Part shown: in pieces, positions 1 through 64,000 of the stretch | How positions within the stretch are numbered: the first letter of the stretch is position 1 | How the letters are laid out: each line of letters begins with the position of its first letter | Assembly: GCF_002834295.1 (NCBI RefSeq) | Contig: NZ_PISP01000003.1 | Location: 62,001 to 126,000, forward strand | DNA length: 64,000 nucleotides | Source of the DNA: Rhodohalobacter barkolensis | Lineage (GTDB): Bacteria > Bacteroidota > Rhodothermia > Balneolales > Balneolaceae | Reading direction: 5' to 3' | The notes under the pieces: model-generated | The model's database searches: none | What the model was told of the DNA's origin: nothing | What the model saw: only the letters and a program-made list of their open reading frames with translations | Made by a program: the position numbers and the translations under genes

Positions 1-198
1 CTCAGCAATATCAACAATAGCGTTGTTAAAATCTCTCAATGTACTTACCCGCTGAGTATCTTCAGTCTGATTTGATTCATTAAACGCTGGAAGTCCTGAA
101 GAGGTCGAATCTGAATCGGTTTCATTTCCAAAGTTCAAACCGATAATAAAAAATGCCACAGCAACTGCAGCAATCACACTTTTTGTTATTCTATCCAT
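1..198 (-). CDS. Deg/HtrA-type periplasmic serine protease, N-terminal fragment
   Basis: The gene starts at 198 and runs off the left edge; only 66 codons are visible. The first ~20 residues form a signal-anchor (MDRITKSVIAAVAVAFFIIG), then a Ser/Asp/Thr-rich linker, then LRDFNNAIVDIAE, the segment that begins the protease domain in DegP/DegQ family members. Those proteases degrade or refold misfolded envelope proteins. The hsp20 gene just upstream on the same strand fits a protein-quality-control neighbourhood. The catalytic triad lies outside the window, so the call rests on the N-terminal motif and context. Confidence 0.65.
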   Translation of the reverse strand, partial: MDRITKSVIAAVAVAFFIIGLNFGNETDSDSTSSGLPAFNESNQTEDTQRVSTLRDFNNAIVDIAE

Positions 199-381
199 AA
201 ATATTGACTCATTTTATTTGAATTCAATCAGCAGATGATTTTTTCTGCCTTGCCCTTTATCCGGACGGTATTTAAAAGCATTTTTATTTTCTGATAACGT
301 ACTGCTGTGCCATTCCTTATGTGAAGAAATTGTTTACAGACAGCCGTTTTTTAAACTTTTCAACTATCCGATTTATTGCGC

Positions 382-419
382 AAAAAAATGCCGGAGACAC
401 TTGTCAAAGGATCTCCGGC
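382..419 (-). terminator. Rho-independent terminator of hsp20
   Basis: An 8-bp perfect stem (GCCGGAGA at 390-397 with TCTCCGGC at 412-419) is followed on the minus strand by a run of seven T (382-388). It lies 57 nt past the hsp20 stop and separates it from the Deg-type protease gene, so the two are probably separate transcription units. Confidence 0.8.
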
Positions 420-475
420 GCTAACTAACCTGCTCTCTTAGGGGACAAATGAGAACAGCTCTTACTACTAACTAC

Positions 476-904
476 TTATTTAATTTTAATCTGTCTTTTC
501 ATCTTCTCTTCGCTCTTATCGATGGTGATATTCAAGATTCCATCGTTATACGAAGCATTAATACTGTCGTCTTTCACATCATCCGGAAGCTGGAAAGATC
601 GGGTAAATGTTCCATAATGGCTTTCCACTCTGTGGTATGTTTTACCTTCTTCCTCTTTTTCAAACTTACGTTCTCCGCTGATGGTTAATCGTCCTTTTTC
701 AAGGTCGATCTGAATATCATCTTTCTTCATTCCGGGAAGAGTTACATCTATAACGTATTTCTTCTCGGTTTCTGATATATCAATTTTTGGAGCAAATGTA
801 TTTTGTCGATTTGCGACTGCATCATTGAAAAATTCGTCCATGATGTCTGTAAATCGTTTACCAAATACATCTGTACCGGGTTGAGAATATCTTACGAGTG
901 CCAT
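476..904 (-). CDS. Small heat-shock protein, Hsp20/alpha-crystallin family
   Basis: A 142-residue cytoplasmic holdase chaperone of normal family length. An N-terminal arm of about 40 residues precedes an alpha-crystallin domain starting near FAPKIDISETEKKYVIDV, with the family-typical LPGMKKDDIQI and GRLTISGERK strands and a C-terminal IKIK that matches the I-x-I oligomerisation motif. The start at 904 is supported by a strong Shine-Dalgarno GGAGG seven nt upstream, unusual in this window. A sigma-54-type promoter sits about 65-80 nt upstream (separate entry). Its own terminator follows. Confidence 0.95.
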   Translation of the reverse strand: MALVRYSQPGTDVFGKRFTDIMDEFFNDAVANRQNTFAPKIDISETEKKYVIDVTLPGMKKDDIQIDLEKGRLTISGERKFEKEEEGKTYHRVESHYGTFTRSFQLPDDVKDDSINASYNDGILNITIDKSEEKMKRQIKIK

Positions 905-968
905 AATGACCTCCGTTTATTTAAAGTTATTTGTTACAAATTGTTTTCATGAATTCACTTTAATGTGT

Positions 969-986
969 TGCAACAGGAGTGCCAAT
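969..986 (-). promoter_or_regulatory. Sigma-54 (-24/-12) promoter of hsp20
   Basis: Read on the minus strand the site is TTGGCAC-TCCTG-TTGCA. The invariant GG (983-982) and GC (971-970) are separated by exactly 10 nt as RpoN promoters require, and all positions of the TGGCAC and TTGCA blocks match the family consensus. The predicted start of transcription would be near 958, giving a leader of about 54 nt before hsp20. Whether this genome encodes RpoN cannot be seen here. Confidence 0.7.
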
Positions 987-997
987 CGGCTTTTTAC

Positions 998-1072
998 TGA
1001 CATGGCTGTCACCTCTGGCAGATTTAACATGCAGTTGTTTCAGAGTGTGTTAAACCGTGTGACCGGCTGTCA
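998..1072 (-). promoter_or_regulatory. Two palindromic activator-like sites upstream of the hsp20 promoter
   Basis: TGACA-TGGC-TGTCA (998-1011) is an inverted repeat, and TGAC-CGGCT-GTCA (1060-1072) is a second, sharing GGCTGTCA with the first at 61 bp spacing. They lie about 40 and 105 bp upstream of the predicted sigma-54 start, where NtrC-type enhancer-binding proteins bind. The assignment is inferred from position and symmetry. Confidence 0.45.
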
Positions 1073-1170
1073 TTTCCGGTTAGACAGACTGACTTACCTA
1101 ATCTGTTATTCTGTCTGATCGAATTGATCTGTTCATTTTTTTGGTAATTATAATCAGAATCGGAGCCCCC

Positions 1171-1261
1171 CTGTCGCAGGCTTTCAGCCTGCTTTTTGAT
1201 TCAATTCATACTTTGGTCTCGGGGCGGTGCCCCAAGCTGGGTTATTTTAGGCTTTCAGCCT
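1171..1261. repeat. Long palindromic repeat, left copy (identical to 2336-2426)
   Basis: This 91-bp stretch is identical to 2336-2426. It contains hairpins GCAGGC-TTTCA-GCCTGC, a GGGGC-GGT-GCCCC core and AGGCTTTCAGCCT. The two copies bracket the Y1 transposase gene. A part copy of its right end (TTTTAGGCTTTCAGCC and flank) recurs at 2617-2650. Confidence 0.9.
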
Positions 1262-1676
1262 TTTGTATTTTTGTGAACCAATTGGAGGCTGATTTCCAAA
1301 TATAGTCAGTCTTAGACCTTAATTACCTCCCTGTTCATAAACATCAACTTCAACTTCCGATTCCTCTAAATCTCTTCCATTCTTATAATCCTCTTTAGAT
1401 AGTTTTCCGCTGACGTTCAGAAGAAGGAATCTTTTAATTAGGAGAATATTTAGACTGGCTGGTAGAAGATCTGTGTCTCAAATTGGGATATTGAAGACTT
1501 TCAGCCTTTGGGTTTAATGAAACCGTTTATCGCTCGATTGCCCAATACAATTCTACTCAGGAGTTCAATGTTAATCCTCACCACTATAAATCTAATTCAA
1601 CTACTAACTTCTATCATTCAACCTTTATTCCTTTTCGGGATATTTCCCCCTACCACTTAGAATTTGGATTGATAAA
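1262..1676. other. Non-coding stretch between repeat blocks
   Basis: No convincing coding frame is present. It is AT-rich with scattered short fragments such as GACTTTCAGCCTTTGGG near 1495 that resemble the flanking repeats, so it looks like decayed repeat sequence. Nothing else is recognised. Confidence 0.5.
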
Positions 1677-1762
1677 GACTGAAAGCCTTTGACAATCCAG
1701 CCCGGGGCAACGCCCCGGGAATCAATCACCCATCAAGTCGGGCAGGCTGAAGGCCTGCAATA
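1677..1762. repeat. REP-like palindrome cluster left of the transposase gene
   Basis: Contains the perfect palindrome CCCGGGGC-aac-GCCCCGGG (1701-1719), then GCAGGC-tgaag-GCCTGC (1742-1758), with GACTGAAAGCC on the outer side. The same building blocks (GGGGC/GCCCC core and GCAGGC/GCCTGC stems) form the 91-bp repeats at 1171 and 2336, in a different arrangement. Confidence 0.8.
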
Positions 1763-1862
1763 GATCTAACCATTTTTAAAAAATATTTCTGTAAGTAGAC
1801 CTCGATTCCTGGTCCATAACGATAGATACTTCAGTATCACATCATCAAAACGGAACAGAGCC

Positions 1863-2318
1863 ATGAGCCAATCTTTATCAAAACTATACATACACCTGAC
1901 TTTTTCTACCAAAAACCGGCTGCCATTAATCCCCAAATCCACCAAAACCAATTTACACTCATATTTGGCAGGAACCTTCAAAAAACTGGAAAGCCCGGCA
2001 CTCATTATCAACTCCGTACCGGATCATATTCATGCGCTGTATCGAATGTCTAAAAATGTGAGCCTGGCAAATATTGTGGAACAACTCAAGAAAAGTTCTT
2101 CGAAATGGATGAAGGAAAACACAGGCAATAAATCTTTTTATTGGCAAACGGGTTACGGAGCCTTTTCGGTTAGTAGTTCGAAAATCGAGACAACTACTCG
2201 GTATATTGCCCGTCAGGAAATACATCATCAACATCTGAGTTATCGGGATGAGATCGAAAAATTCATACAAAAGTATGACGTGGTTGAGTATAATCCGGAC
2301 TATTTTTGGAAAGAATAG
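1863..2318 (+). CDS. Y1 (HUH) transposase of the IS200/REP-associated type (RAYT-like)
   Basis: A 151-residue protein, the usual length of single-domain Y1_Tnp proteins. The N-terminus LSKLYIHLTFSTKNRLPLI and the HUH motif in VPDHIHALYRM are diagnostic; the catalytic tyrosine is probably in TTRYIARQEIHHQ, which matches the Y-x3-Q helix. Proteins of this kind nick and join single-stranded DNA at hairpins. The gene is intact and embedded between palindromic repeats (1171-1261, 1677-1762, 2336-2426), the arrangement known for REP-associated tyrosine transposases. No accessory TnpB is present. Classification as RAYT rather than a mobile IS200 is an inference from the flanks. Confidence 0.9.
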   Translation: MSQSLSKLYIHLTFSTKNRLPLIPKSTKTNLHSYLAGTFKKLESPALIINSVPDHIHALYRMSKNVSLANIVEQLKKSSSKWMKENTGNKSFYWQTGYGAFSVSSSKIETTTRYIARQEIHHQHLSYRDEIEKFIQKYDVVEYNPDYFWKE

Positions 2319-2335
2319 GCAGGCCTAAGTGTTGC

Positions 2336-2426
2336 CTGTCGCAGGCTTTCAGCCTGCTTTTTGATTCAATTCATACTTTGGTCTCGGGGCGGTGCCCCAA
2401 GCTGGGTTATTTTAGGCTTTCAGCCT
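2336..2426. repeat. Long palindromic repeat, right copy (identical to 1171-1261)
   Basis: Begins 18 nt after the transposase stop and is identical over 91 bp to the left copy, in direct orientation. Sequence similarity stops abruptly on the left and fades within ~20 nt on the right. Confidence 0.9.
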
Positions 2427-2715
2427 ATTTTTCTGAACCAATTATCGTCCGAATGACGAAAACCACCCGACTCAGGCCATAAATTTATAACCCCCACTGT
2501 TCATCAGGTCAACTTCTGAGTTTTCTCATACAGCACCGTTCATCTAGCCTTGTTCGGTTTAATGCCAACCACCACCTTGCAGACAGTGTCACTCATTCAT
2601 AATATCATGTCATTTGTTTTAGGCTTTCAGCCTTTTGTATTTTTGTGAACTGATTAACTTGGTTACCATAACCGGTCAACGTTGGTCTATCAATTTTTAA
2701 TTCTCACAATCGAAA
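2427..2715. other. Non-coding region before the GH31 gene with a partial repeat copy
   Basis: No gene is seen. Positions 2617-2650 repeat the right end of the 91-bp element (TTTTAGGCTTTCAGCC followed by TTTTGTATTTTTGTGAAC), which also follows the left copy. The promoter of the downstream glycosidase presumably lies in 2650-2715 but no clear consensus is visible. Confidence 0.5.
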
Positions 2716-5106
2716 ATGCCCAACCTCCGATTTTTTACATTTTCCGCATTTCTTATAATCCTCTCCGGACTGATTTCCGTCACTGCCCAAGAGTCGGAAT
2801 CATTCAGCTACGAGGTAACGGATGATCATTTTCGGCTTGAACTGGATCACGGCATTTATGAGATCTCATTCTACTCTCCCGAAATTGCAGAGGTCACATT
2901 CTTCGAGAGTGGCCAAACAGAGTATCCATCTTCACATGCTGTTGTTCTGGATAAAAAGTTCTCTTCCTTCAATGTGGATGACACCGGTAATCATGTGGCG
3001 CTGCTAACCGACGGGCTTCAGATTTTTATAGAAAGGCCCTCAGGCAATCTCTCTTTCTACTACAATGGAGAGAAATTGATTGAAGAACGAAACGGATTTC
3101 AATCAACAGAAAACGGGTTTGAAATAGACTTCAATTTATCTGAAACAGAAATTTTGATGGGTGGTGGCGCCCGTGCACTGGGAATGGACCGGCGCGGTCA
3201 TCGACTACGGCTCTACAACCGGGCTCATTACGGTTACGAAACTCGATCTGAGCTGATGAACTATACGATCCCGATGGTTCTCTCTTCCAATATGTATGCC
3301 ATTCACTTTGACAATCCCACTACCGGATGGCTGGATCTGGATAGCCAGTTTAACAATACCCTCTCATTTGAAGCAATTTCTGGCCGCCAAAGTTACCAGG
3401 TTATTGCCGGTGACAGTTGGGAAAAGATCATTGAAAATTACACACATCTGACCGGATTCCAGCCACTCCCACCCCGCTGGGCTCTCGGTAACTTTTCAAG
3501 TCGATTTGGGTATCGGTCCCAAGATGAAGTTCTCTCAACCATCGATACATTCCGGGAGGAAAATGTACCGGTCGATGCTGTAATCCTGGATCTATATTGG
3601 TTTGGAAAAGAGGTAAAAGGGACCATGGGTAATCTCGCATTTGATCGAGACTCCTTTCCGGAACCGGAACAGATGATGGATCAGCTCGAAGATCAGGGAG
3701 TAAAAACCGTTTTAATCACCGAGCCCTTTGTCGTCACTACCTCCGATCGATGGGATGAAGCCGTTGAAAGAGATGTTCTCGCCAAAGATTCGCTCGGTAA
3801 TCCCGCCACATACGAATTTTTCTTTGGCAATACCGGCTTAATTGACGTTTTCAAACCGGAAGCCCGCAATTGGTTCTGGAATATTTATCAGGATTTGATT
3901 GAGATGGGCGTGCATGGCTGGTGGGGGGATCTGGGCGAACCGGAAGTTCATCCCGAGCACTTAATTCATCACACAGGAACGGCCAATGAAGTTCACAACA
4001 TCTATGGTCACGAATGGGCAAAACTGGTTCATGATGGCTATCGTGAAAACTATCCGGATATTCGTCCATTTAACCTGATGCGCGCCGGATATTCCGGATC
4101 ACAGCGATTCGGACTCATTCCGTGGTCGGGCGATGTAAACCGAACCTGGGGCGGACTTCAATCCCAGCCTGAAATATCCCTACAAATGGGCCTTCAGGGT
4201 CTGGCCTATATGCACTCCGATTTAGGAGGTTTTGCCGGAAATCTGGTGGATGACGAAAAATATGTGAAATGGCTTCAGTACGGTGTATTTCAGCCCATTT
4301 ATCGTCCGCATGCCCAGGATGATGTTCCTTCTGAACCGGTCTTCAGAAGCCGGGAAGCCCTCGATCATTCCCGAAAAGCAATCGAATTACGCTACAAACT
4401 GATTCCCTATATCTACAGCCTCGCCTTTGAAAACTCTACTACCGGTATGCCTCTGATGCGTCCTCTCTTCTTTGAAGAGCCGGGAAATCACGAAATCTAT
4501 AAAGTAGCAGGCAGCTATCTGTTTGGGGATGACATTCTGGTTTCTCCGGTTATGGAACCTGACAAGAAAAAACAGACTGTATGGTTTCCGGGAAAATCTA
4601 ATTGGTTTGATTTTTACTCCGATGAAAAGTTTGAAGGTGGTACTCAGGTTTCCGTGAATACAAAAGAGGAGTCAATTCCCACATTTGTGCGGGGCGGGGC
4701 AATTATCCCGATGGCAGAGCTAACACAGTCGCTGGATAATTACTCGGTGGATTCTCTTGACTTAATCCAGTTTCATGATCCCGAAGCAGTATTCTATCGA
4801 ACATTCGTTTACCATGATGATGGATTTACCTACGGTGCTTATGATAATGGAGAGTTCGAAAAATTACACATTACGTCATCCAATCGAGGTGAAGAATCAA
4901 CGATCAATTTTAGAAAGGAGATTGGAAGAAATTTCAATTCAACCATCCGGAGCATAAAGATGGATATCAAAAACGTACATAGAGCCGTCTCAAAAATAGA
5001 ATTCGACGGAGACGCCATCCCCTACAATATTCAAAATAATACGCTTACACTAAAACTGCCCGACTTTGACTCCAACCAACACATGCTAAAAATTTACTGG
5101 GATTGA
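2716..5106 (+). CDS. Secreted glycoside hydrolase family 31 (alpha-glucosidase-like)
   Basis: A 796-residue protein with a signal peptide ending near SVTAQ. An N-terminal galactose-mutarotase-like beta domain is followed by the GH31 barrel and C-terminal beta domains. The nucleophile is D405 in GWWGDLGEPE, and the acid/base is D473 in PWSGDVNRTWGG; PHAQDD and the YKLIPYIYSLA helix also match the family. It should hydrolyse alpha-glucosidic or alpha-xylosidic bonds outside the cytoplasm or at the surface; the exact sugar cannot be read. It is monocistronic, with a secreted GH13 gene 4 kb away that may act on related glucans. Confidence 0.92.
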   Translation: MPNLRFFTFSAFLIILSGLISVTAQESESFSYEVTDDHFRLELDHGIYEISFYSPEIAEVTFFESGQTEYPSSHAVVLDKKFSSFNVDDTGNHVALLTDGLQIFIERPSGNLSFYYNGEKLIEERNGFQSTENGFEIDFNLSETEILMGGGARALGMDRRGHRLRLYNRAHYGYETRSELMNYTIPMVLSSNMYAIHFDNPTTGWLDLDSQFNNTLSFEAISGRQSYQVIAGDSWEKIIENYTHLTGFQPLPPRWALGNFSSRFGYRSQDEVLSTIDTFREENVPVDAVILDLYWFGKEVKGTMGNLAFDRDSFPEPEQMMDQLEDQGVKTVLITEPFVVTTSDRWDEAVERDVLAKDSLGNPATYEFFFGNTGLIDVFKPEARNWFWNIYQDLIEMGVHGWWGDLGEPEVHPEHLIHHTGTANEVHNIYGHEWAKLVHDGYRENYPDIRPFNLMRAGYSGSQRFGLIPWSGDVNRTWGGLQSQPEISLQMGLQGLAYMHSDLGGFAGNLVDDEKYVKWLQYGVFQPIYRPHAQDDVPSEPVFRSREALDHSRKAIELRYKLIPYIYSLAFENSTTGMPLMRPLFFEEPGNHEIYKVAGSYLFGDDILVSPVMEPDKKKQTVWFPGKSNWFDFYSDEKFEGGTQVSVNTKEESIPTFVRGGAIIPMAELTQSLDNYSVDSLDLIQFHDPEAVFYRTFVYHDDGFTYGAYDNGEFEKLHITSSNRGEESTINFRKEIGRNFNSTIRSIKMDIKNVHRAVSKIEFDGDAIPYNIQNNTLTLKLPDFDSNQHMLKIYWD

Positions 5107-5203
5107 GTGTTACGGCTCAACGGTTAACTCTTAGATCACAGGATGTTAAACATATCCCGGAGTATGTTGAAGCCTATCTGTGAAGATATCTTATCAAACG
5201 ATT

Positions 5204-5560
5204 TTAAAACGTTACAACTTGATACCCATCTTCGATGAAGGATCTCAGGCTCGGATGGTCGTCATAATCATCCAAAAGCTTCACATCTGTTTTACGAACC
5301 TCGTTGATGACCCCAAAAGCTTTGGAACAAAATTTACAGGCTCCGTGGATATTCCCCTTCACAGCTTGATATAGCGGATGCGCATCGTGCTCTTCGTTGG
5401 CCAGTTCCGGTACCCACGTGGTACCGGCTCCATCAAATACAATTTTAACGTTATCATCATGATCCTGTAACTCTTTGGCAAATTCCAGTGCATTAACGAT
5501 TCGTCCCAAGGCTTCATGACTTCCAACTTCAGCCAGTACTACAATTGCTATCTTATTCAT
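5204..5560 (-). CDS. DsrE/DsrF-like family protein
   Basis: 118 residues with the compact alpha/beta pattern of the DsrE fold: MNKIAIVVLAEVGSHEALGR at the start, a central VKIVFDGAGTTWVPEL, and CKFCSKAFGV (a CxxC) where sulfurtransferase members carry their active cysteine. Such proteins bind or relay sulfur, but many members have no known reaction. It stands alone, convergent with the GH31 gene. The fold call is solid; the biochemical role is unknown. Confidence 0.8.
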   Translation of the reverse strand: MNKIAIVVLAEVGSHEALGRIVNALEFAKELQDHDDNVKIVFDGAGTTWVPELANEEHDAHPLYQAVKGNIHGACKFCSKAFGVINEVRKTDVKLLDDYDDHPSLRSFIEDGYQVVTF

Positions 5561-5716
5561 CTTTTTAATTGGTTGAATGAATGTTCATACCGAATAGATG
5601 CATTGGAATGATTAAATCTTACCTTTTTAATTAACTCTCAGGATTTTAAGTAAGAGAGATGAGGTACACGTCATCTGCAAGGATCAAGTCTAAACCCAAA
5701 CACTGATGATCACTTC

Positions 5717-6244
5717 ATGAAAAACGATAAATTATTTCTACTTACTACACTCCTTTTGTCACTCTTTGTCATTTCATGTTCATCTGAACAAAATGAGCAA
5801 ACCAATTCTCAAGCTGAAGTTGAAGTTGAACCTGCTCCGGATTTTGAAGTCACCACAATTGATGGAGAAACCATTAGCCTGGAGTCTTCACTGGATGAGG
5901 GTAAACCTGTTGTGATCTATTTTACAGCCTCCTGGTGCCCGATTTGTGCACAAAACTGGCCGGTACTTTCCGAAGTGTACCCGGAATTTGAAGATCGCCT
6001 GACGCTCGTAGCTATCAGTATTGACCCGACGGATGATGAGGATACCATCAGGAAACTGGCTGAAGAGGAAGGATTCCGGTTCCCCGCAACCAAGGGCATT
6101 CCTGACATTATGATGGATTATGGTGTTGACAGCCAGGCAACCACGGTAGGTGTGAATCGTGATGGAAATATTGAGTTCAGACGTAATAAAGTAGCGCTCT
6201 CTGCAGATGAATACCGTGAGCTCTTTACACGTCTTGTTGACTAG
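5717..6244 (+). CDS. TlpA/ResA-like thioredoxin-fold lipoprotein
   Basis: 175 residues. The signal peptide ends in a lipobox with Cys21 (LFVISC), so it is probably anchored in a membrane facing the periplasm. A short acidic linker leads to an AhpC/TSA-Redoxin type thioredoxin domain with the redox pair C74-x2-C77 in ASWCPICAQNW and a cis-proline region near VDSQATTVGVNRDG. It likely reduces or oxidises extracytoplasmic disulfides. The ccdA-type gene 58 nt downstream would supply electrons across the membrane. Confidence 0.9.
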   Translation: MKNDKLFLLTTLLLSLFVISCSSEQNEQTNSQAEVEVEPAPDFEVTTIDGETISLESSLDEGKPVVIYFTASWCPICAQNWPVLSEVYPEFEDRLTLVAISIDPTDDEDTIRKLAEEEGFRFPATKGIPDIMMDYGVDSQATTVGVNRDGNIEFRRNKVALSADEYRELFTRLVD

Positions 6245-6302
6245 TATCAATCAATCACTTGCTACTTTAGCTTTAGTAAAGATTATTTGAGGTTTTAAAT
6301 AT

Positions 6303-6971
6303 ATGGAGTTTATCTATTTCTCATTTCTGCAGGGTGTAGTGGCCTTTTTTGCTCCCTGCGCTGTGGCACTTCTTCCCGGTTATATCATTTCATTTATTAT
6401 CCGGGAAGCGTCTGGCACCCCTTCAAGAAATGAAAAATTACTGCGTGGTCTAAAATTAGCATCCCTGAGTATTCTCGGGATTTTAGTCATCTATTCCATT
6501 GCCGGAATATTGATTGCTGTAGCCAGTCAACTTCTGAAGGCGTACATGAAGTGGATTACGATGGGAATGGGAAGTTTAATCATCATTCTGGGCATTCTGC
6601 TCATCTCAGGTAAAAGCATTGCATTTTCTGTGGATATCAATCGAAAATCAGACCGTTCCGAAATTGGCGAAGCCTTCTTTTTTGGAGTTGCATATGCAAT
6701 TGGAGCTTTGGGGTGCCTGTTCCCACTGTTCTTAATCGTTGCAACTCAGGCAATGGGGGCTCCATCCGTATGGCTGGGCGGATCGTACATGCTGGCATAC
6801 TTTGTGGGTATTAGCCTGATGATGATCACTGCAATATTACTTTCAACCTTTGCACGTGATTTTTTCATGAAATACCTACGAAAACTCCTTCCACATATGG
6901 AAAAAATAACAGGGGTCTTGTTAATTCTAGCCGGAGCCTATGTAATCTACTATCAAATGGTTTTAATCTGA
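6303..6971 (+). CDS. CcdA/DsbD-type transmembrane thiol-electron transporter
   Basis: 222 residues, about six membrane helices. The paired cysteines expected for CcdA are C19 in FFAPCAVALLPGY and C138 in IGALGCLFPLFL, near the starts of the first and fourth helices. The protein passes electrons from cytoplasmic thioredoxin to an extracytoplasmic thiol protein, here probably the TlpA-like lipoprotein encoded just upstream. It could also serve cytochrome c maturation, but no Ccs/Ccm genes are nearby. Confidence 0.9.
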   Translation: MEFIYFSFLQGVVAFFAPCAVALLPGYIISFIIREASGTPSRNEKLLRGLKLASLSILGILVIYSIAGILIAVASQLLKAYMKWITMGMGSLIIILGILLISGKSIAFSVDINRKSDRSEIGEAFFFGVAYAIGALGCLFPLFLIVATQAMGAPSVWLGGSYMLAYFVGISLMMITAILLSTFARDFFMKYLRKLLPHMEKITGVLLILAGAYVIYYQMVLI

Positions 6972-7046
6972 CGAACATAGCTATGAAATTAATTTCAACC
7001 TATTTCTAAATAACCCTTTACTTGAAGCTGTATTCTATTATTTTCT

Positions 7047-7060
7047 GAGAATAAGTTCTC
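7047..7060. promoter_or_regulatory. Small inverted repeat upstream of the ECF sigma gene
   Basis: GAGAA-taag-TTCTC lies 31 nt before the sigma-factor start. It could be an operator or simply part of the leader; no factor is assigned. Confidence 0.25.
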
Positions 7061-7090
7061 GACAGAAAGGATAGAAATACCGAAAAACCT

Positions 7091-7753
7091 ATGTTCAACT
7101 GGTTCAAAAAAAGTAATAAGAATAAAAAGCCATCTCGATCCAATGAAGATTGGGTAGAGCAGCTTACACCTCCTCCCTCGGAAGAGTCCATCTCACATTT
7201 GCGGATAATTTTGGTCCGCGGACTGAAACCGGCTCTCTATAAATATGTTGACCGGGAGCTGGATCAGTTTGTAGAAGATACTGTACAAGATGCACTTTTG
7301 AAGATTCTGGATAAAGTTGACACATTTCGCGGGGAGAGTAAATTTACAACCTGGGCTATGAAAATTGCCGTACGTGAGGGGCTCTCTGAATTAAGAAGGG
7401 CCAAATACAAGGATATTTCACTGAATGATCTGGTTGTAAATAATGATGAGTCTGGAAGGGATGAAATCAATCAGATGAGTTTTTCCGATGATCAACCCAA
7501 TCCGGATCGTGCTACACACGAACGAATGATTCTTCAAAGAGTTCAGAAAATGATTGATGAAGAACTTACGGATAAACAAAAAATGGCCATCAACGCACTT
7601 ATGATGCATGGCCTGCCGATTGAGGTAGTTGCTGAACAGATGGGAACCAACAGAAATGCTCTCTACAAACTGGTGCACGATGCACGTTTAAAAATGAAGA
7701 ACCGGTTGATGGAAGATGGAATTGATCCGGACGAAATGTTAAATCAACTGTAA
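7091..7753 (+). CDS. RNA polymerase sigma factor, ECF subfamily
   Basis: 220 residues. A lysine-rich N-terminus (FKKSNKNKK) precedes region 2 (DQFVEDTVQDALLKILDKVDTFRGESKFTTWAMKIAVREGLSELRR, here described by its ends) and region 4 (LTDKQKMAINALMMHGL, then the EVVAEQMGTNRNALYKLVHDAR helix-turn-helix). It directs transcription of a small stress or envelope regulon. The gene for a small zinc-binding protein follows 50 nt downstream, the normal place for an anti-sigma factor. Confidence 0.93.
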   Translation: MFNWFKKSNKNKKPSRSNEDWVEQLTPPPSEESISHLRIILVRGLKPALYKYVDRELDQFVEDTVQDALLKILDKVDTFRGESKFTTWAMKIAVREGLSELRRAKYKDISLNDLVVNNDESGRDEINQMSFSDDQPNPDRATHERMILQRVQKMIDEELTDKQKMAINALMMHGLPIEVVAEQMGTNRNALYKLVHDARLKMKNRLMEDGIDPDEMLNQL

Positions 7754-7803
7754 GGAATTCAATGAATGGTTCATCTACTATTTGAAAGATTCAGGAAATG
7801 ACT

Positions 7804-8049
7804 ATGAAACTGACAAAAAATAAACTTAAAAGCATGATCCGGATGATTAAAATGACTCTGGATCAAGAAATTGGATGCGAAGACTGCTATGATCAGCTGC
7901 ATCAATTTGCTGAAATGGAGCTGCAAAACAAATCACCGGAAAAAGCACTTCCGAGAGTCAAAGAGCATCTCGAACGATGTGGAAACTGCCGCCAGGAGTA
8001 TGAAGCGTTGTTAGAAGCCATTGAAGCATCAGCCGAACTTACAGAATAG
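7804..8049 (+). CDS. Small soluble zinc-finger protein, candidate anti-sigma factor
   Basis: 81 residues from the ATG at 7804, chosen because AGGAA at 7793-7797 has a normal 6-nt gap to it but only touches the ATG at 7798. It carries C25-x2-C28 and H55-x3-C59-x2-C62 (HLERCGNC), the H-x3-C-x2-C signature of zinc-binding anti-sigma (ZAS/zf-HC2) domains. Unlike typical anti-sigma factors it has no transmembrane segment or sensor domain. It probably binds and restrains the adjacent ECF sigma factor; a redox-sensing role like that of RsrA is possible. Confidence 0.75.
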   Translation: MKLTKNKLKSMIRMIKMTLDQEIGCEDCYDQLHQFAEMELQNKSPEKALPRVKEHLERCGNCRQEYEALLEAIEASAELTE

Positions 8050-8124
8050 CATTTTGCATAAGTAAGATGGAATGTAATTTAGTCGTCTAATGGTTTGATA
8101 GGGAAACCCACTTATTGAATCATT

Positions 8125-9225
8125 ATGAAACTCCATTTACTTACTATCTACCTGTTTTTACTTTTTTCGGGATTTTTACTCTCCTGCAATTCCGTAACTA
8201 CGAATAGTTCAACTGATGAAAATGACAACGAAACTGAAGACAGCGGCTGGCTCATCCCGGAAGACCAGGTTTTTGTAGGTGCCGGGCGTGACGATATCCC
8301 CTCTATTGATGATCCTTCATTTAAACCTGTTGACGACATCGATTTTCTTGAGGATGATGAGCTTATTGTTGGAATTAAGATCGGGGATGAAATCAGAGGG
8401 TATCCCCATCATATATTGAATTACCATGAGATCGTCAACGATTTTATAGGAGAGGAGCCCGTAGCCATTACTTTTTGCCCGCTTACAGGATCTGCTATGG
8501 CATGGGACAGAGAGATTGAAGGGGAAATCACAGAGTTCGGCGTTTCCGGATTGATACACAAAAACAATCTCATCGCATACGACCGCGCCACGAATTCGTA
8601 TTGGAGCCAGATGCTTGAACAGAGCGTTAATGGTGAGCGAATTGGTACAAGACTGCAATCATACACTGTTATTGAGATGAACTGGGAAACGTGGAAACAG
8701 CATTTCCCAAATTCTGAAGTACTCACGGGCGAGACCGGATTTGATCGTGATTACTCCTCCTACCCATACGGCAGAAATTACAGCAATGACGACGACAATA
8801 TTGTATTTCCGATTCACCGGGAAGACGACAGGCTAAACCGAAAAGAGCTCGGACACGGAGTATTATACAATCTGGACTTGCACGTTTTTGTGTTGTCTGA
8901 TTTTCCTGAGTCTACGACGGTTATAAACAGAAACGTTGCCGGTGAAGACCTAGTGATCATTGGTAATTCTGAACAGGATTTTATCAACTCTTTTTCTGCT
9001 GTAGCATCCGATGGGACAAAACTGCGTTTTTCAATATCCGACCAAGAACCGCCGGCACTCTTGGAAGATGACGAGGGTAATATTTGGAACTACTTTGGTG
9101 AGGCAGTTTCAGGTCCCAGAACCGGTGAAAAACTTAAAACCATACGTTCGTACAACGCTTACTGGTTTGCCTGGGCAGATTTCTTTGGCCTTGATCCAAG
9201 AAGACCTCATATCTCTTATCCTTAA
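8125..9225 (+). CDS. DUF3179-domain lipoprotein
   Basis: 366 residues. Signal peptide with lipobox Cys21 (FLLSC), an acidic linker, then a DUF3179 domain: DDIPSIDDPSF, GDEIRGYPHHILNYHEIVND, AITFCPLTGSAMAWDR and SGLIHKNNLIAYDRATNSYWSQ are typical blocks, and the end YNAYWFAWADFFGLDPR matches the family C-terminus. The protein is exported and membrane-anchored. The family has no established reaction; the conserved His and Cys residues are suggestive of metal binding, which is inference. Convergent with the GH13 gene 3 nt away. Confidence 0.88.
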   Translation: MKLHLLTIYLFLLFSGFLLSCNSVTTNSSTDENDNETEDSGWLIPEDQVFVGAGRDDIPSIDDPSFKPVDDIDFLEDDELIVGIKIGDEIRGYPHHILNYHEIVNDFIGEEPVAITFCPLTGSAMAWDREIEGEITEFGVSGLIHKNNLIAYDRATNSYWSQMLEQSVNGERIGTRLQSYTVIEMNWETWKQHFPNSEVLTGETGFDRDYSSYPYGRNYSNDDDNIVFPIHREDDRLNRKELGHGVLYNLDLHVFVLSDFPESTTVINRNVAGEDLVIIGNSEQDFINSFSAVASDGTKLRFSISDQEPPALLEDDEGNIWNYFGEAVSGPRTGEKLKTIRSYNAYWFAWADFFGLDPRRPHISYP

Positions 9226-9228
9226 TTT

Positions 9229-10617
9229 TTAATTTTGTCTCACAAACACCCTGTAATCCCATGCTTTGAGCTCAAGAGTTGAATTTTCATCAAACTCAAC
9301 AGATTCATCGGTAAAATAATCAATGTACTCGCCGTGATGAAGTGACTCCTCTAATTCCAAGCTCTGAGGATCACCGGAAAAGTTAATCACTGCAAATACC
9401 TTGTTCTCCTCATTTTGCCGGACAAAACTGAGCACACTCTCTTCTGAACTGTTTGGCACGCGAATCATCGTTGCGCCCCACTCCGAATGCCATAATGCAG
9501 AGTTCTCTTTCATCAGTTCGAATAGTTTTTTGTAAAGGTCGCCAGTGGGATGATCTCTCCACACAATCGGATCTTTCTCAAAAAACTCCAGCCGCCGGTC
9601 ATTTCCGGCTTCCTGTCCGTTGTAGATTAGCGGCATGCCTTCGCCCACAACAGAGAGAACTATGGCCGCTTCCAAGCCATCTCCGAAAGCTTCATACATG
9701 GTACCTTCCCACGCGTTTTTGTCGTGATTGCTCACAAAGGTCATTCTCATGCTCTTTTTGGGAAAGGCACTCTCATTCCAGGAGTAGTAGACATAAAGCG
9801 GACTCAGATCCTCAGCATCACCAGTAGTTATTTTCTCCACAGCCTCGTACCAGCTCCATGCGTAAGTCATATCAAACGCCTCGGAATGCAGGTCACGCGA
9901 TTCCCATTCAGCCAGCATAAATACCGGTTTAACTCCTTCAAGTTCTTTTCGAACGTTATTCCAGAAATCGACCGGAACAAATCCGGCCACATCGGCACGA
10001 AAACCATCCACATCGGCCTCCTCAACCCAGTACTTCATCGCCTGGGTCATATACTCCCGCACTTCGGGTTTGCTGTAATCCAGGTCGATAATATCGGACC
10101 AGTCCCACCAGGGGGTCGGACGAAAATCTCCTTTCCAGTCGCGCGCATACCAGTTGGGATGTTCCTCCGTAAGCGGATTATCCCACGCGGTATGATTGGC
10201 CACCCAATCCAGAATCACATACATGCCCAGCTCGTGAGCCTTATTTACAAAACTCTTCAGGTCTTCGAGGTCACCAAACTCCGGATTGACGCTGTAATAA
10301 TCCTTCACCGAGTAAGGACTTCCCAGCGTTCCTTTTCTATTTTTCTCCCCGATTTCGTGAATCGGCATCAGCCAAAGAATATCCACTCCCAAATCCTTCA
10401 AACGTGGCAAGTGTTCCTCGGCGGCATTGAGTGTTCCCTCTTCAGTAAACTGCCGGGTGTTGATCTGGTAGATCGCGGCGTTTTTACTCCATTCAGGATG
10501 GTCCAGCTTCACATACTTTTGGGGCTGATACGGATCGGGTTTTTCTGAGCAAGCGGACACAATTAAAAATATTGAAATGAATAGAAGCGGCAGATGAAAA
10601 CGTTTCAAAAAAGTCAT
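9229..10617 (-). CDS. GH13 alpha-amylase family lipoprotein
   Basis: 462 residues from ATG 10617, chosen because the upstream in-frame extension to 10653 would read through the terminator of the preceding gene and because this start gives a signal peptide with lipobox Cys23 (IVSAC). The barrel shows YQINTRQF, DWVANHT, the nucleophile D in DGFRADVAGF, acid E in MLAEWES, and the stabiliser D in FVSNHDKNAW. It should cleave or rearrange alpha-glucans outside the cytoplasm. The compact C-terminal beta domain ends in KAWDYRVFVRQN. Confidence 0.9.
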   Translation of the reverse strand: MTFLKRFHLPLLFISIFLIVSACSEKPDPYQPQKYVKLDHPEWSKNAAIYQINTRQFTEEGTLNAAEEHLPRLKDLGVDILWLMPIHEIGEKNRKGTLGSPYSVKDYYSVNPEFGDLEDLKSFVNKAHELGMYVILDWVANHTAWDNPLTEEHPNWYARDWKGDFRPTPWWDWSDIIDLDYSKPEVREYMTQAMKYWVEEADVDGFRADVAGFVPVDFWNNVRKELEGVKPVFMLAEWESRDLHSEAFDMTYAWSWYEAVEKITTGDAEDLSPLYVYYSWNESAFPKKSMRMTFVSNHDKNAWEGTMYEAFGDGLEAAIVLSVVGEGMPLIYNGQEAGNDRRLEFFEKDPIVWRDHPTGDLYKKLFELMKENSALWHSEWGATMIRVPNSSEESVLSFVRQNEENKVFAVINFSGDPQSLELEESLHHGEYIDYFTDESVEFDENSTLELKAWDYRVFVRQN

Positions 10618-10633
10618 AGAAAAGTAGATTAAA

Positions 10634-10677
10634 TAAAAAAAGGCAGCACTCAACCCTTTCGGTTAAACACTGCCTTT
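10634..10677 (-). terminator. Terminator of the DAHP synthase gene
   Basis: AAAGGCAG (10639-10646) pairs with CTGCCTTT (10670-10677), with extra AACC/GGTT pairing above an imperfect middle; on the minus strand it is followed by a T run. It separates the DAHP synthase gene from the GH13 gene, whose start must lie below it. Confidence 0.7.
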
Positions 10678-10715
10678 AAAATAATTGAAAAACGATAAAC
10701 TACAATGAAATTGTA

Positions 10716-12116
10716 TTACGACCGGTAGCTTTTATTCCACTCTCGCGCTACCAGAAAAGCCATTTCCAGGCTCTGTTCGTAGTTGAGTCGTGGATCACAG
10801 TAGGTTTCATAGTTGGTGCCCAATCCGGCTTCATTCAGGCCGTTGGCTCCGCCCACACATTCGGTTACGTTATCACCGGTCAGTTCCAGGTGTACGCCGC
10901 CCAAATAGCTGCCTTCCGCGCGGTGAACAGCAAAGGTCTCCTTAATTTCATCCAGGATATCATCAAACCGGCGTGTTTTAACTTTATTTTCAGTAGCAAA
11001 CGTATTTCCGTGCATCGGATCACAGCTCCAGACGACCGGGTGACCGGCTTTTTTCACGGCTTTGATGTATCTCGGCAGATGCTCCTTCACTTCATCCACT
11101 CCCATTCGGGAGATCAACACAATCTTCCCGGCCTCGTGATTTGGATTGAGCTTGTCCATAATTTCGATCGTCTCATCCACATCAAACGGAGGACCAACCT
11201 TAATTCCGATCGGATTTTCAATTCCGCGCAGATACTCCACGTGAGCGCCGTCTAACTGCTTGGTACGATTTCCGAGCCACACCATGTGTCCGCTCAGATT
11301 GAACCATCCCGCTTTTCTAGGCACCTGACGTGTCTGGGCTGAATCGTAATAGAGATTCAGCGCCTCATGTGAGGTATAAATATCTACTTTATGCAGCGTA
11401 CTGAATGTGTTGGGCGTAATCGTTTCCATAAAGTTAATCGCCTTATGGATCGAGTTTACCATCGCTTCGTAGTCTTTGTAATACTCGTTATTCTGCATAA
11501 AATCGAGCTCCCACTGTTCGGGATGCTGCAGATCGGCAAACCCTTCATCGGCCAGCGCACGAAGAAAATTGAGCGTCAGGGCTGATTTCTCATATCCTTT
11601 GATCAAACGCTGTGGATCGGGAGTTCGGGCCTCTTTATTTGGTTCAAAACTGTTGATCAAATCGCCGCGGTAGTTGAGCATCTCCACACCGTCAATCGTT
11701 TCGGAATCTTTGGATCGCGGTTTGGCGTACTGACCGGCAATTCGTCCCACCCGCAGAATCGGTGTACTCATCTCATGCACCAGAATAAAACTCATCTGGA
11801 GCATCACCTTTAGCATATTCACAATTTTGGGAGCCGTGCAGGCGTCAAATGTCTCAGCACAGTCTCCGCCCCAAAGCAGAAATCCTTCGCCCTTCGACAC
11901 ATTCGCCAGTTTAGTTTTGAGCGCCTCGATCTCCCACGATGTGATAAGTGGCGGCAAACTTCTAAGTTGACGGTATGCATTCTCCAACTCTACTGAATCG
12001 GGATAGGGCGGCAGCTGCTCAATCGGTTTGGAATTCCATGAAAGCGGACTCCATCCATTTTCATTTGGTTTCAGTTCGATATTGAGCGGATTTGCAGTTT
12101 TGGGGTTGGTTGTCAT
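10716..12116 (-). CDS. 3-deoxy-7-phosphoheptulonate synthase, class II (plant-like DAHP synthase)
   Basis: 466 residues from ATG 12116; a TTG at 12143 preceded by AAGG would add nine residues and cannot be excluded. It condenses phosphoenolpyruvate and erythrose 4-phosphate in the first step of the shikimate pathway. Class II signatures are WSPLSWNSKPIEQLPPYPD, LLWGGDCAETFDAC, VGRIAGQYAKPRSKDSE, HMVWLGNRTKQLDGAHVEYLRG (by its ends), WSCDPMHGNT and GGVHLELTGDNVTEC. Single gene with its own terminator. Confidence 0.95.
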   Translation of the reverse strand: MTTNPKTANPLNIELKPNENGWSPLSWNSKPIEQLPPYPDSVELENAYRQLRSLPPLITSWEIEALKTKLANVSKGEGFLLWGGDCAETFDACTAPKIVNMLKVMLQMSFILVHEMSTPILRVGRIAGQYAKPRSKDSETIDGVEMLNYRGDLINSFEPNKEARTPDPQRLIKGYEKSALTLNFLRALADEGFADLQHPEQWELDFMQNNEYYKDYEAMVNSIHKAINFMETITPNTFSTLHKVDIYTSHEALNLYYDSAQTRQVPRKAGWFNLSGHMVWLGNRTKQLDGAHVEYLRGIENPIGIKVGPPFDVDETIEIMDKLNPNHEAGKIVLISRMGVDEVKEHLPRYIKAVKKAGHPVVWSCDPMHGNTFATENKVKTRRFDDILDEIKETFAVHRAEGSYLGGVHLELTGDNVTECVGGANGLNEAGLGTNYETYCDPRLNYEQSLEMAFLVAREWNKSYRS

Positions 12117-12320
12117 TGAGTGAACATATACTTGAGATTTCAAAAATAGCCTTAAAAATAAGGGGAATTCTGCATAAAGCCTATTTTTTGCTTTTACTCA
12201 ATTCCAAACAATCCCCGAATGTGATTCGTTTTTTATTTGTTTGATCCATATGCCTTTCCGTTAAACGTTTCGTATTTTTGACGGTTGCCTAATTGAATTC
12301 TGAATACAGTCAGCACACTT

Positions 12321-15164
12321 TTGAAAAATAACATCATCATCCGCGGAGCGCGCGAACACAATCTCAAAAATTTCGACATCGACATTCCCCGGGAGCAGCT
12401 CGTGGTTTTCACCGGCCTGTCGGGATCGGGCAAATCCTCCCTCGCCTTCGATACGATTTATGCGGAAGGACAGCGACGATTTATGGAGTCGCTCTCAGCC
12501 TACGCACGTCAGTTTCTCGGAATGATGGAGCGTCCCGAAGTGGATTTTATCGACGGACTCTCCCCTGTGATCTCCATCGATCAGAAAACGACCAACCGGA
12601 ATCCGCGTTCAACGGTTGGGACCGTTACGGAAATCTATGACTTTCTGCGTCTTCTTTACGCCCGCATCGGTGTACCCTACTCCTACATCTCCGGCAATAA
12701 GATGGAGAAACAGACTTCCGACCAGATTGTGCAGGCAATTATGGAGCTGTCAAAGGGAACCAAAGCGTACTGCATGGCACCGGTGGTTCGCGGACGAAAA
12801 GGTCATTATCGCGAACTGTTTGAGCAGATGCAGAAACAGGGTTTTGTAAAAGCCCGCGTGGACGGTGAGCTGATCGACCTAGAGGGAGAAATTAAGCTGG
12901 ATCGATACAAAACACATAATGTAGAAGTTGTAGTGGATCGTTTTGTGATCTCCCCAAAGAGCGAAAAACGAATTTCCGATAGCGTTCACATGGCGCTGGA
13001 GATGGCCGACGGTAATCTGATTCTCGGCATTCAGGAGGATGGCAAAATCACAGACAAGGTTTTTTCAAAACATCTGTATGATCCCGAAAGCGGACTCTCT
13101 TATGAGGATCCCGCACCCAACCTCTTTTCCTTCAACTCCCCCTACGGTGCGTGTAAAGCGTGTAACGGACTTGGCTACCGGTATGATGTAAGCCGGGAAC
13201 TGGTGATCCCAAATCCCGATCAGACCATTGCTGAAGGCGCCATTCGATTCCTTGGGGAACCGCGCGATATTTTCATCTTCAAGCAGCTACAGGCTGTACT
13301 GGAATCGGTTGATCTGGATTTTCACACGCCGATCAAAAATTTTCCGGAAGAAGCTCTTGACCTGCTTTTTGATGGAGGCGAAGATCAGAAATTCAACGTC
13401 AGCTACGATTTCAAAAACAGTAATGTTACTTATAAACACTCATACGCCGGCCTGAGGAATATTATCAGTGATCAGTATGAGGACAGCAAGTCCAATAAGC
13501 AGAGAGACAAAGCCAAGGCTTATCTCTCCAAAATTGACTGCCCGGAATGCGGCGGCGGGCGACTCAACAAGGAAGCCCTCTCTTACAAAATTGACGGATA
13601 TGGAATTCATGACCTCGTCAATCAGGATATTAAAAATCTGCGTCTCGCCATTGGTAACCTGAAACTAACCGAACGACAGCGAAAAATTGGCCAGCAGGTT
13701 TTGAAAGAGGTGATCGACCGGATCGACTTTCTTTTGAATGTTGGTCTGAACTACCTGACGCTGAATCGCGAGGCTCAAACACTGAGTGGCGGTGAAGCGC
13801 AGCGGATCCGGCTGGCTACACAAATTGGGACTCAGCTCGTTGGCGTTCTATACATTCTGGACGAACCAAGCATTGGGCTGCATCAGCGGGACAACATCAA
13901 ACTGATTCATTCCCTGGAAACACTTCGCGATCTGGGTAACAGCGTGATTGTTGTGGAGCACGATCGGGAAACCATTGAGCATGCCGATTACGTGGTTGAT
14001 TTGGGTCCGGGTGCCGGAACAGAAGGCGGTTATGTCGTCACGCAAGGAACACCGGATGAGCTGGACCCCGAAGCGATGACCACTAAATTTTTACGGGACG
14101 AAGAGGTAATTCCATACCCTGAAAAGCGCAGGAATGGAAGCGGAAAATCGATCACTCTTCACGATGCTCGCGGTCACAACCTGAAAAATGTGGATGTGGA
14201 TATTCCACTCGGAAAGTTTATCTGTGTGACCGGTGTGAGCGGAAGCGGTAAAAGTTCACTCATCAACCAAACACTGGTTCCGATTCTTTCCAATGAATTT
14301 TACAACTCCAAGTCGGTTCCGCTACCCTACAAATCAGTGGAAGGTCTGAATAATGTAGACAAGGTGATTTCGATCGATCAAAGTCCGATTGGCAGAACGC
14401 CACGATCCAATCCCGGAACTTACACGAAAGTATTTGACCACATTCGTTCGCTTTTTGCTGAGCTGCCTGAATCTAAAATCCGCGGTTACGATCAGGGGCG
14501 ATTCTCTTTTAATGTAAAAGGAGGCCGCTGTGAAGCGTGTCGGGGAGACGGTGTCCGTAAAATTGAGATGAATTTTCTGCCCGATATCTACGTGGATTGC
14601 GAATCGTGCAATGGAAAACGCTACAATCGTGAAACCCTTGAGATTCACTACAAAGGCAAAAATATTTCCGATGTGTTGCAAATGCCGATCAGTGAAGCCG
14701 AGGAGTTTTTTGATTCGGTTCCGTCTATCAAACGAAAACTGGAAACCCTAAACTCTGTCGGGCTCGGGTATTTGACACTTGGTCAGTCGAGCACAACATT
14801 AAGTGGCGGTGAAGCTCAGCGAATCAAGCTATCCAGAGAACTTTCAAAAATTGGAACGGGTGATACTATTTACATTATGGATGAACCCACAACCGGGCTC
14901 CACTTTCAGGATGTAAGGATGCTGGTGGATGTGGTCCAGAAGCTGGTAGAAAAAGGAAATACTGTTATTGTTATCGAGCATAATCTGGATCTGATCAAAG
15001 CAGCCGACTGGATCATCGACATTGGCCCCGAAGGAGGAGCGGATGGCGGAGAAATTATCGCAGAAGGAACACCGGAGGAGATTGCGGAAGTCAAAGAGAG
15101 TTATACCGGCAATTTTCTGAAGCAGGAGTTTGAGAGGGAAAAGAAAATAGTCAGTACACAGTAG
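12321..15164 (+). CDS. uvrA: UvrA, excinuclease ABC subunit A
   Basis: 947 residues, standard length. Two ABC ATPase halves: Walker A GLSGSGKS in the first and GVSGSGKS in the second, signature loops [12 protein letters not shown] and [12 protein letters not shown], and zinc-binding cysteine groups [19 protein letters not shown] and [19 protein letters not shown]. It recognises bulky DNA damage with UvrB. The start is a TTG: the canonical N-terminus [13 protein letters not shown] begins four codons later and an in-frame stop at 12294 leaves no ATG upstream. The stop codon lies inside the first unit of a heptanucleotide repeat array. Confidence 0.98.
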
Positions 15165-15228
15165 GCAGTAGGCAGTTGGCAGTTGGCAGTTGGCAGTTGG
15201 CAGTTGGCAGTTGGCAGTTGGCAGTAAG
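15159..15228. repeat. Tandem heptanucleotide array (CAGTTGG)n
   Basis: Ten 7-bp units in a row: two CAGTAGG, seven perfect CAGTTGG (15173-15221) and one CAGTAAG. The first unit supplies the uvrA stop codon. The array is prone to slippage, and because the stop comes first, copy-number change would not alter UvrA. Confidence 0.95.
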
Positions 15229-15311
15229 AAAAGCTACACAGAGTTATTCATAACTCATCATTACAGTCAAACTGTTTGCTGTTTATCTTTGCGGAATTGC
15301 GTAAAAATTAA

Positions 15312-15343
15312 TTTGTCAACCGTCAGTCATCTGACTATTTTTG
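15312..15343 (+). promoter_or_regulatory. Bacteroidota-type promoter TTTG-N20-TATTTTTG
   Basis: TTTG at 15312-15315 and TATTTTTG at 15336-15343 are separated by 20 bp, matching the known Bacteroidota primary-sigma consensus TTTG-N19-21-TAnnTTTG. The -7 block ends only 8 nt before the start codon at 15352, implying a leaderless or nearly leaderless mRNA. A similar TATTTTTGAC occurs at 12273-12282 before uvrA but without a -33 block. Confidence 0.5.
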
Positions 15344-15351
15344 ACAGTCTG

Positions 15352-15909
15352 ATGAAAAATCGATTTTCACATATCGTTCGCACGTCTATTGTCACGTTTT
15401 TGATGGCCGGAATGTTGGCACATCTGCTTGTGCCATTCACGAGTCATGCCCAAAAAACAGCTTTTACCCAGTGGCTGAATCACAATGTGGCAGCCAATGG
15501 AGACGAAGCGGAAAATGAGCTTCGAAGTGCAATTCGAAAACTACCCGAGCAGACATCAGATTTTCGTGTATTGGTTGAGCAGGCATCACAGCTTGTGGCC
15601 AATAACAGAGATGAGTTCAGATTAAATGTTGCATTTCCCGTATCGACCGGTGATCACGTTACATCCTGGCTGGTAAGCCAATGGAATGTTTTTCAACAGC
15701 ACCAAACCGGAACCGATGCGTTATTACCGGAAACCTCTGCTCCGGTCCAGAAATGGTTGAATACGAACAACCTTTCAAAAACAATTCTTGGTATAACTGA
15801 TAAGTTTGATACTTATAATCGTGGATTTGATAAAGCTATTTTATCTCCCGCATTGATCAGAAACCTGATTGAACCCCTTACGAGTGGAATCAGTATTAAT
15901 GCTCCTTAG
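15352..15909 (+). CDS. Exported protein of unknown function
   Basis: 185 residues from ATG 15352. The longer open frame back to 15190 would translate the heptamer array and the promoter, so it is rejected. An N-terminal signal peptide (hydrophobic from about residue 10 to 30, ending FTSHAQ) is followed by a helical-looking domain with no recognisable motif: repeated Glu/Leu/Arg patterns such as ELRSAIRKLPEQTSDFRVLV. No cysteine or lipobox. It sits just upstream of secD with 130 nt between and may be cotranscribed, but no role can be assigned. Confidence 0.6.
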   Translation: MKNRFSHIVRTSIVTFLMAGMLAHLLVPFTSHAQKTAFTQWLNHNVAANGDEAENELRSAIRKLPEQTSDFRVLVEQASQLVANNRDEFRLNVAFPVSTGDHVTSWLVSQWNVFQQHQTGTDALLPETSAPVQKWLNTNNLSKTILGITDKFDTYNRGFDKAILSPALIRNLIEPLTSGISINAP

Positions 15910-16041
15910 TTTTTTTGTTTGTCGATGAACCGGTCCCTCACTACCCGATTAGGATTTTATTCGACAAACCTCCCCTTCTCAATTAAATTCTTGCCACAAT
16001 CGGCAGATGTTATCAATTCAAAACTTTTGAAGTAAAAACCT

Positions 16042-17847
16042 ATGAAAAGTCAAAACAACGGTTTTAAAATCGGTTCTATCGTCGTCTTTCTTGGACTGAC
16101 GCTCTGGTACCTTTTTCCAACCTTACAATGGAATTTAGAACAGCGTCATATGGCAGATATGACGGACTCGGAAAGAGTTCAGTATCGGGCCGAAAACTTG
16201 GAAAAGCTGAACAGCCTTCAGGAAAAATCACTTTCTCTCGGCCTGGATCTACAGGGCGGAATGTATGTAACTCTTGAAATTGGAACCTCACAATTAGTTC
16301 TCGAACTTGCCGGTGACTATGCCGACGACTACCTCGAGGAAGTGATTTCAGTATCTGCTGAGCGCGCAATGGAACAGCGAACAGACTTTATTGACGAGTT
16401 TGTCAATGAGTTTGAATCCCGTGATCCCGATGCAATGCTAAGCCGGTACTATCGGTCTGATGCAGATGAGATCACACGAAGATCCTCAAATGAAGAGATC
16501 ACCACATTTCTAAAAACTCAGCGTGATGAAGCCGTAACCCGGGCAATGGAAATTATCCGTTCCCGAGTTGACCGTTTTGGTGTAACTGAGCCGGGCATCC
16601 TCCAACAGGGAAACAATCGTATAGTTGTGGAGCTTCCCGGCGTGGATGATGAGGAACGTGTACGAGACCTCCTCCGTGGTACTGCCCGATTGGAGTTCAG
16701 AATGGTTGCCGAGCCGGATGAAATCAATGCGGCCAAGCAGCAAGTTGTAGACTACTTCCAGAACAATCAGGAAGAGTTGGAAGAAGTTGGAGAAGAAAAT
16801 CTGCTTGAAGTTTTCGACCCAAATGGTCGTAACCAATATGTTTTCGGTTATGCTGCCGGACCGGATACTTCTGTGGTAAATACACTTCTACAAAAAGAAG
16901 ATGTTCAGCGACTCATCCCCCGAAATACCACTTTAATGTGGGGTGCACAGCCTTTTGCAACCGATGGCGGGCTCGAGCTTTTTGAACTGATTGCCGTACG
17001 AAGTCAAATTGAACTGACCGGTGATGTGATTGATGAAGCCCGTGTGGCTTTTGACCCAACAACCAACGCTTCAGAAGTTTCCATGACCATGGACTCTGAA
17101 GGTGCGCGACGCTGGGCCCGAATTACCGGCGCCAATATTGGACGACCTGTAGCCATTGCTCTCGACGGTTATGTCGTTTCTTACCCAACCGTTCAAAATG
17201 CGATTAACAACGGTCGCTCCTCCATTACAGGAATTGGTAATGTTCAGGATGCGGAAGATTTGGTAAACATCCTGCTTTCGGGTGCCCTGCCTGCTCCACT
17301 CGATATTGTTGAGGAGCGAACTGTTGGTGCATCACTTGGTGAAGCATCCATTAGTGCAGGTCTCTATTCCACCCTATTTGGGTTAATGGTAGTTGCACTC
17401 TTTATGATTGTTTACTACCGCACTGGTGGAGCAATTGCCGACATTGCCCTGATCCTCAACATTATTTTTATACTGGGTATTTTGGCCGCATTCCAGGCCA
17501 CGCTTACCCTTCCCGGTATGGCCGGTATTGTATTAACGATCGGTATGGCGGTAGATGCCAACGTACTGATCTTTGACAGGATTCGTGAAGAGATGCGAGG
17601 AGGTAAAACACTGCGTGCAGCCATCGATAATGGTTACTCCAATGCGATGAGTGCGATTATTGATGCAAACGTAACCACCTTCTTCGTAGCAATTATTCTC
17701 TACAGTTTCGGAGTTGGACCCATTAAAGGTTTCGCTGTAACTCTGATGGCAGGTATTGTAGCATCTCTCTTTAGTGCAATTGTGATCACACGCGTGATTG
17801 TAGACTACCTGACGCGAGAAAAAACCGCAAATGTAAACTTCGGTTAA
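16042..17847 (+). CDS. secD: SecD, protein translocase accessory subunit
   Basis: 601 residues. First membrane helix at the N-terminus, then a large periplasmic domain with LGLDLQGGMYVTLEI (D1 motif), RSRVDRFGVTEPGILQQG and VELPGVDD, and five C-terminal helices containing GLMVVALFMIVYYR and GMAVDANVLIFDRIREE, the RND-family D5 signature. With SecF it uses proton motive force to help pull exported proteins across the inner membrane. secF follows 40 nt downstream. Confidence 0.97.
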   Translation: MKSQNNGFKIGSIVVFLGLTLWYLFPTLQWNLEQRHMADMTDSERVQYRAENLEKLNSLQEKSLSLGLDLQGGMYVTLEIGTSQLVLELAGDYADDYLEEVISVSAERAMEQRTDFIDEFVNEFESRDPDAMLSRYYRSDADEITRRSSNEEITTFLKTQRDEAVTRAMEIIRSRVDRFGVTEPGILQQGNNRIVVELPGVDDEERVRDLLRGTARLEFRMVAEPDEINAAKQQVVDYFQNNQEELEEVGEENLLEVFDPNGRNQYVFGYAAGPDTSVVNTLLQKEDVQRLIPRNTTLMWGAQPFATDGGLELFELIAVRSQIELTGDVIDEARVAFDPTTNASEVSMTMDSEGARRWARITGANIGRPVAIALDGYVVSYPTVQNAINNGRSSITGIGNVQDAEDLVNILLSGALPAPLDIVEERTVGASLGEASISAGLYSTLFGLMVVALFMIVYYRTGGAIADIALILNIIFILGILAAFQATLTLPGMAGIVLTIGMAVDANVLIFDRIREEMRGGKTLRAAIDNGYSNAMSAIIDANVTTFFVAIILYSFGVGPIKGFAVTLMAGIVASLFSAIVITRVIVDYLTREKTANVNFG

Positions 17848-17887
17848 TCAATCACGAATTTAAACAGTTTAAAAAAAGGTAAACATT

Positions 17888-18817
17888 ATGAGATGGTTTG
17901 AAACACCAAGTTTCGATTTTATTCGAGCACAAAAAATTGCTTATGCAATCTCAGGAACATTAATTGTTGTCTCTATTGTGGCAATTTTCGGATTGGGACT
18001 CAATTATGGTATTGACTTTCGAGGCGGTAAAGAGTTCGTTTTTGAATTCGATCGCCCCGTAGACGTTGTAGAGCTTCGCACAGAGCTGACTGAACCGCTG
18101 GGTACCGGTATTGCACCGGAAATCAAGCTGTTTGGCTCAGAAAGCGAAATCCTCCTTCGTACTGATGCTGAACAGGATATCACCGTAGTTCGGGATGTAA
18201 TACTAAACACGTTTAGTGAACTTTATCCTGATGCTACTATCACCGTAGAGAAAACAGATCTTGTAGGACCCCGGTTCGCGGAAGATCTTCGGATGGGTGC
18301 TCTCTACTCCATTATATTCGCGCTGGCAGTTGTATTTATCTATATTTTCATCCGCTTTAAAGGCTGGTACTTCTCGGCCGGGGCAATTGCAGCTTTGGCA
18401 CATGATGTACTGATCGTTTTGGGGATATTCACCATTATGGCAAAAATTGCGCCATTTGATATGAGTATTGATCAGTCTATCATTGCTGCGTTCCTAACCA
18501 TTGTAGGTTACTCACTTAACGATACCGTGGTAGTATTTGATCGTATCCGAGAAAATTCTATTATATACAAAACGATGGCTTTTAAAGAAATGATCAACAA
18601 AAGCCTGAATGATACCTTGAGCCGTACGGTAATCACTTCGCTTACTACCTTGTTTGTAGTAACTGTGCTGTTTATCTTCGGAGGAGAGGTACTGAAAGGT
18701 TTCGCATTTGCACTTGTTCTGGGTGTAATATTAGGGACATACAGTTCTCTATTTGTTGCTAGTTCGCTCGTTGTAGAGCTTCAGAAACGAGCCATGAATG
18801 CAAAGGCAAATTCTTAG
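17888..18817 (+). CDS. secF: SecF, protein translocase accessory subunit
   Basis: 309 residues with the six-helix SecF topology. The N-terminus FETPSFDFIRAQKIAYAISG is followed by GLNYGIDFRGGKEFVFEF (the periplasmic P1 motif) and, in the C-terminal helices, VGYSLNDTVVVFDRIREN, SRTVITSLTTLFVVTVLF and FGGEVLKGFAFALVLG. It forms the SecDF complex with the preceding gene product; the two genes are an operon. Confidence 0.97.
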   Translation: MRWFETPSFDFIRAQKIAYAISGTLIVVSIVAIFGLGLNYGIDFRGGKEFVFEFDRPVDVVELRTELTEPLGTGIAPEIKLFGSESEILLRTDAEQDITVVRDVILNTFSELYPDATITVEKTDLVGPRFAEDLRMGALYSIIFALAVVFIYIFIRFKGWYFSAGAIAALAHDVLIVLGIFTIMAKIAPFDMSIDQSIIAAFLTIVGYSLNDTVVVFDRIRENSIIYKTMAFKEMINKSLNDTLSRTVITSLTTLFVVTVLFIFGGEVLKGFAFALVLGVILGTYSSLFVASSLVVELQKRAMNAKANS

Positions 18818-18849
18818 GATTGTTAACTAACAAATAAACGGTAATACAT

Positions 18850-19194
18850 ATGAGCTTTAATGTTTCTGAACGCTATAATTGCGTAATTATAGAATTAAAG
18901 GGTAATGTCATGGGCGGCCCGGATGCTGTCAACTTGAATGACAAACTCCATGAGCTGATTGACCAGGACAAGAAAAACGTTGTGGTTAATCTTAGCAAGG
19001 TAAAATTCATGAACTCTTCCGGGTTGGGAATGCTAATTGGCGGACTCACTACTTTAAGAAAAGCCGGCGGAGATCTCCGAATTGCAAATGCATCGGATAA
19101 AATTGAGAGCCTGCTTATGGTTACTAAACTTATTACCGTTTTTAAGCATTTTCGCTCTGTAGACGAAGCCGTTGCTTCGTTCGAAGACAAATAA
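18850..19194 (+). CDS. STAS-domain protein, anti-sigma-factor-antagonist type
   Basis: 114 residues, one STAS domain: VIELKGNVMGGPDAVNLND, NVVVNLSKVKFMNSSGLGMLIGGL (by its ends) with the phosphorylatable-serine motif MNSSGLG, and GGDLRIANASDKIESLL. In SpoIIAA/RsbV homologues that serine is phosphorylated by a cognate kinase and the unphosphorylated form releases a sigma factor or other partner. No kinase gene is adjacent. It follows secF by 32 nt and ends just before a strong terminator, so it is probably the last gene of the secDF unit. Confidence 0.9.
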   Translation: MSFNVSERYNCVIIELKGNVMGGPDAVNLNDKLHELIDQDKKNVVVNLSKVKFMNSSGLGMLIGGLTTLRKAGGDLRIANASDKIESLLMVTKLITVFKHFRSVDEAVASFEDK

Positions 19195-19220
19195 ACGTAT
19201 TCACTTTAACTAACTTGATA

Positions 19221-20535
<1,315 letters not shown>

Positions 20536-20551
20536 TTTAGGATGATGGATC

Positions 20552-21685
20552 ATGAGTGGACAGAATACATTTTGGGTTCAGTATCAAATTGAGGCATCTG
20601 ACCCGGATGATGCTCAGTTTAAAGCTACGCAAATCAGTATTGAACAGTCCGTGGAGATGCCACCCGATGTAGTACCGGCATCATCCATACATAACATCGC
20701 AGAGGTTCAAAACCTCGAACAAGTTGATGATCACTACTGGCAAGTTGATGATCACTACTGGAATGTAACCATACACTTCAACACCCACCTGGTTGATGGA
20801 GATCCTACCCAGTTCATCAACGTCCTTTTTGGAAATATATCCCTTCAGCCCTGGTGTAAACTTATTGATGCAGACTCAAATTACATTAGCGGATTGCTCA
20901 ACGGGCCCTATTTTGGAATCAAGGGAATCAGACAGCTTGTAAAAGTACAAAAGCGTGCCCTGAGCTGTGCCGTTATTAAACCGATTGGTTCGTCTGCTGT
21001 GGAACTGGCAGAGATGGCATTTCAATTTACTCAAGGCGGAATTGATATCATCAAAGATGATCATGGATTGACTAATCAAAAATCTGCACCGTTTGAAGAC
21101 AGAGTAAAAAAATGTTTGGAAGCCATTCGAAAGGGCGAGCAGATTTCCGGAAAAAAAACACTCTACTTTCCGAACATAACTACCGCACCTACCCAAATAA
21201 TTGCCCAATATAAAAAAGCTGTTCGTCTCGGAGTTGACGGTGTATTGGCAGCACCACAACTTGTGGGACTGGAAACCATACATGAACTGAGCAAACTGGG
21301 TGATGTCCCCATTATGGCTCATCCCACATTCTCAGGATCATATCTGGTTAATCAAAGCGGAATTGACCCTGTATTTTACTTTGGTAAACTGATCCGTGCA
21401 TTTGGAGCAGACGCCATTATCTATCCGAATGCAGATGGACGTTTCTCATTTTCAACAGAAACTTGCAAGGCGATTAACCGTTCTTGCCAAACTCCGATCA
21501 AATCAATAAAACCTGCATTCTCCGCACCCGGTGGCGGCGTAAAACTAAATACCATCCCCGGTTTAGTAGAGCAATATGGTGATGATATAATCTTTTTGAT
21601 TGGTGGGAGTTTATATAAACATCCGGAAGGACTGAGAATCGCGACTCAAAAATTTCAACAGGCTCTTAGAATTCATGAAGAATAA
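20552..21685 (+). CDS. RuBisCO-like protein (form IV)
   Basis: 377 residues with the RuBisCO large-subunit architecture: an N-terminal alpha/beta domain (FWVQYQIEASDPDDAQFKA) and the C-terminal barrel. Barrel landmarks are K143 in CAVIKPIG, GGIDIIKDDHGLTNQ with K168, D169, D170 and H171 (true RuBisCO has KDDE), ANITTAP-like FPNITTAPT, IMAHPTFSGS, and IGGSLYKHPEGLRIATQKF near the end. Replacement of the metal-binding Glu by His and absence of a loop-6 Gly-Lys argue against CO2 fixation. The overlapping cupin gene suggests an enolase/isomerase role on a pentulose 1-phosphate. Codons 57-70 hold a perfect 21-bp tandem duplication. Confidence 0.92.
   Translation: MSGQNTFWVQYQIEASDPDDAQFKATQISIEQSVEMPPDVVPASSIHNIAEVQNLEQVDDHYWQVDDHYWNVTIHFNTHLVDGDPTQFINVLFGNISLQPWCKLIDADSNYISGLLNGPYFGIKGIRQLVKVQKRALSCAVIKPIGSSAVELAEMAFQFTQGGIDIIKDDHGLTNQKSAPFEDRVKKCLEAIRKGEQISGKKTLYFPNITTAPTQIIAQYKKAVRLGVDGVLAAPQLVGLETIHELSKLGDVPIMAHPTFSGSYLVNQSGIDPVFYFGKLIRAFGADAIIYPNADGRFSFSTETCKAINRSCQTPIKSIKPAFSAPGGGVKLNTIPGLVEQYGDDIIFLIGGSLYKHPEGLRIATQKFQQALRIHEE
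20720..20761 (+). repeat. Perfect 21-bp tandem duplication inside the RuBisCO-like gene
   Basis: Positions 20720-20740 and 20741-20761 are identical and in frame, giving QVDDHYW twice in the N-terminal domain. The absence of any mismatch points to a recent slippage event or an assembly artefact. Confidence 0.95.
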
Positions 21686-22127
21686 CTCCAAAATTATAAA
21701 ATCCACAGAGACGGGATGGAGTGGTATAGAACAGAAAAAGTACAAAACAGAGGGTTCAAATTTTAAGAACATCTCCCGCTTTTCTCTTTTGGATGATTCG
21801 ACCCCGGAATTGAATACACATACACGCTATTTCGAAATTGAGCCTGATGGATACTCATCGCTTGAAATGCACAGGCATCCACACAGTGTAGTCGTTCTGA
21901 AGGGATCCGGCTCAGTCATCTTGGACAATCAAATTTCAGAAATTCACACACACGATGTAATCTACATCGCTCCGGAGACCATTCACCAGTTTCAGGCAGA
22001 CAGAGGTGAGACCTTGGGATTCCTCTGCATTGTGGATCGATACAGAGATAAACCGGTAATTCCGTCTGATGATTTTATCCATGCAAATATTCAATCGGAA
22101 AAAGTTTTAAAGAAAATCCGAAAATAG
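21675..22127 (+). CDS. Cupin-domain protein paired with the RuBisCO-like protein
   Basis: 150 residues, start 21675 overlapping the preceding gene by 11 nt. A single cupin barrel: THTRYFEIEPDGYSSLEMHRHPHSVVVLKGSG (described by its ends) carries the metal-ligand motif H-x-H-x2-H-like with a downstream Glu-less pattern, and DVIYIAPETIHQFQA supplies the second motif His. The layout RYFEI-x-PDG-S-LE-H-H-H and the LGFLCIVDRYRDKP tail resemble what I recall of the cupin that partners the Rhodospirillum RuBisCO-like protein and removes methanethiol from methylthioxylulose 5-phosphate. That substrate is an inference here. Confidence 0.8.
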   Translation: MKNNSKIIKSTETGWSGIEQKKYKTEGSNFKNISRFSLLDDSTPELNTHTRYFEIEPDGYSSLEMHRHPHSVVVLKGSGSVILDNQISEIHTHDVIYIAPETIHQFQADRGETLGFLCIVDRYRDKPVIPSDDFIHANIQSEKVLKKIRK

Positions 22128-22175
22128 TCTTGAAAAGAACCCTTCGACACTCGTATATTTACTACTCTTGAAAAA

Positions 22176-22238
22176 GCGGGAATAGCTCAGTGGTAGAGCA
22201 TCCCGAGACTTCGGGACCAAGGTGGGGTTGCGAAACCT
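22176..22238 (+). pseudogene. tRNA-Gly remnant 1
   Basis: The first 25 nt (GCGGGAATAGCTCAGTGGTA...) are identical to the intact tRNA-Gly at 22272, then the anticodon arm is replaced by the hairpin TCCCGA-gact-TCGGGA (22201-22216) followed by CCAAGGTGGGG. The T-arm and 3' acceptor strand are missing, so it cannot fold as a tRNA. Confidence 0.85.
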
Positions 22239-22271
22239 TTTGATTTACTGAATATTATATACCAAACACCA

Positions 22272-22343
22272 GCGGGAATAGCTCAGTGGTAGAGCACAAC
22301 CTTGCCAAGGTTGGGGTCGCGAGTTCAAATCTCGTTTCCCGCT
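22272..22343 (+). tRNA. tRNA-Gly (anticodon GCC)
   Basis: 72 nt. The acceptor stem GCGGGAA/TTCCCGC, D-arm AGCTCAGTGGTAGAGC, anticodon stem CAACC/GGTTG with loop TTGCCAA (anticodon GCC) and T-arm CGCGAGTTCAAATCTCG all pair. CCA is not encoded. Decayed copies lie 96 nt upstream and about 490 nt downstream, and a GIY-YIG gene lies between this copy and the downstream one. Confidence 0.97.
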
Positions 22344-22348
22344 CATGG

Positions 22349-22384
22349 AAAAGCTCTCTGATTTATTTCAGAGGGCTTTTTTTA
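22349..22384 (+). terminator. Terminator after tRNA-Gly
   Basis: AAAGCTCTCTGA (22350-22361) pairs with TCAGAGGGCTTT (22368-22379), followed by T. A near-identical hairpin follows the downstream tRNA remnant at 22849, evidence that tRNA and terminator were duplicated together. Confidence 0.85.
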
Positions 22385-22502
22385 TTTCAGCCTTTCAACT
22401 CTACTGCTTTGTTTATTATTACTGCTGAGATTTTCCGGTCTTTTTATAAGTTTAAAATAGAAAGTTTTAAGCTTATTTTGTTTGCGATCCAGTTCGAGAG
22501 AA

Positions 22503-22769
22503 ATGTTCTATACGTATATCATATTTAGCAAATCGAAGAACAGATATTATACAGGTTACACATCTTCTACTCCTCAGGATAGATTAAACCGACACAATAA
22601 TGGAATGACCCCTTCAACAAAATCAGGTATACCCTGGGAACTTGTATTCTTTAAATCATTTGACAGTAAATCTGACGCAATCAAGTTCGAAAACTTCATC
22701 AAGAGGCAGAAAAGCCAAATATTTATCAAAAAATTAATTGCTTCAAATAAGAATGAGTTTCCAGAATAG
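22503..22769 (+). CDS. Small free-standing GIY-YIG endonuclease (UPF0213/YhbQ type)
   Basis: 88 residues from ATG 22503 (a paralogous remnant starts at the equivalent ATG). The domain shows FYTYIIFSKSKNRYYTGYTSS (the GIY...YIG strands, here YII...YTG), R and H in DRLNRHNNG, and the metal-binding Glu in AIKFENFIKR. It is the length of a lone nuclease domain with no DNA-binding extension. The stop codon TAG is part of the sequence GAATAGCTCAG that starts the downstream tRNA remnant, so the gene fills the space between two tRNA copies. Confidence 0.88.
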   Translation: MFYTYIIFSKSKNRYYTGYTSSTPQDRLNRHNNGMTPSTKSGIPWELVFFKSFDSKSDAIKFENFIKRQKSQIFIKKLIASNKNEFPE

Positions 22770-22842
22770 CTCAGTGTTAGAGCATCCCGAACCCTCGGGA
22801 CCAAGGTTGGGAGGCGTCCCGAATCTATCGGGATTTCCCGCT
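22764..22842 (+). pseudogene. tRNA-Gly remnant 2
   Basis: Aligns with the intact tRNA at GAATAGCTCAGTG-TAGAGCA, CCAAGGTTGGG and TTTCCCGCTCA. The 5' acceptor strand is cut, the anticodon arm is replaced by TCCCGA-accc-TCGGGA (22785-22800) and the T-arm by TCCCGA-atcta-TCGGGA (22817-22833). Confidence 0.85.
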
Positions 22843-22848
22843 CATCGA

Positions 22849-22882
22849 AAAGCTCTCTGATTTAATTCAGAGAGCTTTTTTT
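22849..22882 (+). terminator. Duplicated terminator after tRNA remnant 2
   Basis: AAAGCTCTCTGA (22849-22860) pairs perfectly with TCAGAGAGCTTT (22867-22878) and runs into T. It is a copy of the hairpin after the intact tRNA. Confidence 0.8.
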
Positions 22883-22993
22883 CATTTCAGCACAAAAGCC
22901 GGTTAAAGTTTTGTACTGATATTACCCGCTATTTTTATAAGTACAAAGTTGAAAGTTTTGAACTTTTTTTATTTGTGGTCTAGTTCGAGAGAA

Positions 22994-23083
22994 ATGTTCT
23001 ATACGTATATCATATTTAGCAATTCAAAGAACAGATATTATAAAGGTTACACATCTTCAACTCCGGGATCTGAAACGAAATAA
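22994..23083 (+). pseudogene. Truncated copy of the GIY-YIG endonuclease gene
   Basis: The first ~24 codons (MFYTYIIFSNSKNRYYKGYT) match the gene at 22503 nearly exactly, including the 14 nt before the start (GTTCGAGAGAA). After TSSTP the sequence diverges and stops at 23081-23083. The rest of the nuclease domain is gone. Confidence 0.9.
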
Positions 23084-23090
23084 GATTTAC

Positions 23091-23561
23091 CTACTCGGCG
23101 GAATCCTTATTTAAAACTCGATTAGGCACGATGAGGAGTCCGGCCATCAGAAGAAAAATTCCGTTTCGAATTACCATTTTCCAGCCAAATTCACTGCCAA
23201 GAAGTGCACCGATAAGTGACGCGTCATCCGGATCACCAAAACAGCCGCAATCCCCTTCTATTCCCGCTCCCAGTCCATAAATTGCGAAAATAAAGAAGCT
23301 CAGATAGATCAAAAGCGCAGCCGGTTTAATAATTTTCCCAAATACATTAAAGATCAGCAGTCCGCCAACAATAATCTCTACCCATGGCAGCAGATCAATA
23401 ACCGTTGACTTCATAAAAAGTGGAAGCCATGAGATGTAGGCGACTGACTCGAAGAGTGCGGTATTATCCTGAACTTTCAGATAGCCAGCAAATAGTAGAA
23501 GGCCACCTAAAATGACTCGAACCCCAATTTTGCTCCATTTTATAACAGATAGTTTATCCAT
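23091..23561 (-). CDS. MauE/DoxX-like four-helix membrane protein
   Basis: 156 residues from ATG 23561; the frame extends 16 codons upstream but the extension is not hydrophobic and lacks support. Four membrane helices with the family pattern GVRVILGGLLLFAGYLKVQD, LPWVEIIVGGLLIFNVFG and a C-terminal GCFGDP loop with GDCGC, the cysteine-bearing segment seen in MauE-like members. MauE helps form disulfides in methylamine dehydrogenase; in other hosts the family is a general quinone- or thiol-linked membrane protein. Role here unknown. Confidence 0.8.
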   Translation of the reverse strand: MDKLSVIKWSKIGVRVILGGLLLFAGYLKVQDNTALFESVAYISWLPLFMKSTVIDLLPWVEIIVGGLLIFNVFGKIIKPAALLIYLSFFIFAIYGLGAGIEGDCGCFGDPDDASLIGALLGSEFGWKMVIRNGIFLLMAGLLIVPNRVLNKDSAE

Positions 23562-23708
23562 AAGACAATAATACGAATATGTTTGAAGAATCGTATACCG
23601 ATATTGCATTGTTAAACATCATCACCTACAACAATTGACTCTGACATTTACAGCTCTTTTGCCTATCTTTTAAATTCATGTTAACCCCCTTGATTATCAA
23701 CCCCAGGC

Positions 23709-25211
23709 ATGATCGATAAACCTCATGACTACTGCGGCATTTTTGGTATTTACGACCATGATGATGCTGCCCTCCTCTCCTACTACGGCCTTCACGCTCT
23801 GCAACATCGCGGACAAGAGTCAGCCGGAATTGTAACCACCTATTTTGATGAAAAGAAAAACCGGCACTCCATGCCGATGCACAAAGATTTCGGACTGGTA
23901 CTCTCCGTTTATGATGACCCCAAAATCTTTGAAAACGAACTGAAAGGACGCTCTGCTATCGGTCACAACCGATATTCAACCTCCGGTTCTTCCAAAAATC
24001 CGGCTAATATCCAGCCATTCCGGGTTCACTACCGAAATGGAAACCTGGCTATTGGACATAATGGTAATCTATCCAATGCCCGTACTCTTCGAGAACGATT
24101 CCGGGATGAAGGCGTTCTGTTTCAGAGCACATCCGATACTGAACTCATTCTCCATTTGATTTCCCACAGCCGTGAGGAGAATCAGATGGATCAGATTATG
24201 GATGCACTCAGCCAGATTGAGGGAGCTTACTGTTTGGTGATTTTAACGGACGACAAACTGATTGCGGTGCGCGATCCAAACGGTTTCCGGCCGCTTGCTC
24301 TTGGTATGATTGACGGATCCTATACTGTAGCCAGTGAAACCTGTGCATTTGATATCATTGGTGCCAAATATATCAGGGATGTAGAACCCGGGGAGGTAGT
24401 AATTATTGACCGGGAAGCATCTGATAAGCAAGAGCCCAAATCGTTACGACTTGAACCGAAAGCCGGCACAAATAGCAGTCAGTGTATTTTTGAATATGTC
24501 TATTTCTCCCGACCCGACAGTAAAATTTTTGGGGAAATGGTCGATAAAATTCGTCGGAATCTCGGGAAGCAGCTTGCCAAGGAACACCCGTTGAACGAAG
24601 TGGTAAAATCTTCTACTGAAGATCGAAGACCTATCGTGATATCTGTACCGGATTCAAGTAATACGGCAGCCATCGGATATGCTCACGAAAATCAAAAAGC
24701 AGGCTTCGATTGTAAATATGACATCGGCCTGATTCGAAATCACTACGTAGGAAGAACGTTTATCTCTCCTGGACAGAAATCAAGAGAGCAGAAAGTCCGT
24801 ACAAAATTCAACACGGTAAAAGGTGTTATTGAGGGGCGTCCAGTGATTATTGTGGATGATTCCATTGTTCGCGGTACCACATCCCGATATTTAGTAGACA
24901 TGATCCGGGATGCAAATCCTCTGGAAATACATTTTCTGGTAAGTTCTCCTCCCATCACTCATCCCTGTTTTTACGGGATGGATTTTCCTAGCCCTGAAGA
25001 GCTGATTGCCAACAAATTTGACCGGGATGTTGAAGCTATTGCAAAAGAGATTGGTGTAGATAGTTTGAGATATCTCTCTGCAGACGGATTGGTTGCAGCC
25101 GTTAAAGAAGCGAATGATTCTCCGCTCGATTACTGTACAGCATGCTTTACAGGAAAATACCCTGTACCGGTCGATTTTGGCGTAGAAAAAGAAGAAAACG
25201 AAATTGTTTAA
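23709..25211 (+). CDS. purF: Amidophosphoribosyltransferase
   Basis: 500 residues. The N-terminal glutaminase begins at Cys9 (DYCGIFGIY) after an eight-residue propeptide that is normally clipped off. LHALQHRGQESAGI, SAIGHNRYSTSG and NLAIGHNGNL complete the Ntn-hydrolase site, and VIIVDDSIVRGTTSRYLVDM is the PRPP-binding motif. C-terminal cysteines (YFSRPDS..., DYCTACFTGKYP) match iron-sulfur type PurF. It makes 5-phosphoribosylamine, the first step of purine synthesis. Its stop overlaps the engB start by one nt. Confidence 0.97.
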   Translation: MIDKPHDYCGIFGIYDHDDAALLSYYGLHALQHRGQESAGIVTTYFDEKKNRHSMPMHKDFGLVLSVYDDPKIFENELKGRSAIGHNRYSTSGSSKNPANIQPFRVHYRNGNLAIGHNGNLSNARTLRERFRDEGVLFQSTSDTELILHLISHSREENQMDQIMDALSQIEGAYCLVILTDDKLIAVRDPNGFRPLALGMIDGSYTVASETCAFDIIGAKYIRDVEPGEVVIIDREASDKQEPKSLRLEPKAGTNSSQCIFEYVYFSRPDSKIFGEMVDKIRRNLGKQLAKEHPLNEVVKSSTEDRRPIVISVPDSSNTAAIGYAHENQKAGFDCKYDIGLIRNHYVGRTFISPGQKSREQKVRTKFNTVKGVIEGRPVIIVDDSIVRGTTSRYLVDMIRDANPLEIHFLVSSPPITHPCFYGMDFPSPEELIANKFDRDVEAIAKEIGVDSLRYLSADGLVAAVKEANDSPLDYCTACFTGKYPVPVDFGVEKEENEIV

Positions 25212-25816
25212 TGGCATTCAAGAAAGCAACTTTCATTACCAGTGCCCCATCCATCAGAGAGTGTCCCGAAGAGTCAATTCCCGAATTCTGCTTTGCCGGG
25301 CGATCCAATGTCGGTAAATCTTCCCTGATTAATAAGATCACCAATAAAAAAAGGCTGGCACGGACCAGTAATACCCCCGGAAAAACCCAGCAGATGAACT
25401 ATTATCTGATTGACGAAGAGTTCTACCTGGTAGACCTTCCCGGATTCGGCTTTGCGAAAGTTCCCAAAAAAGAACGAGATCGGTGGGGAAAAGACATCAA
25501 ACAGTATTTGCTCCAAAGAAATACACTCCGACTCATACTTCACCTGGTCGACAGCCGGCACAATCCTACAGGGCTGGATCAGGAGTTTTTCTACTGGATG
25601 GCGAGTAAACAGAAACCGTTTGCTGTTCTTCTCACTAAATCGGATAAACTTTCGACCAATAAATTGGCTCAATCGGAGAAAAAGGTTCGTGAAGTATTGT
25701 CCGAAATGAATATAGAAGTGCCCGTCATCCCGTGTTCAGCCGATACCGGTAAAGGGGTGAAGGAAATTCAATCACTAATTACAGAATTCATGGAATATGA
25801 ATCTGATCAAGTATAA
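25211..25816 (+). CDS. engB: Ribosome-biogenesis GTPase EngB/YsxC
   Basis: 201 residues from ATG 25211, which shares its A with the purF TAA (TAATG coupling). G-motifs: GRSNVGKSSLIN (G1), NTPGKTQ (G2), DLPGFGFAKV (G3), TKSDKLS (G4) and CSADTGKG (G5). It assists 50S subunit assembly. Translation is probably coupled to purF, and serA follows 11 nt downstream. Confidence 0.96.
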   Translation: MAFKKATFITSAPSIRECPEESIPEFCFAGRSNVGKSSLINKITNKKRLARTSNTPGKTQQMNYYLIDEEFYLVDLPGFGFAKVPKKERDRWGKDIKQYLLQRNTLRLILHLVDSRHNPTGLDQEFFYWMASKQKPFAVLLTKSDKLSTNKLAQSEKKVREVLSEMNIEVPVIPCSADTGKGVKEIQSLITEFMEYESDQV

Positions 25817-25827
25817 TAATTAAATTT

Positions 25828-27417
25828 ATGCCATATCAAGTATTACTACTGGACAATGTAGATCCCTCGTGTGCAACAGTCTTTAAAGAGCGGGGAATTG
25901 AGACAACTACTCCCGGAAAACTATCGGATAGCGAATTAAAAGAGACGATTGGTAAGTATGATGCAGTTGTTCTGAGAAGCGGCACAACCATTACAAAAGA
26001 GCTTTTGGATCACGCCAAAAACCTGAAAGTAATTGGTCGCGCCGGAGTTGGAGTAGACAATATCGACATACCGGCTGCAACTGCGAAAGGTGTACTGGTG
26101 ATGAATACTCCGGATGGAAATACAATTTCTACGGCAGAACATACTTGCGGGATGATTCTCGCCCTTTCCAGAAATATTCCTGAGGCCGTGAGCCGGGTTA
26201 AAAACAATGGATGGGACCGTAAGAGTTTTATGGGAACTGAAGTGCACGGGAAAAAACTTGGCATTGTAGGACTTGGAAAAATTGGCTCTGAGGTTGCTTT
26301 AAGAATGAAAGCTTTTGGTATGGAGGTTTTTGCATACGATCCCTTTACCACAAAAGAGCACGCCGGATCCATCAATGTGGAATTGCTTGAATTGGACGAA
26401 CTTCTGGCCACTTGCGACTACCTAACCGTGCACACACCGTTAACGGAGAAGACCAAAGGAATGGTTTCTTTAGAAAATGCGGATAAAATAAAAGAGGGAA
26501 TCCGCCTTGTGAACTGTGCCCGCGGTGGAATTTACAAAGAAGACGATCTTCTTCCTTTGATTGAAAAAGGAGTCGTTACAGGTGTGGCACTAGATGTTTA
26601 CACCTCTGAACCACCTACTCCCGAACTTTACGAAGTCCTTAAAAATCCTGCCATCATTTGTACTCCACACCTTGGAGCTTCCACTGAAGAAGCCCAGGAG
26701 AAAGTGGCTGTTCAGATCGCTGAACAGATTTCAGATGCATTGGAAAGCAAAAACTACAAAGGCAGCCTGAACGGAAAATCCATCTCTCTTCTTACCAATA
26801 AGGAAGTCCAGCCGTATGTTGAACTTGCTGAGAAACTTGGCAAAGTTACAGGTCAGATTATGCCGGATAATACCAACAGTTTCTCTTTCGAGTATACGGG
26901 CGACTGTTCGAAGTATGCCGACGTGTTAACGGATGGTATTTTGAAAGGAATGCTTTCCCAATTTGTAGACGAATCTGTAAATCTTATCAATGCTCGCCAC
27001 TTTGCTGAAGAGCGAGGCATGAATATTCGTGAAACAACCAGCAGCAATGATAAGATGTATAAAGACTTGGTTACCATTCAGCTGAGTGATGAAGCTCCAT
27101 ACAAAAAGATATCTGCGGCTGTTTTTGGACCGAACGACTACCGAATTGTTGAGATTGACGGCTATGGTATAGAACTTCGTCTCGAGGGCGATATCCTGAT
27201 GTACCAGAACCAAGATAAACCGGGTATGCTAGCGGCAGTTGCCAGCGCACTATCAGAACGTGACATCAACATTGGCGCGCTAAGTCTTGGACGGGCAGGC
27301 AAGGGGACAAACGCCATTACAGCCGTTATTATAGACAAACAGCTTAGCCAGCAGGAGATCAATCTCATTCACGATCTAGATGGTGTGAAAAATGTAAAGT
27401 ATATCTCGTTATCTTAG
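25828..27417 (+). CDS. serA: D-3-phosphoglycerate dehydrogenase (long form)
   Basis: 529 residues, the long three-domain type. Substrate/NAD domains: VVLRSGTTITKELL, GRAGVGVDNIDI, the Rossmann motif GIVGLGKIGSEVA, NCARGGIYKEDDL with the catalytic Arg, and TPHLGASTEEAQEKVA with the catalytic His. An allosteric substrate-binding domain and a C-terminal ACT domain (MYQNQDKPGMLAAVASALSE by its ends) follow, so serine feedback is likely. It oxidises 3-phosphoglycerate to start serine synthesis. Confidence 0.96.
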   Translation: MPYQVLLLDNVDPSCATVFKERGIETTTPGKLSDSELKETIGKYDAVVLRSGTTITKELLDHAKNLKVIGRAGVGVDNIDIPAATAKGVLVMNTPDGNTISTAEHTCGMILALSRNIPEAVSRVKNNGWDRKSFMGTEVHGKKLGIVGLGKIGSEVALRMKAFGMEVFAYDPFTTKEHAGSINVELLELDELLATCDYLTVHTPLTEKTKGMVSLENADKIKEGIRLVNCARGGIYKEDDLLPLIEKGVVTGVALDVYTSEPPTPELYEVLKNPAIICTPHLGASTEEAQEKVAVQIAEQISDALESKNYKGSLNGKSISLLTNKEVQPYVELAEKLGKVTGQIMPDNTNSFSFEYTGDCSKYADVLTDGILKGMLSQFVDESVNLINARHFAEERGMNIRETTSSNDKMYKDLVTIQLSDEAPYKKISAAVFGPNDYRIVEIDGYGIELRLEGDILMYQNQDKPGMLAAVASALSERDINIGALSLGRAGKGTNAITAVIIDKQLSQQEINLIHDLDGVKNVKYISLS

Positions 27418-27510
27418 ATTTTAGATTTGAGACGTGCGACTTGAGATATAAGAAAGGTGCTTTCCTGCTTAATAAGAGTTAGTCATAAAATCTTAAAATT
27501 AGGTGATCAA

Positions 27511-27552
27511 AAAGTCCCCTCTTTTTTAAGGAGGGGATTTAGGGGAGGTTTA
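27511..27552. repeat. CCTCCCC-family palindrome, copy A
   Basis: AGTCCCCTC-ttttttaa-GAGGGGAT with an outer GGGGAGG arm: one of five related palindromes (also 34613, 47186, 48238, 48714). It lies between the convergent serA and symporter genes. Confidence 0.75.
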
Positions 27553-27636
27553 AATTAGCCCTAATAATTTCTCGAATTTGTTACTTACAAGAAAAATTTA
27601 AACCACTATTTCCCCTTACCAAATATCGGATTTACC

Positions 27637-29181
27637 TTAATTACGAACCCACTTTCTCAAGTAGAAGGATGCGTTGGCTACAGCAATCACAATCACTCCG
27701 CCAACCAGTGTGTAGAGCGGCCAGGCGATGGTTAGCGGCTCACCCGGAAGGAACTGCTGAAGTGCACCCTCAACCATAAAGAGCAGTGATATCAGCCCGG
27801 TAAAAAATCCAATCATAGCATCCGTTTTATCGGGCTTGTTAAATAGTCTTCCTAACATAAAGATACCCAACAACCCGCCATAGGTGTAGGATGCAATTCC
27901 CAACCCAAGTTCTACGATGGCCGGCTGTTCATCCCCGGAAAGCTGAAGCCAGGTAAACAGAAAGGCCGAGCCTGTCAGAATGATACCCCACGCGATGGTA
28001 GTGAGACGGGAAATCCACAGCTCCTGCTCCTGATCCCATTCCTGACCGTACAGTGGCTTGATGATGTCATAAGTAGTAGATGATGCCAAAGCATTCAGCG
28101 AAGAGCTGAGGCTACTCATGGCGGCTGCAAACAGTGATGCAATAATCAGACCCGCAACACCTACCGGCATGTGATCTACAATGAATTTTGCAAAGATCTC
28201 ATCTGTGGTTCTAAGGCCAAGTTCACCTAATCCTGCGCCGCTGTAGAATATGTAGAGCATCAACCCAATCAAAAGAAAAAAGGCGAATTGTGCTGCTGCT
28301 ACAAAGCCACTCCAGATCAGCGCTTTCTGGCTGGATCTCAGATCTCCTGTTGCCAATAAACGCTGGACAATCAATTGATCGGTACCGTGTGAAGCAATGG
28401 AAAAGACTGCTCCGCCAAATACGGCGACCCAGAATACGTAGGGATCAGCCAGGAACTCCTGGATTGAGAGTCCGCCGCCGAAGTTAAAGAGCGTCAATTT
28501 CCCTTCGCTGCTCAAAATGGAGAGAGACTCCATGAAACTCGTATCGATTTTTCCGAGCATCAGTATAAGCGCGAATAGCGCTCCGCCAATGTATACTACC
28601 ATCTGCACAACGTCCATCCAGATTACCGCTTTGATCCCACCAAGGAAGGTGTAGATCAATGTTATAAAGGCAATCACGGAGATGGCCAGTAGATAAATGG
28701 CTCCATCTCCCCAGGCATCAAACACACCGGCAAAACGAAAAATAATTGCCAGTGGAATGGCCGTGGCAAAAAGACGGACACCGTCGGCAAGAAGTCGGGT
28801 CACGATAAAGGTGGAACTGGCTGCTTTTCGCATTCCGGAACCAAATCGCTTCTCCAGAAACTGATAGGCGGTGGTCATTTCACCTTTTACGTAGGCCGGC
28901 AGAAACCAAATGGCCACGATGATCCGCCCGAGAATGTAACCGAGTGTGAGCTGCAAGAATAATAAATTCCCCCCGTAAGCTACGGCCGGAATACTGATAA
29001 AGGTCAGAGTGCTGGTTTCGGTGGCGACGACGGAGAAAAGAATGGCCCACCACGGCATTTCACGTCCGCCAAGAAAGTAGTCGGTAGACGATTTTTGCGT
29101 ACCGGCCGACCAGATACCGAAAACGGCAACCGCCACCAGGTAAAGAACAATAATAACGCCGTCGAGCAGAGTAAATCCCAT
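27637..29181 (-). CDS. Sodium:solute symporter family (SSS) transporter
   Basis: 514 residues, about 13 membrane helices. Family blocks: STDYFLGGREMPWWAI, ATETSTLTFISIPAVAYGG, YTFLGGIKAVIWMDVVQM, and GTDQLIVQRLLAT. Sodium-binding residues of the LeuT fold in the ISIPA and AAMSSLSSSLNALAS segments look conserved. The substrate (sugar, amino acid or organic acid) cannot be told from sequence alone. Single gene. Confidence 0.92.
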   Translation of the reverse strand: MGFTLLDGVIIVLYLVAVAVFGIWSAGTQKSSTDYFLGGREMPWWAILFSVVATETSTLTFISIPAVAYGGNLLFLQLTLGYILGRIIVAIWFLPAYVKGEMTTAYQFLEKRFGSGMRKAASSTFIVTRLLADGVRLFATAIPLAIIFRFAGVFDAWGDGAIYLLAISVIAFITLIYTFLGGIKAVIWMDVVQMVVYIGGALFALILMLGKIDTSFMESLSILSSEGKLTLFNFGGGLSIQEFLADPYVFWVAVFGGAVFSIASHGTDQLIVQRLLATGDLRSSQKALIWSGFVAAAQFAFFLLIGLMLYIFYSGAGLGELGLRTTDEIFAKFIVDHMPVGVAGLIIASLFAAAMSSLSSSLNALASSTTYDIIKPLYGQEWDQEQELWISRLTTIAWGIILTGSAFLFTWLQLSGDEQPAIVELGLGIASYTYGGLLGIFMLGRLFNKPDKTDAMIGFFTGLISLLFMVEGALQQFLPGEPLTIAWPLYTLVGGVIVIAVANASFYLRKWVRN

Positions 29182-29241
29182 GAATCCGTTTGTTTTATGA
29201 ACCTGTAAAAGAAAGGAATTTAAGGAATGGATTCAAAAAGA

Positions 29242-29286
29242 TTTCACCGCAGAGTTATCGCCACGGAGTCTCGGAAGTTCACAGAA
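29242..29286. repeat. Left terminal inverted repeat of the GxxExxY element
   Basis: TTCACCGCAGAGTT...CCACGGAGTCTCGGAA. It matches, in inverted orientation, 29792-29838 across nearly its whole length apart from a small indel. Confidence 0.8.
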
Positions 29287-29392
29287 CAGTTACGACCTAA
29301 CTTTTCGTACAACGTGAAGTTTTGTAATGAGATTTAAAGTTTTGTGTCATACAACTGAACAGTAAAACTACCTCTAAATACCACGATCAACC

Positions 29393-29785
29393 ATGAATAA
29401 CCAAATTAAAGACCGTTATTTTCCATTATGGGATCTGACTGAAAAAATTATCCAGTGTGGAGTAGAAGTACATAAACAACTTGGGTCTGGTTTTTTAGAA
29501 ATTGTCTACAAAGACGCTTTAGTACATGAATTCAATGTCAGAGGAATTCAATTTGAAAGAGAAAAAATGTATGAAATAGCTTATAAAGGAAAGGTTCTGC
29601 CACATAAGTTTTATGCAGACTTTGTGGTATTTGAACAAGTGATATTAGAGGTGAAAGCTAAAGATGGAATTCCACCTGAAGATATGGCTCAAACCATTAA
29701 CTACTTAAAGTGCTCCGATTGCAAAGTAGGATTGATACTCAACTTTGGCAAAATGAAAATTGATATAAAAAGAGTTATTTTCTAA
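29393..29785 (+). CDS. GxxExxY family protein (predicted PD-(D/E)XK nuclease fold)
   Basis: 130 residues, full length for the family. The naming motif is seen as GFLEIVY, followed by FERE (E-R-E), FYADFVVFEQVILEVKA with the D...E-x-K arrangement of a PD-(D/E)XK nuclease core, and QTINYLKCSDCKVGLILNFG. Activity has not been shown for the family as far as I know. The gene sits alone inside a pair of ~40-bp inverted repeats, between the symporter gene and rdgB. Confidence 0.88.
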   Translation: MNNQIKDRYFPLWDLTEKIIQCGVEVHKQLGSGFLEIVYKDALVHEFNVRGIQFEREKMYEIAYKGKVLPHKFYADFVVFEQVILEVKAKDGIPPEDMAQTINYLKCSDCKVGLILNFGKMKIDIKRVIF

Positions 29786-29791
29786 GCTTTC

Positions 29792-29838
29792 GTGCAGTTC
29801 CGTGATTCCGTGGCAATTAATCGCAACTCCGCGGTGAA
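29792..29838. repeat. Right terminal inverted repeat of the GxxExxY element
   Basis: Reverse complement reads TTCACCGCGGAGTTGCG...CCACGGAATCACGGAA, the partner of 29242-29286. It ends 4 nt before the rdgB stop codon. Confidence 0.8.
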
Positions 29839-29842
29839 CCGT

Positions 29843-30430
29843 CTATTTTTGCAGAAACTCGATGAACTTTTGGACGGCCCTCCCCCGGTGACTGATTTTG
29901 TTTTTCTCTTCTGAATTGAGTTCTGCAAAAGTCTCTTCATATCCTTCAGGAACAAACACCGGATCGTAGCCAAATCCTTTATCTCCTCTTTTCTCATCGA
30001 TAATCCGTCCCCTGCAAATACCTTCAAAAAAGTATTCATTTTCGCCATCAACAAAAGCAATGACCGTTCGAAACTGGGCTGAGCGATCTGATTGCCCCTT
30101 CAACTCAGTCAGGAGCTTATTCACATTATCGTTGTAGGTAGGATTATCACCCGCGTAACGGGCAGAGAAAACTCCCGGGGCTCCATCCAAGGCATCTACT
30201 TCCAAACCCGTATCATCCGAAATCGATGGAAGACCTGTTTTATTATACCAAAACTGCGCCTTCTTTAAAGCATTGCCCTGCAGGTCGGGTTGATCTTCTT
30301 CTACCTCTTCCGCTTCCGGATAGTCGAGTGTAGATTTGAGATCTATTCCAAGCGGAGATAACACCTGCTCCAGCTCCTCAATTTTGTGCGCATTAGCTGA
30401 GGCAAGAAAAATTGTGTCCGGCTTTTTCAT
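29843..30430 (-). CDS. rdgB: XTP/dITP diphosphatase (RdgB/HAM1)
   Basis: 195 residues. The motif FLASANAHKIEELEQVL at the start, LPSISDDTGLEVDALDGAPGVFSARYAG (by its ends), and GDKGFGYDPVFVPEGY with SHRGRA near the end define the house-cleaning pyrophosphatase that removes deaminated purine triphosphates. It follows the PfkB gene by 12 nt on the same strand. Confidence 0.96.
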   Translation of the reverse strand: MKKPDTIFLASANAHKIEELEQVLSPLGIDLKSTLDYPEAEEVEEDQPDLQGNALKKAQFWYNKTGLPSISDDTGLEVDALDGAPGVFSARYAGDNPTYNDNVNKLLTELKGQSDRSAQFRTVIAFVDGENEYFFEGICRGRIIDEKRGDKGFGYDPVFVPEGYEETFAELNSEEKNKISHRGRAVQKFIEFLQK

Positions 30431-30442
30431 AAGACTATTTTC

Positions 30443-31360
30443 TTATTCAATTTCCGGTATTTCACTTAATGACCTGAACTCCCGGTAGCGATCGTAAATC
30501 TCTTTCTCTGTGAGATCCTTTAACCGTTCAGGACCAAATTTCTCCACGCAAAAGCTGGCCATCACAGATCCGAAAATTACAGCTTTTCGCATGTTGTTAG
30601 GTGTCAAGTCATCCGTATACGAGAGCCAACCGAGAAGACCACCCATAAACGTATCTCCGGCACCGGTTGGATCAAATATATCGATCACTGGATATGCGGG
30701 TGCAGAGAAAATCTCATCGCCTGCAAAAAGAAGCGCTCCGTGTTCCCCTTTCTTGATGATGAGTGATCCGGGTCCCATCTCACGAACTTTATCGGCTGCT
30801 TTAATTAAGTTTGGTTCGCCTGCGAGTTCACGTGCTTCTGAATCGTTAATCACAAGTAAGTCAACATGCTTGAGCGTCTCTTTCAGCGCATCCGGAGTAC
30901 CTTCAATCCAGAAATTCATGGTATCCATCACTACAAAGTCGGGCTTGCTTACCTGATCCAGAACTTTCCCCTGCAGACTCGGCTCGATATTGCCAAGTGC
31001 TACATATTTAGAATCTTTATATACATCGGGAATGATTGGATCGAAGTGCTCAAAAACATTCAGCTGTGTATCCAGTGTATCACGATTATTCAGGTCGTAG
31101 TGGTACTTTCCTTTCCAAAAGAAAGTATTTCCACTTTTGTCAACTTGAAGCCCCTCAAGATCCACTCCCTTACTCTTCAGGAGTTCGATATCATCATCGG
31201 CAAAATCTTTTCCAACAACCCCAACCAGGTTGATCTGGTTTGCGAAGTAAGATGCTGCAAGTGAGATATAGGTGGCTGATCCGCCAAGGATTCTATCTGT
31301 TTTTCCGAATGGGGTTTCAATACCGTCGTACGCTACAGAGCCGACAACAAGAAGAGACAT
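30443..31360 (-). CDS. PfkB/ribokinase-family sugar kinase
   Basis: 305 residues. The N-terminal GGSATYISLAASYFANQINLVG (by its ends) and C-terminal DPTGAGDTFMGGLLG with the catalytic Asp of GAGD define the family. It phosphorylates a sugar or nucleoside hydroxyl with ATP. Substrate is not evident. Cotranscription with rdgB, a nucleotide-pool enzyme, hints at a nucleoside substrate, but this is weak. Confidence 0.9.
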   Translation of the reverse strand: MSLLVVGSVAYDGIETPFGKTDRILGGSATYISLAASYFANQINLVGVVGKDFADDDIELLKSKGVDLEGLQVDKSGNTFFWKGKYHYDLNNRDTLDTQLNVFEHFDPIIPDVYKDSKYVALGNIEPSLQGKVLDQVSKPDFVVMDTMNFWIEGTPDALKETLKHVDLLVINDSEARELAGEPNLIKAADKVREMGPGSLIIKKGEHGALLFAGDEIFSAPAYPVIDIFDPTGAGDTFMGGLLGWLSYTDDLTPNNMRKAVIFGSVMASFCVEKFGPERLKDLTEKEIYDRYREFRSLSEIPEIE

Positions 31361-31477
31361 AGAGTTTTTCTTTAATTCTGATTAATTCTTCATTTTAAAG
31401 CATGGAAAATAGCAAATTCATTACCCTTTTGTTGAGTTGAACACCGATTAATTTTAAATCCGATATTAACTAACCGC

Positions 31478-32110
31478 ATGCCGGACTTTTTTTCAGACTA
31501 TGTAATTCCAACTGCCATCTTTCTGGCATTCGCATTGATGCACAGCATAACTGCATCTCATGCTTTTAAAACAAAACTCTTCGAATTATCACCAAAATTT
31601 AAAGTATGGTACCGGGTTCTCTATAATTTAATATCCATACTACTCATCGCTTTTTGGTGGATCACACTTCCTCAAGACCAAATCCTTTATCAACTGAGCG
31701 GACTTCTCTTTTTCCTGTTTCTTACACTACAGCTTTTCTTTGTCTATTTATTTTTGAAATCGATCTTTGCTCAGAATGGAATGGTATTTCTGGGCATCAA
31801 ACAGATTCTGTTAAACCTTCGGGAAGGCCAGCTACCAAAATACCTTGATGAACCGCGACGTGGTAAACTGGTCACGTCCGGACTTTATCGCTACATGCGT
31901 CACCCGATGTATACCTTCGCCATGCTGGTCTTGATTTGTTCTCCTATCATGACTTCTAACCTACTTTACTCAATCATTATTTTTGGACTCTACTTTTGGA
32001 TCGGCTCCTATTTTGAAGAGAAGAATTTAATCAAGCGGTTTGGTGAGAGCTATGTTCAGTATCAAAAGAACGTTCCGCGTTTTATACCCCGTCTTAGAAT
32101 TCAAAAATAA
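31478..32110 (+). CDS. Isoprenylcysteine/phospholipid methyltransferase-like membrane protein
   Basis: 210 residues, five or six membrane helices. The C-terminal SAM-binding motif of ICMT/PEMT-like enzymes is visible: GLYRYMRHPMYTFAML (RHPxY) and, after the last helix, FEEKNLIKRFGESYVQYQKNVPRFIP. The N-terminal half resembles NnrU/mddA-type proteins (FALMHSITASHAFK). Members methylate small thiols, lipids or isoprenyl-cysteines; the acceptor here is unknown. Confidence 0.85.
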   Translation: MPDFFSDYVIPTAIFLAFALMHSITASHAFKTKLFELSPKFKVWYRVLYNLISILLIAFWWITLPQDQILYQLSGLLFFLFLTLQLFFVYLFLKSIFAQNGMVFLGIKQILLNLREGQLPKYLDEPRRGKLVTSGLYRYMRHPMYTFAMLVLICSPIMTSNLLYSIIIFGLYFWIGSYFEEKNLIKRFGESYVQYQKNVPRFIPRLRIQK

Positions 32111-32121
32111 GGTTACAAATA

Positions 32122-32322
32122 GGTTCTCGCAGAGAGGCGCAGATGAACCGCGGAGTTTCGCTGAGTGTGCCAATATTAAAGAACCGCAGTACCATTGAAT
32201 TTTGTCCCGAAGAATTTTGATGTCGGTTTACAAAATTGGTGATTAATTGGGGCTATTTGATACACTGGATTCCAGAAATACTCCACGAGCCTCTGCGAAA
32301 AAATCAGCGTAAATCTGCGAGA
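32122..32322. repeat. Gene-free relative of the GxxExxY-type inverted-repeat element
   Basis: The left arm TTCTCGCAGAGAGGCGCAGATGAACCGCGGAG... (32124-32168) is matched in inverted form by 32277-32322 (reverse complement begins TTCTCGCAGATTTACGC). The ~110 nt between them has no ORF. The CGCAGAG/CCGCGGAGT words are those of the repeat flanking the GxxExxY gene. Confidence 0.65.
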
Positions 32323-32324
32323 AT

Positions 32325-32359
32325 AAAAAAGCCCGGCTGAATAAACAACCGGGCTTTTC
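32325..32359 (-). terminator. Terminator of the subtilase gene
   Basis: AAAAGCCCGG pairs with CCGGGCTTTT (stem bases 32331-32336 and 32349-32354 plus flanking A/T), followed on the minus strand by T. It lies 30 nt after the subtilase stop. Confidence 0.8.
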
Positions 32360-32385
32360 ACAAATCTGTCGAGATTAGTCAGTTC

Positions 32386-33624
32386 TTAGTTGTGTGACGC
32401 AATCGGATAGTTATCTCCATTGGGTGCAGCAGATGACTGACCGTCAGAGTTTACACTTCCATTGTTCACCAATAAGATACCCGCTACATGCGGAGCGGCC
32501 ATGGATGTACCACTGATGGTGTTATATCCGCCATCATTCCAGGTAGATTCAACATCTACACCCGGTGCAGCATGGCTGGTAGGTGGCCCATAGTTCGAAA
32601 ATGACGCAAAATTGTCGTTTGAGTCGGTTGCAGCAATGGTCCATACATTTGGATGCTCAACTCGTGCCGGAGAAGAGTCTTCGGCCCACGTACTGCTGTT
32701 ACCGGCTGCAACAGAGAATAGAACTCCCTGATTTGCTGCGTTTACAACAGCGTCATCCAACGCCTGTGAAGTACCGCCACCCAGACTCATATTCGCAACA
32801 TCACCCGAAGAGGCGTTTGCAGCAACATAGTCCACACCGGCAATCACTCCGGAGATAGACCCACTTCCACGTCTGTCAAGTACTTTTACCGGCACCTGAA
32901 CGACACCTGAAGCAACGCCAAGAATACCGTTTTGTCCACCAATGGTTCCTGCAACGTGCGTTCCGTGACCATTTCTATCACCAGCATCTTTTCCATCAGG
33001 TCCACTTGAAAAAGCGGTGAATCCGCGGTTCGAATCAACGTTCAGGTCAGGATGGTCCAGCTGAATTCCTGTATCAATCACCCAGGAAACGGCACTTCCG
33101 GAGTATGTAACAGCTCCACCAACACGGTCAATTCCCCAAGGCACAATCGCTTCGGTATCACCGCCATCATCACCACCGTCGTCTCCGTCACCATCATCGG
33201 GATCATCATCACAAGGGCCTCCGTTTGGAGTTCCACAAGGTGGGGCGAGGGTTACAACTTTATCAGCCTCTACATACGAAACGCGATCATCCTTCTCCAG
33301 GAGTGAAAGCTGGTTTTCGTCCAAATTTGCAGAGAATCCGTAAAGCGCATTTGAGTAGGTTGATGTTACTCTATCATTTGCAATACCTGCATCTGCCATC
33401 AATGATGTGCGAAAGTTTTCAATATAAACTTTGCCTTTAGACTCCAGTTCTTTTTCATCCGGTTTCATCACCACAATATAGCTTCCGTCAATGATGGATC
33501 CGGCCTCAAGGAGTTCCTCTTCCGGTTCGTTAAGATCGGTTTCCGTAACATTGCTACATCCGTAGCCAATCATCCCGATCAGCAGAACAGCAATCGCTAA
33601 TGTCCATTTTAACTGTCTTCTCAT
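32386..33624 (-). CDS. Subtilisin-like (S8) serine protease, lipoprotein
   Basis: 412 residues. Signal peptide with lipobox Cys23 (MIGYGC), an I9 inhibitor-type propeptide (SYIVVMKPDEKELESKGK to DDRVSYVEADKVVTLAPP), an Asp/Gly-rich linker of about 20 residues likely to bind calcium, and the catalytic domain with D in VSWVIDTGIQLDHPDLN, H in GHGTHVAGTIGG, N in SVAAGNSS and S in SGTSMAAPHVAG. An extracellular or surface-bound protease. The C-terminus is short after the Ser block, with no sorting domain. Confidence 0.95.
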   Translation of the reverse strand: MRRQLKWTLAIAVLLIGMIGYGCSNVTETDLNEPEEELLEAGSIIDGSYIVVMKPDEKELESKGKVYIENFRTSLMADAGIANDRVTSTYSNALYGFSANLDENQLSLLEKDDRVSYVEADKVVTLAPPCGTPNGGPCDDDPDDGDGDDGGDDGGDTEAIVPWGIDRVGGAVTYSGSAVSWVIDTGIQLDHPDLNVDSNRGFTAFSSGPDGKDAGDRNGHGTHVAGTIGGQNGILGVASGVVQVPVKVLDRRGSGSISGVIAGVDYVAANASSGDVANMSLGGGTSQALDDAVVNAANQGVLFSVAAGNSSTWAEDSSPARVEHPNVWTIAATDSNDNFASFSNYGPPTSHAAPGVDVESTWNDGGYNTISGTSMAAPHVAGILLVNNGSVNSDGQSSAAPNGDNYPIASHN

Positions 33625-33946
33625 AAGTATTCGATAGGTTTTGGTTAATGACTTAAGGCAAAAATTTAATCGACAATGAGTAATTATCTGACTTGCCGTA
33701 AATCGGTTCTTCCCACATTAACAAAGCATAACCATTGTATCAAATTGTAAATAATCTATAGATGATACAGTATCGCATACTACGCTTTACGTCATTAAAT
33801 ATCTGTAAATCATAGTATTAGAAGATATTTCAAATACTGAAAACGATTCTGTTTTATGAATTTTTTATGAATTTAATGTTAAACAATTTTGTAGAACTTG
33901 AGCATACATCACTGTATTTTGGTATTCAGAAAAGAATTAAATTTTA
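33625..33946. other. AT-rich divergent intergenic region
   Basis: 322 nt between the divergent subtilase and NUDIX genes. It is strongly AT-rich with no ORF, no long palindrome and no repeat shared with the rest of the window. TATTTTGG near 33916 resembles a -7 element for the NUDIX gene but has no well-placed -33 partner. Confidence 0.5.
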
Positions 33947-34588
33947 ATGTCTGCACACCCTTTTTTTTCATACGTAAAACGTTTTTCAGAATCCTCTCTT
34001 CCGGGGTGGCAGGCTCAAAAAAAGATGTGTCCATTTCCAGTGAATGGAGATCCAATTCAACGGCAGCCTAATGATGATCAAGGTCACCCAAGCAGTGTGC
34101 TCGTTCCTCTTTTTCCGGAAAAGAATCAGAAGTTGAACGTCATTTTAACTCTTCGAACCAACTCGATCCGTCACGCCGGACAGATCAGTTTCCCGGGAGG
34201 ACGGGCAGAAGTGAATGAAACACCTATTGAAACCGCCCTGAGAGAATCTCATGAGGAAATTGGAATAGAGCCTGAAACGGTTAATATAGCCGGTTCCATC
34301 AGCCCGCTCTATCTCGACAGAAGCCATAACCGAATCAGTCCATTTGTTGGTTTTTTGGATAAAAAGCCGGTATTGACTCGAAACCCTAATGAAGTTGAAG
34401 AGATTATCATCGTAGAAATGGATCAACTTTTAAGTGACCGGCTGCTTAAACGAGAGGTCTGGGAACTTCAAAACCGAGAGCTCGAAGTTCCCTACTGGGA
34501 TATTCACAGAGTACCGCTCTGGGGTGCCACAGCTATGATGATGAGTGAACTGTTGGAGCTCTACCAAAAGTTTTTGAATGAAGAGTAA
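33947..34588 (+). CDS. NUDIX hydrolase, CoA pyrophosphatase (NudL) type
   Basis: 213 residues. RTNSIRHAGQISFPGGRAE is the extra CoA-specific motif immediately before the Nudix box, which continues as ETALRESHEEIGIE with the metal-binding REx2EE residues. Such enzymes cut CoA or its esters to 4'-phosphopantetheine and 3',5'-ADP. The remainder of the fold is intact (YWDIHRVPLWGATAMM at the end, also typical). Confidence 0.9.
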   Translation: MSAHPFFSYVKRFSESSLPGWQAQKKMCPFPVNGDPIQRQPNDDQGHPSSVLVPLFPEKNQKLNVILTLRTNSIRHAGQISFPGGRAEVNETPIETALRESHEEIGIEPETVNIAGSISPLYLDRSHNRISPFVGFLDKKPVLTRNPNEVEEIIIVEMDQLLSDRLLKREVWELQNRELEVPYWDIHRVPLWGATAMMMSELLELYQKFLNEE

Positions 34589-34612
34589 TTAACCGCTTTG
34601 GCGAATTTTAAC

Positions 34613-34640
34613 AATCCCTAACCCTCCTTAAAAAGGAGAG
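34613..34640. repeat. CCTCCCC-family palindrome, decayed copy B
   Basis: AATCCCTAACCCTCCTTAAAAAGGAG...: the CCCTCCTT/AAGGAG core survives while the outer arms are degraded. Between the convergent NUDIX and oxidoreductase genes. Confidence 0.5.
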
Positions 34641-34649
34641 GAACTCTTT

Positions 34650-35747
34650 TCAATCGTTTTCTATCAGATTTACCGCCTGTGAGGCGACTTCCATTCCAAC
34701 GGCGATTCCCATACCGCTCAGACCCGCAGCAACAAAAAGTCCCGACTCAACCTGTTCCAGAATCGGCTCTTTGTTTTCCGTCATGCCCATGATTCCGCTC
34801 CACTCGATATCAACCTTCCAGTTGGAGGGCAGCTTGAGAACATCGTTAGCAAATCCGTATAGATACTCTTTGATTTTCGGATTTACCCCAAATTGATCAG
34901 TTGTCTCCTCTTCCTTAGCCAGATTTCGCGCCCCGCCAAGCAACAGCCGGTCGCCAACATTCCGGAAATAGACATAGCCGCGATCGTGATGAAAGGTGCC
35001 CCGCCATTTAAAATCTTCAATCGGTTCGGTTACAATTACAAATCCCCGCGCCGGCTGGATGGGTTTGTCTATTATGTTTGATGTAAACCCATTTACCGCC
35101 GATAATATTTTTTTTGGTGTTAAAACAACACCTTCCTCAAATTCAACTCGATTTGGTTCTACCGAAGAGACCTTGCTATTCCACAGTACTCTCACACCGG
35201 CTTCAGCCAGTTTTTGATGAAGGGATCGCATCAGCAACCCGCTGTTGATTGCACCTTCCAGCCGATTAAAAATGGCAGGATAGCCCTCAAACTCTTTCAC
35301 CGAATAGACTTCAGCTTCACCAATTTTTTCTGCCAGTTTTTGATTCAACCAATTCACCTTATTGCGACACTGTTCAAAAAGCTGATCATCGGTAAAAATC
35401 TCGTGTCCGCCAACCGATTCGTATCCGATCGCCTCCTCTCCCATCGTGGATTTTAATCGTTTTAGCCCGTTCCACCTCCGTTCAATCCGGTTCATTACGG
35501 TCTCTTCTCCCGCAATCTCCAAATCAGCCAGATGCTCAGAAACAGATCCAACACAGGCAAAACCCGCATTTCGCGTACTGGCCCCTTCCGGAGCAAATCC
35601 TTTGTCCACCACAATTACATCGTGATCAGGATTCTTCTCTTTATAAAAAAGCGCCGCTGATGCTCCAACAATACCGGCACCGACCACCAGCAGATCCGGC
35701 GATTTTAGCCACTCTTCCCGTTCCCAGAATGAAAATTCACGTTTCAT
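34650..35747 (-). CDS. FAD-dependent amino-acid-oxidase-type oxidoreductase
   Basis: 365 residues. N-terminal dinucleotide-binding motif LVVGAGIVGASAALFYKEK, then GASTRNAGFACVGSVSEHL, and the C-terminal FAD motif GLFVAAGLSGMGIAVGMEVA. The DAO family includes glycine, sarcosine and D-amino-acid oxidases. Start overlaps the upstream WbuC-type gene by 4 nt (ATGA), so the two are translationally coupled. Substrate unknown. Confidence 0.9.
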   Translation of the reverse strand: MKREFSFWEREEWLKSPDLLVVGAGIVGASAALFYKEKNPDHDVIVVDKGFAPEGASTRNAGFACVGSVSEHLADLEIAGEETVMNRIERRWNGLKRLKSTMGEEAIGYESVGGHEIFTDDQLFEQCRNKVNWLNQKLAEKIGEAEVYSVKEFEGYPAIFNRLEGAINSGLLMRSLHQKLAEAGVRVLWNSKVSSVEPNRVEFEEGVVLTPKKILSAVNGFTSNIIDKPIQPARGFVIVTEPIEDFKWRGTFHHDRGYVYFRNVGDRLLLGGARNLAKEEETTDQFGVNPKIKEYLYGFANDVLKLPSNWKVDIEWSGIMGMTENKEPILEQVESGLFVAAGLSGMGIAVGMEVASQAVNLIEND

Positions 35748-36238
35748 AGATTCAGATGGTTTCTTAGTTGTTCAAAAGCACTTGGATCAGATTCGTCAGC
35801 AGACCAGCTTGCAAACTCCTTATCCGTTTCCGCGTTGTAGGGTCCCTTTTTGCACTCAAACAAAATCGTATCCTCTTCCAACACGACAAACGTATGCCAG
35901 GTATTCGGTTCGATATCAACAACAGATGGAATAGGGTTCGACTTTAGCAAGTTGTCGGTCAATACACTTCCTTTATCATCTAAAGTAAAGAACCGAATAG
36001 AGCCTTTTAAAACCACGATCGATTCCGTTGCATGATGCATCGGATGGCGGTGCGGACGAATATAGGTTCCGGGTTGAAGAAAGTTTATTAACCTCTGCAC
36101 TTCTGCATTCTGTTTACGGTGGATCGGCAAAATCATTCGTTTTCTGGGACTTTCCCGTGATGCCTCCAACCCCTCAACAATCTGCGTTTCGGAGAGATGA
36201 AAATAGTCGCCGGACGGATTATCGAATGCCAATTTCAT
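35744..36238 (-). CDS. WbuC-family cupin metalloprotein
   Basis: 164 residues. PGTYIRPHRHPMHHATESIVVLKGS (by its ends) supplies the cupin metal ligands H-x-H and E, and IEPNTWHTFVVLEEDTILFECKKGPYN the second motif; this tail is typical of WbuC-like proteins named from O-antigen loci, whose reaction is not established. Middle gene of a tight three-gene operon (M20 peptidase, this, FAD oxidoreductase). Confidence 0.88.
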   Translation of the reverse strand: MKLAFDNPSGDYFHLSETQIVEGLEASRESPRKRMILPIHRKQNAEVQRLINFLQPGTYIRPHRHPMHHATESIVVLKGSIRFFTLDDKGSVLTDNLLKSNPIPSVVDIEPNTWHTFVVLEEDTILFECKKGPYNAETDKEFASWSADESDPSAFEQLRNHLNL

Positions 36239-36242
36239 CCAA

Positions 36243-37430
36243 TCACTCCTTCAACGCTAATCTGGCCATTAAAGCGGCGCCGGTCAAAAATGCCCGCTCA
36301 TCGATATTGTATTTTGGATGATGCCAGCTCCAGCCGGAATCCGCCTCTTCACTTCGGGATCCCAAAAAGTAGAAAGCTCCCGGAAACTCTTGCTGATAGA
36401 AAGCAAAATCTTCACCGCCCATGATCGGTTTTTCAAGTTCCACCAATTGATCTTCACCAAACAACTCTTTAGCGGAATCAATAATATTCTGCGTGCATGT
36501 TTCATTGTTGTCAACTGCAGGGTATCCTTCATTAAATCTAAAATCATACCTTCCGCCGGCTCCCTCAACCACTCCTTTCAGAATCGCCTCCATTCTTTCT
36601 TTGATCAGCATGGCGGTTTCCCGAGAGAATGTTCGAACTGTCCCAATCAGCTCCGCTTTTTCCGGTATGACGTTATACGTTGATCCCGCCTGAATTTTAC
36701 CAATGGTTACAACAGCGGGCTCGGTTGGATTGATATTTCGGCTCACGATGGTTTGAAAATGGGTAATCACTTGAGCGGCCAGCACAATTGGGTCGATCGT
36801 TTCGTGAGGAGATGCGGCATGACCTCCCTTTCCATAAATTTCGATCTCAATTTCATCCGGGCGAGCCATCATCGGTCCGGTTTTGGCGGCAATTTTACCC
36901 ACTTCGTAATTGGGATTCATATGAAGCCCATACACTTCCTGTACTCCCTGTTTCTGCAAAAATCCGGTCTCCATCAGCAGACGCCCGCCTCCGGGCAGTT
37001 TCTCCTCAGCAGGCTGGAAAATCAGTACAATCTTTCCGCTGATCTGATCCTTCAAATCCATCAATATTTTAGCTGCACCCAGCATATTGGCTGTGTGAGC
37101 ATCATGTCCGCAGCAATGAGCCGCACCGGGCCTTTCAGATTTAAATTCCTGCTTTGCCTCACCTACTTCTTCCATTGCAAGCGCATCGATGTCGGCCCGA
37201 AGTGCAATCACACGGCCTGAAGGTTTTCCTTCAATGATTCCCACACATCCGGTTTCCAGCGGCCTGTGAGTTTCTATTCCCATCTGCTCCAGCTCATTCA
37301 AAATAAACTCGGTGGTATCGTACTCTTTATAGCTCACCTCAGGATTTTTATGAATGTGGCGCCTTACAGACACCATGTAATCGAAATGTATTTTCGCCTG
37401 TTTGTTTATCACTTCACGAAAGGTGCTCAT
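36243..37430 (-). CDS. M20-family amidohydrolase (IAA-amino acid hydrolase/N-acyl-amino acid type)
   Basis: 395 residues. Metal-binding AAHCCGHDAHTANMLGAA, IFQPAEEKLPGGGRLL, GLHMNPNYEVG, and the final IMGGEDFAFYQQEFPGAFYFLG match M20D peptidases that remove acyl or aminoacyl groups. First gene of the operon with the cupin 4 nt downstream. Together they may handle a modified amino acid: deacylation here, oxidation by the FAD enzyme. That pathway is inference. Confidence 0.93.
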   Translation of the reverse strand: MSTFREVINKQAKIHFDYMVSVRRHIHKNPEVSYKEYDTTEFILNELEQMGIETHRPLETGCVGIIEGKPSGRVIALRADIDALAMEEVGEAKQEFKSERPGAAHCCGHDAHTANMLGAAKILMDLKDQISGKIVLIFQPAEEKLPGGGRLLMETGFLQKQGVQEVYGLHMNPNYEVGKIAAKTGPMMARPDEIEIEIYGKGGHAASPHETIDPIVLAAQVITHFQTIVSRNINPTEPAVVTIGKIQAGSTYNVIPEKAELIGTVRTFSRETAMLIKERMEAILKGVVEGAGGRYDFRFNEGYPAVDNNETCTQNIIDSAKELFGEDQLVELEKPIMGGEDFAFYQQEFPGAFYFLGSRSEEADSGWSWHHPKYNIDERAFLTGAALMARLALKE

Positions 37431-37710
37431 GGAATCACTTTTTTTAATTCATTTGAAAGTTGAAAAATCTATAATCTGCAAGAATATACCGATTTCTATT
37501 CCGCAATATTATGTAACTCTGAAGTGGTCATTCCAACCAAACTCAAAATAGAGAAGGGATCTTTTTTGAACCATTACAAACTTTAAGTTTTCATCTATAC
37601 TACTAAAATCATTTATATATTAAATAAGCGTTACATATTTATCCGTGAGAGACTTCAGGTTTCAACTAACAAAATATAGCTGTCAGTTAATCAGTATTGA
37701 TAGTTTTTAA

Positions 37711-39093
37711 ATGAAAAGTAAATCGTCAAATGAGGAGATTATGATAACAAATGGCCATTCTGACTTTTCAGTTCAAAACTATAAACCCTATACCCTCAGA
37801 AATTTTCGTGAAATTCCTCAAATGGAAAAACTGTCGGAAGAAGAGAAGTTCGCGATTGAAGTTGTGGGATCAGTTTTACCTTTCAAAGCCAATAATTATG
37901 TGATTGATGAATTAATTGATTGGGATAACGCCCCCGACGACCCCATTTTCATATTGACTTTTCCGGTAAAAGAGCTTTTGAAAGATGAACACTTTAATAC
38001 GATGGCTGATCTGATTAGAAGCGGCGCTTCAAAAAACGAAATTAAAGCTAAGGCCAATGAAATCAGGTTGCAACTAAATCCCAATCCTGCAGGACAAATG
38101 GATCATAACGTTCCGCAGTATCATAAAGAAAAACTAGAGGGAATTCAGCATAAATATCGTGAAACAGCCCTCTTTTTTCCCAGCCAGGGACAAACCTGTC
38201 ATGCATATTGTTCATTTTGTTTTCGCTGGCCTCAGTTTGTAGGCATGAAGGATTATAGATTTGCGACACGAGAAATTGAAAAACTTATCGGTTACCTCAG
38301 AGAAAATCCTCAGGTTACAGATGTTCTCATTACCGGCGGTGACCCAATGGTTATGAAAGCTGAAATTCTGGAACAATATATTAACCCGCTTCTTGAAGCT
38401 GACCTCCCAAATTTGCAAAACATTCGTATTGGAAGTAAATCCCTGAGTTACTGGCCCTACAAGTATGTAACTGACCGCGATGCAAACAAAACTCTCAATC
38501 TTTTTAGAAAAGTAGTTGATTCGGGAATACATCTTGCTTTTATGGCACATTTCAACCACCCGGTTGAACAGGAAACTGCCATTGTTAAAAAAGCCATTCA
38601 AAATATTCAACAGACTGGGGCTGTAATACGCACCCAGTCACCCCTGCTCTACAAAATTAATGATCATCCTGATATATGGGCTAAAATGTGGCAACAGCAG
38701 GTGCAAATGGGAATCATCCCGTACTATATGTTTGTGGTTCGAAACACCGGTGCTCAACACTTTTACGGTATCCCTCTTGAACGAGCCTGGCATATTTTTC
38801 GAGAGGCTTATCAACAAACAAGCGGACTTGGGCGAACCGTGAGAGGACCCAGCATGTCGGCTCATCCCGGCAAGGTGCAAATTCTCGGAGTAGAAGAGAT
38901 CCACGGAGAAAAGGTGTTTGTACTTCGCCTCATTCAAGGCAGAAATCCCGACTGGGTAGACAGACCATTTTTTGCCGAGTATAATCCGGATGCCATCTGG
39001 CTTGATGATCTTAAACCGGCATTTGGACGATCAAAGTTCTTTTTTGAAAAAGACCTGAAAAAATCTCAGTCAAATAAAGTGAGATCTGTTTGA
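37711..39093 (+). CDS. KamA-family radical SAM protein (lysine 2,3-aminomutase-like)
   Basis: 460 residues. The radical SAM cysteines are C163, C167 and C170 in QTCHAYCSFCFRW, followed by DVLITGGDPMV (GGDP motif) and a full barrel. Lysine 2,3-aminomutase proper has CSMYCRHC and an APGGGGK motif for pyridoxal phosphate; here the corresponding place reads SAHPGKVQI with K388. The changes mean that PLP binding and lysine as substrate are uncertain. Monocistronic. Confidence 0.85.
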   Translation: MKSKSSNEEIMITNGHSDFSVQNYKPYTLRNFREIPQMEKLSEEEKFAIEVVGSVLPFKANNYVIDELIDWDNAPDDPIFILTFPVKELLKDEHFNTMADLIRSGASKNEIKAKANEIRLQLNPNPAGQMDHNVPQYHKEKLEGIQHKYRETALFFPSQGQTCHAYCSFCFRWPQFVGMKDYRFATREIEKLIGYLRENPQVTDVLITGGDPMVMKAEILEQYINPLLEADLPNLQNIRIGSKSLSYWPYKYVTDRDANKTLNLFRKVVDSGIHLAFMAHFNHPVEQETAIVKKAIQNIQQTGAVIRTQSPLLYKINDHPDIWAKMWQQQVQMGIIPYYMFVVRNTGAQHFYGIPLERAWHIFREAYQQTSGLGRTVRGPSMSAHPGKVQILGVEEIHGEKVFVLRLIQGRNPDWVDRPFFAEYNPDAIWLDDLKPAFGRSKFFFEKDLKKSQSNKVRSV

Positions 39094-39137
39094 ACGTTTA
39101 AAATATTCAGGCTGTTTTTTCTAAAAAAAGTAACTAT

Positions 39138-39914
39138 ATGAAGAAACTAACACTTTTACTTACCCTTTTGCTCCTTTTCACCCTCACGAACCAACTTTCT
39201 GCACAGGAGAGAATCACTGACGAAGAGCAGGCTCGATCCATTTTTGAAGAGGTGGATGACCGCAGAAATTCCATCGAGTCTGAAACGGCAAAAATGGAGA
39301 TGGTGATTACCGATCCAAGAGGACGAACCCGTTCCAGAACCATGCAATCATGGAATTTGGTTGATGGCGACGATAACAAGAGCCTGATCATCTTTTCAGA
39401 TCCGGGAAATGTTCGTGGCACCGGATTTCTATCCGTCCGTGAAGATGGCAGTACCACTCAGCGACTCTATCTTCCTTCTGTGGGACGAATACAAACAATC
39501 GGTTCAGCCGAGAGAGGCGACCGCTTTATGGGAAGTGATTTTACCTACGAAGATCTTGGAGATCAGGATCCGGATGATTATGACTTTGAGTGGCTCGAAG
39601 AAAATGAAGACTACTATCTGGTCCGAGCTTCTAAACCGGATTCCGATCAGTATGCTTATGTGGAATTTGAAATTTTAAAAGAGAAGTACGCTCTGCAAAA
39701 AATCCACTATTATGATGAAGATGATAATCAAATCAAACGTCTTGAAGCGGAGAATTTAGAGGAGATCACGGACCAACTCTGGAGCCCGACTAAGATGACG
39801 ATGTATGATCTGCGCGAAGATCGAAAAACAGAAATCACCTGGAGCGACAGGGAAATCAACAGCACGATTGAGGATTGGAGATTTACAGAGCGCGGATTGA
39901 GGAGAGGAATTTGA
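39138..39914 (+). CDS. LolA-like outer-membrane lipoprotein-sorting family protein
   Basis: 258 residues. Signal peptide ending NQLSAQ, then a single LolA_like domain: EMVITDPRGRTRSRTMQSW, SLIIFSDPGNVRGTGFLSV, LYLPSVGRIQTIGSAERGDRFMGSDFTYEDL (by its ends). In other bacteria such proteins pair with RND-type exporters and carry lipids or lipoproteins across the periplasm. No exporter gene is adjacent here. Confidence 0.9.
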   Translation: MKKLTLLLTLLLLFTLTNQLSAQERITDEEQARSIFEEVDDRRNSIESETAKMEMVITDPRGRTRSRTMQSWNLVDGDDNKSLIIFSDPGNVRGTGFLSVREDGSTTQRLYLPSVGRIQTIGSAERGDRFMGSDFTYEDLGDQDPDDYDFEWLEENEDYYLVRASKPDSDQYAYVEFEILKEKYALQKIHYYDEDDNQIKRLEAENLEEITDQLWSPTKMTMYDLREDRKTEITWSDREINSTIEDWRFTERGLRRGI

Positions 39915-39918
39915 TTCA

Positions 39919-39992
39919 GTATTAAGTAGTAAGTATTAGGTAGCAAGTAAAAATGCAGTTTACTTTATACTTCATACTTACTACCCAATACT
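39919..39992. repeat. Imperfect palindrome of AGTA-rich sequence between convergent genes
   Basis: AGTATTAGGTAGCAAGTA (39932-39949) is opposed by TACTTACTACCCAATACT (39974-39992 region). The hairpin lies exactly between the stops of the two convergent genes and may terminate both. Confidence 0.6.
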
Positions 39993-40000
39993 CTTCTTTA

Positions 40001-42928
40001 TTAAAACGGAACCACCGCACGCACCCGATAGTAAAGATCGTAATCGGTATTTGTGAAAAGCTCCTGCGCCGGCTGTGCAATTCCAACTGCATGGGCAATC
40101 CTGATGCCGGCAAGACTTAGTGAATTTTTCAGTTCAGCACCTGCTCCCCATCGCTGTTCCCTGCCTGTGGTCCCATCTACAAACCGTGCATTCCAAACCA
40201 CACCGACGTCTGAAAACATCGAAATTGAAGTTGCCCCTAAATCCAGCAGTCCTAAAATGGTTGTATCTAAAGAGGGCAGAAATGGTATCCGATACTCAAA
40301 TCGGCCAAACGCTACACGATCTCCGGCAATAAACTCCCGGTATCCGCGAACTCTTTCAGCCTGATTAAACAACTCGAGCGGCACTTCTCCCGGCAAACTT
40401 AAATGGATATTATCCAGCCGGGAAAAACCGATATAGTTTTGGAGTAACGGAGATCCCCACTGCTGCTGATATCGTCCGTATAGATATATCCTCTGCATTC
40501 CGATTGGGTGCAACACCTTGTATGCGCTCAAATCTGCCGTTGCAAATCTCACTTCCGATCCAAATATCTTTTCTGCACCTGTCAGTAAACCTCGAACTCC
40601 CCAGCCGTCCAGCGGGTGAATCACATTATCTCTCCAAGGCCTCTGTTTTTTGATCTGAAATCCAACCGTCAGATCTGTTTGCCGGGCTTGCTCCGGCGCC
40701 GGTACCTGGAATGAACCCGTAAATGCATCCCGATCAAAAGGGTGAATCAGAACATGACGGAGTCGTGTATAAACACTGCCATCTTGATAAGGCGCCTCAA
40801 AACGGTCAACCGGAATATTTACCGTAATCTGACCGCCAATGAGCTCCTCAACCAGAAATTTATCCCCATAAAAAAAGGCGCTCCCCGGAGTTTTATAGAT
40901 CGAGGTGGTAATAGATGGATAAAACTGGTTGTTGATATAGCTCAACACACCGTATGAGTAGTCTAAATTACCAAGCGAAATGTTTCCTGTTGCCGCAAAA
41001 AGATGTTTACCCAGCGGTTCTGTAAATCCGGTCACCCCAAACAGTCCCCAGTTTCTCGAATCTCCGAAGTAAGGCAGTATGATGGTTGATGCATGCGTCA
41101 AATTCTGAATCGGCCGGTACTTGTACTGGTCGACAATCAGACTTTCATCGGGCTCAATACCGGACGAAATCATATTCGGCGCCTGTTTGAGCCTCCAGCT
41201 CGAATAAACTTCGGGCACCCTATCATCACCCAAGAATACATCCCTATGCGGATCAACCCAATAGACTTGATCCCTTCGTTTTGTTTCACTCGCTTTGATC
41301 AGCAGTCTTTCCGTCTCGAGCGTATCCACTGATGATGTCCAGCCATAAACTTCTCCACCGGTGAAGAGATTGGTTATCCGACGCTCTTCCCCTGTTTCAA
41401 AATCGTACAAAAACACATTCGGCACTTCATCGCGAAGGGATGTGTAAGCCATCTTGCTGCCATCGGGACTCAAAACAAAATTTCTGTTGTCTGTATCATT
41501 TCGGTCCAATACTGTTTCATTGCCTGAAAGGGGATCGACCAAAACCATATTACGATTACCGTTTTCATCGAACTTATGAATCAGCCAAGACTGATCGCTT
41601 TTTACCCAAAGCGGATGGAAAATCTGAATATCATTTTGATAATTTGTGATTCTATTCTCCTCTCCGGTTTCCAGATCCAGCTGAAATAAATTCCCATTCC
41701 CATCTTCGTTAACAATGTAGGCAATTGTGTTCTTTAGCGGACCCTGTGTAGGGTATTTAGCTCTCCGGCTGTGGGTAAGTTGTTCTTCCTTTCCAGACTC
41801 GATATCCAGGGTGAAAATGTCATTCAACAGTGAAGAGTTTACTCCCCGAACCGTTCGGGAATAATACAGAGCTGAACCGTCAGAACTCCATGCAAGGTCT
41901 GAGTTGATGGAGCCCTCTGCTATTTTCCGGCTGCTTCGGGTAGAATCGTTCTGAATGATATGGAGACTCCGAACCGGACGGGCAAGAGACTGCAGTGAAA
42001 GTACGGCAAGTTGTGAGCCATCCGGACTTACCGCCACATCGTAATAGAACTGACCGGGAAGGGAAATCGGTTCTGTGTCCAATGAATCCGTGCGCTCCAT
42101 TTGAGATGCCAGGGTATTGTAGTAGACATTCATGTGCTTGCGCCAATCCTCATAAAAAGATTGATATCCGCCTTCTACCGCATCATCAAAGGCACTGTTA
42201 AAATCGTGGTACTCTATTCCCAGAAAATCATCTCTGTGCGATAGGAGATTCACGAGTGTACTATCACCATATTTTTCGGTAAAATAGCGAAGTTGTGAAT
42301 TCCCAACTGCGTACATCAGCCTTCCGTTCTCGATGGACTGCCCATCGTTGAATCCGGGACGGCTGTCAAAAATTGCTTTTCTGAGCCAGCGATCGCCACG
42401 CTGGGAGTCCCAATATTCCGTCTGATATTGTGCCAATCCCTCCGTCCAGTGGCGGGGAAGTGGGTCGGCAATCACATAATTCAACAGCCCAAAATCGGAC
42501 CAAACTGCCTTGAAATGGAAAATATGTCCCAGCTCATGAGCAATAACTTTCCGCAGCCACTTTTCACTTCCGGTCTTGGTTTCGGCATAGTCGTTAAGGT
42601 TCACCCAAATGGCGGTGTAACCCTTTCCGATTGGGTTGGCAAAACCGTTTACAATCTCATCTTCGTCCGACAGATAGATCCTGACTTTTTTAGAAAAATC
42701 CACTTCAAGATTAGCAGACAAAGCAGCGTAACTCTCTTCAGCAATGGCTGAGGCCTGAGGAATGATGTTTGAAATCCGATCCGGATAGATAATTCTGAAG
42801 TGCTCCGTCTCAGCAACCTGCCAGTTCAGATAGGGATGATTCCGGCCATTCAGGGAGTTGAATCCCTGGGCGGAAAGATCCACGGTAATTACCAGCAACA
42901 GCAAGAGTAAGGAGATCACTGTTTTCAT
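40001..42928 (-). CDS. Large exported protein: HEXXH peptidase-like domain, TolB-type propeller and C-terminal outer-membrane barrel
   Basis: 975 residues from ATG 42928, chosen because it gives a clean signal peptide ending DLSAQ; the frame extends 26 codons upstream. Residues 131-135 read HELGH, a gluzincin-like zinc site within a peptidase-MA-like region (about 30-290). Repeats of the form DVAVSPDGSQLAVLS, DLAWSSDGSALYYS and NFVLSPDGSKMAYTS mark a WD40/PD40 beta-propeller (about 310-600). The last ~370 residues are beta-rich and end in YRVRAVVPF with terminal Phe, as in surface-antigen/BamA-like barrels. Function unknown. Confidence 0.75.
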   Translation of the reverse strand: MKTVISLLLLLLVITVDLSAQGFNSLNGRNHPYLNWQVAETEHFRIIYPDRISNIIPQASAIAEESYAALSANLEVDFSKKVRIYLSDEDEIVNGFANPIGKGYTAIWVNLNDYAETKTGSEKWLRKVIAHELGHIFHFKAVWSDFGLLNYVIADPLPRHWTEGLAQYQTEYWDSQRGDRWLRKAIFDSRPGFNDGQSIENGRLMYAVGNSQLRYFTEKYGDSTLVNLLSHRDDFLGIEYHDFNSAFDDAVEGGYQSFYEDWRKHMNVYYNTLASQMERTDSLDTEPISLPGQFYYDVAVSPDGSQLAVLSLQSLARPVRSLHIIQNDSTRSSRKIAEGSINSDLAWSSDGSALYYSRTVRGVNSSLLNDIFTLDIESGKEEQLTHSRRAKYPTQGPLKNTIAYIVNEDGNGNLFQLDLETGEENRITNYQNDIQIFHPLWVKSDQSWLIHKFDENGNRNMVLVDPLSGNETVLDRNDTDNRNFVLSPDGSKMAYTSLRDEVPNVFLYDFETGEERRITNLFTGGEVYGWTSSVDTLETERLLIKASETKRRDQVYWVDPHRDVFLGDDRVPEVYSSWRLKQAPNMISSGIEPDESLIVDQYKYRPIQNLTHASTIILPYFGDSRNWGLFGVTGFTEPLGKHLFAATGNISLGNLDYSYGVLSYINNQFYPSITTSIYKTPGSAFFYGDKFLVEELIGGQITVNIPVDRFEAPYQDGSVYTRLRHVLIHPFDRDAFTGSFQVPAPEQARQTDLTVGFQIKKQRPWRDNVIHPLDGWGVRGLLTGAEKIFGSEVRFATADLSAYKVLHPIGMQRIYLYGRYQQQWGSPLLQNYIGFSRLDNIHLSLPGEVPLELFNQAERVRGYREFIAGDRVAFGRFEYRIPFLPSLDTTILGLLDLGATSISMFSDVGVVWNARFVDGTTGREQRWGAGAELKNSLSLAGIRIAHAVGIAQPAQELFTNTDYDLYYRVRAVVPF

Positions 42929-43021
42929 AAAAAGGATTGGCTCATCTGTTTGATTTCTGATAAGATAATACCATTTCTGTTTGAAAACAGCAGGGTAACG
43001 TTTCAAATAATTTTTAATGAC

Positions 43022-43108
43022 TGCCTCAGTGCAACTCAGCGAGTCATCTGCAAAACTCTGCGAGAACCCAAAACCCTATTTCTTGTTGATTTTCGCAGAG
43101 TAGCATGT
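43022..43108. repeat. Solo end of the CGCAGAG inverted-repeat family
   Basis: The reverse complement starts TTCTCGCAGAGTTTTGCAGATGACTCGC..., close to the left arm of the element at 32122. A short GATTTTCGCAGAGTAGC follows at 43092, possibly the opposing remnant. Confidence 0.55.
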
Positions 43109-43162
43109 AAAACCCGTCAGACCGCTCTAAGCGGTCAGACGGATACTCAGGGATAATTGAAA

Positions 43163-45142
43163 CTACCGCTCAATATATTGATCAAACCACTGCAGAATAC
43201 GTGTGGAAACTTCAGAAATCAGTTTCGGTTCAGTCGGCCCGTGACCGGTTCGCGGCAACAGAATCATCTCTGTATCTACCCCTTTCTCCTGAAGTGCCCA
43301 GTAAAATTCCTGGCCCTGGCCAAGCGGAACACGCATATCATTTGAGCCGTGAATAATCTGAGTAGGAGTTACCACATTGTCCATGTAGTAGACGGCCGAA
43401 TGTCGCTCATACGTTTCCATATTTCCATTCCAATACGGACCTCCCATGTGCCCAAGCAGATAGCCCGGAATGTCTGTCGTACCCACCATGCTCACCAGGT
43501 TCGACAAACCAGCTCCCATACTCACCGCTTTAAATCGATCCGTTTGAGAAACAATCCACGAAGTCATATACCCGCCATAACTCCAGCCCATCTCAGCCAG
43601 TCGGTCCGGATCTGCAACTCCCATCTCAATTACTTTGTCGACACCTGTCATCAGGTCTTCATAATCACCGAAGCCCCAATCCTGGAAATTCGCATACCTG
43701 AACTCCTTGCCGTACCCGGTACTTCCCCTCGGATTTGGACGCAGCAACGCATATCCTTTTTCAGCGAAATATTGAATGGCGTAGATGCTGCCCGCGCCTG
43801 TCCAGCTTTGAGAATAGACACCGGCAGGTCCGCCATGTACCATCAGAATCAGAGGAACGCGATCACCCTCCTCGTAACCAACCGGGTAGGTCAGCAGCCC
43901 TTCAATTTCTGTTCCATCTTCTGACGTCCAGGTCAGTACTTCGGTTTTGCCCATCTCCGGAAATTCAGATTCATCATGCAGCGTGGAGATTTTTTGCTTT
44001 GAAATTTGGCCCAATTCACTCATGTAAACCTCAGCCGGCTGATCTGAGTTTTGATAGTTAAAAACTACATGACTGCCATCATTACTGACCGCAAAACCTC
44101 GATAAATCCCATCCTCTTCTGTCAGCAACGTTGGATCACCACCGTTAAGTGGAACCCTGTATAGCGCCGAAACTGTTCTTCTGGGCTCCTGAATGAGTAG
44201 TTGACTGTTATCATCAAATCCAACAATGCTCGCATTTCTGTCATACGTATGAGCTAAATCCCGAACTTCTCCGCTTGAAAGGTTGACTACATAAAGATCC
44301 TGTAGCCCAATCGCTTCCAGCTCTCCGCCGTGGGATGTAAATACAACTGAACTGCCATCCGGAGTATACATTGGTGAGCTGTCCGTTCCTTCCCAATCGA
44401 TGATGTTCGTTACTGAACCGCTGTCTGCCGGCACCGTAGAGATATCCATTTTGTAGCGGTCCTCAATTTTAGGGGTTGGCTGATGGGCGAATACAATAGT
44501 CTCCCCATCCGGCGACCAATCAAATGATGAGGTATGCAAATCTCCTTCGTAAATAGCCTTTGCACTGTCTGCTTCAACTTCCTGAACATAAATTCTGGAA
44601 AACTTAAAATCTGTATCCACAACAGTTACATCACGCTTCTCTTTTTCTCTAGTTTTTTCCTCTTCAGATTTAGAGTCAGACATGGTATACGCAATTCGAT
44701 TTCCATCCGGTGACCAGGCGTAACTTCCAACACCGTTTTCAGCATGGGTGATCTGTTCAGCCTCACCGCCATTCAGATACATCCGATAGACCTGATTCTC
44801 CCCACTCCTGCGTGATGTGAATGTCAGATACTCACCATCCGGAGAAAATTGTGGATTTGAAACGGATTGATCACCCCGGGTAAACTGGCGATTCATCGTG
44901 CCATCGGCAGATGCCACCCAGATGTGTGATAGAAATTCAGACTCTTCACCCTCCATTTTAGTCTCACGGATGATATATGCAACCATGGAACCATCAGGTG
45001 AAATAGCGGGAGGACCCACTACTGGCTGGTCTACCATTGCTTCAGGCGTCCAGTTTTCAATAATTGTTTGTGATTGAACCGGTAAAAACCCAAAGGTGAC
45101 TATAATAAAGGCAAGCAGAAAAGGAAAGCGTTTTGAAATCAT
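43163..45142 (-). CDS. Secreted S9 prolyl-oligopeptidase-family peptidase
   Basis: 659 residues. Signal peptide ending PVQSQ, a seven-blade propeller with PDG repeats (AISPDGSMVAYII, FSPDGEYLTFTS, WSPDGNRIAYT), and an alpha/beta hydrolase domain with nucleophile S521 in GWSYGGYMTSW, D in IIHGSNDMRVP and H in RTGHGP. It cleaves peptides in the periplasm, probably dipeptidyl or acylaminoacyl peptidase type. Divergent from the glycosylase gene. Confidence 0.95.
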   Translation of the reverse strand: MISKRFPFLLAFIIVTFGFLPVQSQTIIENWTPEAMVDQPVVGPPAISPDGSMVAYIIRETKMEGEESEFLSHIWVASADGTMNRQFTRGDQSVSNPQFSPDGEYLTFTSRRSGENQVYRMYLNGGEAEQITHAENGVGSYAWSPDGNRIAYTMSDSKSEEEKTREKEKRDVTVVDTDFKFSRIYVQEVEADSAKAIYEGDLHTSSFDWSPDGETIVFAHQPTPKIEDRYKMDISTVPADSGSVTNIIDWEGTDSSPMYTPDGSSVVFTSHGGELEAIGLQDLYVVNLSSGEVRDLAHTYDRNASIVGFDDNSQLLIQEPRRTVSALYRVPLNGGDPTLLTEEDGIYRGFAVSNDGSHVVFNYQNSDQPAEVYMSELGQISKQKISTLHDESEFPEMGKTEVLTWTSEDGTEIEGLLTYPVGYEEGDRVPLILMVHGGPAGVYSQSWTGAGSIYAIQYFAEKGYALLRPNPRGSTGYGKEFRYANFQDWGFGDYEDLMTGVDKVIEMGVADPDRLAEMGWSYGGYMTSWIVSQTDRFKAVSMGAGLSNLVSMVGTTDIPGYLLGHMGGPYWNGNMETYERHSAVYYMDNVVTPTQIIHGSNDMRVPLGQGQEFYWALQEKGVDTEMILLPRTGHGPTEPKLISEVSTRILQWFDQYIER

Positions 45143-45284
45143 AATGGGAGGATGAGATTAACATTAAGTTTAAATGAAATAACCACAAGAAATTGGAAAA
45201 CGCAACAAATCCGATTTTCCGGAACGTAATTCAAAGCGAAACTTTTTACCTTCATCATACCCAATCCATAATTGATCTTATTTT

Positions 45285-46229
45285 ATGTCTTCCTGGACTC
45301 TTAAATCCATCCCGCCACACGACTGGTTTATCTGCCTCGATGTTGAGAGTTACTTCGATCACGAGCATGATCCAGAATCTATATTTGAAGAAGGTTTTAC
45401 CCGGCCGATTCCACTTGATGAAAGGGATATCATTGCAACCATTTTTTTCAACGGCGATCCTGAAAAACCGGAGTTCCATATTGAAACAGCTGAAGATCTT
45501 TCCAAAGATGAAATTGAACAGGCAAATCGAACTTTAGCCAGAATTTTAGGTACCAACCTGGATTTGCGTCCACTTTATGATCTTGCTGAAAACGACTCCG
45601 TTCTTGGCCCCAAACTGACAGAGTTTTATGGATTGAAGAGGATGTCGCGCGGAACGCTTTTGGAAGATATCATGAACCGGATCATCCAGATGCAGATGGC
45701 GCATAAACCGACCGCGAAGAAGATGGCGTTTAAAGTCCGGGAGGCTTACGGTACACATCTTACGCATAACGGCAAGACTCTCCCCGCATGGCCGCGGCCC
45801 TTTCAGCTGGCCAAAGCCGATCCGGCTCAAATTCGGAAAATGGGTCCCACGCTCAGAAAAGGGGAATACATGGTAGGACTCGCACAGGATATTCTGGCAG
45901 GAGAAGTTGATCTGGATTACCTGGACAGAGAAGCCGGTCCACAGGAATTTTATGACAAAATCTCAAAAGTTCGGGGCATCGGGCCTACTTCGGCTCAGGA
46001 CCTGATGCTGTTCCGCGAAACAACCGAGGCTGTTTTTCCGAGCAATATGAAAAGCGGTGAAGAGAAAGGATTGCGGAAATGGATTATTATGAGTTACGGC
46101 GGAGATCCCGCAAACACATCAGAAGAAAAATTTCTGAAAATGATCAAAAACTGGAAGGGGTACGAGGCAGCAGCGATCGAGTTTCTGTTTGTGAACTACG
46201 TCATCAACCAAAAGAAGGGTCGCGGATAA
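45285..46229 (+). CDS. HhH-GPD DNA glycosylase, AlkA/3-methyladenine type
   Basis: 314 residues. N-terminal AlkA-like beta domain, then the helical glycosylase domain: WPRPFQLAKADPAQIRKMG, EYMVGLAQDILAGEVDLDYL and the helix-hairpin-helix KVRGIGPTSAQDLMLFR. It would remove alkylated purines. The position 20 residues after the hairpin that normally holds the catalytic Asp (xFPxxD) reads VFPSNMK with N254, so base excision may be impaired or use another residue. Confidence 0.82.
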   Translation: MSSWTLKSIPPHDWFICLDVESYFDHEHDPESIFEEGFTRPIPLDERDIIATIFFNGDPEKPEFHIETAEDLSKDEIEQANRTLARILGTNLDLRPLYDLAENDSVLGPKLTEFYGLKRMSRGTLLEDIMNRIIQMQMAHKPTAKKMAFKVREAYGTHLTHNGKTLPAWPRPFQLAKADPAQIRKMGPTLRKGEYMVGLAQDILAGEVDLDYLDREAGPQEFYDKISKVRGIGPTSAQDLMLFRETTEAVFPSNMKSGEEKGLRKWIIMSYGGDPANTSEEKFLKMIKNWKGYEAAAIEFLFVNYVINQKKGRG

Positions 46230-46444
46230 AGCGGATTTTTGGATTTCGCAGATGTGCGTACCGAGACCTTTAAGCGTGCCTGTGCTTTTCAGGCTCCTTC
46301 AAGCGTCGAGGGGATTTGAAACATGTCAGCATTCATGCCGCTTTTCCGTGTTTCTGACAGCGTCCCATAAAATAGCCTATCGAAATGTAGGAAAATTTCA
46401 CAATAATGAATCTCTTTCCCCAACGCTGACACATCTGGTTGGTG

Positions 46445-46481
46445 CCTGACTGCCGAAGCTTAGCAAAGGCAGGCTGTCAGG
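46445..46481. repeat. Inverted repeat downstream of the TRIC-family gene
   Basis: CCTGAC-TGCC...GGCA-GGCT-GTCAGG forms a hairpin with an AAGCTT-containing loop. It abuts the TRIC stop (46489), so it may act as its terminator; the sequence also resembles short intergenic repeats I have seen in related genomes. Confidence 0.55.
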
Positions 46482-46488
46482 TTAGATC

Positions 46489-47112
46489 TTAGTCGACATT
46501 CATCCTTGGCAATCCCACCTTGTAACGCACCGCGATGACCCGGATGAATACGATCACAACGATTCCGGTTAGCTGGGCTACAAAAAGTGCATCGAAGAAG
46601 TTCAGAATTAAGGTAAATATAATCCCGCCCGTGACTGCAGCCATCGCGTAGATCTCTTCCTGAAAAATGAGTGGTTTGGTTCCTGCCAGTACATCTCTCA
46701 GTACTCCTCCAAAACATCCGGTAATTGTTCCTAAGGCGATTGAGATCCCCACACTCATCCCAGCTTCCAGCCCGATCTGAGTTCCCATCACGGTAAACAG
46801 GCCGAGTCCGGCTGCATCAAAAGTGAAAAGCCACCCTTCCAGTTTTTTCATTCGACGATAGATTAAAAGAGTAAAAATAAAGCCGGCGATGACGGAGGTT
46901 ATGGCCAGTGTATCGGTGAGCCAGTTGACCGGCAGGTTGCCGATCATCACATCCCGAATGGTTCCGCCACCTATGGCCGTCACAAAAGCCAGGACAAAAA
47001 TTCCGAAGAGATCAAACCGGCTTCTAATGGCAGCCGTTGCACCGGAAACAGCAAAGGCAAACGTTCCCGCTGCTTCTATGATGAGTATGATTTGTTCGGG
47101 TTCTAATAGCAT
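46489..47112 (-). CDS. TRIC-family cation channel protein (UPF0126/YicG)
   Basis: 207 residues, seven membrane helices in two repeats. Each repeat carries the glycine-rich pore motif: GGGTIRDVMIG and GGVLRDVLAG. Prokaryotic TRIC proteins are trimeric potassium/cation channels. Monocistronic, with a CCTCCCC-family palindrome upstream. Confidence 0.92.
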   Translation of the reverse strand: MLLEPEQIILIIEAAGTFAFAVSGATAAIRSRFDLFGIFVLAFVTAIGGGTIRDVMIGNLPVNWLTDTLAITSVIAGFIFTLLIYRRMKKLEGWLFTFDAAGLGLFTVMGTQIGLEAGMSVGISIALGTITGCFGGVLRDVLAGTKPLIFQEEIYAMAAVTGGIIFTLILNFFDALFVAQLTGIVVIVFIRVIAVRYKVGLPRMNVD

Positions 47113-47185
47113 TTAAACAGGAGTATTTGTGCGGTATAAAGTCAGATTATTTTATGATTAAACTCCTCTATTTAAAATAAGCAAG

Positions 47186-47226
47186 CTACCTCCCCTGAGT
47201 CCCCTCCTTACAAGGAGGGGATATTC
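47186..47226. repeat. CCTCCCC-family palindrome, copy C
   Basis: CTACCTCCCCTGAGTCCCCTCCTT-ac-AAGGAGGGGAT (given by its ends): CCCCTCCTT pairs perfectly with AAGGAGGGG. It lies in the divergent gap between the threonine-dehydrogenase 3' end and the TRIC gene. Confidence 0.85.
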
Positions 47227-47247
47227 TCAAACCAATTTTTAAAAAAA

Positions 47248-48195
47248 TTAGCTTTCTGCCTTTTCGATAATCTGAGGTAAGTTTTTGAAAATGTCTGCTG
47301 TCATCTTGTCCAGATCGAACTCATGCTTCCAACCCCAGTCGGAACGGGCTGCCGAATCATCAATGCTATCGGGCCAGGAGGAGGCGATCTCCTGCCGGTA
47401 GTCCGGTTCATATTCAATTTCAAAACCGGGAATCTGTTTTTTGATGGATTTGGCAATCTCCTCCGGCGTAAAACTGATCGCCGAGACATTGTAGCTTGTT
47501 CGCACTTTCACCTTTTCTTCAGGAACCTGCATCAGATCGATCGTAGCTTTTACTGCATCGCTCATATACATCATTGGAAGGGCTGCATCCGCTTCCAGAA
47601 AACATGAGAACTTTTCACCTGCCAGTGCTTTGTGGTAAATATCCACAGCATAGTCTGTCGTACCGCCACCGGGCAGAGATTTGTAGCCAATCAAACCGGG
47701 ATAGCGAAGACTGCGCACATCCACGCCAAACTTGTTGTAGAAATAGGCACACCACTGCTCACCTGCTACTTTCGTAATTCCATAAACCGTGGTTGGATTG
47801 GTTGCGGTGTTTTGCGGCGTATCTTTTTTGGGTGCATCGGGACCAAAAACGGCAATTGAGCTTGGCCAAAAAATTCTCTCCAAATTTTTCTCCCTCGCAA
47901 TATTCAGCACATTGAGAAGGCCATCCATGTTGAGCCTCCAGGCCAGATCGATATTTTTTTCTGCATTAGCTGAAAGCAGAGCAGCAAGATGATAAATAAC
48001 AGTAATATTATACTTCTCGATTACCTCTTCAATTCGTGCTTTATCCATCACATCCAGCTGTTCAAACGGTCCATCACCAATCGGCTCACGAATATCGGAT
48101 GCAACTACATTCTCTGTCCCATAGATATTTCTCAATTCTGTGGTCAGCTCACTTCCCAGCTGCCCGCAGGCTCCGGTTATTAAGATTTTACTCAT
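47248..48195 (-). CDS. NAD-dependent L-threonine 3-dehydrogenase (SDR/epimerase type)
   Basis: 315 residues. Rossmann motif ITGACGQLGSELTTEL, WPSSIAVFGPDAP, YGITKVAGEQWC with the catalytic YxxxK, and the substrate segment VDVRSLRYPGLIGYKSLPGGGTTDYAVDIYHKAL (by its ends), which is characteristic of the threonine-dehydrogenase branch. It oxidises threonine to 2-amino-3-ketobutyrate, which Kbl, encoded 570 nt upstream, splits with CoA into glycine and acetyl-CoA. Confidence 0.92.
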   Translation of the reverse strand: MSKILITGACGQLGSELTTELRNIYGTENVVASDIREPIGDGPFEQLDVMDKARIEEVIEKYNITVIYHLAALLSANAEKNIDLAWRLNMDGLLNVLNIAREKNLERIFWPSSIAVFGPDAPKKDTPQNTATNPTTVYGITKVAGEQWCAYFYNKFGVDVRSLRYPGLIGYKSLPGGGTTDYAVDIYHKALAGEKFSCFLEADAALPMMYMSDAVKATIDLMQVPEEKVKVRTSYNVSAISFTPEEIAKSIKKQIPGFEIEYEPDYRQEIASSWPDSIDDSAARSDWGWKHEFDLDKMTADIFKNLPQIIEKAES

Positions 48196-48237
48196 TATAC
48201 AATCTAAATTATTCTCAATTTCAGTTATGGTAGAATT

Positions 48238-48276
48238 CTCCCCTCCTGTGTAAGGAGGGGATTAAGGGGAGGTAGC
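48238..48276. repeat. CCTCCCC-family palindrome, copy D (3' side of DUF559)
   Basis: CCCCTCCT-gtgt-AAGGAGGGGATTAAGGGGAGG (by its ends). It ends next to the stop of the DUF559 gene and is one of the pair bracketing it. Confidence 0.85.
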
Positions 48277-48279
48277 CCC

Positions 48280-48666
48280 TCAAGCATCATCAATTGTAAG
48301 TCCAAACTCTTTAGCCCGGACTATAAATACTCTTTCAAGGTGTTTCAAAACGGTTTCGTAATCTTCATTAAAATCTGAATTTTGAATCCTCACCATTTTA
48401 ATCCCAAGTTCATTCACATAGCCATTTTTAGCATTATCAGCTTTCTTTTTATCAGAAAAGTGATGGACATCTCCATCAACTTCAATAGCCAGCTTTAACT
48501 CCGGACAATAGAAATCGATAATATAGTTACCAACTCCAAATTGTCTTCTTACTTTAAAACCAAACATTTTCTTCCCCTTCAGATCACTCCAAAGACGCAC
48601 TTCCCATTTTGTCATATTCTTCCGAAGATAACGGCGTTGGTTTTTGGTCTTTTTGGGATTTAACAT
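48280..48666 (-). CDS. DUF559 endonuclease-like protein (Vsr/PD-(D/E)XK type)
   Basis: 128 residues from ATG 48666; the open frame continues upstream but reads through a palindrome and into kbl, so it is rejected. LRKNMTKWEVRLWSDLKGK, FGFKVRRQFGVGNYIIDFYC and KLAIEVDGDVHH are diagnostic, with the nuclease D and E-x-D residues present. Function in the cell is not established. It lies between the two threonine-degradation genes and is bracketed by copies D and E of the palindrome, as if the unit had been inserted there. Confidence 0.9.
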   Translation of the reverse strand: MLNPKKTKNQRRYLRKNMTKWEVRLWSDLKGKKMFGFKVRRQFGVGNYIIDFYCPELKLAIEVDGDVHHFSDKKKADNAKNGYVNELGIKMVRIQNSDFNEDYETVLKHLERVFIVRAKEFGLTIDDA

Positions 48667-48713
48667 TGCTCTATCACGGAAAATTGATGGCCTGAGTTGT
48701 AATTCAAGGAGGC

Positions 48714-48755
48714 AACCTCCCCTGTCCCCTCCTTGCTCAGGAGGGGAACTCCCTA
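48714..48755. repeat. CCTCCCC-family palindrome, copy E (5' side of DUF559)
   Basis: AACCTCCCCTGTCCCCTCCTT-gctc-AGGAGGGGAAC (by its ends). It lies 9 nt from the kbl stop and faces copy D across the DUF559 gene. Confidence 0.85.
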
Positions 48756-48763
48756 ACCATGTT

Positions 48764-49954
48764 CTAATCAATAACACCCAGTTCTTTCCCAACTTCTGTA
48801 AATGCCTCGATCGCTTTATCAAGATGCTCTTTTTCATGGATAGCCGATAATTGAACCCGAATCCTTGCTTCGCCTTTTGGTACAACCGGGTAGTAAAAAC
48901 CGATCACATAAATTCCTTTCTCGAGAAGTTTTTCGGCAAAATCCTGCGATACTTTCGCATCGTACAGCATCACCGGCACAATTGGATGATTCCCCGGCTT
49001 GATATCAAATCCGGCATCTGTCATCGCTTTTCGGAAATAGGTGGTGTTATCTTCCAGCTTGTCTCTCAATTCCGTTGTTTCACTCAACAGTTTTAACACT
49101 TCAATGGATGCCCCGGTGATGGCAGGAGCCAGTGTATTTGAAAAGAGGTACGGACGTGAACGCTGTCGCAACATATCTACAATCTCTTTGTGGGCAGCCG
49201 TAAATCCGCCGGATGCACCGCCAAGTGCCTTACCCAGCGTTCCTGTGATGATATCCACCCTACCCATCACATCTCTGTATTCGTGTACTCCACGACCGGT
49301 TTTACCGACAAATCCGGTAGAGTGGCACTCGTCACTCATCACCAAAGCGTCATACTTATCGGCCAGGTCGCAAATTTTGTCAAGCTGAGCAATGGTTCCG
49401 TCCATCGAGAAGACTCCGTCTGTGGCGATGATTTTTGTCCGCGCACCGGATGCTGCTTTCAGCTGCTCTTCAAGATCCGCCATATCGTTGTGCTTGTACA
49501 CGTATCGCTGCGCCTTGCACAACCGAACACCATCAATAATAGAAGCGTGATTCAGCTGATCGGAAATAATGGCGTCCTCTTTTCCAAGAAGCGGCTCAAA
49601 CACTCCTCCGTTAGCATCAAATGCAGCAGCGTAAAGAATCGTATCCTCTGTGCCTAAAAACTCCGAGATTTTTGCTTCCAGCTCTTTGTGAATCGTCTGC
49701 GTACCGCAAATGAATCGAACCGACGACATCCCATAACCGTACTCATCAATCGTTTTCTTGGCGGCTTCAACCACCCGGGGATGAGATGACAATCCGAGAT
49801 AGTTATTTGCGCAAAAATTGATTACTTCAGCCCCTTTCGTCGTTTTGATGACGGCACCCTGAGGCGTTGTTATGACACGCTCCTCTTTATACAGTCCATC
49901 TTTTTTGATTTGATCCAGTTCAGCTTGCAGATCGTCTTTCAGATTTGAATACAT
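48764..49954 (-). CDS. kbl: Glycine C-acetyltransferase (2-amino-3-ketobutyrate CoA ligase)
   Basis: 396 residues. PLP-dependent alpha-oxoamine synthase: [49 protein letters not shown], and the PLP lysine in [17 protein letters not shown]. It cleaves 2-amino-3-ketobutyrate with CoA to glycine and acetyl-CoA. Partner of the threonine dehydrogenase downstream; the DUF559 unit separates them. Confidence 0.96.
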
Positions 49955-50102
49955 GTTGTGGCAGATTTATTTGATGAGTTGCTCTATTTTCGAATTGAAA
50001 ATAAGAAAAAATGAGGAGTCTTTTGGCAGATGTAACATCGTATTTAGAGATTATCAATCCCTACTCTAAAATCGAACCGAGGTAAAATTTATTTGTGTAA
50101 GT

Positions 50103-50123
50103 AGATCTAAAGATATTAGATCT
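50103..50123. promoter_or_regulatory. Perfect inverted repeat in the kbl/NfeD divergent region
   Basis: AGATCTAA-agata-TTAGATCT, 8-bp arms, about 90 nt before the NfeD start and 150 nt before kbl. Operator-like, with no assigned factor. Confidence 0.35.
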
Positions 50124-50213
50124 TTAACAGATCATAATTTATTGGATAACCTTTGTAGATTTTAACCGTACAAATCCCTATCTAACCAAAAATCATTAAT
50201 CTATTCCTTCTTT

Positions 50214-50711
50214 ATGGATGCAGATCTTCTTACCTGGATTTTTCTCGGTGGCGGCCTTTTGTTGATGCTGCTCGAATTGGCACTTCCGGGAGGTGTTGCC
50301 CTATTCCTGGGATTCAGTGGAATAACAGTCGGTGTGCTTCGGTTTTTAGGACTTCTTTCAAGCACCGGAGCCTCTATCGCTGTATGGCTGATACTGTCCG
50401 TGGTCCTTACCATTGCAATTCGTCCGTTTATAAAAAAATATTTAAAACCGGAGAGTTATTTTAAGTATGCGGACGAGGATTACGAAGCGATGGATCAAAT
50501 AGTTGAAGTCATCGAAGAGATCAATGAAGAGGATAACAGCGGGAGAATTCGGCTTGACGGAACAAGCTGGAGAGCCAAATCTCTTGACGGCACCATCAAA
50601 GCGGGTGAAAAAGTACGAATCCAATACCGCGAAAACACAACCTGGATTGTAGAAGCCCTGGGCGTAAAAGAGCCATCAAAAGAACAACTTAAAAACCGAA
50701 ATAGAAACTGA
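50214..50711 (+). CDS. NfeD-family membrane protein (short form)
   Basis: 165 residues: two or three membrane helices (WIFLGGGLLLMLLELALPGG, VWLILSVVLTIAIRPF) followed by the NfeD OB-fold (GRIRLDGTSWRAKSLDG, AGEKVRIQ, TTWIVEAL). NfeD proteins act with SPFH-domain partners, which follow directly here 2 nt downstream. No protease domain is fused, so it is the short NfeD1b-like type. Confidence 0.92.
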   Translation: MDADLLTWIFLGGGLLLMLLELALPGGVALFLGFSGITVGVLRFLGLLSSTGASIAVWLILSVVLTIAIRPFIKKYLKPESYFKYADEDYEAMDQIVEVIEEINEEDNSGRIRLDGTSWRAKSLDGTIKAGEKVRIQYRENTTWIVEALGVKEPSKEQLKNRNRN

Positions 50712-50713
50712 TT

Positions 50714-51667
50714 ATGTGGACAGCACTACTCATATTTTTTGCAATCCTTTTTGTGATTATAACTCGACTTTTCATCATTGTGGAGTTCCGTGAAGAGGTC
50801 ATCCAGGAGCGTCTTGGAAAATATAAAAAAACGCTATCTCCGGGCTTTCATTTTATGATACCCTTTGTTGATCGTGCCGCATACCGGCAGGAGATGCGAG
50901 AACAGGTGATTGATGTACCGAGCCAAACCTGTATTACCAAAGATAATATTGAAGTGGCCGTTGACGGGCTGATCTACATTAAGGTGATGGATGCGTACCG
51001 CGCCAGCTACGGAATTTCGAATTACATAGCCGCGGCAGTTAATCTTGCGCAAACCACCATGCGGAGCGAAATCGGTAAAATTACGCTCGACGATACGTTT
51101 TCGGAACGGGATATGATGAACGAGAATATTGTGGAAGAGATCGATAAGGCCGCCGACCCCTGGGGAATTAAGGTAATGCGGTACGAGATCAAAAATATTA
51201 GTCCCTCCAATGATATTGTAGATACCATGGAGAAGCAGATGGAGGCCGAGCGTGAAAAGCGTGCTGAAATCACAAATTCTGAAGGGTACAGGGAAGCACG
51301 GATTAACGAATCAAAGGGAGAGCAACAAAGCCAGATTTTAATCTCAGAAGCTCAGCGGCAGCGTAGAATCAACGAAGCTAAAGGACGGGCAAAGGAGATT
51401 GAGTTGATTGCAACCGCAACTGCCAATGGAATCCGGCGGGTTTCCAAAGCCATTGAAAAACCGGGCGGTGATATAGCCGTCAAGACAAAACTTGTAGAGC
51501 AGTATATCGACCAGTTTGGCAAAATTATTAAGAGTACAAATGTTTCAGTTCTCCCAACAGAGACTGCCAACCTAAAAACATTTTTTGAGGGCGTTGGAAC
51601 ACTTAATCGACACACTCAAAACAGTCATTCATCTTCATCAGCTAATCCGCAGGGGCCAACATCATGA
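50714..51667 (+). CDS. SPFH/stomatin-like protein, first paralogue
   Basis: 317 residues. One N-terminal membrane helix, then RLGKYKKTLSPGFHFMIPFVDR, QEMREQVIDVPSQTCITKDNIEV and the long coiled-coil EKQMEAEREKRAEITNSEGYREARINESKGE (by its ends) that drives oligomer formation. With NfeD it probably forms a membrane-microdomain scaffold. Overlaps the next gene by 4 nt. Confidence 0.94.
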   Translation: MWTALLIFFAILFVIITRLFIIVEFREEVIQERLGKYKKTLSPGFHFMIPFVDRAAYRQEMREQVIDVPSQTCITKDNIEVAVDGLIYIKVMDAYRASYGISNYIAAAVNLAQTTMRSEIGKITLDDTFSERDMMNENIVEEIDKAADPWGIKVMRYEIKNISPSNDIVDTMEKQMEAEREKRAEITNSEGYREARINESKGEQQSQILISEAQRQRRINEAKGRAKEIELIATATANGIRRVSKAIEKPGGDIAVKTKLVEQYIDQFGKIIKSTNVSVLPTETANLKTFFEGVGTLNRHTQNSHSSSSANPQGPTS

Positions 51668-52611
51668 GTGCATTAAATATTTTTAGCCAGGTTGTACTGG
51701 CGATTTTTGCGATCTATCTGACGTTTAAATTTTTACAGGCACTACGCCTTGTGCCCAATCAATACGCGCACATCGTGGAGCGTCTCGGGAATTACCACAA
51801 AACGCTTGGACCCGGATTTCACGCCCTGATTCCTTTTGTGGATAAGGTCGTTTACAAGCAGGACCTGCGTGAGGAAACCATTGAGGTAGAACCCCAGGAA
51901 TGTTTCACCAAAGACAATGTAAAAGTTGAGGTGGATGGTGTTCTTTATCTTAGCGTAGTCGATCCCGTGAACGCCAGTTATGGGATCACCAACTATCGAT
52001 ACGCCGCAGTGCAACTCGCGCAAACCACCACGCGTTCTGTGATTGGACTTCTGGACCTTGACGAAACGTTCGAGGAACGAGCCAAGATGAGCAAGAAAGT
52101 GGTTGAAGTGTTGGGAGATGTGGAGCGCTTGTGGGGAATTCGCGTGCATCGATATGAAATCAAAAACATCAATACTCCCCGTACCGTACAAAAAGCGATG
52201 GAGCGTCAAATGACGGCTGAAAGAGAGCGACGGGCCGTAATCGCTAAATCTGAAGGTGTTCGGGACTCAAACGTAAATGACGCCCAGGGACGAAGAGCCG
52301 AAATGGTAAACATCTCCGAGGCAGAAATGCAGCGCAGAATAAACGAAGCGGAAGGTTGGGCCAATGAGATTGAGGCGATCGCCGAAGCCACCGCCGTTTC
52401 CATCGAGCAGATAGCCGATGCCATATCACAGCCTAAGGGGAAAGAGGCGATGAAACTGCAGCTAAAACAGAAATACTTAAAAGTACTGGACGGACTGGGC
52501 AAAGATGAGAATCAAATCATTTTGCCGAAAGACATCACAAACTACGATTCATTGATAGAAGGCCTTTCCCTCGAGCAGCTTGACGAGGTTGAGGATACAC
52601 CTAAAAAGTAG
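51664..52611 (+). CDS. SPFH/stomatin-like protein, second paralogue
   Basis: 315 residues, about the same architecture as the preceding protein: LVPNQYAHIVERLGNYHKTLGPGFHALIPFVDK (by its ends) and a coiled-coil ERQMTAERERRAVIAKSEG. The paired arrangement resembles HflK/HflC-like heteromeric scaffolds, and coupling by an ATGA overlap supports equal synthesis. The C-terminal tail is acidic (LEQLDEVEDTPKK). Confidence 0.94.
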   Translation: MSALNIFSQVVLAIFAIYLTFKFLQALRLVPNQYAHIVERLGNYHKTLGPGFHALIPFVDKVVYKQDLREETIEVEPQECFTKDNVKVEVDGVLYLSVVDPVNASYGITNYRYAAVQLAQTTTRSVIGLLDLDETFEERAKMSKKVVEVLGDVERLWGIRVHRYEIKNINTPRTVQKAMERQMTAERERRAVIAKSEGVRDSNVNDAQGRRAEMVNISEAEMQRRINEAEGWANEIEAIAEATAVSIEQIADAISQPKGKEAMKLQLKQKYLKVLDGLGKDENQIILPKDITNYDSLIEGLSLEQLDEVEDTPKK

Positions 52612-52655
52612 TCAACATTTTACCAGACAAAAGGGAATTTCCTGCTTCGTGAATT

Positions 52656-53984
52656 TTAACTTCGATTCACAAAATGGGTGTTCCCTTTTACGCTTTCGTG
52701 AATAGCCGCTTTTGCTACCGTATCGGGTCCGTAGCAGTTATTCAGGCAGTCGGCCGCACGGGTCAGTCCCCTCAAATCGTTATCTTCCTGAAAAAATAGC
52801 TCGCCCTGTTCCGTCTGCTGCATTTCGATGGTGTGCAGACCAATTCCCCTGATTTTGATATTTCTCTCCAGTGCACTGTTCACAATTCGCATCGCCTCAG
52901 TCAGGCATGCGTCCAGTACGTAGTCGTCCAGATTGGTAAATCCCGCTGTGGTAAAGGTAAAAGAGTGCCCTTCCCAATGCGCCTCTTGGTAACGAATATG
53001 ACACCCCCAACGCCTTGCTTTTCGCTGATATCCGCGCATTCGGTAGCAGACCTTCCGTACGGCTTTTACAATCTCCCCTTTCACTTCAATGGGATTGTCT
53101 GTCCAGTCCGAAAACGTGTGCATGTAGCTTACTTCATCCGGAATATGAACCTCATCGATCAGCACCCGCGCCTTGTCACGTCCGGCTACCGTTTCCCAGA
53201 AGAGCTGTCCCTGCATCTCACCAAAAAGTTTCTGAAACGGACCTTTCCCCTGCTTGATGGCATCCCCGATGGTGTGAATATTGTACTTCTTCAGGTGTTC
53301 GTATCGCCTCCGCCCTATACCCCACACCTCATCAATCGGGAGCGGGTAGATATATTGGGCGGCATCATCCGGTGTGAGAATCAGAGAAAGCCCTTTTGGC
53401 TTCTGCAGATCTGACGCCAGTTTTGAATAGGTTTTACTGGTTGCAATGCCCACCGAACAGACAAGCCCAAGCCTCCGATAAATTTCCTCTTTCAGTTTCC
53501 GGGCATACGCCTCCAGTTGCGAGCGAGCCTTTCTGAGCAGAAATGTGATGTCCATGAAGTACTCATCCATCGAGTATTTCTCCACTTCCGGTGAGTAGGA
53601 GTCGAGAATCGATTTCAGTTGTCGGCTGATCGCTTTGTACTTATCATAGTCGATCTGTTTAAACACCAGGTATGGACAAATTTGTGACGCCTCAAACGCG
53701 CTCATGGCAGTTTTCACCCCCAGGGCACGCGCCTCGTAGCTGGCCGTTGCCACAATACCACGTGCCACGCCGTTCGGTTTTCTCCATCCTCCCATCGCTA
53801 CCGGTAACCCGTACAGGTTGTAGGCCTGCTGTTCAACCTGAGCATAAAAACAGTTCATATCCAGATGCAGATATAATCTCTTTTTACGGGAAATGTGCTG
53901 ATGCTCTTTCGCTACCGTGCTGTATAGCGTTATGCGATGCACATCCTGTTCCAGATCATAATCGGTATACTCTTTCGGGTCCAT
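52656..53984 (-). CDS. dinB: Y-family DNA polymerase IV
   Basis: 442 residues. A ~38-residue N-terminal extension precedes the catalytic core: LHLDMNCFYAQVEQQ (first Asp), VATASYEARALGVKTAMS, KYSMDEYFMDIT (second acidic pair), GIATSKTYSKLASDLQKP, and the helix-hairpin-helix thumb IDEVWGIGRRRYEHLKKY. It copies damaged templates at the cost of fidelity. Divergent from the SRAP gene with a shared 145-nt promoter region. No obvious C-terminal clamp-binding QxSLF-type motif is seen. Confidence 0.94.
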   Translation of the reverse strand: MDPKEYTDYDLEQDVHRITLYSTVAKEHQHISRKKRLYLHLDMNCFYAQVEQQAYNLYGLPVAMGGWRKPNGVARGIVATASYEARALGVKTAMSAFEASQICPYLVFKQIDYDKYKAISRQLKSILDSYSPEVEKYSMDEYFMDITFLLRKARSQLEAYARKLKEEIYRRLGLVCSVGIATSKTYSKLASDLQKPKGLSLILTPDDAAQYIYPLPIDEVWGIGRRRYEHLKKYNIHTIGDAIKQGKGPFQKLFGEMQGQLFWETVAGRDKARVLIDEVHIPDEVSYMHTFSDWTDNPIEVKGEIVKAVRKVCYRMRGYQRKARRWGCHIRYQEAHWEGHSFTFTTAGFTNLDDYVLDACLTEAMRIVNSALERNIKIRGIGLHTIEMQQTEQGELFFQEDNDLRGLTRAADCLNNCYGPDTVAKAAIHESVKGNTHFVNRS

Positions 53985-54007
53985 ACCACAGTATAAAAAG
54001 TTTATTT

Positions 54008-54026
54008 ACATATTTCATACATATAT
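54008..54026. promoter_or_regulatory. Operator-like site 1 in the dinB/SRAP divergent promoter
   Basis: ACATATTTCATACATATAT. It agrees at 17 of 19 positions with the reverse complement of 54837-54855 (ACATATATCACACATATAT) before the small gene at 54891. A damage-response repressor is the natural candidate, but LexA is not proven. Confidence 0.5.
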
Positions 54027-54128
54027 TTTGTAATTGTCATTCCGCAATGATCAAGACTAAACGAGACACCAAAATTCTCCCTACCTTTACCGTTCAATAA
54101 ACCCCGACTGACATATAAATGACTGACT

Positions 54129-54818
54129 ATGTGCGGACGCTATGTTTTAAAAATCACCTTGCAGGAGCTCCAACAGAAATATGGGGCAACTCCCGAAGGA
54201 ATATTTACCATTGAAGAGAATTACAATGTTGCTCCAAGCCTGCATATGCCGGTCATTGTTCAGCAGGGAGACCAGCGAAAGATTGACAAGTATCGCTGGG
54301 GACTGATTCCATTCTGGGCAAAAGAGATCAACTCGGGCTACTCGATGATCAATGCCAGGGCGGAATCGCTTGAACAAAAGAAGTCTTACGCTTCCCCCTT
54401 CAAATCAAAACGATGTGTGATACCGGCCAATGGTTTTTATGAATGGAAGAAAGCCGGCGGAGAAAAAATCCCTCATTACATTACTCAAAAACGGTCGGAG
54501 TTGATAAACTTTGCCGGGCTCTATGAGGAGTGGAAACCACAGAAAGAGGGCGAGGCTCCCATCAAAAGTTTCACCATTATCACAACCGATGCCAACAAAC
54601 CCATTTCTGAACTTCACGACCGGATGCCGGCCATGCTGCTGGATGAAGAACTGGATATCTGGCTCGACCCGGAAAACAAGGATACAGACTCCCTCAAAGA
54701 TCTGCTGCGTCCATGGCCAAATGATGACATCTCTTTCTATCGGGTAGGCAAAGAGGTGAACAGCGCCAGAAATTCAGGCAAGCAACTCATCAACCCCTAC
54801 CGGGATCTTTTCTCATAA
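54129..54818 (+). CDS. SRAP-family (YedK/HMCES) DNA-protein crosslink enzyme
   Basis: 229 residues starting MCGRYV, with Cys2 as the residue that crosslinks to abasic DNA after Met removal. Other active-site blocks: PSLHMPVIV, RWGLIPFWAKE, MINARAESLEQK, RCVIPANGFYEWKK and LHDRMPAML. It shields abasic sites in single-stranded DNA. Divergently paired with dinB, the classic SOS context that gave the family its name. Confidence 0.96.
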   Translation: MCGRYVLKITLQELQQKYGATPEGIFTIEENYNVAPSLHMPVIVQQGDQRKIDKYRWGLIPFWAKEINSGYSMINARAESLEQKKSYASPFKSKRCVIPANGFYEWKKAGGEKIPHYITQKRSELINFAGLYEEWKPQKEGEAPIKSFTIITTDANKPISELHDRMPAMLLDEELDIWLDPENKDTDSLKDLLRPWPNDDISFYRVGKEVNSARNSGKQLINPYRDLFS

Positions 54819-54836
54819 AGTTCTGCATACATATTG

Positions 54837-54855
54837 ATATATGTGTGATATATGT
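54837..54855. promoter_or_regulatory. Operator-like site 2 upstream of the small gene at 54891
   Basis: On the plus strand ATATATGTGTGATATATGT; the reverse complement matches site 1 at 17 of 19 positions. It overlaps the palindrome ACATAT-tgat-ATATGT (54829-54844), 36 nt before the start codon. Confidence 0.5.
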
Positions 54856-54890
54856 TTAAACTGTTTCTCCATAATATTAGAGGAAGCAGT

Positions 54891-55181
54891 ATGAGCAAAA
54901 AAGAGAAATATCCGCCCATTAACGTACTTAATGTCATGCGGGGATTCCGCACCCCCGATCTGCCTCACGCAGTTACGCCCTACCGGTTTGAACTTCGCAA
55001 CGGAGAGAAGCACCGCATTAAACAAATCCGGCAAACGCATCGCGAAAGGGTCGGCAAAGCTTACCACTACCACTATGTAGTTTTGACCAAAAAGGAGCGA
55101 TATTTTCACCTCGTTTTTGATTCCGGTACCATGATCTGGCGCGTAGTACAGGAGGTGGACAGTGAACTGTTTTTTGGATAA
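54891..55181 (+). CDS. Small protein of unknown function, likely co-regulated with dinB/SRAP
   Basis: 96 residues from ATG 54891, preceded by a good Shine-Dalgarno (AGAGGAAG); the frame opens at 54852 but that start lies in the operator-like site. The N-terminus is basic (SKKEKYPPINVLN), followed by an Arg/His-rich stretch (HRIKQIRQTHRERVGKAYHYHY) and a beta-rich end (YFHLVFDSGTMIWRVVQEVD). I do not recognise a family. Basic composition suits nucleic-acid binding. It is intact and probably translated. Confidence 0.7.
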   Translation: MSKKEKYPPINVLNVMRGFRTPDLPHAVTPYRFELRNGEKHRIKQIRQTHRERVGKAYHYHYVVLTKKERYFHLVFDSGTMIWRVVQEVDSELFFG

Positions 55182-55204
55182 AACCGAAGATTTGCGCCAA
55201 AAGA

Positions 55205-55236
55205 AAAGCCTCAACCCAGAATCGGATTGAGGCTTT
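55205..55236. terminator. Bidirectional terminator between the small gene and groEL
   Basis: AAAGCCTCAA pairs with TTGAGGCTTT (55205-55214/55227-55236). On the minus strand it is followed by TTTTCTTTT, so it best serves groEL; it also lies 24 nt past the plus-strand gene. Confidence 0.8.
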
Positions 55237-55279
55237 AAAATCAAACTGAATAGTCAGTCTGGGTTTTATGGGGGTGGAA

Positions 55280-56947
55280 TTACATCATTCCTCCCATGCC
55301 GCCCATTCCTCCCATTCCGCCCGGCATACCACCTGGCATTCCGCCATCGTCGTCATCATCATTCTTTGATGGTTTGTCGACGACTACAGCTTCGGTTGTC
55401 AGCATCAAGCCGGCAACTGAGGCAGCATTTTCAAGTGCGGTTCGGGTTACTTTCGTTGGGTCGATAACACCCGCTTTGATCAGATCTTCGTATACTTCGG
55501 TACGAGCGTTGTAACCGAAAGCGTCTTTTCCTTCAAGCACTTTCTGTACAACGATGGATCCTTCAACACCGGCGTTGTTTGCAATAGCTCTCAATGGAGC
55601 TTCAAGCGCACGCTTAATGATGTTGAATCCAACTTCCTGATCGCCGTTTTCAGCTTTCAGTTTATCGAAAACTTTCAACGTTCTCAGGAATGCCACACCA
55701 CCGCCGGGAACAATTCCCTCTTCTACGGCAGCACGTGTTGCGTGCAGGGCATCTTCAACGCGAGCTTTCTTCTCTTTCATTTCAACTTCAGAAGCAGCTC
55801 CGATGTAAAGTACTGCAACTCCGCCGCTTAGTTTGGCAAGACGCTCTTGCAGCTTCTCACGGTCGTAGTCAGAAGTTGTGTTCTCGATCTGAGATTTAAT
55901 CTGATTGATACGTGCTTTAATGTCATCAGACTTGCCATTACCGCCAACGAGAGTTGTATCGTCTTTAGTAATGTTTAGTCGATCTGCTGTACCGAGGAAG
56001 TCGAGAGTCGCATTTTCAAGCTTGTAACCGCGCTCTTCGCTGATTACGGTACCGCCGGTCAGAATTGCGATATCTTCGAGCATTGCTTTTCTTCTGTCGC
56101 CAAAGCCCGGAGCTTTTACAGCTGCAATCTTCAATGATCCGCGCAGTTTGTTCACAACCAGAGTAGCCAGTGCTTCGCCTTCAATATCTTCGGCGATAAT
56201 CAGCAGCGGCTTGTTGGTTTGAATCACTTTCTCAAGGATTGGAAGCAGGTCCTTCATCGCAGAGATCTTCTTGTCGAAAATCAGGATGTAAGGATCTTCC
56301 ATTTCAGTGGTCATATTCTCACTGTTGGTCACAAAGTATGGAGAGAGGTATCCTCTGTCGAACTGCATACCTTCTACAGTTTCGAGGTAGGTTTCAGTAC
56401 CTTTTGCCTCTTCAACGGTAATCACACCATCTTTACCAACTTTCTCCATAGCATCGGCAATGTTATTACCGATCTCTTCGTCGCCGTTTGCAGAAATGGT
56501 TCCAACCTGACGGATACTGTCGAGACTGTCGCCAACAGGTTTGCTCAGAGCCTTCAGCTCTTTTACAACCGCATCAACCGCAGTTTCAATACCACGCTTC
56601 AGTTCCATTGGGTTTGCACCGGCAGTAACGTTTTTCAGACCGGTTTGAATAATGGACTGAGCCAATACGGTAGCCGTTGTTGTACCGTCACCCGCATTGT
56701 CATTTGTTTTAGACGCAACTTCACGTACCATCTGTGCGCCCATATTTTCAACCTTATCAGAGAGTTCAATCTCTTTAGCTACGGTTACACCATCTTTGGT
56801 TACGGTTGGTGCTCCGAAAGATTTCTCAATAACTACATTTCTTCCGCGAGGGCCCAATGTAACTTTAACTGCGTTCGCAAGCTTATCCACGCCGCGTTTT
56901 AGTGCGTCGCGTGCTTCCGCATCGTAATGAACTAGTTTTGCTGACAT
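55280..56947 (-). CDS. groL: Chaperonin GroEL
   Basis: 555 residues. [21 protein letters not shown] at the start, [30 protein letters not shown] (by its ends), the ATP loop [13 protein letters not shown] and the flexible tail [21 protein letters not shown]. With GroES it folds proteins in the cytoplasm. groES lies 51 nt upstream in the same operon. Confidence 0.98.
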
Positions 56948-56998
56948 AATTTTAAATTGTTTTGTTAGTGTTTATTAAATCGTTTTTGACAAATGCTG

Positions 56999-57286
56999 TT
57001 AGGATACAATACCGAGAATGTCTGATTCTCTCATAATCAGATACTCTTCACCATCAAGAGTAACTTCGGTTCCGGAATACTTTCCGTAGAGGACTTCATC
57101 TCCTTTCTTAACAGACATGTCGATCTTGTTCCCGTTTTCAACTTTTCCGGGACCTGCCTCAACCACGGTTCCCCGTTGTGGTTTCTCTTTTGCAGTGTCA
57201 GGGATGATAATTCCGGAGCTGGTTTTTTCTTCAGCTTCGATCGGGCGAACAAGCACTCGATCGCTTAATGGTTTTATACTAGCCAT
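56999..57286 (-). CDS. groES: Co-chaperonin GroES
   Basis: 95 residues: [19 protein letters not shown], the mobile loop [17 protein letters not shown] and [29 protein letters not shown] (by its ends). The start has a strong Shine-Dalgarno (AAGGAG). No CIRCE inverted repeat (TTAGCACTC-N9-GAGTGCTAA) is present upstream; instead TTGGCACTTCTTTGG lies about 115 nt before the start. Confidence 0.98.
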
Positions 57287-57462
57287 ATTATGACTCCTTA
57301 CTTATTAGGTTTTTGGTTAATCGTTAATTTTTTGTCACGCATAGAATGCGCTTTTTCTTCTGCCTTGATGTCTGCAACATCCGTACCAAAACCAAAGAAG
57401 TGCCAAATGGTATTCGAATTGTTAAAATGAAGGGGTTACATCAGATCAAACAGACATATAAG

Positions 57463-58242
57463 TCATGAAAATGTGCCAAGTTGTTCAAGGCGGGCTGTCA
57501 ACTTTTCATACATGTCGGGCGTCAGTGCTTCGGCTCGTAAGTTAAAGTCGAATTCATCTTCCGGCAACTCCGCATCCAACCGCCTCAGGGCATTGCTCAA
57601 TTTCTTTCTTCTCTGATTGAACGCCATGCGCACAACCGTTTTTAAATTCTTATCCGAACATGTCATATCCGGCCTGTCGAATGTCAATTTTAACACGGCG
57701 CTGTTCACATTTGGCGGCGGTGAAAAAACACCGGGCGGAACATCAAACAAAATCACCGGACTGCTCATCAGCTGAGTCTGAACACTCAATATTCCGTACT
57801 CTTTACTTCGCGGGTCGGCCACAATTCTCTCTGCTACCTCTTTCTGCATCATCAACAGTGCAGATTGAATATGCTTTCTATACTCCAAAACTTTAAATAA
57901 AATCTGACTGGTGATGTAGTACGGAAGATTCCCAACTACATGAACAGGCTTGTCGGCAACTACAAATTCGGACCAATCGCTTTTTAAAATATCCCCATGA
58001 ACAATTTTCAGATTCGGATGCTCTGCCGAAAGATGCTCAACCATTCTCTGATCAATCTCCACGGCCACTACATCATCATACTCTTGCAGTATCAAACCGG
58101 TAATAGCACCTGCTCCCGGACCAATTTCCACAATTCTGTCGCTCTTTTGAGCCGGGATGGAATCCACAATTTTCCGGATCATATTGGGATCCTTCAAAAA
58201 ATGCTGGCCTAAACTTTTTTTTGTTCTGGGATGATTCGCCAT
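57463..58242 (-). CDS. rsmA: 16S rRNA dimethyladenosine transferase
   Basis: 259 residues. KKSLGQHFLKDPNMI, the SAM motif RIVEIGPGAGAITGLIL, and the catalytic VGNLPYYITSQILFKVL define KsgA/RsmA, which dimethylates two adjacent adenines near the 3' end of 16S rRNA. The C-terminal helical domain is intact. Monocistronic. Confidence 0.97.
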   Translation of the reverse strand: MANHPRTKKSLGQHFLKDPNMIRKIVDSIPAQKSDRIVEIGPGAGAITGLILQEYDDVVAVEIDQRMVEHLSAEHPNLKIVHGDILKSDWSEFVVADKPVHVVGNLPYYITSQILFKVLEYRKHIQSALLMMQKEVAERIVADPRSKEYGILSVQTQLMSSPVILFDVPPGVFSPPPNVNSAVLKLTFDRPDMTCSDKNLKTVVRMAFNQRRKKLSNALRRLDAELPEDEFDFNLRAEALTPDMYEKLTARLEQLGTFS

Positions 58243-58374
58243 TCGTTGCGTATTATATCTAAATGAAGATCTGGTTGAATTTGATTAGATTAACTTAAAG
58301 GATTTTTTAAACATTTATGGATGATGTGCAAAATCAATTTATATCATCCGCTCACTTAGTAGATTGCTCTTGTT

Positions 58375-59589
58375 ATGGAACTCAATCCTTTCGACACCGA
58401 ACAGTTAGGTATTCAGACCTTAGAAAAGAGTCTGATGAAGACCAAATCAGCCCGTTCACTGAAAATCGGTCTGCCTAAAGAAACTTCAAATGATGAGCGG
58501 CGAATTTCTCTTACTCCCGGAGGTGTCTCCATTCTTGTGGCAAATGGCCATGAAATTTATGTTGAAAAAAATGCAGGAGCAGATGCACACTTTTCAGATA
58601 ATGAATATGCCGAAGCCGGTGCAGAAATCGCTCATAGCGCAGAAGAACTTTTCAAAAAGTCTGAAATGATCGTAAAGGTGGCACCTCCCACCAAAACTGA
58701 ACTTGGCTGGATGCAGCCAAATCAGATTTTACTGTCAGCCCTTCATCTTGGCCACACTACGCCCGATTTTTTGAATTCACTCATTAAGAAAGGAGTCTGC
58801 GCCATCGGATATGAGTACATTAAAAGCCGCGACAATGAGTTCCCGATTGTTCGGATGATGCACGAAATTACGGGATCAATGGCTGTTCAGATCGCTGCAC
58901 ACTATTTAGAAAATAGCAGCGACGGACAGGGAATTATGTTAGGAGGCATTTCCGGAATTCCGCCGGCAACCGTCGCCATTTTAGGTGCCGGAATTACCGG
59001 AGAGTATGCTGCCCGAACCGCTCTCGGTTACGGAGCACAGGTTTTTGTGATGGATAACGATCTCGCCATGCTTCGCCGTCTCGAAAATTCTTTTGATCGA
59101 CGAATTATTACCGCTACGGCAAATCATCAATATCTCTCCACCGCTTTGGATTTTGCTGATGTAGTAATTGGCGCTGCCATGACAGAAGGTGAACGTGCAC
59201 CCTGCTGGGTGACAGACCCGATGGTTCAATCTATGAAATCGGGCAGTGTAATTGTCGATACCGTTATCGACCAGGGCGGATGCATTTCTACCAGCGTACC
59301 GACTACACACTCCAATCCGGTTTTTAAAAAATATGATGTGGTTCACTACTGTGTTCCCAATATTCCATCCAACGTAGCCCGCACAGCCACGTACGCACTA
59401 AACAACGTAATCGTCCCCTACCTTGTTGATTTGGGAGACGCAGGAGGCATTGAGGAGTGTTTATGGAATAATACAGCTCTTCGGAATGGCGCCTATATTT
59501 ACAAAAAGCACCTGACGAAAAAAGGCCTTGCCGAACAGTTTGAAATGCCGTACCGGGATATCGAAATGCTAATTGCGAGCCAGATTTAA
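58375..59589 (+). CDS. ald: Alanine dehydrogenase
   Basis: 404 residues. LKIGLPKETSNDERRISLTPGGV carries the substrate-binding Lys/Arg, then VEKNAGADAHFSDNEYAEAGAEI, and the NAD motif AILGAGITGEYAARTALGYG. VPNIPSNVARTATYALNN matches the C-terminal family signature. A ~28-residue N-terminal extension precedes the usual start and is typical of Bacteroidota-type members. It interconverts alanine with pyruvate and ammonia. Confidence 0.93.
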   Translation: MELNPFDTEQLGIQTLEKSLMKTKSARSLKIGLPKETSNDERRISLTPGGVSILVANGHEIYVEKNAGADAHFSDNEYAEAGAEIAHSAEELFKKSEMIVKVAPPTKTELGWMQPNQILLSALHLGHTTPDFLNSLIKKGVCAIGYEYIKSRDNEFPIVRMMHEITGSMAVQIAAHYLENSSDGQGIMLGGISGIPPATVAILGAGITGEYAARTALGYGAQVFVMDNDLAMLRRLENSFDRRIITATANHQYLSTALDFADVVIGAAMTEGERAPCWVTDPMVQSMKSGSVIVDTVIDQGGCISTSVPTTHSNPVFKKYDVVHYCVPNIPSNVARTATYALNNVIVPYLVDLGDAGGIEECLWNNTALRNGAYIYKKHLTKKGLAEQFEMPYRDIEMLIASQI

Positions 59590-59595
59590 CTTTCT

Positions 59596-59680
59596 GTAAA
59601 AGTGAAAAGGCAAAAGTAAAAAACTATTTCACACTTTTTTGATATTACACTTTTCACTTTTTCGGTTTGCCTTTTGACGG
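59596..59680. repeat. Imperfect inverted repeat after ald
   Basis: AAAAGTGAAAAG with GGCAAAAG on the left is mirrored by CTTTTCACTTTT and TTTGCCTTTTGAC on the right. It may act as a terminator of ald; the low-complexity words recall the AGTA palindrome at 39919. Confidence 0.5.
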
Positions 59681-59716
59681 ATCACCTTACATATCAAAGA
59701 ATAAACAACTTTCACA

Positions 59717-60085
59717 ATGCCTGCTTCTGAACTGAGCGAAAAAAATTATCGCCGAATTGCATTTATTAACTGGGCGCTCTCCGTTCCTCTTTTACTGATC
59801 TTTGCCTGGCCTTATTATTTCCTGTGCAATTCTATCGGAATCAGTAAAATTATCTCTTATCCGGGTTCTATACTTTTTGCATTACCTTTTATGCTCACCA
59901 TTTTACATGGGCACGTAACCACTGCTATGGGAGCGCTTCATCGGCAACACTACTACAACTGGCTGAAAAGTCACCCCTTTACTTTTGGTGTCCTTTTCCA
60001 TCCGGTTATTGCCAGTACTCGCTTCAGATTAGTACTCTTTCTATTAAGTACGATTCTTTTAGGAATTGGCTATATCGTAATTTAA
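59717..60085 (+). CDS. Small inner-membrane protein of unknown function
   Basis: 122 residues with three or four predicted membrane helices (FINWALSVPLLLIFAWPYYFL, SILFALPFMLTILHGHVT, LFLLSTILLGIGYIVI) and a short polar loop MGALHRQHYYNWLKSHP. No family recognised. It stands between ald and acsA, convergent with the latter. Confidence 0.65.
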   Translation: MPASELSEKNYRRIAFINWALSVPLLLIFAWPYYFLCNSIGISKIISYPGSILFALPFMLTILHGHVTTAMGALHRQHYYNWLKSHPFTFGVLFHPVIASTRFRLVLFLLSTILLGIGYIVI

Positions 60086-60097
60086 TTACAGAAATAA

Positions 60098-60123
60098 ATA
60101 GGGTGAGTGTTTTCTCACCCTAT
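60098..60123. terminator. Hairpin terminator between convergent genes
   Basis: ATAGGGTGAG (60098-60107) pairs perfectly with CTCACCCTAT (60114-60123). It lies 8 nt from the acsA stop; the flanks are A/T-rich rather than pure T, so efficiency is uncertain. Confidence 0.7.
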
Positions 60124-60131
60124 AAATTCTA

Positions 60132-62030
60132 CTAATACGCCTTTCCTTTTTTGATATCCTCAACAACAGCCGGATCGAGAAGTGTGGAAGTATCCCCGAT
60201 ATTTTCCAAATCCTTGGCCGCAATTTTCCTCAGAATTCTTCTCATAATTTTCCCGGATCGTGTCTTGGGTAAACCGGATACAATCTGGACTTTATCAGGT
60301 TTGGCAATTGGGCCGATGATTTTGGTTACCAGATCATGTATTTCGCCCTTAAAGGCTTCGGGATCTTTAGGATCTTTTTCACAAACCATAAATGCAAAAA
60401 TCCCTTGCCCCTTCACGTCATGCGGATATCCAACAATGGCCGCCTCCACAATATTCGGATGCTCATCGATGGCATTTTCAATTTCAGCCGTACCGAGTCG
60501 GTGACCTGATACATTCAATACATCATCCACACGTCCGGTAATACGGTAGTAACCGTCTGCATCCCGCCGGCAGCCATCACCTGTAAAATAGTACCCTTTG
60601 TACGTGCTCATGTACGTTTTTAAGTAGCGCTCATGATCACCCCAGATGGTTCGGGCAATTCCCGGCCAGGGATGTTTGATACATAGATTTCCGTTTACGC
60701 CATTCCCTTCAATCTCTTTGCCGTTTTCATCCATCAATACCGGAGAGATTCCCGGGAGTGGCAGTGTGGCAAAGCCGGGTTTTGTTGGCGTAATCCCGGC
60801 AAGCGGTGAAATGGAAATACCACCCGTTTCCGTTTGCCACCAGGTATCCACAATGGGACAACGTCCTCCGCCAACATGGTCGTTATACCAGTGCCATGCC
60901 TCCTCATTAATCGGTTCTCCAACCGAACCCAACACCTTCAGTGAGCTTAGATCATATTTTTGAACATAGTTTATATCGTAACTCATCAGAGCGCGAATGG
61001 CCGTTGGTGCCGTGTAGAAGTGTGTGACTCTGTACTTTTCAACCACTTCCCAGAATCTGCCCGGATCGGGATAGGTAGGTGTTCCCTCAAAAATTATCCC
61101 TGTTGCGCCATTAAATAGCGGACCATATATAATATAGGAATGCCCTGTAATCCATCCGGCATCTGCTGTACACCAATAGACATCCTCCTCTTCTACCTGG
61201 AACACATTTCTGAAGGTATAGCTTGTGTAAACCATGTAGCCGCCACATGTGTGCAATACTCCCTTTGGTTTACCAGTAGACCCCGATGTGTATAGAATAA
61301 AAAGTGGGTCTTCCGCATCCATTTCAACAGCTTTATGCCGTTTGGATGCGTTCCGAATAAGCATATGCCACCATTCGTCCCGCCCTTCAACCCAACCAAT
61401 TTCTCGGTTGGTTCTCTGGCAAACAATTACATTTTTAACCGTTGGGCAATTCTCGAGTGCTTCATCGGAAATCTCTTTTAGCGGAACGTGCTTATCTCCG
61501 CGACGAAGGCCGTCATTTGTGATCAGCATCTTCGCATCGCAATCCTGGATACGCTCGGCGAGAGACTGTGCCGAAAAACCGGCAAATACAATAGAGTGTA
61601 CCGCCCCGATACGCGCACAGGCCAGTGCAGAAATAATCAATTCGGGCGTCATCGCCATATAAATACAGACTCGATCCCCTTTCTCAATTCCTTTGCTCTC
61701 CAAAACATTGGCAAATCTGCAAACATCTTCATGCAGCTGGCGATAGGTGATCGTCCGGCGAAAACTATCCGGGTGATTCGGTTCAAAAATAAATGCCGTT
61801 TTATGGCCGATGGTGTTCAAATGGCGGTCGAGCATGTTTTCAGTGATATTAAGCTTACCACCCTCAAACCACTTTATGTCCCCATTTTCAAAACCGCCGG
61901 AATGCACTTTATCCCAGCTTTTTCGCCAGTAAAACGTACCGGCCTCGTGCTCCCAAAACTTTTCCCGATCCTTCTCGCTCTGTTCGTAAACCTCTTTGTA
62001 CTCTTCAAATGATTTAATATTCAGCCACAT
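60132..62030 (-). CDS. acsA: Acetate-CoA ligase
   Basis: 632 residues. EHEAGTFYWRKSWDKVHSGG at the N-terminus, the AMP-binding core LFILYTSGSTGKPKGVLHT, WWQTETGGISISPLAG, GDGCRRDADGYYRITGRVDDV and the acetylation-site lysine in LPKTRSGKIMRRILR. It activates acetate to acetyl-CoA through acetyl-AMP. Single gene. Confidence 0.97.
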   Translation of the reverse strand: MWLNIKSFEEYKEVYEQSEKDREKFWEHEAGTFYWRKSWDKVHSGGFENGDIKWFEGGKLNITENMLDRHLNTIGHKTAFIFEPNHPDSFRRTITYRQLHEDVCRFANVLESKGIEKGDRVCIYMAMTPELIISALACARIGAVHSIVFAGFSAQSLAERIQDCDAKMLITNDGLRRGDKHVPLKEISDEALENCPTVKNVIVCQRTNREIGWVEGRDEWWHMLIRNASKRHKAVEMDAEDPLFILYTSGSTGKPKGVLHTCGGYMVYTSYTFRNVFQVEEEDVYWCTADAGWITGHSYIIYGPLFNGATGIIFEGTPTYPDPGRFWEVVEKYRVTHFYTAPTAIRALMSYDINYVQKYDLSSLKVLGSVGEPINEEAWHWYNDHVGGGRCPIVDTWWQTETGGISISPLAGITPTKPGFATLPLPGISPVLMDENGKEIEGNGVNGNLCIKHPWPGIARTIWGDHERYLKTYMSTYKGYYFTGDGCRRDADGYYRITGRVDDVLNVSGHRLGTAEIENAIDEHPNIVEAAIVGYPHDVKGQGIFAFMVCEKDPKDPEAFKGEIHDLVTKIIGPIAKPDKVQIVSGLPKTRSGKIMRRILRKIAAKDLENIGDTSTLLDPAVVEDIKKGKAY

Positions 62031-62193
62031 GAGTCAACCTGTTTAATTTGATGTTAAATCGAAGCGCTTTCATGTTGTCGTTTTTTCAGACCATTTTCAA
62101 GGAGATTTTCAACATTTTGCCTAATAAGTAAAGGAACGGCGGGAAAGCAGTAATAATTACCATTACCTGATTTGCATCGATTTATTCACAAAA

Positions 62194-64000
62194 ATGCCCC
62201 ACGGATTACAAATTGTAGAAAAATGGTTTGCAGAAAAAGGTCAACAACCTTTTGAATGGCAAAGAAATGTCTGGAAAGTGATGGCGGATGGCAAAAGTGG
62301 TTTGGTAAATGCCCCAACCGGAAGCGGAAAAACTTTAGCACTATTTATTCCCTCATTAATCCGATGGGTTGAAGAGTATCCGGACTCCTACAAAGATCGG
62401 GAAAACAACGGACTGCAACTACTGTGGATTACCCCGCTGAGAGCACTGGCCAAAGATATTGAGCAGGCCATGCTGGAGGTCGTAGTCGATATGGGTATCA
62501 AATGGATCGTTCAGCGGCGAACAGGCGACGTCTCGAGTTCCATTAAACAGAAGCAGAAGAATCAGATGCCGGAAGTTCTGATCACAACTCCGGAAAGCCT
62601 GCACATCCTGTTAGCTCAAAAAGGTTACCCAAAAAGATTTAGAAATCTTAAAACGGTCGTGGTTGATGAATGGCATGAACTCATCGGCTCCAAGCGCGGA
62701 ACACAAACAGAACTGGGAATTTCCCGCTTACGTGGAATGAACCCCGATCTTCAAGTCTGGGGCATTTCTGCAACCATTGGAAACTTGGAAGAAGCCCGCG
62801 ACACTCTTTTAGGTCCTGCACATTCCAAAACAGGACAAATCATGAAAACAGACATCCAGAAAAAAATTCACGCATACTCTATTCTTCCGGATGATGTAGA
62901 GAGATTTCCATGGTCAGGCCATTTAGGCATTCAATTGTTACCAAAAATTCTGCCACTTCTGGATGAGCCGGGATCAACCTTAATCTTCACCAATACCCGA
63001 TCTCAGTCCGAAATATGGTTTCGAAATATCCTGGAAGCCAAGCCTGAGCTTGCCGGCACCATCGCTCTTCACCACGGGTCACTCTCGTCCGATATACGCA
63101 ACTGGGTTGAGGATGCCCTTCATGATGGAATTTTAAAAACCGTTGTCTGTACCTCCAGTCTCGATCTGGGAGTCGATTTCCGGCCCGTGGATAAAGTCAT
63201 ACAGATTGGCAGCCCCAAGGGAGTTTCACGGTTTCTTCAGCGAGCCGGAAGAAGTGGTCACAGCCCAGGGGCTGAAAGTAACATCTGGTTTGTACCCACC
63301 AATGCACTGGAACTGATAGAAGCTGCTGCTCTCAAGGATGCCATAGACAAAAACGAAGTTGAAAGCCGGATCCCGATTCTGAAACCTTTTGATGTGCTCA
63401 TTCAATATCTCGTCACACTTGCCGTATCGGAAGGCTTTCAACCGGATCAGATTTATGATGAGGTAAAGAAGACGTTTACTTATCAAACCCTTCGTGATGA
63501 TGAGTGGAGCTCTATTCTTAATTTCATTCATACAGGTGGCGCTTCACTCAGCCGGTACGATGAATACTCCAAAACAGAAATTGACAGTGATGGAACCTGG
63601 AAAGTAAATGACCGGAAGATTGCCCAAAGGCACCGAATGTCTATCGGCACCATCACCAGCGACACGATGCTTCGGGTAAAATATCTCAAAGGAGGAAATC
63701 TGGGAAGAATTGAAGAGTGGTTTATCTCCCAATTAAATACGGGCGATTCATTTTGGTTCGCCGGACGAAATCTGGAACTGGTGCAAATCAAAAACATGAC
63801 TGTATTTGTTCGGAAAACAAAGAAAGCTTCCAGCAAAGTACCCAGCTGGCTTGGTGGCAGAATGTCGCTGTCGTCCAATATGTCTCAGCTGCTTCGTGAA
63901 AAATTCCGGGAAGCTTCTCTAGGAGATACTGAAAGTGAAGACCTACAAGCCATCCAACCCATATTGGATATTCAAAAGAGAAGATCTGTCATTCCAAACG
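62194..64000 (+). CDS. Lhr-type DEXH helicase, ligase-associated family, 5' part
   Basis: 602 codons visible, open at the right edge. Motif I NAPTGSGKTLALF, motif Ia WITPLRALAKDIEQ, motif II VVDEWHELIGSKRGTQTEL (DEWH), motif III GISATIGN, and motifs V-VI TSSLDLGVDF and QRAGRSGH. Starts MPHGLQIVEKWFAEKG. DEWH-box helicases of this branch work with an ATP-dependent DNA ligase and an exonuclease in DNA repair; the partners would lie beyond this window. Confidence 0.88.
   Translation, partial: MPHGLQIVEKWFAEKGQQPFEWQRNVWKVMADGKSGLVNAPTGSGKTLALFIPSLIRWVEEYPDSYKDRENNGLQLLWITPLRALAKDIEQAMLEVVVDMGIKWIVQRRTGDVSSSIKQKQKNQMPEVLITTPESLHILLAQKGYPKRFRNLKTVVVDEWHELIGSKRGTQTELGISRLRGMNPDLQVWGISATIGNLEEARDTLLGPAHSKTGQIMKTDIQKKIHAYSILPDDVERFPWSGHLGIQLLPKILPLLDEPGSTLIFTNTRSQSEIWFRNILEAKPELAGTIALHHGSLSSDIRNWVEDALHDGILKTVVCTSSLDLGVDFRPVDKVIQIGSPKGVSRFLQRAGRSGHSPGAESNIWFVPTNALELIEAAALKDAIDKNEVESRIPILKPFDVLIQYLVTLAVSEGFQPDQIYDEVKKTFTYQTLRDDEWSSILNFIHTGGASLSRYDEYSKTEIDSDGTWKVNDRKIAQRHRMSIGTITSDTMLRVKYLKGGNLGRIEEWFISQLNTGDSFWFAGRNLELVQIKNMTVFVRKTKKASSKVPSWLGGRMSLSSNMSQLLREKFREASLGDTESEDLQAIQPILDIQKRRSVIPN

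Follow-up and report, generated by a model that had tools for sequence, protein, structure and literature searches.

A RuBisCO-like protein and a cupin encoded by overlapping genes of Rhodohalobacter barkolensis: a probable terminal pair of the MTA-isoprenoid shunt

Two overlapping genes of Rhodohalobacter barkolensis, located in the 64,000-nucleotide stretch of DNA analyzed here (the window), very probably encode the last two enzymes of the 5'-methylthioadenosine (MTA)-isoprenoid shunt of the R. rubrum and R. palustris type, as judged from their sequences. In other bacteria, such a pair turns MTA, a sulfur-bearing by-product of SAM metabolism, into methanethiol and a precursor of isoprenoids. 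A preliminary description had put forward such a pair as a candidate, and the proposal is supported by the position of the RuBisCO-like protein (RLP) in its family tree, by the presence of MtnA in the genome, and by an incomplete standard methionine salvage set. The pair is a well-conserved example of a known pathway and not a new system. RLP-cupin pairs have already been noted in Meiothermus, Nitrococcus, and Halorhodospira, and the shunt has been proposed by homology for a few other genera (PMC4958253), while a survey of genomes devoid of Dxs reports it in very few of them (PMC10663253). The papers found by our literature search, the coverage of which is incomplete, do not treat Balneolota RLPs, which is weak evidence of novelty. 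The present assignment would extend a route elucidated in two species of purple bacteria to the Balneolota, in which it appears widespread, and to the Gemmatimonadota, the Ectothiorhodospiraceae, and others.

The gene pair and its genomic neighborhood

The first gene (positions 20552-21685, + strand, ATG start) encodes the RLP, a 377-residue protein assigned to RuBisCO_large by Pfam (E=7.7e-22) and predicted to be a 5-methylthioribulose-1-phosphate 1,3-isomerase of the DeepYkr/KDDH clade. The ensuing gene (positions 21675-22127, + strand, ATG start) encodes a 150-residue protein assigned to Cupin_2 (E=5.7e-08), the putative 1-methylthioxylulose-5-phosphate methylsulfurylase. The end of the RLP gene overlaps the start of the cupin gene by 11 nt (21675-21685, + strand), as compared with 8 nt in the closest relative (locus L006). 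The two reading frames and their Pfam assignments thus agree with the initial account of an RLP with KDDH for KDDE, overlapped by a cupin; that account also called the pair fused, a loose term for genes that overlap but encode two separate proteins.

The purA gene (19249-20535, + strand) ends 16 nt upstream of the RLP gene, and purA, RLP, and cupin are probably co-transcribed. Although outside the pathway proper, purA is a conserved neighbor in the Balneolota: the purA-RLP-cupin order is found in 13 of 17 Balneolales loci, again in the Balneolota loci of the named collection, and in G235, a genome of the same genus that is the closest relative by its RLP. In the four other Balneolales loci, the cupin lies 5-12 kb off and the RLP is near purF. 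The Gemmatimonadota and Ectothiorhodospiraceae possess the RLP-cupin pair without purA nearby. Recurrence of the pair across the Balneolota and several other phyla indicates that the pairing is not due to chance. The setting behind purA, which had been proposed as new for this route, is a conserved gene order of the Balneolota, was not seen beside the pair in other phyla, and is only suggestive as to a functional link with adenine salvage. Adenine freed at MTA cleavage gives a plausible reason for having purA as a neighbor, in agreement with R. rubrum, in which growth on MTA lowers PurA 12-fold (PMC4958253); since purA adjoins the pair only in the Balneolota, this link stays speculation.

Downstream of the cupin gene, the window contains an incomplete, disrupted tRNA-Gly gene copy (22178-22240), an intact tRNA-Gly(GCC) just beyond it (22272-22344), and a small GIY-YIG-like ORF (22482-22769). 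A GIY-YIG-like ORF is also found 3' of the cupin gene in L006 (3301-3603).

The RLP belongs to a clade marked by KDDH

The best solved relative of the RLP by sequence is 3qfw (1.9e-59; ~30% identity), an R. palustris RLP other than rlp2 (2qyg). We infer that 3qfw is RPA2169 itself, and it served here as the reference isomerase in place of the R. rubrum RLP Rru_A1998. The AlphaFold model of the window RLP (mean pLDDT 93.1, pTM 0.92) likewise returns 3qfw as its best fold match in the PDB (TM 0.87/0.93, rmsd 2.0). In a maximum-likelihood tree of 93 rows, built with a quick method, supported by SH-aLRT values only and partly resolved in its branch order inside the KDDH clade, 3qfw and the window RLP share one clade (SH-aLRT 99) with every relative that has a cupin or transketolase partner, while MtnW, IV-Photo, OiaX, related RLPs, and form I all fall outside. 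The preliminary description would have taken placement in a clade with another established activity as a refutation; the RLP groups with none of these but with 3qfw.

The KDDH motif (21053-21064, + strand; RLP residues 168-171) is the equivalent of the KDDE motif of RuBisCO. It is present in 108 out of 108 clade members of the alignment, as compared with KDDE in 11 out of 11 outgroup rows. KDDH is the signature of this RLP clade, for which it provides a simple sequence marker and, being common to the whole clade, it is no peculiarity of the window gene. RuBisCO carboxylases combine KDDE with a conserved loop-6 lysine; the window RLP has KDDH instead, and although it has K at the position corresponding to loop 6, this residue varies across the clade (K, Q, E, or T). 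The NCBIfam equivalog models are consistent with this placement, the RLP scoring far below the cut-offs of both MtnW models (201.8 vs 409 bits and 156.8 vs 513.6 bits), of OiaX (73.4 vs 700 bits), and of RuBisCO III.

The pair formed in R. palustris by RLP1 (RPA2169) and the cupin RPA2170 resembles that of the window in RLP clade, KDDH motif, fold, adjacency of RLP and cupin, and location of MtnA elsewhere in the genome. RLP1 produces 1-methylthioxylulose-5-phosphate in vitro, with a kcat of about 1.3 per s on 5-methylthioribulose-1-phosphate, and deletion of the cupin leads to accumulation of 1-methylthioxylulose-5-phosphate (PMC5893883). The window pair differs in the low identity of its RLP to RLP1 (~30%), in having purA upstream, in the absence of a recognized MtnP, and in an RLP whose N-terminal domain carries a 7-residue tandem duplication. 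The latter stems from a perfect 21-bp tandem duplication (20720-20761) encoding QVDDHYW twice (residues 57-70). Just 2 of the 119 rows of the alignment fill its additional columns, and the pLDDT of residues 61-63 is <50; the duplication is recent, in frame, and situated in a loop.

The cupin resembles the R. rubrum methylsulfurylase and co-occurs with MtnA

The cupin has three strong solved relatives in the PDB, 3ibm (1.7e-29), 3kgz (9.8e-28), and 3jzv (1.7e-24). The last of these is labelled Rru_A2000 in the PDB, and the match covers residues 12-133. Rru_A2000 is the methylthioxylulose-5-phosphate methylsulfurylase of R. rubrum (PMC4958253), and the window cupin is thus homologous to it over most of its length, within the same pathway logic as the Rru_A1998 (MTRu-1P isomerase)/Rru_A2000 (MTXu-5P methylsulfurylase) pair. 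The HxHxH motif (H66, H68, and H70; 21870-21884, + strand) and a downstream histidine, H104 (21984-21986, + strand), are the predicted metal ligands, H104 being the fourth; they align with those of 3ibm, 3kgz, and Rru_A2000, and are also present in the cupin relatives.

In a survey of the class, all 26 genomes with this RLP also possess the cupin and MtnA, and same-genus relatives without the RLP are also devoid of the cupin. Among 117 genomes of the class, MtnA is found in 38 out of 38 with the cupin vs 18 out of 79 without it (Fisher p=2.5e-17 by genome and 5e-7 by genus, p-values that ignore kinship). MtnA without either RLP or cupin is found in G108 and G203, of the same genus, and in G159, G263, G279, G294, and G331, of genus g5. 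The aldolase (DHAP) shunt is a candidate route after methylthioribulose-1-phosphate in these MtnA-only relatives.

Pathway genes and proposed reactions

Most of the flanking pathway genes are present in the host genome (3.6 Mb, 97% complete). Besides MtnA (locus L001; 452 bits vs a cut-off of 279), for which the preliminary description had suggested a search, it encodes an O-acetylhomoserine sulfhydrylase (691 bits vs 495), a spermidine synthase, and Dxs. The presence of Dxs rules out the shunt as the only source of 1-deoxyxylulose-5-phosphate (DXP), the supply of which is therefore not the sole purpose of the pair. ARD/MtnD was not detected in this genome, which thus lacks a complete standard methionine salvage set. 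Weak ARD matches in relatives (21-35 bits, covering part of the model only) look like cross-matches to other cupins.

The search for MTA-processing genes succeeded with MtnA but returned no recognized MTA phosphorylase or nucleosidase, yielding only PNP-II proteins below the MTA phosphorylase cut-off. No MTA phosphorylase scores above the curated cut-off in any of the 117 class genomes, although 56 of them carry MtnA, and no MTA nucleosidase is found among the three PNP_UDP_1 proteins of the host, which are two PNP-II enzymes and one AMP nucleosidase. In contrast, R. rubrum has a recognized MTA phosphorylase, Rru_A0361, adjoining its MtnA, Rru_A0360. One of the PNP-II proteins, L002, carries an Asp within its ITD motif, at what we take to be the position of Asn243 in human PNP. 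Solved bacterial PNPs have the same Asp, however, and L002 is therefore no more than a lead for the MTA phosphorylase. A route through an MTA deaminase, converting MTA to methylthioinosine ahead of PNP, was also considered: the five amidohydrolase matches read, out of 20, appear to be secreted, imidazolonepropionase-like, or dihydroorotase-like, and none of the five is an obvious MTA deaminase. The dependable RLP-cupin-MtnA module devoid of a recognized MTA phosphorylase points to a first enzyme still to be assigned.

In the proposed route, MTA released by spermidine synthase would be cleaved by a phosphorylase, possibly L002, into adenine and methylthioribose-1-phosphate, which MtnA would convert to 5-methylthioribulose-1-phosphate. 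The RLP would then shift the carbonyl to yield 1-methylthioxylulose-5-phosphate, presumably in a site with a carbamylated Lys168 and a Mg ion held by Asp170 and His171. The cupin, acting as a His-ligated metal enzyme, would split this compound into methanethiol and DXP. DXP would enter the MEP isoprenoid route, and methanethiol would be recycled to methionine via O-acetylhomoserine sulfhydrylase. The substrate, the activities, and this direction of flux are inferred from homology.

Alternative functions of the pair

An improbable alternative is that the pair serves mainly in 5'-deoxyadenosine salvage, with the RLP isomerizing 5-deoxyribulose-1-phosphate, derived from radical-SAM waste, directly to DXP, and the cupin being needed just for the methylthio form. 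The chemistry is compatible, the same 1,3-isomerization of 5-deoxyribulose-1-phosphate yielding DXP directly, and the R. rubrum MTA phosphorylase also accepts 5'-deoxyadenosine (PMC4958253). However, the cupin would then be superfluous, yet it accompanies the RLP in 26 out of 26 class genomes.

The chance that the pair acts on another sugar phosphate, with no tie to MTA, appears just as slim. It would account for the lack of a recognized MTA-cleaving first enzyme, and some RLPs serve in apiose catabolism (OiaX; PMC6302742). Against it stand the strict co-occurrence with MtnA and the RLP relatives located in mtnK-mtnA operons; the apiose role itself is ruled out by the OiaX score and by the position of OiaX outside the clade.

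Least likely of all is a standard methionine salvage in which the RLP would be MtnW, the 2,3-diketo-5-methylthiopentyl-1-phosphate enolase, and the cupin an MtnD-like dioxygenase: although the top NCBIfam names for the RLP are MtnW models and standard salvage also finishes with a cupin-fold dioxygenase, this reading is largely refuted by the scores far under the MtnW cut-offs, the separate KDDE-bearing branch of MtnW, the absence of ARD/MtnD, and the match of the cupin with Rru_A2000 instead. What MtnW does have in common with the RLP is the RuBisCO fold and, by the present prediction, an MTA-derived substrate.

Relatives associated with transketolase half-subunits

KDDH RLPs with another partner exist, and membership of the RLP clade by itself is thus not enough to assign the pathway. 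In 27 of the 93 tree rows, transketolase half-subunits are encoded directly upstream of the RLP, and none of these 27 loci has an adjoining cupin. In five of them, the operon also includes mtnK and mtnA. In L134 (2053-5116), the N half-subunit corresponds to Transketolase_N and the C half-subunit to Transket_pyr plus Transketolase_C; L083, L089, L095, L098, L106, L109, and L135 are further examples. The hosts belong to the Clostridia, Spirochaetes, Chloroflexi, Nitrospirota, Rhizobiaceae (on plasmids), and others. These RLPs, such as those of Clostridium ljungdahlii, Alkalispirochaeta, and Rhizobiaceae plasmids, belong to the same clade as the window RLP, and several lie in mtnK-mtnA operons, but they have two transketolase half-subunits beside them and no cupin.

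Our literature search found no paper joining transketolase with methionine salvage and methanethiol. The association of the RLP and transketolase genes leads us to propose, tentatively and at rather less than even odds, that two MTA routes share the KDDH RLP as an interchangeable front end. Paired with the cupin, as in the window, it would lead to DXP and methanethiol; with a two-subunit, thiamine-diphosphate-dependent transketolase, methylthioxylulose-5-phosphate might be cleaved to glyceraldehyde-3-phosphate and a C2 fragment, and elimination of methanethiol from this fragment would leave acetate or acetyl phosphate. If this is true, the transketolase route would represent an undescribed oxygen-independent methionine salvage and a new way to free methanethiol from MTA, and this side finding may matter more than the window pair itself. 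In the tree, the transketolase-linked RLPs make up most of one branch; two Firmicutes on that branch have a cupin in place of the transketolase.
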